From assembly GCA_025458035.1 (NCBI GenBank), contig JALOTH010000020.1:1-41341 (forward strand): DNA of 41,341 bases. Direction: 5' to 3'. Each line of letters begins with the position of its first letter. The stretch's first letter is position 1. Positions 1-41,341 of this stretch are shown here, one piece after another. The notes under the pieces were generated by a model. That model was not told the origin of the DNA. It searched no databases and worked only from the letters and a program-made list of their open reading frames with translations. Source of the stretch: Rhodospirillales bacterium (lineage in GTDB: Bacteria; Pseudomonadota; Alphaproteobacteria; Rhodospirillales; Defluviicoccaceae). The position numbers and the translations under genes are program-made.

Positions 1-1
1 C

Positions 2-661
2 GACATCCGGAACTGGAGTTGCGATAACGCCGCGCTGGCGGCGAAAACACGCACCGTGCTGGAGCGCGTCGCCCTGTCGGCAACTCTGGACGAAGCGGCA
101 GCTCGGCTCGTCGAACGCATCCTCGATGATTGGCCCGGCATCGAACACCGGTGCGAGGTCCCCGCCGAGGCGTTCGCCGGTACCGTGAAGACCCGCATCC
201 ATGGCGATCTCCACCTCGGCCAGGTCGTTGTCGCCGGCACCGACTTCTACATCCTCGATTTCGAGGGCGAACCGATGTACCCGCTCGCGCAGCGCCGCGC
301 CAAGTCGACGCCGCTGCGCGATGTGGCCGGCATCATCCGTTCGTTCGACTATGCCGGCAGCACGGCGCTGGTCCGGCGGAACGGCTCACCGGCCGCCGGC
401 GAGGCGACGGCCGCGTACACCGCGATCGCCCAGTGGCGCGCGCAGACGACAACGCGCTTCCTTGCCAGCTATCGCGAGGCCACCGCGGGTTGCCCGTCGG
501 TGCCGCAGTCCGCGGCGGCGTTCCCTGCCGCCTTGCAGCCGTTTCTGCTGGCAAAGGCCCTTTACGAGGTCTGGTACGAGGCGGCCAACCGCCCAGGCTG
601 GCTGGCCATCCCGCTGACCGGCATCTTGCGGCTTCTCGACAGCCCTTTCGCGTCAGAGTAG
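2..661 (+). CDS. Maltokinase, C-terminal part (5' end outside window)
   Basis: This frame is open from the first bases, so the gene starts upstream and only about 219 C-terminal residues are seen. The motif KTRIHGDLHLGQV followed by FYILDFEGEP is the kinase catalytic loop (HGDxHxGQ) and the metal-binding DFE segment of maltokinases (Pep2/Mak), which phosphorylate maltose to maltose 1-phosphate for the GlgE glucan pathway. The later RRAKSTPLRDVAGIIRSFDY stretch is also typical of the family. In many bacteria this domain is fused behind trehalose synthase (TreS); whether that holds here cannot be seen. The glgC gene at about 30 kb belongs to the same area of metabolism but is not linked. Family assignment is firm; the fusion state is unknown. 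Confidence 0.85.
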   Translation, partial: DIRNWSCDNAALAAKTRTVLERVALSATLDEAAARLVERILDDWPGIEHRCEVPAEAFAGTVKTRIHGDLHLGQVVVAGTDFYILDFEGEPMYPLAQRRAKSTPLRDVAGIIRSFDYAGSTALVRRNGSPAAGEATAAYTAIAQWRAQTTTRFLASYREATAGCPSVPQSAAAFPAALQPFLLAKALYEVWYEAANRPGWLAIPLTGILRLLDSPFASE

Positions 662-715
662 GCGCAATCAAGACCAATTTTCAGAACCTGACGCCCGTGG
701 CGCGGAGAGGGAGCG

Positions 716-1075
716 ATGAGCGCAGCCAACCGGACCCCCCGCCTGTCCCTGCGCGCCGTTCTCGGCGCCAACGTCGCTCTTGGTCCCGGCAAGGCCGAGC
801 TGCTGGACGGCGTGCGCGAGACGGGTTCGATCGCCGCCGCCGCCCGGCGGATGAAGATGAGCTACAAGCGGGCGTGGCTGCTGATCGACGAGCTGAACCG
901 GATGTTCGACATGCCGCTGATCGATGCTGTCCGGGGTGGTCGCGAGGGGGGCGGAGCGCGCCTCACCGACCGTGGCGAAGAGGTATTGCGCCGGTATCGC
1001 CGGATGGAGGCGGCGTGCGCCGACGCGGTGGCCGAGGATCTGAACGCCTTGCACAGCGCCTTGCGCCGTTGTTAG
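716..1075 (+). CDS. ModE-like winged helix-turn-helix protein lacking a molybdate domain
   Basis: A 119-residue protein made of the ModE N-terminal DNA-binding domain alone. Residues about 28-60 (LLDGVRETGSIAAAARRM, then MSYKRAWLLIDELN) are the characteristic helix-turn-helix, followed by a wing around GARLTDRGEEVLRRY. ModE proper is about 260 residues with two C-terminal molbindin domains that bind molybdate; these are absent. Standalone versions are common in Proteobacteria, and their ligand is generally unknown. The start is supported by a GGAGAGGGAG ribosome-binding sequence just upstream of ATG 716. No molybdate transport gene is adjacent, so regulation of molybdenum uptake is not implied. 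A strong inverted repeat follows the stop. Confidence 0.82.
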   Translation: MSAANRTPRLSLRAVLGANVALGPGKAELLDGVRETGSIAAAARRMKMSYKRAWLLIDELNRMFDMPLIDAVRGGREGGGARLTDRGEEVLRRYRRMEAACADAVAEDLNALHSALRRC

Positions 1076-1085
1076 CCGCCACCCC

Positions 1086-1116
1086 ATCCCCCGTGACCGG
1101 CGGCCGGACGGGGGAT
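1086..1116 (+). terminator. Inverted repeat downstream of the modE-like gene, possible terminator
   Basis: ATCCCCCGT (1086-1094) and ACGGGGGAT (1108-1116) are perfect 9-base inverted arms around a 13-base loop, starting 11 bases after the stop of the modE-like gene. No T tract follows, so it is not a classical intrinsic terminator, but its position between two genes fits transcription end or mRNA 3' protection. Confidence 0.45.
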
Positions 1117-1225
1117 CGGCGCCGGCCCGGGCTCACGTCGCACTCGCGTTGCCGTCAGCAACGAGCTAATGTGTGCACTGCAGCATGCGGCGTCCCCGAC
1201 AAGCCCCCTGCCCCGTGATCCCGTC

Positions 1226-2176
1226 ATGAAGGTCCTCTGCGTCACTCCCAACGTCGCCATCGACCGCACTCTCACCGTGCCCGGTTTCCGTGAGGGCGGT
1301 GTCTGGCGGGCGGCGCACGCCCACATCGCCTGCGGTGGAAAGGGCATCAACGTCGCGCGGGCGCTGAAGCCGCTCGGCCAGGACCCCCTCTGCGCCGGAA
1401 TTCTCGCCGGCCATGGCGGCCGCCTTGTCGCCGATGCCGCGGCGGCCGAGGGTCTTGCCGGACGCTGGACCTGGGTTGCCGGGGAAACCCGCACGTCCTT
1501 CATCATCGTCGGCGAGCACGGACGCGCCACCGTCGTCAACGAGCCGGGTCTGGCGCTGACGGATGCGGATTGGCGACGCTTCATCGCCGACATCCGCCAA
1601 CTCGCCGGCGGTTGCGCCGCCGTTGCCATCAGCGGCAGCCTGCCTCCCGGCGTTTCGGACGGAGCTTTGCGCGAATTGATTGCGGCCGCCGCCGGCGACG
1701 GGCAGCACGCCGACGAACGCCGGCCGGTATGGGTCGATACCAGCGGCGAGGCACTGGCCACCGCCATCGCCACACGACCGGCCGACATCAAGGTCAATGC
1801 GGACGAAGCGGCCGCCCTGCTGGGATGGAAGATCGCGACGCCCACCGATGCCTTGCAGGCGGCCCGCGAAATCCGCCGGCGCGGACCGGCGCGGGTTGCC
1901 CTCACCCTCGGTGATCGCGGCGCCGTCATCGCCACCGACCGCGGCGACTGGCACGCGTGGCCGCCGCGGCTTCACGCCGTCAATCCCGTCGGCAGCGGCG
2001 ATTGCTTTCTGGCTGGCCTGATCAGCGGCCTCGGCGCTGGCGTGACGCCGGAAGAGGCGTTGCGGCTGGCGACCGCCTGCGGTACCGGTAACGCCATCGA
2101 GGTCCACATCGGTCTTCCCGATCCGACGAAGCTGACGTGGCTGCTGGTCGGCACGCAGGTTCGTCAAGTCGCCTGA
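1226..2176 (+). CDS. PfkB-family 1-phosphofructokinase / tagatose-6-phosphate kinase
   Basis: A 316-residue sugar kinase of the FruK/LacC branch of the PfkB (ribokinase) family. It starts with the family signature MKVLCVTPNVAIDRTL, has the sugar-binding GGKGINVARAL loop near residue 38, and ends with the ATP-site motif NPVGSGDCFLAGL (about residues 251-263), whose GSGD aspartate is the catalytic base. Branch members phosphorylate fructose 1-phosphate, tagatose 6-phosphate or fructose 6-phosphate; the exact substrate cannot be read from sequence. ATG 1226 was chosen because homology begins there; an in-frame ATG at 1169 would add 19 unlike residues. Neither start has a convincing ribosome-binding site. 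No phosphotransferase genes lie nearby, which makes a classical fructose PTS role less likely. The next gene follows after 29 bases. Confidence 0.85.
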   Translation: MKVLCVTPNVAIDRTLTVPGFREGGVWRAAHAHIACGGKGINVARALKPLGQDPLCAGILAGHGGRLVADAAAAEGLAGRWTWVAGETRTSFIIVGEHGRATVVNEPGLALTDADWRRFIADIRQLAGGCAAVAISGSLPPGVSDGALRELIAAAAGDGQHADERRPVWVDTSGEALATAIATRPADIKVNADEAAALLGWKIATPTDALQAAREIRRRGPARVALTLGDRGAVIATDRGDWHAWPPRLHAVNPVGSGDCFLAGLISGLGAGVTPEEALRLATACGTGNAIEVHIGLPDPTKLTWLLVGTQVRQVA

Positions 2177-2205
2177 CCGCACACAATTCAGGAAACGCTT
2201 CGGCC

Positions 2206-3219
2206 ATGCGCGTCTGGGAACTGCGCCGTGCCTTCGAGCTGGATGCCCTGGAAGCCGGCGACCGGCCGGCACCGGAGCCGTGCCGTGGCGAGGTGGTGCT
2301 GAAAATGCGCGCCGCCAGCCTCAACTACCGGGATACGCTGGTCGTTCACGGCGCCTACGGACCGCGCAATACGCTGCCGCTGATTCCCGTTTCGGACGGC
2401 GTCGGCGAAGTGGTCGCCGTTGGCGATGGCGTCACCCGTGCCGCCGTCGGTGACCGCGTCTGCCCGATGTTCTTCCAGTCCTGGCTGGGCGGGCCGCCAT
2501 CGCAGGCGAAGTTTGCCGCGTCCCTCGGCGGGCCCTTGGACGGCGTGCTGTGTGAGTTCATGCGGGTGGCGGAGGACGGCATCGCCAAGGTCCCGGCCCA
2601 TCTGAGCGATGCCGAGGCGGCGTGCCTGCCTTGCGCGGCGCTGACCGCGTGGCGGGCGGTGATCGGGCAAGGGCGCGTGCGACCGGGCGATGTGGTCGTG
2701 GTGCAGGGGACGGGAGGCGTTGCCCTTTTTGCGGTGCAGTTCGCCAAGCTGGCCGGGGCGCGCGTCATCGTGTTGTCGTCCACCGACGAGAAGCTGGCGC
2801 GCGCCCGCGACCTCGGCGCCGACGAGACCATCAACTATCGATCGACGCCGGGCTGGGACATGGCGGTGAAGGACCTCACCGGCGGCGAAGGCTGTGATCA
2901 TCTGGTCGAACTGGGCGGCGCCGACACCCTCGAACGCTCGATCCGCGCCACCCGCATCGGCGGCACCATCAGCCTCATCGGCGTGCTGTCGGGCGCCGCC
3001 GCCGCCATCGCGCTGCCGCTCATCGTCATGCGTCATCTGCGTCTGCAAGGGATCACCGTCGGCTCGCGCGATGATTTCGAGGCGATGGCGCGCGCCATCG
3101 ACCGCCATCAGCTTCGGCCCATCGTCGATCGGGTGTTCGCCTTCGGTCAGGTACCGGCGGCGTTCGCCGCCTTCGAGGCCGAAAGGCCGTTCGGCAAACT
3201 GTCGATCCGCATCGGCTGA
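2206..3219 (+). CDS. Zinc-free medium-chain dehydrogenase/reductase (quinone-oxidoreductase-like)
   Basis: A 337-residue MDR-superfamily NAD(P)-dependent oxidoreductase. The N-terminal GroES-like domain contains AASLNYRDTLVVHGAYG, and the Rossmann fold begins at VVQGTGGVALFAVQFAKLAG with the LGADETINY segment after it. The clustered cysteines of the structural zinc lobe of alcohol dehydrogenases are missing, which places it with zinc-independent quinone oxidoreductase or enoyl-reductase-like members. The substrate is unknown. The start at ATG 2206 has AGGAAA about 11 bases upstream. It lies 29 bases behind the PfkB kinase and may share its transcript. Its last 73 bases overlap the 3' end of the minus-strand nucleotidyltransferase gene. 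Confidence 0.85.
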   Translation: MRVWELRRAFELDALEAGDRPAPEPCRGEVVLKMRAASLNYRDTLVVHGAYGPRNTLPLIPVSDGVGEVVAVGDGVTRAAVGDRVCPMFFQSWLGGPPSQAKFAASLGGPLDGVLCEFMRVAEDGIAKVPAHLSDAEAACLPCAALTAWRAVIGQGRVRPGDVVVVQGTGGVALFAVQFAKLAGARVIVLSSTDEKLARARDLGADETINYRSTPGWDMAVKDLTGGEGCDHLVELGGADTLERSIRATRIGGTISLIGVLSGAAAAIALPLIVMRHLRLQGITVGSRDDFEAMARAIDRHQLRPIVDRVFAFGQVPAAFAAFEAERPFGKLSIRIG

Positions 3220-4139
3220 GGCGCCGCCGCAAAGCCCCGGCCGAAGATCTGCCGCCACGCGATCAGCGCGCCGCTGCCATCGCCATCCCGCTCCATCGCC
3301 GAGGCGGCGTCGGCCTGCTCGTAGGCACGCCACGCGGCCTCCTGCCAGCCACTCGGCAGGCTGAGCGGGCATGCGGCACCGGGGACAGGACGGCGGCGGT
3401 CCGCTTGCGCCGACAACCAGAAGAAAAAGTCGCGGACCATCCAGTCGTAGAACAGCAGGCTGCGCCGCCGGTATAGCCAAATCTCCAGGAATTCGCAGGC
3501 AAAGCTGTCAAGGGCGAGCGACGGCAACGGCACCGCGGCCGCCCGCGTCCATGCCTTCAGCAAGCGCACGAGGTCCCGCGCCTTGCCGCCGGTCGCCCGA
3601 TCAACACGGATCAGCGCTTTCAGTTCGGCGCGTGGATCAATGACGAACGGCGCACCATCACTGTCGGCGCCGGCCCCGTTGAGGACGATGAAGCCACCAG
3701 CGGCGGCGGGCGAAACCGGCAGCACCTGCACGCTGAGCCGCGTTCCGTGCATGCCGCTGGTTTCTACGGCAAGGGTGCCCGGCCGGCCGAAGGTCACCGC
3801 GCCGAAGCGTGCCGCCAGCATCGCCGTGACCGTATCGACCAGCGCCAAGGGCTGATCATCGGAAATGCCGCCGCGGCGATCCGGACGCGCCGGCAGTGGA
3901 AACAACAGATCCACGTTCGCCGCTCCGGAGATCGCCGTATCCTTGGCATAGCCACCAATCACCAGGGGAGCGAGGGCGCACGCCGCATCGGGAAAGCGAC
4001 GGCGCAGCAACCCGTTGACCGCGCGCGCCGCGTCAAAGGCAGCCTGCCGCTCGTGGACCGGCGGACGCAGCGCCGCCAGGAACGCGTGGAATCGGTGGGG
4101 CACGAGCGACCAGGGATGCCGCAGGTCGCCGGAACTCAC
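3147..4139 (-). CDS. CD-NTase/SMODS-like nucleotidyltransferase with altered catalytic residues
   Basis: About 330 residues resembling the OAS/CD-NTase (SMODS) nucleotidyltransferase fold. The Gly-Gly catalytic loop is at residues 62-63 (VIGGYAKDTAI), followed by ANVDLLFPLP. A later strand reads LSVQVLP, then a helical part with LVRLLKAWTRAAAVPLPS and YDWMVRDFF. Active members have Asp-x-Asp after the loop and a third acid in the later strand (usually DVVP or EVVP). Here these positions are Asn75, Asp77 and Gln138, so two of three metal-binding acids appear to be amides. The enzyme may be inactive or a binding protein. No CBASS-type effector gene is adjacent. GTG 4139 is preferred because GGAAGGA lies 8 bases before it; GTG 4160 is the alternative. 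The 3' end overlaps the oxidoreductase gene. Confidence 0.72.
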   Translation of the reverse strand: MSSGDLRHPWSLVPHRFHAFLAALRPPVHERQAAFDAARAVNGLLRRRFPDAACALAPLVIGGYAKDTAISGAANVDLLFPLPARPDRRGGISDDQPLALVDTVTAMLAARFGAVTFGRPGTLAVETSGMHGTRLSVQVLPVSPAAAGGFIVLNGAGADSDGAPFVIDPRAELKALIRVDRATGGKARDLVRLLKAWTRAAAVPLPSLALDSFACEFLEIWLYRRRSLLFYDWMVRDFFFWLSAQADRRRPVPGAACPLSLPSGWQEAAWRAYEQADAASAMERDGDGSGALIAWRQIFGRGFAAAPQPMRIDSLPNGLSASKAANAAGT

Positions 4140-4224
4140 CGGCTCGTTCCTTCCCAACACAGCGGACGGGCGGCCATCATCACCATCATGATCGCCTCCC
4201 TCCTAGCGACCAATGTTTGGCGCA

Positions 4225-7200
4225 TCAAGAGCATCCACTGGTCGCCCCGCAGGTCACACACTTAAGGCAGGTGCCGTTGCGAACGAGGGTGAAGTTGCCG
4301 CACTCGCCGCACGAATCACCTTCATAGCCTTGCAGGCGGGCGAGCCGGGCCGCGTCGGCGCGCTGATCCAGCGCCAGCGCGGCGGCGCCGAAGCCGAGGC
4401 CAGCCACCCGCAGGCCCCCGTCGCCGACGCTCGCCTCGGCACCGGCCATCGCATCGCCGCCGTAGGCAACGACGCGCTGCGGCTCGTTGCCGGCGGCGCC
4501 GCCGCCGGCATCGGCGCCGTCGCGGCGGCCCGGATAAACCTTGAAGCGGCTGCGCACGTAGCCGCGGCTGGCCAACCGCTTCACCACGGGCATCGGATCA
4601 TCGTCGCCGTCGCGCAGCAGCCCGCCGTCGTCGGAGCCGCGGCCGACGGTGTCGGGCTCGACGTCGCGGGGTTCGACGTGCGCGAGGTCGAACCGGCCGA
4701 GATAGGAGACCGCCAGTTCCCGGAAAAGGTAATCGAGAATCGAGGTCGCCATCTTGATCGAGTCGTTGCCGTCGACCAGCCCTGCCGGCTCGAACCGAGT
4801 GAAGACGAAGGCTTCCACGAACTCCTCCAGCGGCACTCCGTACTGCAGGGCGATGGAGATGGCGATGGCAAAATTGTTCATCAGGCTGCGGAAGGCGGCG
4901 CCTTCCTTATGCATATCGATGAAGATCTCGCCGAGGCGGCCGTCCTCGTACTCGCCGGTGCGCAGATAAACCTTGTGGCCACCAACCCGCGCCTTCTGCG
5001 TGTAGCCCTTGCGCCGGTTGGGCAAGCCATGGCGTTGCAGGCGGCCGGCCAGACGCTCCACGACCCGTTCGGCGACAACGCGCGCTTGCTGCGGCGCCGG
5101 GCGATTGGCGATCCGCTCCGCCAACTCCTCCGCTTCGTCCGCGTCGTCGTCCTCCAGCAGCGCCGACGACAGCGGTTGCGACAGCTTCGAGCCATCGCGA
5201 TAGAGCGCCGTCGCCTTCAGGCCAAGGTGCCACGCCAGCATGTAGGCTGCCTGGCAGTCGGCGATGGTCGCCGTGCGCGGCATGTTGATGGTCTTGGAAA
5301 TAGCGCCGGAAATGAACGGCTGCGCGGCTGCCATCATCCGGATGTGGCTGTCCACCGACAGGTGACGGCTGCCGATGCGCCCGCACGGCGTCGCACAGTC
5401 GAACACCGGAAGGTGTTCGATCCGCAGGCCCGGCGCGCCTTCCAGCGTCATCGCGCCGCAGACATGGGTGTTGGCCGCCTCGATCTCGTCCTTAGCAAAG
5501 CCGAGAGCCGACAGCATGCAGAAGGCGGGATCGCCGAGCTGGTCGGCGGCAAGGCCGAGACGCTCGCTGCAGAACGCCTCGCCAAGGGTCCACTTGTTGA
5601 ACACGAAGCGAATGTCGAACGCTTCCGCCAATCCTTGTTCAACGGCATCGAGAGCATCGGCGGTAAAGCCCTTGGCCCGCAACGCCTGATGGTTGACCCC
5701 CGGCGCGTCGCGCAACGTGCCGTGACCGACGGCGTAACGGACGATGCGCTCGATCGCCGCCTCGCCATACCCGAGGCGCCGCAGCGCCGCGGGCACCGTG
5801 CCATTGATGATCTTGAAGTAGCCGCCGCCAGCGAGCTTCTTGAACTTGACGAGGGCGAAGTCCGGCTCGATGCCGGTGGTATCGCAATCCATGACAAGGC
5901 CGATGGTGCCGGTGGGCGCGATCACCGTCGTCTGCGCGTTGCGGTAGCCATGGCGTTCACCCTCCCGCAACGCCCGATCCCACGCCGCGCGGGCCGCCGC
6001 CGCCGCGGCGGCGTCGGGAACGACGGCGGCGTTGAGCGGCACCGGCGGGATGGACAGCCCTTCGTAGCCCCGGCTCTCACCGTGGGCGGCGCGGCGGTGG
6101 TTGCCGATCACCCGCAGCATCGCATCGCGATTCTCCGCGAAGCGGGGGAAAGCGCCCAGCTCAGCCGCCATCTCCGCCGAGGTGGCGTAGGCGGTGCCGG
6201 TCATCAGCGCGCTGATGGCGGCGCACAGGTTGCGCGCGACGTCACTGTCGTAGGCGACGCCGGCCGCCATCAGATAGCCGCCAATGTTGGCGAAGCCGAG
6301 CCCGAGCGTCCGAAATTCATGGGACAGCTGAGCGATCCGGCGCGACGGATATTGCGCCATCATCACCGAAATTTCGAGGACGATGGTCCACAATCGCACC
6401 GCGTGCTCGAAAGCGGCGACATCGAGGCTGCCGTCCGCCCGCTGAAACCCCATCAGGTTGAGTGAGGCAAGATTGCAGGCCGTGTCATCAAGGAACATGT
6501 ACTCGGAACACGGGTTGGAGGCGTTGATGCGGCCACTGACCGGACAGGTGTGCCACTCGTTGATGGTCGTGTCGTACTGCAGGCCAGGATCGGCACACGA
6601 CCAGGCGGCGTAGGCGATCTTGTCCCACAACTCCTGGGCGCGAACGCGGCGGGCGACGCCGCCGTCAATGCGGCGAATCAGCTCCCAGTCGCCGTCCTGC
6701 AGCACCTTTTCGAAGAAGGCGTTGGTGACACGCACCGAGTTGTTGGCGTTCTGTCCGGCGACGGTGAGGTAGGCTTCCGAATCCCAGTCGATGTCGAAGA
6801 CGGGAAAGTCGACCTCGGTGGCCCCCTGGCGCGCCGATTCGAGAACACGGGAGATCACCGCGTCCGGCACCATCGCCCGCCGCGCCGCCCGTGCCGCTCG
6901 CCGCAGCGCCGGGTTGCGCCGGGGATCGAAGCGGTCGACGTCATCGAGGTCATCGGCCTCATTGCAGGCGGCGAGAATCGCATCGAGGTGGCGGCGAGTG
7001 ATCCGCGATCCGGCTACCAGTGCCGCCACCTTCTGCTCCTCGCGCACCTTCCAGCCGATGAACTGCTCGATGTCCGGATGGTCGATGTCGACAACGACCA
7101 TCTTTGCCGCCCGCCGGGTGGTGCCGCCCGACTTGATGGCGCCAGCGGCGCGATCGCCGATCTTCAGGAAGCTCATCAGGCCCGAGGAACGGCCACCGCC

Positions 7201-7938
7201 GGATAGCGGCTCGTTTTCGCCGCGCAGCCGCGAGAAGTTGGTTCCCGACCCGGAGCCGTACTTGAACAGCCGCGCCTCGCGCACCCACAGGTCCATGATG
7301 CCGCCCTCGTTGACAAGGTCGTCGGCAATGCTCTGGATGAAGCAGGCATGGGGTTGCGGACGCTCATAGGCGGATGCCGAGGGTTGCACGTCCCCCGTCG
7401 CCGCATCGACAAAAAAGTGTCCCTGTGCGGGACCGTCGATGCCGTAGGCCCAGTGCAGTCCGGTGTTGAACCACTGCGGCGAATTGGGCGCCACCTTCTG
7501 CGTCGCCAGCATGTGACGCAGCTCATCGCAGAAGCTGCGGGCGTCCGCCTCCGAATCGAAGTAGCCGCCTTTCCAGCCCCAGTAGGCCCAGGTGCCGGCC
7601 AGGCGGTCAAAGACCTGCCGCGCGCTGTACTCGCCGCCACTGGCTGCCGACGCCGGCAGCGCCGCGGCGGCCGCGGCATCGGCTTCGCTGCGCTGTAGCC
7701 ACTCCGGCACGCCATCCTCGGCGACACGGCGCAGGGCCACCGGCACGCCGGCCTTGCGGAAGTATTTTTGCGCCAGGACATCGCACGCCACCTGTGACCA
7801 CGCCGCCGGCACCTCGATGTCGTCCTGACGGAACACGGCCGACCCATCCGGATTACGGATTTCGCTCGATGTGCGGCGAAATGCGATGCCGTCATAGGGA
7901 GAAGCGGCCGGATCGGTGAAGTACCGCGCGATCTTCAT
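4225..7938 (-). CDS. nrdJ: Vitamin B12-dependent (class II) ribonucleotide reductase
   Basis: A 1237-residue adenosylcobalamin-dependent ribonucleotide reductase, which makes deoxyribonucleotides with or without oxygen. The substrate-site cysteine is in PHACFIQS (Cys199). The finger loop [11 protein letters not shown] gives Asn475, thiyl-radical Cys477 and Glu479, and CNLASLNL carries the partner Cys488. [20 protein letters not shown] is the phosphate-binding region. The C-terminus has four CxxC-type cysteines ([15 protein letters not shown]) of the zinc-ribbon and redox tail of the long NrdJ form. ATG 7938 matches the family start MKIARYFT. The gene stands alone on its strand, with a promoter and NrdR-box-like sites at 8071-8114. 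No class I nrdAB is present in the window. Confidence 0.96.
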
Positions 7939-8070
7939 GATTGGTGATGCCTCCGCTGAAAGCCCCAGTTGCAATGCCGACGGCCGCCCGCGTGGTAGCG
8001 GCCCGCCGACGAAATGGTGCCCTGGCAGGGGCCGCGGCCATCTACCGCTCGCCCGCCGGGCACCAGCAGC

Positions 8071-8114
8071 GCACTATATCTGGTGGGGTGTCTCTCGACA
8101 ACAAGATATGGTAT
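8071..8114 (-). promoter_or_regulatory. nrdJ promoter with two NrdR-box-like sites
   Basis: Read on the minus strand, TTGTCG (8096-8101) and TATAGT (8073-8078) are separated by exactly 17 bases, a good sigma-70 promoter facing nrdJ, with a predicted transcript start near 8066 and a leader of about 130 bases. GCACTATATCTGGTGG (8071-8086) matches the NrdR box (acaCwAtATaTwGtgt) at 12 of 16 positions and covers the -10. A second, weaker match (8099-8114, core CAAGATATGG) covers the -35. Centre spacing is 28 bases, slightly less than the usual 31-32. Repression by NrdR is inferred, not shown. Confidence 0.5.
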
Positions 8115-8170
8115 CTCGCGGCGCGGATGTGCCCATGGCGCCGGGCAAACTGCACGGCCACCGCAAGCGG

Positions 8171-8200
8171 TGGTCCTCGGCGGCAGGCGCGTGCTATAAG
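8171..8200 (+). promoter_or_regulatory. Weak candidate promoter for aroQ
   Basis: TATAAG at 8195-8200 is a good -10 element 33 bases before the aroQ start. The sequence 18 bases upstream (TGGTCC) is a poor -35. The 294-base gap between nrdJ and aroQ holds this and the nrdJ promoter; nothing else was recognised there. Confidence 0.3.
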
Positions 8201-8232
8201 CCCCGTCCAGCCTTTGCTCAGGGACTGCCGGG

Positions 8233-8691
8233 ATGACACGCGCGGTTTTCATCCTCAACGGACCCAACCTTAACCTCCTCGGCGTGCGCGAGCCCGACAT
8301 CTATGGCCGGATGACACTGGCTGACATCGAACGTGCCTGTCGCCGCCGCGCCAGCGCCCTTGGCTTCGGCGTCGAGTTCCGCCAGAGCAACAGCGAGGGT
8401 GAACTGATCGGCTGGGTGCAGGAGGCGCGCACCGCCGCGGTGGGCATCATCATCAACGCCGCCGCGCTGACCCATACCTCCGTGGCTCTCCTCGACGCCC
8501 TGCTCGCGGTCGGCGTGCCGGTGTATGAAGTTCATATTTCCAACATCTTCCGGCGCGAACCCTTCCGCCACCACTCCTATATCTCGGCCGCGGCGACAGC
8601 GGTCATTTGCGGCTGCGGGGCTTTCGGCTATGAACTGGCGCTGGAAGCGCTGGCCGAAGCCCTGGCGAGGTCAGCCCAGCACTCAGGATAG
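8233..8691 (+). CDS. aroQ: Type II 3-dehydroquinate dehydratase
   Basis: A 152-residue protein with the full type II dehydroquinase pattern. [19 protein letters not shown] starts at residue 7 and includes the catalytic tyrosine. [18 protein letters not shown] and [17 protein letters not shown] form the substrate pocket, and [19 protein letters not shown] carries the catalytic histidine. It converts 3-dehydroquinate to 3-dehydroshikimate in the shikimate pathway. Length is normal for the dodecameric type II enzymes. AGGGA lies about 9 bases before the ATG. It heads the aroQ-accB-accC-aat group, an order also found in other alphaproteobacteria; the accB start follows the stop by 4 bases, so they are probably co-transcribed. 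Confidence 0.96.
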
Positions 8692-8695
8692 AATG

Positions 8696-9163
8696 ATGCC
8701 ACCGGCAAAACAGAAACCGGTCCTCGAAACGGACTTCGTGCGGGCGCTCGGCGAATTGCTCAACGACCTGTCCCTGGCCGAAATCGCCTACGAGAAAGGG
8801 GATTTTCGCGTCCGGGTGACCCGCCAGCAGGCGGCAATGGCGCCGCTCGCAGCGCCCGCCGTGACGGTGACCGAAGCGGCGCGCCCGGCCGCCGCGGTCG
8901 GCGCTCCATCGGAGGACTACGGCAGCCACCCCGGATTGCTGACGGCGCCGATGGTCGGAGTGGTCTATACCTCCGCCGAGCCGGGCAGTCCGGCCTACGT
9001 CTCACTCGGCGATACCGTCGCCGTCGGCGATACGGTGCTGCTCATCGAGGCGATGAAGGTCTTCAACCCGATCAAGGCGCACCGTGCCGGTCGCATCAGC
9101 CGTGTCTTCATCAGTAACGGGGTGCCGGTCGAGTATGGTGAACCGCTGTTGCTGATCGATTAG
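8696..9163 (+). CDS. accB: Biotin carboxyl carrier protein of acetyl-CoA carboxylase
   Basis: A 155-residue AccB. The N-terminal helical region (LVRALGELLNDL-like, residues about 11-33) is followed by an Ala/Pro-rich flexible linker (about 44-75) and the biotinyl domain. The domain contains LLTAPMVGVVYTSAEPG and the biotinylation motif EAMKVFNPI, in which the lysine carries biotin. The second motif position differs slightly from the common EAMKMMN but is within family variation. It carries CO2 from AccC to the carboxyltransferase in the first step of fatty-acid synthesis. Two ATGs are adjacent (8693 and 8696); 8696 is chosen because it sits 7 bases after AGGA. accC starts 4 bases after the stop. 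Confidence 0.94.
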   Translation: MPPAKQKPVLETDFVRALGELLNDLSLAEIAYEKGDFRVRVTRQQAAMAPLAAPAVTVTEAARPAAAVGAPSEDYGSHPGLLTAPMVGVVYTSAEPGSPAYVSLGDTVAVGDTVLLIEAMKVFNPIKAHRAGRISRVFISNGVPVEYGEPLLLID

Positions 9164-9167
9164 CGTC

Positions 9168-10511
9168 GTGATCCAGAAAATCCTCATCGCCAACCGCGGC
9201 GAGATCGCCTTGCGCATCCTGCGTGCGTGCCGTGAGATGGGCATCCGTTCGGTTGCCGTGCACTCCACGGCTGACGCCGACGCCATGCACGTGCGCCTCG
9301 CCGACGAAACCGTCTGTATCGGCCCGCCGCCGGCACAGGAAAGCTACCTGAACCCCGTTGCCATCCTCACCGCAGCAACCATCAGCAACGCCGACGCCAT
9401 CCACCCGGGCTACGGCTTTCTGTCAGAGAATGCCGACTTTGCGGCGATGGTCGAAGAACACGGACTGACCTTCATCGGCCCGTCACCGGAGCACATCCGG
9501 CTGATGGGTGACAAGATCGCGGCGAAGCGGACGGTGCGCGAGGCCGGGATTCCCGTCGTTCCCGGTTCTGACGGGTCGATCGACAGCGAGGCGGATGCGC
9601 GCCGCATCGCCCGTGCCATCGGCTATCCGGTGCTGGTCAAGGCGGCTGCCGGCGGCGGCGGCCGCGGTATGAAGGTGGTCACCGACGATGGACAACTCGC
9701 CGAGGCCATTGCCACGGCGCGCGCCGAAGCGCTGGCGGCGTTCGGCAGCGGCGGCCTCTACGTCGAAAAGTACCTTGCACACCCCCGGCATATCGAAGTG
9801 CAGGTTCTCGCCGACCTGCACGGCAACGTCGTTCACCTCGGCGAGCGCGACTGTTCGCTGCAGCGCCGCCATCAGAAGGTGATCGAGGAGGCGCCGTCGC
9901 CGGTGCTGACGCCAGAGCAGCGGTCGAAGATCGGCGCGCTGGTCGTCCGCACCGCTTCGGCGCTCGGCTACCGCAGCGTGGGGACGTTCGAATTCCTCTA
10001 CGAAGACGGTGAATTCTACTTCATCGAGATGAACACCCGGCTGCAGGTGGAGCATCCGGTGACCGAGATGGTGTGCGGACTCGATATCGTTCGCGAGATG
10101 CTTCGCGTCGCCGAGGGCTCCGAACTCGGCTTCGAGCAGGAGGATGTCCGGTTCGTCGGCCATGCCATCGAGTGCCGGATCAACGCCGAAGATCCCGAGA
10201 CCTTTGCCCCTTCCCCCGGCACCATCGCCGAGTACCATGCGCCGGGCGGTCTCGGCGTGCGCATCGATTCGGCGCTCTACGCCGGCTACCGGGTCCCGCC
10301 GTTTTACGACAGCATGATCGCCAAGCTGATCGTCTCCGGCGCCGATCGCCGGGCCTGCCTCGCCCGCTTGCGACGAGCCCTCGCCGAGTACGTCATCAGC
10401 GGCATCAAGACGACGATTCCCCTGCATCAGCGCTTGATTGACATGCCGGAGTTCATCGACGGCCGATACGACGTCCACTGGCTTGAACGGGTCATGCGGG
10501 GTGAGCATTAG
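9168..10511 (+). CDS. accC: Biotin carboxylase subunit of acetyl-CoA carboxylase
   Basis: A 447-residue biotin carboxylase that uses ATP and bicarbonate to carboxylate the biotin on AccB. The N-terminal domain starts KILIANRGEIALRILRACRE. The ATP-grasp glycine loop is KAAAGGGGRGMKVV (about residues 159-172), and the catalytic region EFLYEDGEFYFIEMNTRLQV leads into VEHPVTEMV. Length is normal for AccC. The start is GTG 9168, where family homology begins. It is translationally linked to neighbours: 4 bases after accB, and its end overlaps the aat start by 11 bases. The carboxyltransferase genes accA and accD are not in the window. Confidence 0.96.
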   Translation: MIQKILIANRGEIALRILRACREMGIRSVAVHSTADADAMHVRLADETVCIGPPPAQESYLNPVAILTAATISNADAIHPGYGFLSENADFAAMVEEHGLTFIGPSPEHIRLMGDKIAAKRTVREAGIPVVPGSDGSIDSEADARRIARAIGYPVLVKAAAGGGGRGMKVVTDDGQLAEAIATARAEALAAFGSGGLYVEKYLAHPRHIEVQVLADLHGNVVHLGERDCSLQRRHQKVIEEAPSPVLTPEQRSKIGALVVRTASALGYRSVGTFEFLYEDGEFYFIEMNTRLQVEHPVTEMVCGLDIVREMLRVAEGSELGFEQEDVRFVGHAIECRINAEDPETFAPSPGTIAEYHAPGGLGVRIDSALYAGYRVPPFYDSMIAKLIVSGADRRACLARLRRALAEYVISGIKTTIPLHQRLIDMPEFIDGRYDVHWLERVMRGEH

Positions 10512-11190
10512 GGTCTTTCGCGGCGAGCGGCGGCTGACGCCGGAGGTGATGATTCGCGCCTACTCCGTCGGCATCTTCCCGATGGCGGTTGCCCGCGACG
10601 ACCCGACGATCCAGTGGGTTGCGCCGATGATGCGCGGCATCCTGCCGCTGGACGGATTTCACGTGCCACGCCGGCTGCGGCGAACGGTGAGACAAGCGCC
10701 GTTCGAGGTGACCTTCGATACGGCCTTCGCGCAAACCATCGCCGCCTGCGCCGCGCCGCGCCCGCGTGAAAGCGAAACTTGGATTAACAGTGCGATACGC
10801 ACCGTATTTGAGGAATTGCATGATCGCAAGCTCGCTCACAGCGTCGAGTGCTGGCAACATGGCCGCCTTGTCGGCGGGCTCTATGGCCTCGCGTTGGGAG
10901 CGGCGTTCTTCGGTGAAAGCATGTTCTCCACCGTCACCGACGCCTCGAAGGTTGCCCTCGTCCATCTGGTGGCGCGGCTGCGGTACGGCGGCTTCCACCT
11001 GCTGGACGCGCAGTTCCTGACCGAGCACTTAACGCAGTTCGGGTGTGTCGAGGTGCCCGCCGCCGTCTATCAGACGATGCTCCGGCGCGCGGTGGCGGCT
11101 TCCGCCAGCTTTCATTCCTCGTTGCCCGACGGCGTTGCGGCCGGCGCGCTGTCGTCGGTGCTCAGACAGTCGATAACCCAGACATCGTAG
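10501..11190 (+). CDS. aat: Leucyl/phenylalanyl-tRNA-protein transferase
   Basis: A 229-residue Aat, which adds Leu or Phe to proteins with N-terminal Arg or Lys and so sends them to ClpS-ClpAP degradation. Seen are LTPEVMIRAYSVGIFPMA near the N-terminus, the core SVECWQHGRLVGGLYGLALG and AAFFGESMFSTVTDASKVAL, and FHLLDAQFLTEHLTQFG. GTG 10501 is chosen since it gives the usual short N-terminal extension; it overlaps the accC stop by 11 bases, suggesting translational coupling. The last 79 bases overlap the 3' end of the opposing DUF2155 gene, so the two transcripts converge here with no separate terminator visible. Confidence 0.93.
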   Translation: MSIRVFRGERRLTPEVMIRAYSVGIFPMAVARDDPTIQWVAPMMRGILPLDGFHVPRRLRRTVRQAPFEVTFDTAFAQTIAACAAPRPRESETWINSAIRTVFEELHDRKLAHSVECWQHGRLVGGLYGLALGAAFFGESMFSTVTDASKVALVHLVARLRYGGFHLLDAQFLTEHLTQFGCVEVPAAVYQTMLRRAVAASASFHSSLPDGVAAGALSSVLRQSITQTS

Positions 11191-11522
11191 ATGGGATGTT
11201 CCATCGCCGACAGGCTGGGGGTGGAAGCAAACATCCAGCCGCTGAATACCGGCTGGCGAGCCTCGCCCACCCTGCCCTCGGTGATTTCGAGAAAGGCGGC
11301 CGACTCCGGCGTTTCTTCCGGCGGGCGCTTGTCGCAGGTGCGCACGATGATCGAGAGCGTCGCAAACTGCACGGGCTGATCAATGGGCGCCTCGATCGTC
11401 CGCACCCGCGCCGTGACCTTGTCGAGCACGCGAATGACGGCGATCGGCAAGGGGTCCGCCAGCGCCGGGAGCATGCCAAGGGCGAGCATGGCGGCGGCGC
11501 AGCCTGCGTAGCGCGACAACAC
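11112..11522 (-). CDS. DUF2155 domain periplasmic protein
   Basis: A 136-residue protein. Residues 1-22 form a signal peptide (hydrophobic AAAMLALGMLPALA, cleavage probably after ALA). The mature part has the DUF2155 pattern: TARVRTIEAPIDQPVQFATL, LSIIVRTCDKRPPEETPESA, FSGWMFASTPSLSAMEHPIY and VWVIDC. The two cysteines, in RTCDKRPPEE and VIDC, could form a disulfide. Function is unknown. The gene sits 3 bases behind an mlaD-type gene in a compact minus-strand group with a complex I accessory gene, an order recurrent in alphaproteobacteria, which suggests an envelope role. The 3' end overlaps aat. Confidence 0.88.
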   Translation of the reverse strand: MLSRYAGCAAAMLALGMLPALADPLPIAVIRVLDKVTARVRTIEAPIDQPVQFATLSIIVRTCDKRPPEETPESAAFLEITEGRVGEARQPVFSGWMFASTPSLSAMEHPIYDVWVIDCLSTDDSAPAATPSGNEE

Positions 11523-11525
11523 CGG

Positions 11526-11993
11526 TCAGGGTTCCGCCGCCACCCCCGGCCGGCCGGTGGCGAGGAAGATGATCTCGCCCACCTGATCCTCCAGTGAGCG
11601 GTACGGCCGGGTTTCGCGGATGCGGCCATCGGGCGGAATCGCCTCGCCATCCTTGCCGGGGATCAGGCGCACAAACTTGCCACCCAGAACGCCCTCGCTG
11701 CCGATGGTCGCGATGGTATCCGCAGGCAAGCGGATCCGGTTGTCGATGGTCATCACCACCAGCGCATCGAAACTTTGCGGATCGAGTCGTCGCTCGGCGA
11801 CGACCCCCACCTTGACACCGCCGATCTGAACGTCGCTGCCGGTCTGCAGTCCCCCCAGTTGCGAGAAGCCGGCGGTGACGCGGTAGCCCGGGGCGATACG
11901 GAGTTGCGTCGCGTTATAGGCAACCCAAAGGAACAGCGCCGCGATGACGAGGACGACCCCCCCGATGATGCTTTCGATGGCGTTGCGGCGCAT
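11526..11993 (-). CDS. MlaD family (MCE domain) lipid-transport protein, copy 1
   Basis: A 155-residue inner-membrane-anchored MCE protein. One N-terminal membrane segment (ESIIGGVVLVIAALFLWVAY, about residues 7-26) is followed by a single MCE domain: APGYRVTAGFSQLGGLQTGS, DVQIGGVKVGVV, and IGSEGVLGGKFVRLIPG. MlaD hexamers bind phospholipid in the Mla system, which moves lipids between inner and outer membranes. The start ATG overlaps the stop of the upstream second MCE gene by one base (TGATG), implying translational coupling. No mlaE, mlaF, mlaB or mlaC is nearby, so the ABC partner must be encoded elsewhere. Confidence 0.92.
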   Translation of the reverse strand: MRRNAIESIIGGVVLVIAALFLWVAYNATQLRIAPGYRVTAGFSQLGGLQTGSDVQIGGVKVGVVAERRLDPQSFDALVVMTIDNRIRLPADTIATIGSEGVLGGKFVRLIPGKDGEAIPPDGRIRETRPYRSLEDQVGEIIFLATGRPGVAAEP

Positions 11994-12529
11994 CAGCGAA
12001 GCCCCGGTCCGTCGGCCTCAGATGGCGGCGCCGCCGCCGCGCGCGCGCTGCGGCCTTCGCCGATGATCAGGTCGAGCAGATCGCTGACCATCAGCGGATC
12101 TTGCGTGTACTCAATGCGTCCGCCATCGGCGAGGACGACCGCATCGCCGCCCGGCTCGATGCGCAGGGACCTCGCGCCGAACAGTCCATCGGTCTCCACC
12201 GAGATGGAACTGTCGATCGGCAAGGTGACTTCCTGCGAAATGCCCATGGTCACGCGTACCCGGTAGTCGGCCGTCAAGTCCAGGCTGTCGACACGGCCGA
12301 TGGCGATGCCGCCGATCCGCACCGGGGCGCCCGCGGCAACCCCGTCCAACCGGTTGAAGGTGGCGGTGATCCGGTAGCCGCCATCGCCTCCCGCCCCCGG
12401 CCGATCGGCGCGCAACTGCATCAGGGCGATGGCGGCGAACAGGGCCGCCACCGCAGCCGCGCCGACGAAGATCTCCTTGGTGTCACGGGAAATCACGGTG
12501 CGAGTCCGGCTTATCAGTCGGGCGTCCAC
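11993..12529 (-). CDS. MlaD family (MCE domain) lipid-transport protein, copy 2
   Basis: A 178-residue second MCE protein. It has a cytoplasmic leader, one membrane segment (IFVGAAAVAALFAAIALMQL, about residues 20-39), and an MCE domain with ITATFNRLDGVAAGAPVRIG, GIAIGRVDSLDL and VETDGLFGARSLRIEPGG. The tail (MVSDLLDLIIGEGRSARAAA) is longer than in the neighbouring copy. The start is GTG 12529, which overlaps the NDUFA12 gene end by 16 bases; GTG 12496 is possible and would still keep the membrane segment. The two copies are clearly homologous but divergent, so this is an old duplication and may form a mixed complex. Confidence 0.9.
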   Translation of the reverse strand: MDARLISRTRTVISRDTKEIFVGAAAVAALFAAIALMQLRADRPGAGGDGGYRITATFNRLDGVAAGAPVRIGGIAIGRVDSLDLTADYRVRVTMGISQEVTLPIDSSISVETDGLFGARSLRIEPGGDAVVLADGGRIEYTQDPLMVSDLLDLIIGEGRSARAAAAPPSEADGPGLR

Positions 12530-12870
12530 GGTTCATAATCGCCGGTAGCCCGCGCTCGCTGGCCACCGCGCAGCTGGTGACCGGCCGGTCGATAGGCAAA
12601 GGGAGTGCCGGTGAGATTGGGAACGTGGTCTTTCTGCCACGGGCGCCTTTTGGCGATGCCATTGGTCAACGGCGAGGGGCTCAGGTGGTGCAGCCAGGCA
12701 TGCCACTCGGCCGGCACCTTGCTCGCTTCCACCTCGCCCTTGTAAACGACCCAACGGCGTTCGCGGCCATAGCGGGGTTGTTTCTTGCTGCGGTAATAGC
12801 GATTGCCGAAGGCGTCGGTGCCCACCAGTTCGCCGTACAGCCACGTGTAGATTCGCGTCCCGATCGTCAT
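12514..12870 (-). CDS. NADH:ubiquinone oxidoreductase subunit NDUFA12 family protein
   Basis: A 118-residue homologue of the mitochondrial complex I accessory subunit NDUFA12 (B17.2), which in alphaproteobacteria binds the peripheral arm near the Q module. The family pattern is clear: IYTWLYGELVGTDAFGNRYY, RERRWVVYKGEVEASKVPAE, and WHAWLHHLSPSPLTN. ATG 12870 is preferred over the GTG one codon upstream. No signal peptide or membrane segment is present, as expected. It leads a tightly packed group with the two MlaD genes and DUF2155. The nuo genes are not in the window. The 184-base gap to purC contains a long inverted repeat. Confidence 0.93.
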   Translation of the reverse strand: MTIGTRIYTWLYGELVGTDAFGNRYYRSKKQPRYGRERRWVVYKGEVEASKVPAEWHAWLHHLSPSPLTNGIAKRRPWQKDHVPNLTGTPFAYRPAGHQLRGGQRARATGDYEPWTPD

Positions 12871-12972
12871 CACCGCCGGCCTTTGGCTCCCGTTCTCTGC
12901 CGCTGGTCGATGCCCTGCGACCCCTTCGGCGCGTCCCGTCTTCGCATCTGCGGCACTATGGCAGCGGTGCCG

Positions 12973-13023
12973 GCCTTCGTCCAGCGGTCCGCCGACCGGC
13001 CGTCGGGTGCCTCCGACGAAGGC
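12973..13023. repeat. Long inverted repeat between purC and the NDUFA12 gene
   Basis: GCCTTCGTC (12973-12981) and GACGAAGGC (13015-13023) are perfect 9-base inverted arms around a 33-base GC-rich loop. No T run follows on either strand. It may stabilise the purC mRNA end or reduce read-through. Confidence 0.35.
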
Positions 13024-13054
13024 GGCGCCGGCAGGCGGGCCGTCGATCCCGCCA

Positions 13055-14038
13055 TCAGAAAAACCGCTTCAGACACCGGTGCAGGCGTTTGCGCACGGGG
13101 CTATCGGGTGATGGCGGCATAAACGTCTCGCCCGTCACCGTCTCATACAGTTCCACGTAGCGGGCGGCAAACTCAACGAGCGTCTGCGCCGGGATCTCCG
13201 GGATTGGCTGGCGGTAGGGATCACAACGGGCGGCGATCCAGCGGCGCAGAAAATCCTTGTCCAGCGTCTCCGGATCGTCGCCGGCGGCGAACCGCTCGCC
13301 GTAGCTGGCGGCGCGCCAGTAGCGGGAGGAATCGGGGGTGTGGATTTCGTCGGCGATCAGAATCCGCCCGTCGCTGTCGCGGCCAAACTCGTATTTGGTA
13401 TCAACAAGGATCAAGCCGCGCTCGGCGGCGATGGCGCGACCGCGGGCAAACAGGGCCATCGCCAGCGCGCTCACCTGATCCCAGTCGGCGGCGGTCATCA
13501 GCCCGCGGTCGATGATATCGCGAGGACCGATCGGCTCATCGTGAGCGCCCGCCGCCCCCTTCGTCGTCGGCGTCAGAATCGTCTCCGGCAGCTTCTCGTT
13601 GCGGGACAGGCCGTCGGGGAGCGTGAGTCCGTACATCCGCCGATCGCCCGCCGCATAGCGCGGCCAGATGGACGTCGCCGTGGTACCGGTGAGGTAATCG
13701 CGCACGACCACCTCCACCGGCAGCATGTCGAGCCGGCGGACCACCATCACATTGGGGTCGGGGACGTCGATCAGGTGGTTCGGCGCGACATCGGCCGTTG
13801 CCCTGAACCAGAACTGCGTCGTTGCCGTCAGCACCTGCCCCTTGAACGGCACCGCGGCCAGCACCTGGTCAAAGGCGCTTTGCCGGTCGGTGGCAACCAG
13901 CAGCCGCCGGCCATCGGGCAGGTCATAGGCATCGCGCACCTTGCCGCGCACCGGCGACGGCAAATCGTCGAATGCCGCATCGGTGATCACGTCGGACAGG
14001 CGGGCGGCGATCAGCGCCGACAGCTCAGGGCTTGGCAT
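13055..14038 (-). CDS. purC: Phosphoribosylaminoimidazole-succinocarboxamide synthase (SAICAR synthetase)
   Basis: A 327-residue PurC of the longer form, which joins CAIR and aspartate using ATP in purine synthesis. Visible motifs are [20 protein letters not shown] (start of the ATP site), [35 protein letters not shown], the substrate loop [24 protein letters not shown] and [14 protein letters not shown]. All catalytic blocks are present. It is longer than E. coli PurC (237 residues) and resembles the form of about 300 residues seen in yeast and several bacteria. It lies 40 bases after greA on the same strand and is probably in the same transcript. Confidence 0.95.
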
Positions 14039-14078
14039 CGTCTGAGGTTCAGCCCGTTGGGCGCTTTTCCCGGGCGCT

Positions 14079-14552
14079 TTACAGATAACTGATCTTGATG
14101 ATCTCGTAGGCGCGGTGACCGCGCGGGGTCGAAACCTCGACGATGTCGCCGAGGGTTTTGCCGATCAACGCTTTGCCGAGAGGGGAAGTCACCGACAGCA
14201 GGCCGGCGGATGCATTCGCCTCGTGGCTGCCGACGAGGCGGTAGGTGTTCTCCTCCTCCGTATCCTCGTCGGCCAGCGACACCGTTGCCCCGAAGCGCAC
14301 AATGTCGCCGGACATCCCTGTGGTATCGATGACCTGGGCGCGGCTGATGATGTCGTTGAGTTCAGCGATCCGCCCCTCGATGAAGCTTTGGCGTTCCTTG
14401 GCGGCATGGTACTCGGCGTTTTCCGAAAGGTCCCCGTGTTCCCGCGCCTCGGCGATGGCGCGGATTACCGCCGGACGCTCTTCGGCGCGCAAGCGCCGCA
14501 ACTCGTCTTCGAGTTGATCGAGGCCGCCCTGGGTCATGGGGATTTTTTCCAT
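14079..14552 (-). CDS. greA: Transcription elongation factor GreA
   Basis: A 157-residue GreA, which rescues backtracked RNA polymerase by stimulating transcript cleavage. The N-terminal coiled coil (about residues 12-75) carries the acidic tip in [20 protein letters not shown], where the conserved Asp and Glu sit. The C-terminal FKBP-like domain contains [24 protein letters not shown] and [15 protein letters not shown] 14552 gives the usual start MEKIPMT and has GGAGAG about 9 bases upstream; an ATG at 14567 is also in frame but less well placed. It follows carB by 105 bases and precedes purC by 40. Confidence 0.95.
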
Positions 14553-14657
14553 TACCGTGCTCTCCATCAGATCCTTAAACGAGAACAGCCCAATGGCGAC
14601 GGCACCGGCGGTCCCGGCCGGCGCACCCGTCGGTCCTTCCAGAGGCGGGGCTGACAC

Positions 14658-17600
14658 CTAAAAAGGCTGCTGAAGATAAAGCTGTAATGGCTTTACATCA
14701 AGCCCGTCGCAAGCGCTGAGAGCCTCGATCGCGGCAACAGCCGCCTCCGCCCCAGCAATGGTCGTGTAGTGCGGCACGTTGGTGATCAGCGCAGACCGAC
14801 GGATGGAAAAGCTGTCCCGCATCGCTTGCGCGCCTTCCGTGGTATTTATGACCAACTGCACATCACCGTTGACGATGGCGTCTTCACAGTGCGGCCGTCC
14901 CTGCAAGACTTTGTTGATCCGTTTGACCTCGAGGCCGCGCGCCGCCAGATCGCGGGCGGTCCCGTCGGTCGCCAGCAAATCAAAGCCGCAGGCGACCAGC
15001 CGCGCGGCGAGACGCGCGGCGGCGTCCTTGTCGCGGTTCTTGACCGAGATGAAGACGGTGCCGCGAACCGGCAGTCTGATCCCCGCACCAAGCTGCGATT
15101 TGGCAAATGCCCGCTGGAAATCGCCCGCGATCCCCATGACTTCTCCGGTGGACTTCATTTCCGGCCCAAGGACGATGTCAACGCCGGGGAAGCGCGCGAA
15201 CGGGAACACCGCCTCCTTGACCGCGATGTGCTCGAGGCGCGGCCGCCGACCGAGCCCGAACGAAGACAGCGGTTCACCGGCCATCACCCGCGCCGCGATC
15301 TTGGCGATCGGCACGCCCGTTGCCTTGGCGACGAAGGGCACCGTGCGGCTGGCCCGCGGATTGACCTCGAGGACATAAATGACGTCGTTCTTGACCGCAA
15401 ACTGCACATTCATCAGACCAACCACGCCGAGCGCGCGGGCAAGGTGTGCCGTCTGCTGCTCCAACTCGGCGATGATGCCGTCGGCCAGCGAGTGCGGCGG
15501 CAGCGAGCAGGCGGAATCGCCCGAGTGCACCCCGGCCTCCTCGACGTGCTGCATGACGCCGGCAACGTAAACCTCCTCAGTGTCGGCCACCGCATCGACA
15601 TCCACCTCGATCGCCTCGTCGAGGTACTTGTCCAGCAGCAGCGGATGATCCGCAGACACCACCAGCTCGCGCGAGCCGCGGCGCGCCTCGAGGCTGAGCC
15701 GTTCGAAATACTCGGCCAGCGCCTCTTCGCCGTGGATGATGTCCATGGCGCGGCCGCCGAGGACGTAGGACGGTCGGACGACCAGCGGGTAGCCGATCTG
15801 CCTTGCCACCCGCAGCGCGCCATCAAGCGAGGTCGCGGTGCCGTTGGCCGGCTGGCGCAAGCCAAGGCGATGCAGCAGGTCCTGGAACCGGTGTCGGTCC
15901 TCGGCCAGATCGATCGCATCCGGCGAAGTTCCCAGGATCGGAATGCCCGCCTCCGCCAGAGGATGGGCCAGCTTGAGCGGCGTTTGTCCGCCAAGCTGAA
16001 CGATGACGCCCTTGAGCACACCGCGTGAAGCCTCGACCCGCAGCAGCTCGATCACGTCCTCGACGGTCAGCGGCTCGAAATAGAGGCGATCGGACGTGTC
16101 GTAGTCGGTCGAAACCGTCTCCGGGTTGCAGTTAACCATGATCGCCTCGAACCCCGCCTCCTTCAGGGCGTAGGCGGCATGCACGCAGCAGTAGTCGAAC
16201 TCGATCCCCTGCCCGATCCGGTTCGGACCGCCGCCGAGGATGACCACCTTCGCGCCGTCCGATGGCGCCGCTTCGCATTCGGCGGCCAAATCGGCTTGCG
16301 GCTCGTAGGTCGAATACATGTACGAGGTCGACGTGGGAAATTCGCCGGCGCAGGTATCGACGCGCTTGTAGACCGGGTGCACGCCGAGCAGGTGCCGATA
16401 GCGAGCAATGTCGGCGGGACGGGAATTGGTCAGCTCCGCCAGCCGCGCATCGGACATCCCGAGTGCTTTCAACCGCAGCAGTCCGGGCGCATCGCCCGGC
16501 AGGCCGTTCCGCCTGACCTCCTGTTCGGCATCAACGATGGATTTGATCTCTCTGAGAAACCAGCGATCGTAGCGGCAGGCTTGGTAGAGTTTTTCCATCG
16601 CGATGCCGGCACGAAGCGCTTGCGCGATGACCAGCACCCGGTCCGGCCGCGGCTGCGACGCCGCCGCCAGCACCTCGTCCGGCGTTGCCCCATCGAGCAC
16701 CTCGTTGAGGCCAGTGAGGCCGGTTTCCATGGAACGCAAGCCCTTCTGCAGCGATTCGGCAAAGCAGCGACCGATCGCCATCGCCTCCCCCACCGATTTC
16801 ATCGACGTGGTCAGGATCGGTTCGGCACCGGGGAACTTCTCGAAGGTGAAGCGGGGAATCTTGGTGACGACGTAGTCGATGGACGGCTCGAAGGACGCGG
16901 GCGTGGCGCCGGTGATGTCGTTTCGCAACTCATCGAGGCGGTAGCCAACCGCCAACTTCGCCGCCACCTTGGCGATCGGAAAGCCGGTCGCCTTCGACGC
17001 CAGCGCCGAGGAACGGGACACGCGGGGGTTCATCTCGATCACCACCATCCGCCCGTCGTCTGGGTTGATGGCGAACTGCACGTTGGACCCGCCGGTATCG
17101 ACGCCGATCTCGCGCAGGACCGCAATCGAGGCGTTGCGCATGATCTGGTATTCCTTGTCGGTCAGCGTCAGCGCCGGCGCGACGGTGATCGAGTCCCCCG
17201 TGTGCACGCCCATGGGATCGATGTTTTCGATCGAGCAGACGATGATGCAGTTATCCGCCTGATCGCGGACCACCTCCATCTCGTATTCCTTCCAGCCCAG
17301 CACCGATTCCTCGATCAGCACCTGGCGCGCCGGCGAGGCGGCAAGGCCGCCGGCGACGATCCGTTCAAACTCGAGTTGATTGTAGGCGATGCCGCCGCCG
17401 GTACCGCCCAGCGTGAACGACGGCCGGATAATCAGCGGCAATCCGATCTGGTGCAGCACCGCCCATGCCTCGTCGATGGACTTGACCGTCCGGCTTTTTG
17501 GACAGGCAAGGCCGATCCGGCTCATCGCGTCGCGAAACAGTTGACGATCTTCGGCCTTGGCGATGACGGCGGATTTGGCCCCGATCATCTCAACGTTCCA

Positions 17601-17930
17601 GCGGGCGAGGGCGCCGGACGCCTCCAGCTCCATCGCCACGTTCAGAGCCGTCTGCCCGCCCATCGTCGGCAGCAATGCGTCCGGCCGTTCCCGCTCGATG
17701 ATCTTCTCCACTGTCGGCGCGGTGATGGGCTCAACATAGGTGGCGTCGGCGGTTCCGGGGTCGGTCATGATCGTGGCCGGGTTGGAATTCACCAGGATGA
17801 CGCGGTAGCCCTCCTGGCGCAGCGCCTGGCAGGCTTGCGTGCCCGAGTAGTCGAACTCGCAGGCTTGGCCGATGACGATGGGACCGGCGCCGATGATCAG
17901 AATGGAATGGATGTCCGTGCGCCTCGGCAT
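14658..17930 (-). CDS. carB: Carbamoyl-phosphate synthase large subunit
   Basis: A 1090-residue CarB with the full two-halved architecture. The first half has [20 protein letters not shown] at the start and the ATP-grasp segment [20 protein letters not shown]. The second half repeats it with [20 protein letters not shown] and [20 protein letters not shown]. The C-terminal allosteric MGS domain includes [20 protein letters not shown]. It uses ammonia from CarA, bicarbonate and two ATP to make carbamoyl phosphate for arginine and pyrimidines. ATG 17930, preceded by GAGGA, is the family start; an open frame extends 103 codons upstream, but that part has no similarity. carA lies 97 bases upstream. 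Confidence 0.96.
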
Positions 17931-18027
17931 GCTTCCTCGCCCCGCTATTTTGGCAGCGTCACTCGTCATCGAAGGCTTGGCCTGCCGATCCCGGCACCGC
18001 GGCCGCGGATGATGGCCGCGCCGGCAG

Positions 18028-19278
18028 TCAGCCGACGGCCGGAACCGCCGTCCTTTGCATGCTTTCGACAAACCGTTGAAACAGGTACTGGCTATCCTGC
18101 GGACCCGGCGATGCCTCCGGATGATACTGCACGGCGAACGCCGGCGCGCCATCCAATGCCAGCCCCTCGTTGGTGTCGTCAAACAGCGAGACGTGAGTCT
18201 CGACGACCCCAGGCGGCAACGACCGCCGGTCCACGGCAAACCCGTGGTTCTGACTGGTGATCTCGACCTGGCCGGTGAGCAGATTCTTCACCGGCTGGTT
18301 TGCCCCCCGGTGACCCATGTGCATCTTGTAGGTGGTTGCCCCGAGAGCCAGCGCGAGCATTTGATGGCCGAGGCAGATGCCGAAGAGCGGGAGGCGGCGG
18401 GCGAGAAGGCCGCGGATCATCGGCACCGCGTATTTGCCGGTCGCCGCCGGATCACCCGGTCCGTTCGACAGGAAAACCCCATCGGGAGCGTGGCGCAACA
18501 CCTCCTCGGCGGTTGCCGTCCCTGGCAGCACCGTTACCCGGCAATGATGCGCCGCCAGGCAACGCAGGATGTTGCGCTTTGCCCCGTAATCGATGGCAAC
18601 GACGTGATACCTGGGCCGCTCCAGTTGGCCGTAGCCGGGCCCCGGTGTCCAGGTTGTCTCATCCCAGGTGTAGGGCTGCCGGCACATGACTTCTCGTGCC
18701 AGATCCATGCCTTCCAAGCCTGGCCACTGCTCCGCCATAAAGCCGACCGCAAGGGCGTCGATCGCTTCACCGGGCGCGTGGATAAGCGCCCCCCGCGGCG
18801 CCCCGCGGTCGCGGATCCGGCGGGTCAGACGGCGGGTGTCGATGCCGGTGAGGGCAACGAGGTTGTTTGCAGACAGCCACTGATTCAGGTGACCGTTCGA
18901 TCGCCAGTTCGATGGCTCGCCGATGGGCGCGCGAAAGATCGCACCGCGCGCCGCCGGCGTCGTCGTCTCGACGTCCTCCCGGTTGACGCCGACGTTGCCG
19001 ATGTGCGGAAAGGTAAAGGTGATGATCTGCCCCGCATAGGACGGATCGGTGAGGATTTCCTGATAGCCGGTGGTGGAGGTGTTGAAGCACACTTCGCCAA
19101 TGGCGACGCCAACGGCGCCGGCGCCGATGCCCCAGAACACGGTGCCATCATCGAGCACCAGCGCCGCATTGCTGCCCGCCGGCTGCGCTGTCGGCCTTGC
19201 GAGCACGGCGCCACCGTCAGCCGCTTCCGTAACGCCCCCTTGGCTCGGGACGGCGTTGACGTTATCGGTCGATGTCAC
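18028..19278 (-). CDS. carA: Carbamoyl-phosphate synthase small (glutaminase) subunit
   Basis: A 416-residue CarA, which hydrolyses glutamine and channels ammonia to CarB. The N-terminal small-subunit domain contains [20 protein letters not shown]. The C-terminal class I amidotransferase has [11 protein letters not shown], the nucleophile cysteine in [16 protein letters not shown], and the His-Glu pair in [14 protein letters not shown] 19278 is selected because GGGAGG stands 9 bases before it; a GTG at 19320 would add 14 residues. There is a leader of about 35 residues before the conserved domain, mildly longer than usual. A candidate promoter lies at 19362-19390. Confidence 0.95.
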
Positions 19279-19361
19279 GTATAGCGCCTCCCAGCGGCGG
19301 ATAGGCTCCCGAGAACGCACACGCGCCGACCATCCGGGTTAGGAAACCAAGAGCCTTGCGA

Positions 19362-19390
19362 GACTTAAGCGACCACGTGGAAAGCGTCAA
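19362..19390 (-). promoter_or_regulatory. Candidate carAB promoter
   Basis: On the minus strand, TTGACG (19385-19390) is followed after 17 bases by TAAGTC (19362-19367). The -35 is strong and the -10 weak, as is common in alphaproteobacteria. Transcription would start about 75 bases before the carA GTG. The 217-base gap between carA and the divergent yqeY gene holds nothing else I recognise. Confidence 0.42.
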
Positions 19391-19495
19391 CCCTCGCCCC
19401 CGGACCGCGCTTTATGCCGACGGCCAACGCGGCTAAGAATACCCTGCGTTGTCAGGCACCTCTCGCGCCGGGACGTCAACGGAAGGAAGGTCACG

Positions 19496-19960
19496 ATGCT
19501 GCGAGCGCGGCTCGATGAGGCTCTGAAGTCATCGTTGCTGGCCAGGGACGCACGGGCGACGTCAACGGTGCGGCTGATCCTCGCCGCCCTCAAGGATCGC
19601 GACATCGCCGAGCGTGGGAAAGGCAACGTCGACGGCCTTACCGACGATCAGATCCTCCAGTTGCTGCAAACGATGGTCAAACAGCGGGAGGAAAGCATCC
19701 GCCTGTATCAGCAGGGTGGGCGCCAGGATCTTGCGGACGAGGAACGTGCCGAGATCGCGATCATCCGCGAGTTCCTGCCGCCGCAACTGACGCCCGAAGA
19801 GGTCGAGGCTGCGGTCGCCGACATCATCGAAGAACTCAGCGCCACCTCGCTGAAAGACATGGGGCGGGTGATGGCGGCACTGAAGGACCGGTTCGCCGGC
19901 AGCATGGATTTCACCCAGGCCAGTGGCATTGTTCGTACCCGCTTGGCCGCAGAGGCATGA
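19496..19960 (+). CDS. GatB/YqeY domain protein
   Basis: A 154-residue YqeY-like protein, corresponding to the tRNA-binding tail domain of the GatB amidotransferase subunit but standing alone. Seen are LRARLDEALKSSLLARDARA, TVRLILAALKDRDIAERGKG, MVKQREESIRLYQQGGRQDL and EREFLPPQL-like EFLPPQLTPEEVEAAV, then LKDMGRVMAALKDRFAG. The exact function is unknown; a link to tRNA metabolism is inferred from the GatB tail. GGAAGG lies upstream of the ATG at good distance. It sits directly before dnaG and rpoD, a common alphaproteobacterial arrangement, and diverges from carAB. Confidence 0.93.
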   Translation: MLRARLDEALKSSLLARDARATSTVRLILAALKDRDIAERGKGNVDGLTDDQILQLLQTMVKQREESIRLYQQGGRQDLADEERAEIAIIREFLPPQLTPEEVEAAVADIIEELSATSLKDMGRVMAALKDRFAGSMDFTQASGIVRTRLAAEA

Positions 19961-20016
19961 ACGAAGATCGCCGAAACCGGCACCGGTCGCGGGCAGTCGC
20001 AGCCTGAGGCTCGGGC

Positions 20017-21849
20017 ATGGCCATCCCCGATCACGTTCTCGACGACATCCGCACGCATTTCCGCCTCGCCGATATTGTCGGCCGCCACGTTCGCTTGACG
20101 CGACATGGCCGCGAATACCAGGGCTTGTGCCCGTTTCACAAAGAAAAAACTCCGTCGTTTACGGTCAACGAACAGAAGGGGTTCTATCACTGTTTCGGCT
20201 GCGGCGCCCACGGCTCGCTGTTCGACTTTGTCATGGCGATCGAGGGCGTCAGCTTCCGTGACGCGGTCGGCAGGCTGGCGGCGGAAGCCGGAATCGCCCT
20301 GCCCTCGGAGACACCGCGCCAGCGGGAGGCGGACGACCACCGCCAGCGTCTGTTCGCCGTGCTGGAAGCCGCGACCGCCAGTGTCCAGCGGCAACTCGCC
20401 GCGCCGGCGGGCCAGGCGGCGCGAGACTACCTCGCCAGCCGCGGCGTCGGCGAGGAGTCCATCCGTAACTTTCGCCTCGGCTTTGCCGATGCCGGCGGCA
20501 CGCTGCGGACGGACTTGACCCGTGCCGGATTTCCGCCCGCACTGCTCATGGAAGCCGGCCTGCTGATCCAGCCCGATGACGCCGGCCGCGCCCCGTACGA
20601 GCGGTTCCGCGGCCGGCTGATGTTCCCGATCGCCGACCGGCGCGGCCGCACCGTCGGCTTCGGCGGCCGCATCATCGGCAGCGGTGAGCCAAAGTACCTC
20701 AATTCGCCGGAAACGCCCCTGTTTCACAAGGGCAGCCTGCTCTATGGCCTCCACCATGCCGAGCCGGCGGCCCGCCGGACCGGCCGCATCATCGCCGTCG
20801 AAGGCTACATGGACGTGATCGGCCTTCATGCGGCGGGCTTTACCGAGGCGGTGGCGCCGCTGGGCACCGCCGTCACCGCCGAGCAACTGCGGCTGCTCTG
20901 GCGACTCGCGCCTGTCGCGATCTTGTGTTTCGATCAGGACGCGGCCGGGCAGCGGGCGGCGGCGCGTGCGATCGAGCGGGTGCTGCCGCTGATCTGCGCT
21001 GGCAACGACCTGAAGATCGCACTGCTGAAAACCGACACGGGTGACGATCCGGACCAGCTTGCCCGGCGCTACCCGCGGCAGTTCCTCGAGCAAGCGTTCG
21101 CCGACGCGTTGCCCCTGTCGGACGTTGTCTACGCCCTCGAACGGGGCGGCCACGCGCCGCGCTCGGCTGAGGAAGCGGCGGCGCTGGAACACCGGCTTGT
21201 CCGCCGTACCGCCGCCGTCGCTGATCCCGAACTGCGCCAGCATTTCCGGCTCGCTTTCCGCGAACGGGTGCGCCGCGACCTGCGCCTCTCCCAGCCGCCG
21301 GCGCCAGCGCGCGGCAACAGGCGGGGTGGACCGGCGCGCTCGTCCCCGACCGGCCGCCTGCCGGATGCGCGGATCGCCACCGCCACACGGCCGGCAGCCG
21401 CAAGCGGCCGCTGGATCGAAGCCGAAAAGCACCTGTTGGCGCTCATTCTGGCCCATCCCGCTGATTTTCCCCGCCATGAGGAGGCTCTAGGGACCCTCAC
21501 CTTCGCCGATGCCGGCTTCGAACGGCTGCGTCAGGCGCTGATCCTGATCCTTTCGTCTACGGAAACGCCGACGGCTGGCGAACTGCAATCGCGGCTGGCC
21601 GCGGCCGGCTGCGCGGAACCCTTGTCCCGAGTCCTCGAGGACCCGGGCGTTCGCCTCGCCGCCGTCAACACCGCCGCCGCCCCTGCTGCCGATCGCGAGG
21701 AGTATGCCCGGGCGCAGATCCAGTTGCTGCGTCGCCGTACGCTTGCGCAGGAACTCACCGATGCGGCGGGATCGCAGGCCGATTTCGCCGACGAGTGGGC
21801 ACGCCGGCAGGCGTTGATCCGCGCCCGCCTCGACAGCGAGGAGCGGTAG
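20017..21849 (+). CDS. dnaG: DNA primase
   Basis: A 610-residue DnaG, which makes RNA primers for replication. The zinc-binding domain is at residues 38-62 (Cys38, His41, Cys59, Cys62; CPFHKEKTPSF and FYHCFGCGAHG). The core contains RFRGRLMFPIADRRGRTVGF and FGGRIIGSGEPKYLNSPETP. The Toprim catalytic residues lie in IIAVEGYMDVIGLHAAG and AILCFDQDAAGQRAA. A variable linker rich in Arg, Ala and Pro follows (about 425-460), and then the C-terminal DnaB-binding helical region. The ribosome-binding site is weak. It lies 56 bases behind the YqeY-domain gene and 421 bases before rpoD. Confidence 0.96.
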   Translation: MAIPDHVLDDIRTHFRLADIVGRHVRLTRHGREYQGLCPFHKEKTPSFTVNEQKGFYHCFGCGAHGSLFDFVMAIEGVSFRDAVGRLAAEAGIALPSETPRQREADDHRQRLFAVLEAATASVQRQLAAPAGQAARDYLASRGVGEESIRNFRLGFADAGGTLRTDLTRAGFPPALLMEAGLLIQPDDAGRAPYERFRGRLMFPIADRRGRTVGFGGRIIGSGEPKYLNSPETPLFHKGSLLYGLHHAEPAARRTGRIIAVEGYMDVIGLHAAGFTEAVAPLGTAVTAEQLRLLWRLAPVAILCFDQDAAGQRAAARAIERVLPLICAGNDLKIALLKTDTGDDPDQLARRYPRQFLEQAFADALPLSDVVYALERGGHAPRSAEEAAALEHRLVRRTAAVADPELRQHFRLAFRERVRRDLRLSQPPAPARGNRRGGPARSSPTGRLPDARIATATRPAAASGRWIEAEKHLLALILAHPADFPRHEEALGTLTFADAGFERLRQALILILSSTETPTAGELQSRLAAAGCAEPLSRVLEDPGVRLAAVNTAAAPAADREEYARAQIQLLRRRTLAQELTDAAGSQADFADEWARRQALIRARLDSEER

Positions 21850-22270
21850 CGTGGCCGGGCCGCAGGCCACCGCTTGCTCGAATCGATGCAAGTCGCTGTC
21901 ATTTTTCGTCAATGTCGTGCCGGTGCGGCACTTGACGCGCCGCCGAGCGGACGCTACCTCAGCCGACAGCGTTCGTGCCTCAGTCGCCTCTATTGCTCCG
22001 GCTGAGGCGCTGGCGATCCAGACAGTGATTGGCAACTCGGGTTTCACGGTGCGAACAGCGTCGGTAAACCAATCCGGATCGCTTTGGTGACGTGATAGCG
22101 TCCACCGAGGGGAAGTTCGGTGTCTACGGGTGGTCGGATTTGAATCTACTGCGACCGATCCAACTCGCGAGGCACGCCAGGAGGCACGGCAACGGGGGCG
22201 TTGCGAACGGTCGTCGGCATGGAAATGTCGGCGGCCATTCATGTTCGCGGTGGATTTCCGGGAGAAACGA
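21850..22270 (+). other. Long non-coding leader between dnaG and rpoD
   Basis: This 421-base gap has no convincing gene on either strand. It contains a strong -35-like TTGACG at 21932-21937 with a poor -10 (TACCTC, 21955-21960) 17 bases on, so a separate rpoD promoter is possible but not proven. It also contains the overlapping inverted repeats described at 21957-22010. Confidence 0.4.
21957..22010 (+). repeat. Two mutually exclusive inverted repeats in the rpoD leader
   Basis: CCTCAGCCG (21957-21965) pairs perfectly with CGGCTGAGG (21999-22007). GTGCCTCAG (21975-21983) pairs with CTGAGGCGC (22002-22010), with one G-U pair. The right arms share 22002-22007, so only one hairpin can form at a time. 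This resembles a switching leader, or an operator if transcription starts later. Confidence 0.4.
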
Positions 22271-24358
<2,088 letters not shown>

Positions 24359-24364
24359 TCTCCG

Positions 24365-25828
24365 ATGCTGGCGAGAAAGGACGGCGGTGGTAACCGCCGC
24401 TCAACCGTCTTTGACCGCATCGTTGGCAACGCCGTCAACGCCCTGATCTTAAGGCCATGGTTTGACAATGCGGCGCTGCGCCTGCTGACCCGCTGGTACT
24501 TTCCGCTATCGCGCGCCTGGGCGGCGGCGCTTGCTGCCGGCGGCGATCCGGCGCGGTTTTCCGCGACAGTCCCAACGGGACGGCTGACCCAGCGCCTGGT
24601 GCCGCGCGCGCTGGAAACGGTCGAGCTTCGCCTTGCTGCCCTGCGGCAAGCCGAGGAACGCTGGGAGGAAGCCTTTTTCGGCCCTGGCCCAGCCGACCGT
24701 TCCCTGGAAACGGCGCGGCTGAAAGCAGCGGCGGCGCTGATGCAGACGCGCACGGCGTTTGCGCCCATGCACCTCGAGATGCCGATCCCCGCCATTGCCT
24801 TCGACGTGGAGCCGATCGAGCGGGTACAAAAGCGTCATGAGCGCCGGCTGCTGGCCCGCAACACGGCCTTCCAGGCGCAGCGCGCGTGCGAACCGGTGGC
24901 CGCGTCTCGCGGCTATGTGACCCGGCGCGGCATCGAAGGCTGGGTGCGATTTCCCGCGCCCATTGACGCCACCGCGCCGCTGGCTTGGGCGCGCGTGGTC
25001 ACGCCCCGCGCCAATGCGGCGAGGATGCCGTCGATGGTGTTCGCCCACGGCATCGGCATGGAGTCCGAGATGTGGGGCGAACCCCGAGATTTGTGTCCCG
25101 GATTGATTCCCTCCGGGGTGCGCATGATCCGCCCCGAGGCGCCATGGCACGGCCGCCGCCGGATCAACGGCTGCTATGGCGGCGAACCGATCCTGGCACG
25201 CGGACCCGGCGGCCTTCTCGACTTTCTGCACGCGCACGTCATTGAACTCGGCCAATGGGTCGCCTGGGCGCGGGCGACCCGCGGCGGACCCGTCGCCGTC
25301 GGCGGGGTCAGTCTTGGTGCGTTGACGGCGCAGTTGACCGGCTGCGCCGCCCACGAATGGCCAGAGGATATGCGGCCCGACGCCCTGTTCCTGGTGGCGC
25401 CATCGCGCCTGATCGCCGAGGTCGCCTTCGAAAGCAGCCTCACGCGTCGGCTTGGCGTGCCCCGCGCCGTACTCGCGTCCGGCTGGTCGCGCGCCGCCAT
25501 GGAAAAATGGTTGCCACTGCTGGAACCGCAGCGACCGCCGATCATGCCGCCGGCGCAGATCGTTGTCGTCCTCGGCGAGGCGGACAACGTCACACTCACC
25601 GCCGGTGGCGAGGCGCTGATCCGTCACTGGCAGATCCCGGAGGACAACGTCTTCCGCTGCCCGGCCGGCCATTTCTCCACATCCCTTGGCCTGAGCCGCG
25701 ACAGTGCGCCGATCCGCCGCTTGCGGGTGATCCTGGATCAGGTGGGCCGCAAGGCCCATCGCCGCACCGCGCCCGCCGAGATGGCGGCGAACGCATCAGC
25801 CGATGCATTCCCGGCGGAACGTGTATAA
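24365..25828 (+). CDS. Uncharacterised alpha/beta hydrolase (ABHD18-like)
   Basis: A 487-residue protein beginning 6 bases after the rpoD stop. The C-terminal half is an alpha/beta hydrolase: oxyanion region MVFAHGIGMESEMWG, nucleophile elbow GGVSLGAL with Ser316, acid Asp407 in VVLGEADNVT, and His436 in CPAGHFSTS. The order Ser-Asp-His is intact. The segment PEAPWHGRRRI with the nucleophile context resembles the ABHD18/DUF2048 group, whose animal member has been linked to mitochondrial lipids; that comparison is from memory and loose. The N-terminal 200 residues are Arg/Ala-rich, helical and not assigned. No signal peptide is seen. The substrate is unknown. Its stop overlaps the -10 of the tRNA promoter. 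Confidence 0.75.
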   Translation: MLARKDGGGNRRSTVFDRIVGNAVNALILRPWFDNAALRLLTRWYFPLSRAWAAALAAGGDPARFSATVPTGRLTQRLVPRALETVELRLAALRQAEERWEEAFFGPGPADRSLETARLKAAAALMQTRTAFAPMHLEMPIPAIAFDVEPIERVQKRHERRLLARNTAFQAQRACEPVAASRGYVTRRGIEGWVRFPAPIDATAPLAWARVVTPRANAARMPSMVFAHGIGMESEMWGEPRDLCPGLIPSGVRMIRPEAPWHGRRRINGCYGGEPILARGPGGLLDFLHAHVIELGQWVAWARATRGGPVAVGGVSLGALTAQLTGCAAHEWPEDMRPDALFLVAPSRLIAEVAFESSLTRRLGVPRAVLASGWSRAAMEKWLPLLEPQRPPIMPPAQIVVVLGEADNVTLTAGGEALIRHWQIPEDNVFRCPAGHFSTSLGLSRDSAPIRRLRVILDQVGRKAHRRTAPAEMAANASADAFPAERV

Positions 25829-25829
25829 T
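25824..25829 (+). promoter_or_regulatory. -10 element upstream of the tRNA gene
   Basis: A perfect TATAAT overlaps the stop codon of the hydrolase gene and is followed at once by CGGGGGG. A GC-rich discriminator is typical of stable-RNA promoters under stringent control. No good -35 is present at 16-18 bases. The tRNA begins about 54 bases after the expected start point. Confidence 0.45.
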
Positions 25830-25889
25830 CGGGGGGTCGATGGCGCCACTCGCGACGACAACCTCTGCCTGACCGCGCGACGGCGGTGC

Positions 25890-25966
25890 GGGCCCGTAGC
25901 TCAACTGGTCAGAGCCGGCCGCTCATAACGGTCTGGTTGCAGGTTCGAGTCCTGCCGGGCCCACCA
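25890..25966 (+). tRNA. tRNA with anticodon CAU (probably tRNA-Ile2, or elongator tRNA-Met)
   Basis: A complete 77-base cloverleaf with encoded CCA. The acceptor stem GGGCCCG/CGGGCCC has 7 pairs and the D stem is GCTC/GAGC. The anticodon stem GGCCG/CGGTC (one G-U) closes the loop CTCATAA, and the T arm is GCAGG-TTCGAGT-CCTGC. Anticodon CAU can be read as Met, or as Ile after lysidine modification by TilS. C4-G69 and C5-G68 in the acceptor stem are TilS-favouring features in E. coli tRNA-Ile2, so Ile2 is preferred. It is not an initiator, since the first acceptor pair G1-C72 is matched. Confidence 0.93.
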
Positions 25967-26652
25967 GCTTCCACGCTTGCCGGTCCGCGTCGGACAACCG
26001 ACGGCGCGTCGCTGCCGCCCCAAGGGGAAGGGTCCGCTCGATCGCGGCTTGAAGGCGCCGGCAGGCCGAGGTGGTCCCGCACTCGGCGGCGAACCTGGTC
26101 GGCAGTGTCGGCTTCGCCAACTTCGAGATAACGGACGCCGGCCTTACGCAGAGCCTCCTTCTTCACCGCGTCCCGGCCCGCCGCGTCGCCTTGGTAGTGG
26201 CCCCGGCCCTGGTGTTCAACGGCGAGGACGGGCCAACCGTACGCGTCAATAATCAGCATGTCGACGCGCTTGCTATTGATCGAACGAAACGCATCGTCCT
26301 CTGGCGTTTCAAGGATCTGACCGAGGCTTGTTTGCGCAAATAAGCGGTAGCCAGAGCGTATCATTTTGATCTCATTTTCAATGATCTTGAAGATGTGATA
26401 CTCTGAGCTGTTGAGGATGCGGCGTTTTTTGAATGAGGCCCCCATCACCGCGCGAAGTTGGTAGCCGATATCCGTCAGATCGGGACCCTGCTGCAGTCTG
26501 CGGGGTGGGTGCGCCCCCCACATTCGAGGCCGGCGGGATCGCCCGACACGTCGGCTCACTCGCTCGGCTACCATCACTACGAGCAAGACCGACACAAACG
26601 CGGCGAACGCTGGTGCCATTCGCAGCACCTCTCCGACATCCCATGACGGCAT
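25909..26652 (-). CDS. DUF2726 domain protein with N-terminal membrane segment
   Basis: A 247-residue protein. Residues about 12-30 form a membrane helix (APAFAAFVSVLLVVMVAE), followed by a basic stretch. The DUF2726 domain covers about 78-180: ILNSSEYHIFKIIE, LFAQTSLGQIL, INSKRVDMLIIDAYGWPVLA, AVEHQGRGHYQ and AVKKEALRKAGVRYLEV. Asp131, Glu146 and Gln148 fit a PD-(D/E)xK-like nuclease core (Asp, then Glu-x-Gln), though activity is unproven. The last 18 or so codons are antisense to the tRNA gene, so the natural C-terminus is doubtful. ATG 26652 was chosen because the membrane segment follows. Base composition around 26.2-26.4 kb looks less GC-rich than its neighbours. Confidence 0.72.
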   Translation of the reverse strand: MPSWDVGEVLRMAPAFAAFVSVLLVVMVAERVSRRVGRSRRPRMWGAHPPRRLQQGPDLTDIGYQLRAVMGASFKKRRILNSSEYHIFKIIENEIKMIRSGYRLFAQTSLGQILETPEDDAFRSINSKRVDMLIIDAYGWPVLAVEHQGRGHYQGDAAGRDAVKKEALRKAGVRYLEVGEADTADQVRRRVRDHLGLPAPSSRDRADPSPWGGSDAPSVVRRGPASVEAGGPGRTRTCNQTVMSGRL

Positions 26653-26837
26653 CGAGGCACTCCGCTCCTTCCGGCGCTCTGTGTGACGTCCCGTTACTCC
26701 CGAAGTCAGCCTATCTTCTGCGCGTTAACAATTCATTGCGAGTGCAGGGAATGGTTAATCTCGCACCGTGGGTTGCGCGAACCCACCCGCCCCATGCCAT
26801 CTTCGCCCACCCAGGCACCACTGTCGCTGTGCCTCCC

Positions 26838-26866
26838 TTGACGACGGCGGCCGGTGGTACGAGATT
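26838..26866 (+). promoter_or_regulatory. Candidate promoter for the cytochrome c gene
   Basis: TTGACG (26838-26843) is followed after 17 bases by GAGATT (26861-26866), 45 bases before the ATG. The -10 is weak. The rest of the 258-base gap from the DUF2726 gene holds only an AT-richer patch with GTTAAC (26724-26729) and a TTAACCAT on the minus strand (26751-26758). Confidence 0.3.
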
Positions 26867-26910
26867 GCGCATCTAGTCGCGCGCAAACCGCAGTGAGGAG
26901 ACGTCAATCG

Positions 26911-27288
26911 ATGCTTCCAAGAGCCATGAAAGTGCTCGCCGCCGTCGGCCTGATCGCCGCCGCAACCAACCCGGCCGTGGCGGCCGGCGATGCCGAAGCG
27001 GGGAAAAAAGTCTTTGCCAAATGCTCTGCCTGTCACGCTGTAGAACCCGGAAAGAACAAGGTCGGGCCGTCTTTGTATGGCGTGTTCGGCCGCAAGGCCG
27101 GCCAGGATCCGACTTATAAGTATTCCGACGTGATGAAGAATTCCGGCCTCACCTGGGACGAGGCAACCCTGATGGTTTATCTCGAGAAGCCGCAGGACAT
27201 GGTCAAGGGCAGCAAGATGGTCTTCGCCGGCCTACCGAAACCGGAAGACCGAGCCAACGTCATCGCCTACCTGCAAACACTGAAGTAA
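26911..27288 (+). CDS. Class I cytochrome c (c2/c550-like), periplasmic
   Basis: A 125-residue small soluble cytochrome c. Residues 1-25 form a signal peptide ([18 protein letters not shown]). The haem-binding CSACH is at 38-42 in [29 protein letters not shown] and the axial ligand Met103 in [12 protein letters not shown] follow, and the C-terminal helix is [11 protein letters not shown]. The layout is that of mitochondrial-type cytochrome c, an electron carrier between the bc1 complex and oxidases or a reaction centre. ATG 26911 has AGGAG 10 bases upstream; an ATG five codons later would shorten the signal peptide. No oxidase genes are adjacent. Confidence 0.95.
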
Positions 27289-27336
27289 CTCCGGGACAGA
27301 CAGCGACGGCAGGCGCGAGCCGCCGCAGTTGCGACG

Positions 27337-30051
27337 ATGACACCGTACCTGCCGCCGCCGCCCTGCCTCAACATTGCCCGCTACTGTCTCGCCGCTCCGG
27401 CAGCAGCGGCGCCCGACAAGGTCGCGCTGATCATCGCCGGCGGTGGTGGGCAAGAGCGCCGCTGGACTTACCGGGAGATCGAATGGGCCGTTCTGCGCGT
27501 CGCCGCCGGGCTTGCCGAACTGGGTCTGCCGGCGGGTGAGCGGCTGATGATCCGGATGGATAACGATATCGGCTACGTGCTGGCGTTTTTCGCAGCACTG
27601 GCGGCGGGGCTGGTTCCCCTGCCCTCCTCGGCGGCGCTGACCGCGGAGGAGGCCGAATTCCTGCTGACCGATTCCGGCGCACGGATTCTCGCCATTTCGG
27701 ATGACCTCGCCTTGGGCCACGATGTGCCGGCCGACGTGATCATCCTTAGCGAACAGACGATTCTTTCGTTCGCCGCATCTAGCAAGAGCGATAATGCGGC
27801 ACACTATGCGGATACCGGCGCCGACGATCCGGCATTTCTGATCTATACGTCTGGAACCGTCGGCCGGCCGAAGGGAGTGTTGCACGGCCACCGGACCGCC
27901 TGGGGACGGCGGCCGATGTACGACGGCTGGTACGGGATTCGCCCTGATGACGTGATCCTGCATGCCGGCGCCTTCAACTGGACCTATACCCTCGGCGTCG
28001 GCCTGATCGATCCCTGGGCAAATGGCGCGACCGCCGTGCTGTACAACGGGACCGCCGATCCCACCGTTTGGCCCCCCCTCATCGAGCGATTGGGCGTCAG
28101 CATCTTCGCAACGGTGCCAAGCCTGTATCGACGGATCCTCAAGTACGGCGCGTTCCCTCCCGCCGGCATCGCCAGCCTGCGCCACGGGCTGACCGCTGGC
28201 GAAGCCCTTCCCATCGCCGTGCGCGACGGCTGGCGACAGGCGACGGGCACCGAACTCTATGAAGCGCTGGGGATGAGCGAAATATCCACCTACGTCTCGA
28301 CGGGTCCCGGGATGACGATCAAGCCGGGCAGCCCCGGCAAGCCGCAGCCGGGGCGGCGCATCGCCGTTCTCGCCGCCGATGAGGAGACGACGGCGCGCCT
28401 GCTGCCGACCGGCGAGATGGGACTGCTCGCCGTGCACCGCTCCGATCCGGGGTTGATGCTCGGCTACTGGCGGCGGCCCGAGGAGGACGCGCTGGTATGG
28501 CGCGGCGAGTGGTTCTGCGGCGGTGACCTCGCCCACATCGATGCCGACGGCTACGTGTGGTTTCATGGTCGTCACGACGACATCCTTAACCCCAGTGGCT
28601 ACCGGCTGTCGCCCTTGGAGATCGAGGGGGTGCTCGCCCACCATCCGCTGGTGCACGAGGTGGCGGTGGGCGAAGTGGCGGCGGCCGACGATGTGCGCCT
28701 TCTCGTGGCGTTCGTCGTCCCGCATGGACCGCTGCCAGACGGCGACGCTGCCGCTGCCGCCGAGGCCGATATCCTCGGTGAGGTGCCGGCCTCATCCCGC
28801 CGCCGCTTTTCCCCTCGCGGCTTTCCCGGTATGAGCATGCGAACCATGACCTTGATCGGCGAGTCCCAGGAACTGAAAGCGTTTTGCGACCGGCTCAGCG
28901 GCGCCGAGTTCGTTGCCGTCGACACCGAGTTCATGCGCGAGCGGACTTTCTGGCCGAAGCTGTGCCTGGTGCAGGTGGCCGGCCCTGCTGACGGCGATGC
29001 GGCCGCCATCGATGCGCTGGTTCCCAACCTCGACCTGAGCCCGCTGTTCCGGCTGCTGACGGCGCCGGAAACGGTCAAGGTGTTTCATTCCGGCCGTCAG
29101 GATTTCGAGATCTTCTATCACCTGATGGGTCGCCTGCCGGCGCCGGTGTTTGACACACAGGTTGCGGCGATGGTCCTCGGCTTCGGCGATCAGGTGGGCT
29201 ACGAGACGCTGGCGGCACAGGTGGCCAAGACGAAGGTGGACAAGGGTTCGCGCTTCTCCGACTGGTCGCTGCGGCCGCTTTCGGACAAGCAGATCGCCTA
29301 TGCCCTCGCTGATGTCACCCACCTGCGGCCGATCTATCGCAAGCTCAGCCGCGACCTGGAGCTGTCGGGACGCCGCTCCTGGGTAGCCGAGGAGATGGCG
29401 GAGCTGACGAGCCCGGAATCGTATCGGATGGAGCCGTGGGAGGCATGGCGGCGGCTGCGCCTGCGCGGCGGTCGCGGCCGCTTCCTCGCCGTTCTGCGCG
29501 AAGTCACGGCTTGGCGCGAAAGCGAGGCGCAAACCCGCGACGTGCCCCGCGCCTGGATCCTGCGTGACGAGGCGCTCCTCGAGATCGCCCACAACGCGCC
29601 GAAAACGGTCAATGATCTGGCCCGTACCCGCGGCCTCGCGCGAAAATGGGCGGAGGGCGAGATGGGGGAAGCGGTGCTGGCGGCCGTGGGACGAGGACTC
29701 GCCGTGCCGGACAGCGAATGTCCGGAGAGCGAGATCCGCCGGGAGCCGCCGCGCGGCACCGGTCCGATCGCCGAACTCCTGAAAGTGCTGCTGAAGATGA
29801 AATGCGAGACGGAAAAGGTGGCGCAGCGGTTGGTCGCATCCAGCGACGACATCGATCGGATTGCCACCTACGGCGCCACCGCCGACGTCCCCGCCCTGCA
29901 CGGCTGGCGCCGGCAGGTTTTCGGCGAGGACGCCCTGAAGCTGCAAGCGGGCGAACTGGCGCTCGCCATCAAAGGCCGCAAGCTGTCGCTGGTCGCCAAC
30001 CCCGCGGCCGAGGCAAGCCGGATGCCATCGGCCGCACGGGAAGCCTCGTAA
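27337..30051 (+). CDS. Fusion of truncated acyl-CoA synthetase domain and ribonuclease D
   Basis: One open frame of 904 residues. Residues 1 to about 465 are an AMP-forming acyl-CoA synthetase: P-loop LIYTSGTVGRPKG (168-180), YEALGMSEIS, Asp397 in GGDLAH, Arg412 in GRHDDIL and hinge GYRLSPLEIE. The family's C-terminal segment with the catalytic lysine (PRTxxGK motif) is missing; after AFVVPHGPLPDGD comes a 30-residue low-complexity stretch. From Met499 (ATG 28831) follows a full RNase D, an exonuclease that trims tRNA 3' ends. Its DEDDy residues are Asp529, Glu531, Asp589, Tyr655 and Asp659, and an HRDC domain follows. No stop separates the parts, and ATG 28831 lacks a clear ribosome-binding site. 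This could be a true fusion, a deletion, or an assembly error. Confidence 0.85.
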   Translation: MTPYLPPPPCLNIARYCLAAPAAAAPDKVALIIAGGGGQERRWTYREIEWAVLRVAAGLAELGLPAGERLMIRMDNDIGYVLAFFAALAAGLVPLPSSAALTAEEAEFLLTDSGARILAISDDLALGHDVPADVIILSEQTILSFAASSKSDNAAHYADTGADDPAFLIYTSGTVGRPKGVLHGHRTAWGRRPMYDGWYGIRPDDVILHAGAFNWTYTLGVGLIDPWANGATAVLYNGTADPTVWPPLIERLGVSIFATVPSLYRRILKYGAFPPAGIASLRHGLTAGEALPIAVRDGWRQATGTELYEALGMSEISTYVSTGPGMTIKPGSPGKPQPGRRIAVLAADEETTARLLPTGEMGLLAVHRSDPGLMLGYWRRPEEDALVWRGEWFCGGDLAHIDADGYVWFHGRHDDILNPSGYRLSPLEIEGVLAHHPLVHEVAVGEVAAADDVRLLVAFVVPHGPLPDGDAAAAAEADILGEVPASSRRRFSPRGFPGMSMRTMTLIGESQELKAFCDRLSGAEFVAVDTEFMRERTFWPKLCLVQVAGPADGDAAAIDALVPNLDLSPLFRLLTAPETVKVFHSGRQDFEIFYHLMGRLPAPVFDTQVAAMVLGFGDQVGYETLAAQVAKTKVDKGSRFSDWSLRPLSDKQIAYALADVTHLRPIYRKLSRDLELSGRRSWVAEEMAELTSPESYRMEPWEAWRRLRLRGGRGRFLAVLREVTAWRESEAQTRDVPRAWILRDEALLEIAHNAPKTVNDLARTRGLARKWAEGEMGEAVLAAVGRGLAVPDSECPESEIRREPPRGTGPIAELLKVLLKMKCETEKVAQRLVASSDDIDRIATYGATADVPALHGWRRQVFGEDALKLQAGELALAIKGRKLSLVANPAAEASRMPSAAREAS

Positions 30052-30091
30052 TCGCCGGCTTGCCTTCCGGCTCGGCGCCGCTCCGGCAGGA

Positions 30092-31345
30092 TTACAGCAT
30101 GATCCGGGTCAACTCCACCGGTGAGCGTGGCCCCTCGATGACGACCAGGCCGCTTTCGCTGACGAAGAACCGCTTCTTGTCGTCGTCAGGGTCGTAGCCG
30201 ATGACGGTATCGGGCGGAATTTTCACGTTCTTTTCGACGATGCAGCGGCGCAGCTTGCAACGCCGGCCGATGTCGCAGTTGTCGAAAACAATCGAATCGA
30301 TCACTTCCGCACCGGCGTGGACATAGACATGCCGGCCGATGACGGAGTTCTTGATCAACGCGCCGGAAATGATGCAGCCGCCCGACAGCACGCTGTCGAT
30401 GGCATGGCCGCGCCGATCGTCCTCATCGAAGGCGAACTTGGTCGGCGGATCGGAGTAGCCGGCGGTCCGTAGCGGCCAGTCCCGGTTGAACAGATTGAGT
30501 TCCGGTGAAATGGCGCGAATATCCATGTTCGCTTCATAGTAGGCGTCGAGTGTGCCGACGTCGCGCCAATAGGGCAGCTTCTCCGCCGGCTCGCCGGGGA
30601 TCTTGTTTGTCAGGAAGTCATAGGCGAACATCTCGCAACGGTCGATTGCCTTCGGCAGGATGTTCTTGCCGAAATCGTGACTGGAGTCCGGGTCCGCCTG
30701 GTCCTCCTCCACCATCTTCAGCAGCATATCGGTGGAGAAGATGTAGTTGCCCATCGAGGCGAAGACTTTCGACGGATCGCCGGGAATCGTCGGCGCGTTG
30801 GCGTTCTTCTCATGAAAGCCGACGATACGATTGCCGTATGTCGTCTCGATGACGCCGAATTCCCTGGCGTACTTCTTGTCGACAGGCAAAGCCGCGACGG
30901 TAACGTGGGCGCGCTTTTGTTCATGGAACTCGATCATCTCGCGGATGTTCATCCGGTAGATGTGATCGCCGCCAAATACCAGCACCAGATGCGGCGCCGA
31001 CTGCTCGATCAGGTTGATGTTCTGATGGATGGCGTCGGCGGTGCCCCGGTACCAGTCCTTGCCTTCGGAGCGCATTTGCGCCGGCACCGGCACGATGAAC
31101 TCGCTTTTCAGGATGCCGCGTGATTGCCAGCCGTCGCTCAAGTGCTGCAAGAGCGACTGGCTGCGGAACTGGATGACCACGTAGATCGAGTAGATTCCCG
31201 AGTTCACCAGGTTGCTGAGGACGAAATCGATGATCCGGTACTTGCCGCCGAACGGCACCGCCGGTTTCGCGCGCTCCTTGGTCAGCGGGTAGAGGCGAGT
31301 TCCCTCACCGCCGGCGAGCACGAATGCCAGGACCTTCAGCTCCAT
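30092..31345 (-). CDS. glgC: Glucose-1-phosphate adenylyltransferase
   Basis: A 417-residue ADP-glucose pyrophosphorylase, which makes ADP-glucose for glycogen synthesis. The N-terminal nucleotide site is VLAFVLAGGEGTRLYPLTKE. Other motifs are AKPAVPFGGKYRIIDFVLSN, WYRGTADAIHQN, VLVFGGDHIYRMN, FASMGNYIFSTDML and YWRDVGTLDAYYEANMD. A left-handed helix domain at the end contains the sugar-phosphate/allosteric part. All key blocks are present and length is normal. GGGAG precedes the ATG. It converges with the ligase-RNase D gene after a 40-base gap. No other glg gene is adjacent; the maltokinase at the left edge is the only related gene seen. hspQ lies upstream on the same strand with a 148-base gap. 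Confidence 0.96.
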   Translation of the reverse strand: MELKVLAFVLAGGEGTRLYPLTKERAKPAVPFGGKYRIIDFVLSNLVNSGIYSIYVVIQFRSQSLLQHLSDGWQSRGILKSEFIVPVPAQMRSEGKDWYRGTADAIHQNINLIEQSAPHLVLVFGGDHIYRMNIREMIEFHEQKRAHVTVAALPVDKKYAREFGVIETTYGNRIVGFHEKNANAPTIPGDPSKVFASMGNYIFSTDMLLKMVEEDQADPDSSHDFGKNILPKAIDRCEMFAYDFLTNKIPGEPAEKLPYWRDVGTLDAYYEANMDIRAISPELNLFNRDWPLRTAGYSDPPTKFAFDEDDRRGHAIDSVLSGGCIISGALIKNSVIGRHVYVHAGAEVIDSIVFDNCDIGRRCKLRRCIVEKNVKIPPDTVIGYDPDDDKKRFFVSESGLVVIEGPRSPVELTRIML

Positions 31346-31432
31346 GGCGTTCTCCCTTGGGGTTTGCTGGGCTGGGGTTTTTCCCCCTTCGTCCTTCTTA
31401 GCACCCCTGGCCGGCGACGGTTAGCGAAACTT

Positions 31433-31450
31433 TTTTGCAGTGCGGCAAAA
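31433..31450 (-). terminator. Small AT-type hairpin between hspQ and glgC
   Basis: TTTTGC and GCAAAA form a 6-base stem with a 6-base loop in the 148-base gap. It could weakly end the hspQ transcript. The remaining gap sequence shows nothing recognised apart from the glgC ribosome-binding site. Confidence 0.22.
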
Positions 31451-31493
31451 CGCTCTGCCAGCGGGTCATCGGCGGCAACGCCGACGCGCGCGG

Positions 31494-31817
31494 CTAGTTG
31501 CCGCGCTGACGAGCGACGTAGGTGCCGTCGGCAAAGGCGACGAAATAACGCTCGAGGTCCGGATGATCGATGGGATCGCCACTGTCGTCCGCCTCGAGGT
31601 TGCGCTCGGCGACGTAGGTGCGGGTATCGGTTCCGTGCATGAGGACGTGATACCAGGGCCGGCTCTTCGGTGGCCGGCTCGGCGCCATTTCCTCGTACCA
31701 TGCGTTTGTGCCGCTGTACTCGGCGTCAACGTCGACGATGACGCCGCGATAGTTGAACAGCGTGTGATGCACGATCTGGCCGACCGCGAATTTCGCGATA
31801 CGCCTGTCCAATCCCAT
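31494..31817 (-). CDS. hspQ: Heat shock protein HspQ
   Basis: A 107-residue HspQ (YccV family). The diagnostic pieces are AKFAVGQIVHHTLFNYRGVI, DVDAEYSGTNAWYEEM, RPWYHVLMHGTDTRTYVAER and the acidic NLEADDSGDPIDHPDLERYF. E. coli HspQ binds hemimethylated DNA in vitro and acts as a Lon specificity-enhancing factor. It is usually heat induced; I could not see a clear sigma-32 promoter in the 130 bases shared with the divergent ligase gene. Start ATG 31817 has GGGGG about 4-8 bases upstream. The length matches the family, and there are no membrane or signal segments. Confidence 0.93.
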   Translation of the reverse strand: MGLDRRIAKFAVGQIVHHTLFNYRGVIVDVDAEYSGTNAWYEEMAPSRPPKSRPWYHVLMHGTDTRTYVAERNLEADDSGDPIDHPDLERYFVAFADGTYVARQRGN

Positions 31818-31947
31818 CAGCCCCCGAGAATCTGTCCTGCCTTCAGCCGTTTAGCAGAGGCGGCATGACGATTCCAGAGGATGATCAGGATCGCCGCCGC
31901 CCGTATACTGCTGGCAAAATGCCAACGCCGTCCGGGAGGACCCAGCA

Positions 31948-33495
31948 ATGAACATCGGAAGCCTGCTGCCGCGCCACGCGCGCTATCGCGGCGACCATCT
32001 GGCGCTCGTTGCCAGTGGCCAGCGCCTGACCTTTCGTCAACTGAACGGCTACGTCAACCGGCTCTGTCACGCGCTGCACGCCGCCGGCCTGCGAAAGGGC
32101 GACAAGTTCGCCACTGTCCTGCCCAACTGCCTCGAACTGATGGCCAGTTACTGGGCCGCGGCGAAAACCGGGCTGGTGATCGTGCCGATGAGCCCGCTGC
32201 TGCAGGCAAGCGGGCTGGTAAAGCTGCTGGGCGACGCCGATGCGAGCCTCGTCATCGGCGATCAGGCGTTTGCGGAAACCTTTGCCCGCATTCGCAGCGA
32301 ACTGCCGCTGATCGGCGATGACGGTGCCATCTTCGTCGGCGCGGACACGCCACCGTCCGGCTTTCGCCCGCTCACCGCCCTCCTCGACGGGGCCAGCAGC
32401 GATGAGCCGCCGGATGCGGGGCTGACCGACGACGATGTCTTCAACATCATGTATTCTTCGGGAACCACCGGCCTGCCTAAAGGCATCGTCCACACCCATT
32501 ACGTCCGCGCCATGTACTGCATGCTGTTCGCGCAGGCATGGCGGATGACCCCGGAGAGTATCGTTATTCACGCCGGGTCGATCGTCTTCAACGGCGCCAT
32601 GCTCGATCTGATGCCATGGATGTTCGTCGGCGGCAGCTACATCCTGCATGACAGCTTCTCGGCGGAGCGGATGATCGAAGACATCGCCCGCTATCGTGCC
32701 ACCCACGTCGTCATGGTCCCGGCGCAGATCATCGCCATCCTCAACTCGCCGGCATTCGCCCCGGAAAAGCTGTCATCGCTCGAAATGCTGCATAACGTCG
32801 GCGCCCCCCTGCTCGTCGAACACAAGAAAACGATCAACGCTTTTCTGCCCGGCCGCTTTTACGAACTCTATGGGCTGACGGAAGGTTTCGTGACCATCCT
32901 CGACAAGCATGATGCGGTACGCAAGCTGGGATCCGTCGGCTGCCCGCCGCCGTTTTCCGAAATCCGTGTCGTCAACCCCGATGGAACGCCGTGTGCGCCC
33001 CATGAGGTGGGCGAGATCTGCGGCCGGGGCCCGCTGATGATGCCGGGCTACTACAAGCGTGCCGACCTGACCCGGCAAGCGATCCGCGATGGCTGGCTGC
33101 ATTCCGGCGACGCCGGCTACCTCGACGACGATGGCTATTTGTTCCTCGTCGACCGCATCAAGGACATGATCATCTCCGGCGGCGTCAACGTTTACCCGCA
33201 CGACATCGAAGAGGTCCTCATTCAGCACGACGCGGTGCAGGAGGTGGCGGTGTTTGGTGTACCGGACGCCAAGTGGGGAGAGGTCCCGGTGGCCGCCGTC
33301 GTCCCGCGACGGGACGCCCGCATCGATCGCGCCGCCCTCATCGCCTGGACCAATGCGCGCGTCGGCGCCAAATTCCAGCGCATCGCCGATGTGGTGATCT
33401 ACGAGGAATTTCCCCGCAATGTTGCCGGCAAGACCCTCAAGCGCGAAATGCGCGAGGCTTACCGTCCGTCAACGGACAGGTCGCCGACGCCATAG
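31948..33495 (+). CDS. AMP-dependent acyl-CoA synthetase/ligase
   Basis: A 515-residue complete member of the adenylate-forming ligase family. It has the P-loop IMYSSGTTGLPKGIVHTH (about 167-184), ELYGLTEG, WLHSGDAGYLDDDGYLFLVD, DRIKDMIISGGVNVYPHDIE and the terminal lysine motif FPRNVAGKTLKREMR. It should activate a fatty or aromatic acid to an acyl-CoA through an acyl-AMP. The substrate is not identifiable; its overall look is of FadD/feruloyl- or cyclohexane-type ligases. GGGAGG stands before ATG 31948, and a TATACT -10-like element is at 31904-31909 without a good -35. It converges on the ABC1 kinase gene, with 18 bases between the stops. Confidence 0.9.
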   Translation: MNIGSLLPRHARYRGDHLALVASGQRLTFRQLNGYVNRLCHALHAAGLRKGDKFATVLPNCLELMASYWAAAKTGLVIVPMSPLLQASGLVKLLGDADASLVIGDQAFAETFARIRSELPLIGDDGAIFVGADTPPSGFRPLTALLDGASSDEPPDAGLTDDDVFNIMYSSGTTGLPKGIVHTHYVRAMYCMLFAQAWRMTPESIVIHAGSIVFNGAMLDLMPWMFVGGSYILHDSFSAERMIEDIARYRATHVVMVPAQIIAILNSPAFAPEKLSSLEMLHNVGAPLLVEHKKTINAFLPGRFYELYGLTEGFVTILDKHDAVRKLGSVGCPPPFSEIRVVNPDGTPCAPHEVGEICGRGPLMMPGYYKRADLTRQAIRDGWLHSGDAGYLDDDGYLFLVDRIKDMIISGGVNVYPHDIEEVLIQHDAVQEVAVFGVPDAKWGEVPVAAVVPRRDARIDRAALIAWTNARVGAKFQRIADVVIYEEFPRNVAGKTLKREMREAYRPSTDRSPTP

Positions 33496-33513
33496 CGGCG
33501 AGAGCGCTCCGGC

Positions 33514-34953
33514 TTAGCTGGCGGGAGGCAGGTCAAAGGCCGCCAGCGCCGCCGCCTGGCGCTCCGCGAGTCGGCCGACATCGAAATCCTGGATCAGTTC
33601 ATGAAACATCCGGTGCCAGTTCATTTCCGCCTTCAGACGGGTGAACACGCTGCCGAGGCCAATGGCGGCACGATCCATCAGCACGAACTCCCGTGGCGGC
33701 GTGACCCCCCCTGCTTCCCGCAATTCGCGCTGCACCTTGCCCGCCACCTGCGCCCCATATTGCGTTCCACCGCCCTCCTGAATGTGCTGGACGCGATCCT
33801 CCATCAGCGGCCGATACAGGAAGCGAGCCCATTGATTGAGGATATCGATGACGTTCCGGGACAGGTCGTGAAAGCCCCAGGTCTCGTACGCGTGAACGGC
33901 CAAATCCGTGTCGTCGTTGCGCAGAGCCCAGTACAGGTCGATGACCGCGCCGACGAACGCCGGCGGAAACACGCGGATGCAGCCAAAATCAAGAAGGTTG
34001 ATACCGCTGTCAGCCCGAACGGTGTAATTGCCGAGGTGGGGATCGCCGTGCAACACGCCGTACTCGTAGAACGGCACGTACCAAGCTCGGAACATGTGCT
34101 TGGCAACCTCGTTGCGAAGGTCGATATGCTCATCGACGAACGACAGAATCCGTTCGCCGTCGAGCCACGTCATCGTCAGCAGGCGATCGGTGGACAATTC
34201 GGCCAGCGGCACGGGCACGGCGACGCCCGGCTCGTTGTTCAGCATCTGCCCGTACAGACGCATGTGCTTGGCTTCCCGCCGGTAATCCAACTCCTCCCGG
34301 AGCCGCGCTGAGAGTTCGGCATGGATGTGCGTCGGATCGATCGCCCGATCGTAACGGCGGTAGATGGAAAAGATCACCTTCAGTTGCTGCAGATCGGCTT
34401 CCACCGCCGACGCCATATCGGGGTATTGCAGTTTACAGGCGAGCACCCGGCCGTCGTGGGCGATCGCCCGATGCACCTGTCCCAAGGATGCGGCGTGCCG
34501 CGCCGTGTGCTCGAAATCGGCGAACCGCGTTTGCCAATCGGCGCCGAGTTCCGTTGACATGCGCCGCTTGACGAACGCCCAGCCCATGGACGGCGCGTTG
34601 TGCTGCAGTTGTGCGAGTTCCTGGGTATATTCCTCCGGCAGCATGTCGGGAATGGTGGCGAGAATCTGCGCCACCTTCATCAGCGGCCCCTTCAGCCCGC
34701 CGAGCGCTGCCGTCAGTTCAGCGGCGTGCTCCGGCCGGTCGATGGCGACGCCGAACAAGCGGTTACCGGCGAAGCGCGCCGCCAAGCCGCCGACGGTCTG
34801 TCCGACGCGGGCGTAGCGCTTCAGGCGCCCGCCGAGCGAGTCCGCATCGCCGCTGACGCCGTCCACGGTACCGCTCAACGACGTCTTCGCTCGCTCGTCG
34901 ATTGCACCCGGCACTCTCCACCTCGCCCTTGTTTCACCCCAGCCTTCGCTCAT
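33514..34953 (-). CDS. ABC1/UbiB-family atypical kinase
   Basis: A 479-residue protein of the ABC1/AarF/UbiB family, kinase-like ATPases connected with ubiquinone biosynthesis and lipid homeostasis. Visible parts are the family N-terminal block LKGPLMKVAQILATIPDMLP (88-107), the Ala-rich loop AASLGQVHRAI (154-164), the ATP lysine in LACKLQYP, the catalytic HGDPHLGNYTV and the metal-binding LLDFGCIRV. The normally conserved KxGQ motif reads KVAQ (residues 93-96), which I believe is a subfamily trait. It lacks the C-terminal membrane helices of E. coli UbiB, so it is not called ubiB. It follows the M3 peptidase gene by 29 bases and is likely co-transcribed. Confidence 0.9.
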   Translation of the reverse strand: MSEGWGETRARWRVPGAIDERAKTSLSGTVDGVSGDADSLGGRLKRYARVGQTVGGLAARFAGNRLFGVAIDRPEHAAELTAALGGLKGPLMKVAQILATIPDMLPEEYTQELAQLQHNAPSMGWAFVKRRMSTELGADWQTRFADFEHTARHAASLGQVHRAIAHDGRVLACKLQYPDMASAVEADLQQLKVIFSIYRRYDRAIDPTHIHAELSARLREELDYRREAKHMRLYGQMLNNEPGVAVPVPLAELSTDRLLTMTWLDGERILSFVDEHIDLRNEVAKHMFRAWYVPFYEYGVLHGDPHLGNYTVRADSGINLLDFGCIRVFPPAFVGAVIDLYWALRNDDTDLAVHAYETWGFHDLSRNVIDILNQWARFLYRPLMEDRVQHIQEGGGTQYGAQVAGKVQRELREAGGVTPPREFVLMDRAAIGLGSVFTRLKAEMNWHRMFHELIQDFDVGRLAERQAAALAAFDLPPAS

Positions 34954-34982
34954 ATGGGGTGCAACGGGAAAGGCGCCAACGT

Positions 34983-36782
34983 TTATCCCGATCCGATGCG
35001 TTCCAGCTCGTCGATGAAACCGATGATGACGTCAAGGCCGCGCCGCCAGAAGCCGGGATCGCTGGCATCGAGGCCGAACGGCTGCAGCAGTTCCCGGTGG
35101 CGCAGCGTTCCGCCAGCCCGCAGCAAGTTGACATAATGATCTTCGAAATCGGGCGCGCCATCGCGATAGACCTGGTACAGGGAATTCACCAGGCAATCGC
35201 CGAATGCGTAGGCATAGACATAGAACGGCGAATGGATGAAATGCGGAATATACGCCCAAAAATACTGATATTCGTCATCGAAGCGTAAGGCATCGCCAAG
35301 GCTTTGCCTTTGCACGTCCAGCCAGATTTCGCCAAGCCGCGCCGTCGAGAGTTCCTCTCGCCGGCGCTCGCTGTGCACCCGGTGCTCGAACTCGTGAAAC
35401 GCGATCTGCCGAATGACCGTGTTCAGCATGTTCTCGACCTTGCCGGCCAGCAGCCGGCGTCGCCGCGCGGGATCGCTCTCGCGATCGAGCAGGGCACGAA
35501 ACACCAGCATTTCGCCAAAAACCGAGGCACTTTCCGCCAGCGTCAGCGGCGTATCGGCGAGCAGCGGCCCCTGCTCCGCCGCCAGGACCTGATGCACGCC
35601 GTGGCCGAGTTCGTGGGCGAGTGTCGTCACGTCCCGCGGCCGGCCATAAAAGTTCATCAGAATGAAGGGATGATGGGAGGGCACCACCGGATGGCAGAAC
35701 GCCCCCGGGTCCTTGCCAGGCCGCGGCCGCGCATCGATCCATGGCGAGGCAAAGAACTGCTCGGCAATATTGGCGATGCGGGGATCGAAGCGGCCGAAGG
35801 CATCGCGGATCAGATCCTGCGCCTCGGCCCACGTATAGCGCCGATTGTCGTCACCGGGCAGCGGCGCGTTGCGGTCCCAATAATCGAGTTGCGGCTTGCC
35901 GAACCAGCTTGCCTTCAGGCGATAGTAGCGGTGGGAGAGTTCTGCGTAGGCGCCGCGGATTGCCGTGACCAGCGCCTCAACGACCTCGTCTTCGACACGG
36001 TTCGCGAGGTTGCGCGCCGCCACCGGGTGGCTGAAGGCCCGCCAGTCGTCCTCGATTTCCTTGTCCTTGGCGAGCGTGTTGATGATCAGCGTGAAGATGT
36101 TGATGCGGTCACCAAGGCCACGGCCGACGGCCTTTGCCGCGTCTCGCCGCACCGCTTCTTCGGGACTGTCGAGGCGGTTGAGTGCGTCGGCCAGGGTCAG
36201 GCTCTCCCCGTCGACGCTGAACCGTGCCTCGGCCAGGGTTTGGTCGAACAGCCGCATCCATGCCGTCGCCCCGACCACGGACTTTTCATGCAGCAGTTCT
36301 TCCAACTCGTCGGTCAACTGGTGCGGCCGAAACAGGCGCACATCACGCACCCATGGCGCGTAGCGGCGGGCCTCGGCATCGGCGATCTGCTCACCTATCC
36401 GCTCATCATCGATGCGGTTCAACTCAAGAGTGAAAAACAGCAGATCGGTGGTGATCGAGGTGTAACGCTCTTGTACCGTTTGCAGGAAACGGCCGCGTTC
36501 GCCGTCCGCCATGTCCGCGGCGAAATGCAGTTGGGCGTAGCTGGTCACCCGGCCAAGCTGTTCCATGATCCGCTCATACTCGCGGATCGCCAGCCCCAGC
36601 TCCGTTCCGGAAAGACCCGCAAGGCGGCCGAGGTAGGTTTCCTCAAACCGCGAGGCCGCCTCCGCCGCCGACGCCAGATCCGCATCGAGACGGGGATCGT
36701 CGCGACCGGAATAGAGGTCGCCGAGACTCCAGACCGGCAGCGAAGCCGGCGCCACATCGGCTGGCGGCGGTGTTTCGTCCAT
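34983..36782 (-). CDS. M3 family oligoendopeptidase (PepF-like)
   Basis: A 599-residue zinc peptidase that cleaves short peptides in the cytoplasm. The zinc-binding HELGH is at 390-394 in VTTLAHELGHGVHQVL, and the third ligand Glu is near 417 in PLTLAESASVFGEM. Typical PepF blocks such as SLGDLYSGRDDPRLDADLAS, AHPVAARNLANR-like SHPVAARNLANRVEDEVVEA and YAYAFGDCLVNSLYQVY are present. The length is that of pepF oligoendopeptidase F. ATG 36782 is chosen because GGAG lies about 10 bases before it; an upstream GTG (36806) would put this sequence inside the gene. It is divergent from the long-chain ligase gene across about 108 bases. Confidence 0.93.
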   Translation of the reverse strand: MDETPPPADVAPASLPVWSLGDLYSGRDDPRLDADLASAAEAASRFEETYLGRLAGLSGTELGLAIREYERIMEQLGRVTSYAQLHFAADMADGERGRFLQTVQERYTSITTDLLFFTLELNRIDDERIGEQIADAEARRYAPWVRDVRLFRPHQLTDELEELLHEKSVVGATAWMRLFDQTLAEARFSVDGESLTLADALNRLDSPEEAVRRDAAKAVGRGLGDRINIFTLIINTLAKDKEIEDDWRAFSHPVAARNLANRVEDEVVEALVTAIRGAYAELSHRYYRLKASWFGKPQLDYWDRNAPLPGDDNRRYTWAEAQDLIRDAFGRFDPRIANIAEQFFASPWIDARPRPGKDPGAFCHPVVPSHHPFILMNFYGRPRDVTTLAHELGHGVHQVLAAEQGPLLADTPLTLAESASVFGEMLVFRALLDRESDPARRRRLLAGKVENMLNTVIRQIAFHEFEHRVHSERRREELSTARLGEIWLDVQRQSLGDALRFDDEYQYFWAYIPHFIHSPFYVYAYAFGDCLVNSLYQVYRDGAPDFEDHYVNLLRAGGTLRHRELLQPFGLDASDPGFWRRGLDVIIGFIDELERIGSG

Positions 36783-36890
36783 TGCGTCTTCTCCAAAGCA
36801 GCCCACGGCTTATAAGGTGGGACGCCCGGCGCGACAATCGATGCTCGCGGCGCGATTTCGCCAACCCCCTCGTTGAAGGTCTCCGGCGGC

Positions 36891-38666
36891 ATGTGGGATA
36901 ACCTCGTCAGCCTGTTCTACGCGCAAGCCGAACGTCTCGGCGAGCGGCCGTTTCTGTGGAAAAAGGTCAACGGCACATTCGAGTGCCAAACGTGGCGGGA
37001 GATCGCCGCCCGTGTCAGCGCCCTGGCGCGCGGGCTGCGTCATCTCGGTGTCGGCCGCGGCGACCGGGTGGTGATTGTTTCCGAAAACCGTCCCGCGTGG
37101 TTGATTGCCGACCTTGCCATTATGGCGGCCGGCGGCATCACCGTGCCGGCGTACACCACCAACACGCCGGAGCAGCATCGCTATATCATCACCCATTCGG
37201 GTGCACGCGGCGTGATCGTCTCAACGCGCCGGCTGGCGGACCGGGTGCTGGCCGCTCTTGCGGACGTGGCGCACGTCCGCTTCGTCATCGTCGTTGAACC
37301 GAGCGACGAATTGACGGCCGCGCCGCCGGTCGAAGCCTTCGGTTGGAAGGAGATCATTGCGCTCGGCGATCAGGAGCACACCAACATCGTCGCCGAGGCT
37401 GCGGCCATTGGCGGCGACGACGCCGCTTGCATCATCTACACCTCCGGCACCGGTGGCGAGCCGAAAGGCGTCGTCCAGCCGCATCGCTCGATCCTTCACA
37501 ATTGCCGTGGCGGCATCGAGGCGCTCCAGGAACTCGGAGCCGGCGATGAAGTGTTCCTGTCGTTTCTGCCCTTATCTCATGCCTACGAACATTCAATCGG
37601 CCAGTTCCTGCCCATCGCCATTGGCGCCGAAATTTATTATGCGGAGAGCGTCGACAAGCTCGCCGGCGATTTTCTCCAGGCTCGGCCGACCATCGTCACC
37701 GCGGTGCCCCGATTTTACGAGCTGATGCAACAACGCATCGAAAAGCAGGTGGCCAAGGCGTCTCGCTTGCAACGGGCGCTGTTCACCGCGGCGTTGCGGC
37801 TCGGCCGCAAGCGGCTGGCGGGCGGTCGGCTTTCGATGATCGATGGTGCCGCCGACACACTCGTTGACCGCCTCGTCCGCGATCGCGTCCGCACCCGCTT
37901 CGGTGGCCGCATCAAGGCCATGGTTTCCGGTGGCGCCCCCCTCAACCCGGATGTCGGCTCTTTCTTTTACGCCCTTGGTCTGCCTGTGTTTCAGGGTTAT
38001 GGGCAGACGGAGTCGGGACCGCTGATCTCCGTCAACCGGCCAACCGGACTGCGGATGGACACCGTCGGCCCGCCGATGCAGAGGGTGGACGTCCGCATCG
38101 CCGACGATGGCGAGATCCTGGTTCGTGGCGATCTGGTCATGCTGGGCTATTGGCGAAACGAGGCGGCGACGCAGGAGGTGCTGCGTGATGGCTGGCTGCA
38201 CACGGGCGACATCGGCACCATCGAGGCCGACAAGCATCTGCGCATCACCGACCGCAAGAAGGATATCATCGTCAACTCCGGGGGCGATAACATCTCGCCG
38301 GCACGCATCGAGCTGCTGCTCACCCTGCGGCCGGAAATCGCGCAGGCGATGGTCTACGGCGACCGCCGTCCGCACCTGGTCGCCCTCATCGTGCCGCGGG
38401 CGGACTGGTTGGAGGGGTGGGCCAAGCAGGCGGGATGCAGGCTCGACGACGGCAGCTGGAGCGAGGATCCATCCCTGCACCGTGCGTTGAGCCCGGCGAT
38501 CGACGCGGTGAACAGCCAGCTTTCGGTGATCGAAAGAATAAGGCGCTTTGCCGTGGTGGCTGAGCCGTTTTCCATCGACAATGCGCAGTTGACGCCGACG
38601 CTGAAAATCCGTCGTCACGTCATCCGTTCCGTTCACGAGGCGCGGCTGAACGCCCTCTACGGCTGA
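36891..38666 (+). CDS. Long-chain fatty-acid-CoA ligase (FadD15-like)
   Basis: A 591-residue long-chain acyl-CoA synthetase, which activates fatty acids as acyl-CoA for beta-oxidation or lipid synthesis. Motifs are CIIYTSGTGGEPKGVVQPHR, FLPLSHAYEHSIGQFL, IKAMVSGGAPLNPDVGSFFY, FQGYGQTESGPLISVNRP, WLHTGDIGTIEADKHLRITD and DRKKDIIVNSGGDNISPARI. The end includes LTPTLKIRRHVI, whose lysine corresponds to the catalytic one in this branch. ATG 36891 is preferred; a TTG at 36873 is the alternative. Its last 10 bases overlap the 3' end of the opposing epimerase gene. Confidence 0.94.
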   Translation: MWDNLVSLFYAQAERLGERPFLWKKVNGTFECQTWREIAARVSALARGLRHLGVGRGDRVVIVSENRPAWLIADLAIMAAGGITVPAYTTNTPEQHRYIITHSGARGVIVSTRRLADRVLAALADVAHVRFVIVVEPSDELTAAPPVEAFGWKEIIALGDQEHTNIVAEAAAIGGDDAACIIYTSGTGGEPKGVVQPHRSILHNCRGGIEALQELGAGDEVFLSFLPLSHAYEHSIGQFLPIAIGAEIYYAESVDKLAGDFLQARPTIVTAVPRFYELMQQRIEKQVAKASRLQRALFTAALRLGRKRLAGGRLSMIDGAADTLVDRLVRDRVRTRFGGRIKAMVSGGAPLNPDVGSFFYALGLPVFQGYGQTESGPLISVNRPTGLRMDTVGPPMQRVDVRIADDGEILVRGDLVMLGYWRNEAATQEVLRDGWLHTGDIGTIEADKHLRITDRKKDIIVNSGGDNISPARIELLLTLRPEIAQAMVYGDRRPHLVALIVPRADWLEGWAKQAGCRLDDGSWSEDPSLHRALSPAIDAVNSQLSVIERIRRFAVVAEPFSIDNAQLTPTLKIRRHVIRSVHEARLNALYG

Positions 38667-39658
38667 CGCCCACAGCGCCGTTCGCCATAGTAGTCCCGGT
38701 ACCAGGCAACGAAGCGCGGCACACCGGCGTCGATCGCCACCCGCGGCCGAAAGCCGAGGTCGCGCGTTGACGCTTCGATGTCGGCATAGGTTGCGGGAAC
38801 ATCCCCGGGCTGCATCGGCTGAAATTCCAGCACCGCGGCGACGCCGAGCGCCGCTTCCAACTGCCCGATGAAATCCATCAGCTCTTCGCAGCGGTGATTG
38901 CCGAGATTGTAGAGGCGGTGCGGGGCCGTGCCGTCATCGCTGGCCGGCGGCCGGTCGAGGCAGGCGACGACGCCGGCGACGATGTCGTCGATGTAGGTGA
39001 AGTCGCGGCGCATGCGGCCGTGGTTGAACACGGCAATGGGCTCGCCCGCCAGGATCTTGCGGGTAAACAGCATGGGCGCCATGTCCGGCCGCCCCCACGG
39101 ACCGTAGACCGTGAAAAAGCGCAGGCCGGTGAGCGGCAGTTTCCATGTCTCGGCATAGGCGTGGCTGATCACCTCCATCGCCTTTTTCGTCGCGCCGTAA
39201 AGGGAAACCGGATGATCGGTCCGATCGTTGACGGAGAACGGCAGCTTGGCATTGGCGCCGTAGACCGACGACGATGAGGCGTAGACGCAGTGAACGAGCC
39301 GCGGCAGCCGGCGGCACGCCTCCAGCAGGACGACGTGACCCTCGACGTTCGAGCGGGTGTAGGCATAGGGGTTGATCAGCGAATGGCGGACGCCGGGCTG
39401 CGCCGCGAGATGGATAACCCGGTCGACCCCCGGGTCGCTGTCCAATGCCGCCGCTACGGCGCCCGCGTCGGCGATATCGAGGCGGTGGAAGGAAAATCCC
39501 GGCCGGCGCATCAGGCCGGCAAGGCGCGCCTCCTTCAACGGCACCTCGTAGTAGGCATTCAGATCGTCGAAGCCGATGACCCGTTCGCCACGATCGAGCA
39601 GCGCTAAGCTGACGTGGTAGCCGATGAAGCCAGCGGCACCGGTGACCAGGATGCTCAT
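38657..39658 (-). CDS. NAD-dependent UDP-sugar epimerase (UDP-glucuronate 4-epimerase-like)
   Basis: A 333-residue extended short-chain dehydrogenase. The NAD-binding GAAGFIGYH is at residues 7-15. The catalytic residues are Ser129-131 in YASSSSVYG, and Tyr154 with Lys158 in SLYGATKKAMEV. FFTVYGPWGRPDMAPMLFTR and DFTYIDDIVAGVV are typical of UDP-glucuronate 4-epimerases (LpsL/CapI), which make UDP-galacturonate for capsule or lipopolysaccharide. UDP-glucose 4-epimerase is less likely given the GRPDMA motif. AGGAG lies before the ATG. It does not sit in a polysaccharide cluster in this window. The 271 bases upstream, to the hypothetical gene on the other strand, contain nothing recognised. Confidence 0.92.
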   Translation of the reverse strand: MSILVTGAAGFIGYHVSLALLDRGERVIGFDDLNAYYEVPLKEARLAGLMRRPGFSFHRLDIADAGAVAAALDSDPGVDRVIHLAAQPGVRHSLINPYAYTRSNVEGHVVLLEACRRLPRLVHCVYASSSSVYGANAKLPFSVNDRTDHPVSLYGATKKAMEVISHAYAETWKLPLTGLRFFTVYGPWGRPDMAPMLFTRKILAGEPIAVFNHGRMRRDFTYIDDIVAGVVACLDRPPASDDGTAPHRLYNLGNHRCEELMDFIGQLEAALGVAAVLEFQPMQPGDVPATYADIEASTRDLGFRPRVAIDAGVPRFVAWYRDYYGERRCGRQP

Positions 39659-39929
39659 CGCAGCGCGTCTCCTTCCGGCCCGGCTGGCAGGGATGGGAAC
39701 TGGCTCGAGGCGGCATCGGCGAAGGGCGCTGATGCCCGCAGGATGGTCGCGAATGTGCCCCGGTGCGGCGCTCCCGGCAATGGCGGATCGGACCCTGCCC
39801 CGATTGTGGCGTGGGTGGCGGGGGAGTGCGCGCCGTCACAGCGGCGGCGGCGAAATCGGTCTAGGCAGACGGCGGCGGGGCGTTCTGGCGGCGCTCTGCG
39901 GTTGCCGCCAACAAACGGGAAAACCTCTG

Positions 39930-40562
39930 ATGACGGGCACGACGGGTTCCGGGGATGACGGCGGCGGCGGTTCGCCGGCGGATGGCGCGGCGCGGCTGAA
40001 GACGGAGGTGCTGGCGCGGCTGCGGGCGCAGTTGGCGCTGATGCAGGGGCAGGTGCGCCGCCTCGATCGCGCCTTGAGCGAGGCCGATGCCGCCCGCGCC
40101 GCCGCCCTGATCCGCCTGCAGACGCTGCGCGGCACCGCCGACCGCCTCGAACGGGTGCTCGAAGATCAGGAGGGCCGGCCGCCCCGCCGCCCCGATGCCG
40201 GCGGCTGGCAGCCGGTCGCCGACGGCGGGCCGCAGCCGGTGCGCTTCCTCGTCGCCGTCGACCTGCGCGATCATCACGTCGCCGCGCTGCTGCAATCGGG
40301 GCTGCTGGTCCGCCGCGGCGGCGGCGAGGACGCGGTCTCGGTGGCGCGGGCGGTGCAGGACCTGCTCGACCGCTGGAGCCGCGGCGTCAGCTGCAACCCC
40401 ACCGCCAGCCCCAGCCGCCCGCGACCGCAACCAACCGCCGGCAACGCTACCGCCGGCAACGTCGTCACCCTCCCCGCCCGCTTGCCACCCCGCACCAACC
40501 GGCGACGGCTGACAATCAAGGCCGCGACCGCCCCGGCGCGACCGCGTCCGTTCGGCCCTTGA
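39930..40562 (+). CDS. Hypothetical protein with coiled coil
   Basis: A 210-residue protein I do not recognise. After a Gly-rich start it has a heptad-like helical stretch (about residues 21-80; VLARLRAQLALMQGQVRRLD, then RLQTLRGTADRLERVLEDQE). A compact segment with RFLVAVDLRDHHVAALLQSG and LLVRRGGGEDAVSVARAVQD follows, then a disordered Pro/Arg/Ala-rich tail. No signal peptide or membrane helix is seen. The open frame extends upstream to about 39624, but that part is antisense to the epimerase and unlike protein. ATG 39930 begins the plausible region; the ribosome-binding site is weak. It could be a conserved alphaproteobacterial small protein or a chance open frame in GC-rich DNA; the coiled-coil pattern favours a real gene. 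Confidence 0.5.
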   Translation: MTGTTGSGDDGGGGSPADGAARLKTEVLARLRAQLALMQGQVRRLDRALSEADAARAAALIRLQTLRGTADRLERVLEDQEGRPPRRPDAGGWQPVADGGPQPVRFLVAVDLRDHHVAALLQSGLLVRRGGGEDAVSVARAVQDLLDRWSRGVSCNPTASPSRPRPQPTAGNATAGNVVTLPARLPPRTNRRRLTIKAATAPARPRPFGP

Positions 40563-40593
40563 CAGTCGCCGGTGCCGTAACTAGCGTCGCGCT

Positions 40594-40786
40594 CAAGAGG
40601 TGATGGCGCCACCGGCGAATTCCTCCGGTGGCTGAATAGGGAATCCGGTGCGGACGCGCAGGCGTTCAAATCCGGGGCTGCCCCCGCAACTGTAAGCGGT
40701 GAGCTGCGCGCCAAACACGCCACTGATCCGTGTGGATTGGGAAGGTTGGCGGTGCAGCCGCGACCCGCGAGCCAGGAGACCGGCCA
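40594..40786 (+). ncRNA. Cobalamin riboswitch upstream of cbiM
   Basis: All main elements of the adenosylcobalamin riboswitch are present in order. A P2-like hairpin is GCCACCGG/CCGGTGGC (40608-40632). GGGAAtccGGTG follows at 40639-40650, then CCCGCAACTGTAAGCGG (40683-40699), GCCACTG (40719-40725) with GGGAAGG (40739-40745), and the B12 box AGCCAGGAGACCGGCC (40770-40785). High B12 should switch off the downstream cobalt-transport genes. The outer limits are approximate. Confidence 0.95.
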
Positions 40787-40875
40787 TGGCCTTGATTGCG
40801 ATGTCTCGGGGCGGGGTGTCCCGATGGCGCGGAGTTGACGCGGGCAGCCGGATTTTCCCGGCCTAGCGTGTTTCC

Positions 40876-40913
40876 CCTCTCCATCGGTTTGCGTCCCCCT
40901 GGCAATGGAGGGG
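40876..40913 (+). promoter_or_regulatory. Shine-Dalgarno-sequestering hairpin, putative riboswitch expression platform
   Basis: CCTCTCCAT (40876-40884) can pair with ATGGAGGGG (40905-40913), including one U-G pair, across a 20-base loop. The right arm contains the GGAGGGG ribosome-binding sequence of cbiM. This suggests control at translation initiation rather than by an intrinsic terminator, as no U tract follows. Confidence 0.5.
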
Positions 40914-40921
40914 AGCGGACA

Positions 40922-41341
40922 ATGCACATCATGGAAGGCTACCTGCCGCCTGCCCACGCTCTCGCATGGACGGTGGTCGCCGCGCCGTTCGTGGTCGCCG
41001 GAGCGATCCGCGTGGGACGGATCCTGAAGTTGCGGCCGGAGGCCCGCCTGCTGCTCGGTGCCGCCGGCGCCTTCACCTTCGTGCTGTCCGCCCTGAAACT
41101 GCCGTCGGTCACCGGCAGTTGCTCCCATCCCACCGGCATCGGCCTCGGCGCAGTTCTGTTCGGACCGGCGGTGATGACGCTGATCTCGGCAATCGTCCTG
41201 CTGTTCCAGGCGCTCCTCCTCGCCCATGGCGGCCTGACCACCCTCGGCGCCAATATCGTCTCCATGGGCGTCGTTGGCCCTTGGGTTGCCTATGGCGTTT
41301 GGGTGAGCCTGCGTGGGCTCGGCGCGCCGAACGAGGTCAGC
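40922..41341 (+). CDS. cbiM: Cobalt transport protein CbiM (3' end outside window)
   Basis: The first 140 codons of CbiM, the substrate-binding membrane subunit of the ECF-type cobalt importer CbiMNQO. The start [16 protein letters not shown] is the family hallmark: the N-terminal Met-His-x-Met provides cobalt ligands. Hydrophobic segments follow ([55 protein letters not shown]). The conserved [12 protein letters not shown] loop is intact. GGAGGGGAG lies 8 bases before ATG 40922. It is placed about 135 bases after the cobalamin riboswitch, which supports a role in cobalt supply for B12. The rest of the transporter is presumably beyond the right edge. Confidence 0.95.

What the first reader, a model, noticed from the sequence alone, without database searches (positions are those of the whole stretch)
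27337..30051. Acyl-CoA synthetase without its catalytic-lysine segment fused in frame to a complete RNase D
A single 904-codon frame carries a synthetase that stops after the hinge region (no PRTxxGK motif) and then, after a short low-complexity linker, an RNase D with all DEDDy residues and an HRDC domain. I know of no described acyl-CoA ligase-RNase D protein. A truncated adenylation domain might still bind AMP, CoA or acyl-AMP and tune tRNA trimming, or be a decaying gene whose stop was lost. No frame in the linker encodes the missing C-terminal segment.
Basis: partly seen in the sequence, partly recalled or inferred. Interest (0 to 1): 0.6.

Follow-up and report, generated by a model that had tools for sequence, protein, structure and literature searches.

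The report
Truncated acyl-CoA synthetase abutting RNase D
A gene rearrangement most likely cut the end off one metabolic enzyme gene and left a complete RNA-trimming enzyme gene, with its own start, directly behind it, so that the two read as one long frame by accident rather than as a purposeful fusion protein.

Summary
In detail: one open frame (27337-30051, 904 codons) carries an acyl-CoA synthetase (ACS) that breaks off halfway through its C-terminal domain, then a complete RNase D. Reading it as an ACS-RNase D protein is weak. In all four other genomes of the genus the ACS is intact and lies at another locus than rnd. In this genome aspS and ppx, neighbours of rnd in relatives, lie on other contigs without rnd, so rnd seems to have moved. 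The end of the "linker" holds a DNA element that stands 20-24 nt before the rnd ATG in 16 of 23 relative loci, and at -24 here: RNase D keeps its usual start, ATG 28846. Simulated joins give an open ACS-rnd frame in 16% of cases. Besides this genome, no fusion was seen among 317 genomes of the order or 385 of the class. Against a long-dead remnant: the ACS part shows no decay (0 of 80 invariant positions changed), so the cut is young, the remnant is still constrained, or the draft assembly is wrong there. Most likely an ordinary rearrangement; interest low.

The parts
27337..28731 (+). acyl-CoA synthetase (ANL superfamily) remnant: whole N-terminal domain, hinge and about half of the C-terminal domain; the last 44-58 codons of its relatives, with the catalytic-lysine segment, are missing
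   Evidence: Pfam PF00501 and partial PF13193; profile of 30 orthologues ends at residue 465; all 30 orthologues carry the missing end
28732..28821 (+). junction stretch without assigned homology; the breakpoint lies in it or just before it
   Evidence: ACS profile ends at 28731; G+C at second codon positions 0.70 over 28727-28836, against 0.38-0.60 in the 150-nt steps of the frame; no long repeat in the genome
28822..28837 (+). promoter-like rnd upstream element, TTTCCCGGTATGAGCA, 24 nt before ATG 28846
   Evidence: matrix from 23 relative loci without the window: 15.8 bits; reached in 1 of 5000 shuffles (each of two kinds) and 0 of 1177 other ATG upstream regions. No sigma-70 consensus promoter was found here
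28846..30051 (+). complete RNase D (rnd): exonuclease domain with DEDDy residues and HRDC; native start ATG 28846 (in-frame ATGs also at 28831 and 28837)
27337..30051 (+). the 904-codon joint frame
   Evidence: the only such frame among 317 genomes of the order and 385 of the class, each count including this genome

Best explanation
A recent chromosomal rearrangement in this lineage removed the last 44-58 codons and the stop of an ACS gene of the genus and placed rnd, with its own upstream element and ATG, directly behind it. Because the junction holds no stop and the phase happens to agree, the two frames run together. RNase D is made from its own start at 28846 as an ordinary 401-residue enzyme. 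The ACS part lacks the catalytic-lysine segment and should be inactive as a ligase. If the ACS promoter still fires, ribosomes must also make the 904-residue by-product, whose RNase D half may work. Shown: gene content, separate loci in relatives, no rnd beside aspS or ppx in this genome, the conserved element at the end of the linker. Inferred: the event and its youth, the promoter role of the element, inactivity of the ACS part.
For: ACS whole and at another locus than rnd in 4 of 4 genus relatives. aspS (C63) and ppx (C189) of this genome have no rnd beside them, and the only full rnd match is the one in the window. The missing ACS end is not found elsewhere at genus-level identity (best 46%, in another synthetase). 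The rnd upstream element sits at -24 in the window as at -20 to -24 in 16 of 23 relative loci. The predicted start MTLI aligns with the starts of the relatives. An in-frame join is not rare: 3219 of 20000.
Against: No decay in the ACS part: 0 of 80 invariant positions changed, one of the near-invariant ones changed; dN/dS like that of intact pairs. Neutral drift for 3% of the branch would leave these positions untouched with probability 0.04 only, so the cut must be very young if the part is dead. No empty site or breakpoint-flanking relative was found to show the event itself. A sigma-70 consensus scan finds no promoter at the element.
Confidence: 0.68

Rival explanations
1. Assembly error: the draft genome joins the front of an intact ACS gene to the rnd region, and the true genome has both genes whole and apart.
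For: Draft of 239 contigs, 96% complete; the ACS part shows no decay, as expected if the gene is really intact; no relative shares the junction.
Against: No gap letters in the window. Longest perfect match of 28650-28900 elsewhere in the genome is 19 bases among the 44 matches listed (40 of 259 candidates scored), while contig C63 has a 100-base exact inverted repeat at its end, which hints at a long assembly word. The missing ACS end is on no other contig. rnd is apart from aspS in two other genomes of the family too, so such moves happen (G005, G010).
Confidence: 0.2
2. A real two-domain protein under selection, in which an adenylation N-domain without its catalytic lysine binds a nucleotide, CoA or acyl ligand and tunes RNase D.
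For: Open frame through the junction; the ACS part keeps all 80 invariant positions and normal dN/dS; a paper on partial domains that stay functional exists (PMC4432964; only its title and the start of its abstract were seen, in the listing).
Against: Seen in one genome only. Half of a C-terminal domain is an unlikely folding unit (inference). The end of the linker is the rnd upstream element with the native start behind it. In-frame joining is not rare by chance.
Confidence: 0.08

Closest known systems
RNase D (rnd, TIGR01388; E. coli RNase D, PDB 1yt3)
   Same: Complete exonuclease domain with DEDDy residues, HRDC domain, start MTLI as in relatives, upstream element of the relatives
   Different: Its frame is open upstream into another gene, and it is not beside aspS as in G001-G004 and G008
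ANL-superfamily acyl-CoA synthetases; nearest solved structures anthranilate-CoA ligase 4wv3 and benzoate-CoA ligase 2v7b
   Same: Whole AMP-binding N-terminal domain and hinge region
   Different: Second half of the C-terminal domain with the catalytic lysine missing; all 30 orthologues have it. Substrate unknown: benzoate-CoA ligase model 224 bits against a cut-off of 375
Genes truncated by rearrangement that run in frame into the next gene (a general kind, from general knowledge)
   Same: Lost 3' end and stop, intact downstream gene with its own start, seen in one lineage only
   Different: The remnant shows no decay yet

Membership tests
RNase D | DEDDy catalytic residues | tested here: met
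   D26, E28, D86, Y152, D156 invariant in 15 sequences; alignment with 1yt3
RNase D | HRDC domain and family-level score | tested here: met
   HRDC 55.3 bits against 23.8; TIGR01388 382.2 against 298.95
RNase D | 3' exonuclease activity on tRNA | not testable with these tools
   needs an assay
ANL acyl-CoA synthetase | AMP-binding N-terminal domain | tested here: met
   PF00501 220.4 bits
ANL acyl-CoA synthetase | complete C-terminal domain with catalytic lysine (PRTxxGK-like segment) | tested here: not met
   39 of 76 positions, below cut-off; missing end in none of six frames of 28601-30120 and not elsewhere in the genome at genus-level identity
ACS-RNase D fusion as a protein family | same domain order in more than one genome | tested here: not met
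   besides this genome 0 of 10 in the family, 0 of 316 in the order, 0 of 384 in the class; E <= 1e-60 and E <= 1e-158 in the others, best two candidates per genome scored in the last two; 0 of 11 loci in a scan of genome contigs
ACS-RNase D fusion as a protein family | a linker that is only protein-coding | tested here: not met
   its end is the conserved rnd upstream element and start

The most novel reading that the evidence does not exclude
The 904-residue protein is made and selected: an adenylation N-domain without its catalytic lysine serves as an acyl- or nucleotide-sensing module on RNase D. The absence of any decay in the ACS part does not exclude this.
Probability: 0.06. Interest if true: 0.7.

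Novelty: new member of a known kind. Interest (0 to 1): 0.17.

Why it matters
Mostly as a caution: in GC-rich genomes a truncated gene can easily stay open into the next one, and a database would then list a false two-domain protein. The conserved element in front of rnd gives a DNA-level way to tell a fusion linker from an old gene start. If the fusion were made and selected, it would be the first link that I know of between an acyl-CoA synthetase fold and RNase D.

Tried and rejected
Frameshift hiding the ACS end: rejected; an orthologue profile found nothing more in six frames of 28601-30120.

ACS end moved elsewhere in the genome: not found; the best match, 46%, lies in another synthetase.

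Other fusions suggested by long open frames at rnd (G048, G018, G034, G058, G023): no ACS match at E <= 1e-5 in any of these five loci. In G034 and G048 the upstream frame reads to me like the opposite strand of aspS (untested).

A small deletion between an ACS and an rnd that were already neighbours: not supported; the genes are not neighbours in any of the four genus relatives. In one search none of the 21 other window proteins matched the relatives' ACS and rnd loci, apart from two further synthetases that match the ACS itself. The RND query was translated out of phase by my mistake; its rows are not used.

Direct similarity of the linker to relatives' rnd upstream DNA by local alignment: weak. 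The best, G001, was reached by 4 of 200 shuffles; most others are not above chance. Only the short element is convincing.

Structure prediction and fold search: not run. The combined alignment A2 was misaligned between the two halves, and a fold would not decide between the readings.

Literature: three searches showed no paper on an ACS-RNase D fusion. They found 0, 7 and 1,156 papers above their term thresholds, of which 0, 7 and 10 were listed; I saw titles and starts of abstracts only and opened no paper.

Full report
What is there. The window is contig C50 of a draft genome of 3,125,520 bases in 239 contigs, 96% complete. Frame 27337-30051 is open for 904 codons. It holds a whole AMP-binding domain, the first 39 of 76 positions of the AMP-binding C-terminal domain, a 3'-5' exonuclease domain and HRDC. 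RNase D is complete by family score, by alignment with PDB 1yt3 and by its DEDDy residues, invariant in 15 aligned sequences. A profile of 30 intact ACS orthologues stops at residue 465, nucleotide 28731, and the missing end is in none of six frames of 28601-30120.

Relatives. The four other genomes of the genus, G001-G004, hold this ACS at 72-76% identity and whole, and rnd at 63-66%, on other contigs or, in the single-contig G004, about 1.9 Mb away. In the other six genomes of the family no ACS of this kind passes E = 1e-60; rnd passes in four of the six. aspS and rnd are neighbours in G001, G004 and G008, and lie one gene apart in G002 and G003. In our genome aspS is on C63 with another frame upstream of it and ppx is on C189 without rnd; the only full-length rnd match is in the window. 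rnd is also apart from aspS in G005 and G010. So rnd seems to have moved here, as elsewhere in the family. Besides ours no ACS-rnd fusion was seen in 316 genomes of the order or 384 of the class at E <= 1e-158. These searches scored the best two candidates of each genome and could miss a very divergent fusion. A scan of the genome-contig collection gave 11 loci, each matching either the ACS or the RNase D part, none both.

The linker. Upstream pieces of rnd from 23 relative loci share an element like TTTSCSKGTATAGC: in 16 of 23 it scores at least 11.6 bits at -20 to -24 from the ATG. The other 7 have it weakly, elsewhere or not at all. Left out one by one, 15 of 23 keep a best site that at most 1 of 300 Markov shuffles reaches. 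A matrix built without the window finds TTTCCCGGTATGAGCA at 28822-28837, -24 from ATG 28846, at 15.8 bits. One of 5000 shuffles of each of two kinds, and none of 1177 other ATG upstream regions of the window, reach this.

A scan of 60 genomes with TTTCCGTGTATAGC, one mismatch allowed, gave 19 matches in 18 genomes, fewer than the 44 of the reversed control pattern (my sum of the table), so the word is not enriched as such. Yet six of the 19, including both exact ones, lie at an rnd start by comparison with the coordinates (G016, G017, G027, G036, G043, G047), three of them in genomes outside the training set (G016, G017, G043). A sigma-70 consensus scan finds no promoter at 27000-30300, so 'promoter-like' rests on place and conservation only. 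Longer similarity of the linker to relatives' upstream DNA is weak. The end of the supposed linker is thus best read as the start region of rnd, and RNase D begins with MTLI as in most of its relatives.

Chance. Cutting the ACS genes of G001-G004 60-250 bases before their end and joining 35-70 bases of relatives' rnd upstream DNA gave an open frame from ACS to the rnd ATG in 3219 of 20000 joins. The rnd frame is open for 35 or more codons upstream in 8 of 27 relative loci, 6 of 23 genomes after merging.

State of the ACS part. None of 80 positions invariant in the 30 orthologues is changed; of the near-invariant ones one is (residue 255). Pairwise dN and dS are like those of intact pairs (G000-G002 0.19 and 1.10; G002-G004 0.20 and 1.25). 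Its mean tree distance to 26 outgroup sequences is the largest of the five, 1.24 against 1.15-1.21, a slight excess. With a branch dS near 0.6, neutral drift during 3% of the branch would leave the 80 positions untouched with probability 0.04 (rough, dS is high). So the cut is very young, or the part is still constrained, or the junction is not real. This does not choose between the readings, and it is the main reason why I keep two rivals alive.

Assembly. The window has no gap letters. The longest perfect match of 28650-28900 elsewhere in the genome is 19 bases in the list of 44 matches, 40 of 259 candidates scored. Contig C63 ends in a 100-base exact inverted repeat, which hints at a long assembly word. 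This makes a false join less likely but does not exclude it; no reads were available.

How it most likely works. RNase D is expressed from its own start region and trims RNA 3' ends as usual (function from family knowledge). The ACS fragment lacks the segment with the catalytic lysine and is probably inactive. A 904-residue by-product is made if the ACS promoter is active, since no stop lies between. I hold this at 0.68, an assembly error at 0.2, and a selected fusion at 0.08.

Noticed in passing
28822-28837, and upstream of rnd in L006, L017, L018, L020, L029, L059 and others: A promoter-like element (TTTSCSKGTATAGC) stands so close to the rnd ATG (20-24 nt from its first base) that, if it is a -10 region, the rnd mRNA would be leaderless or nearly so in this order.
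   Followed up: partly
25890-25966 and 25909-26652: A DUF2726 frame on the minus strand overlaps the tRNA-Met gene on the plus strand; the block rpoD to tRNA-Met is kept in G004 and the similarity ends at the tRNA, so the tRNA marks an edge of conserved gene order.
   Followed up: no
L054 6704-6841 and 8592-8730: On contig C63 a 139-base stretch at the aspS start is repeated at 83% identity near the contig end, and the last 100 bases recur inverted at 280-379.
   Followed up: no
L080, L083, L092: In some genomes of the class the intact ACS lies near frames that read by eye like a CaiB/BaiF-type CoA transferase (L080, L092) and a histidine phosphatase (L080, L083, L092); a possible hint at its pathway.
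   Followed up: no
31948-33495 and 36873-38666: Two further acyl-CoA synthetase genes lie downstream in the window; the first has a complete C-terminal domain, the second is named from its match to the ACS only.
   Followed up: partly
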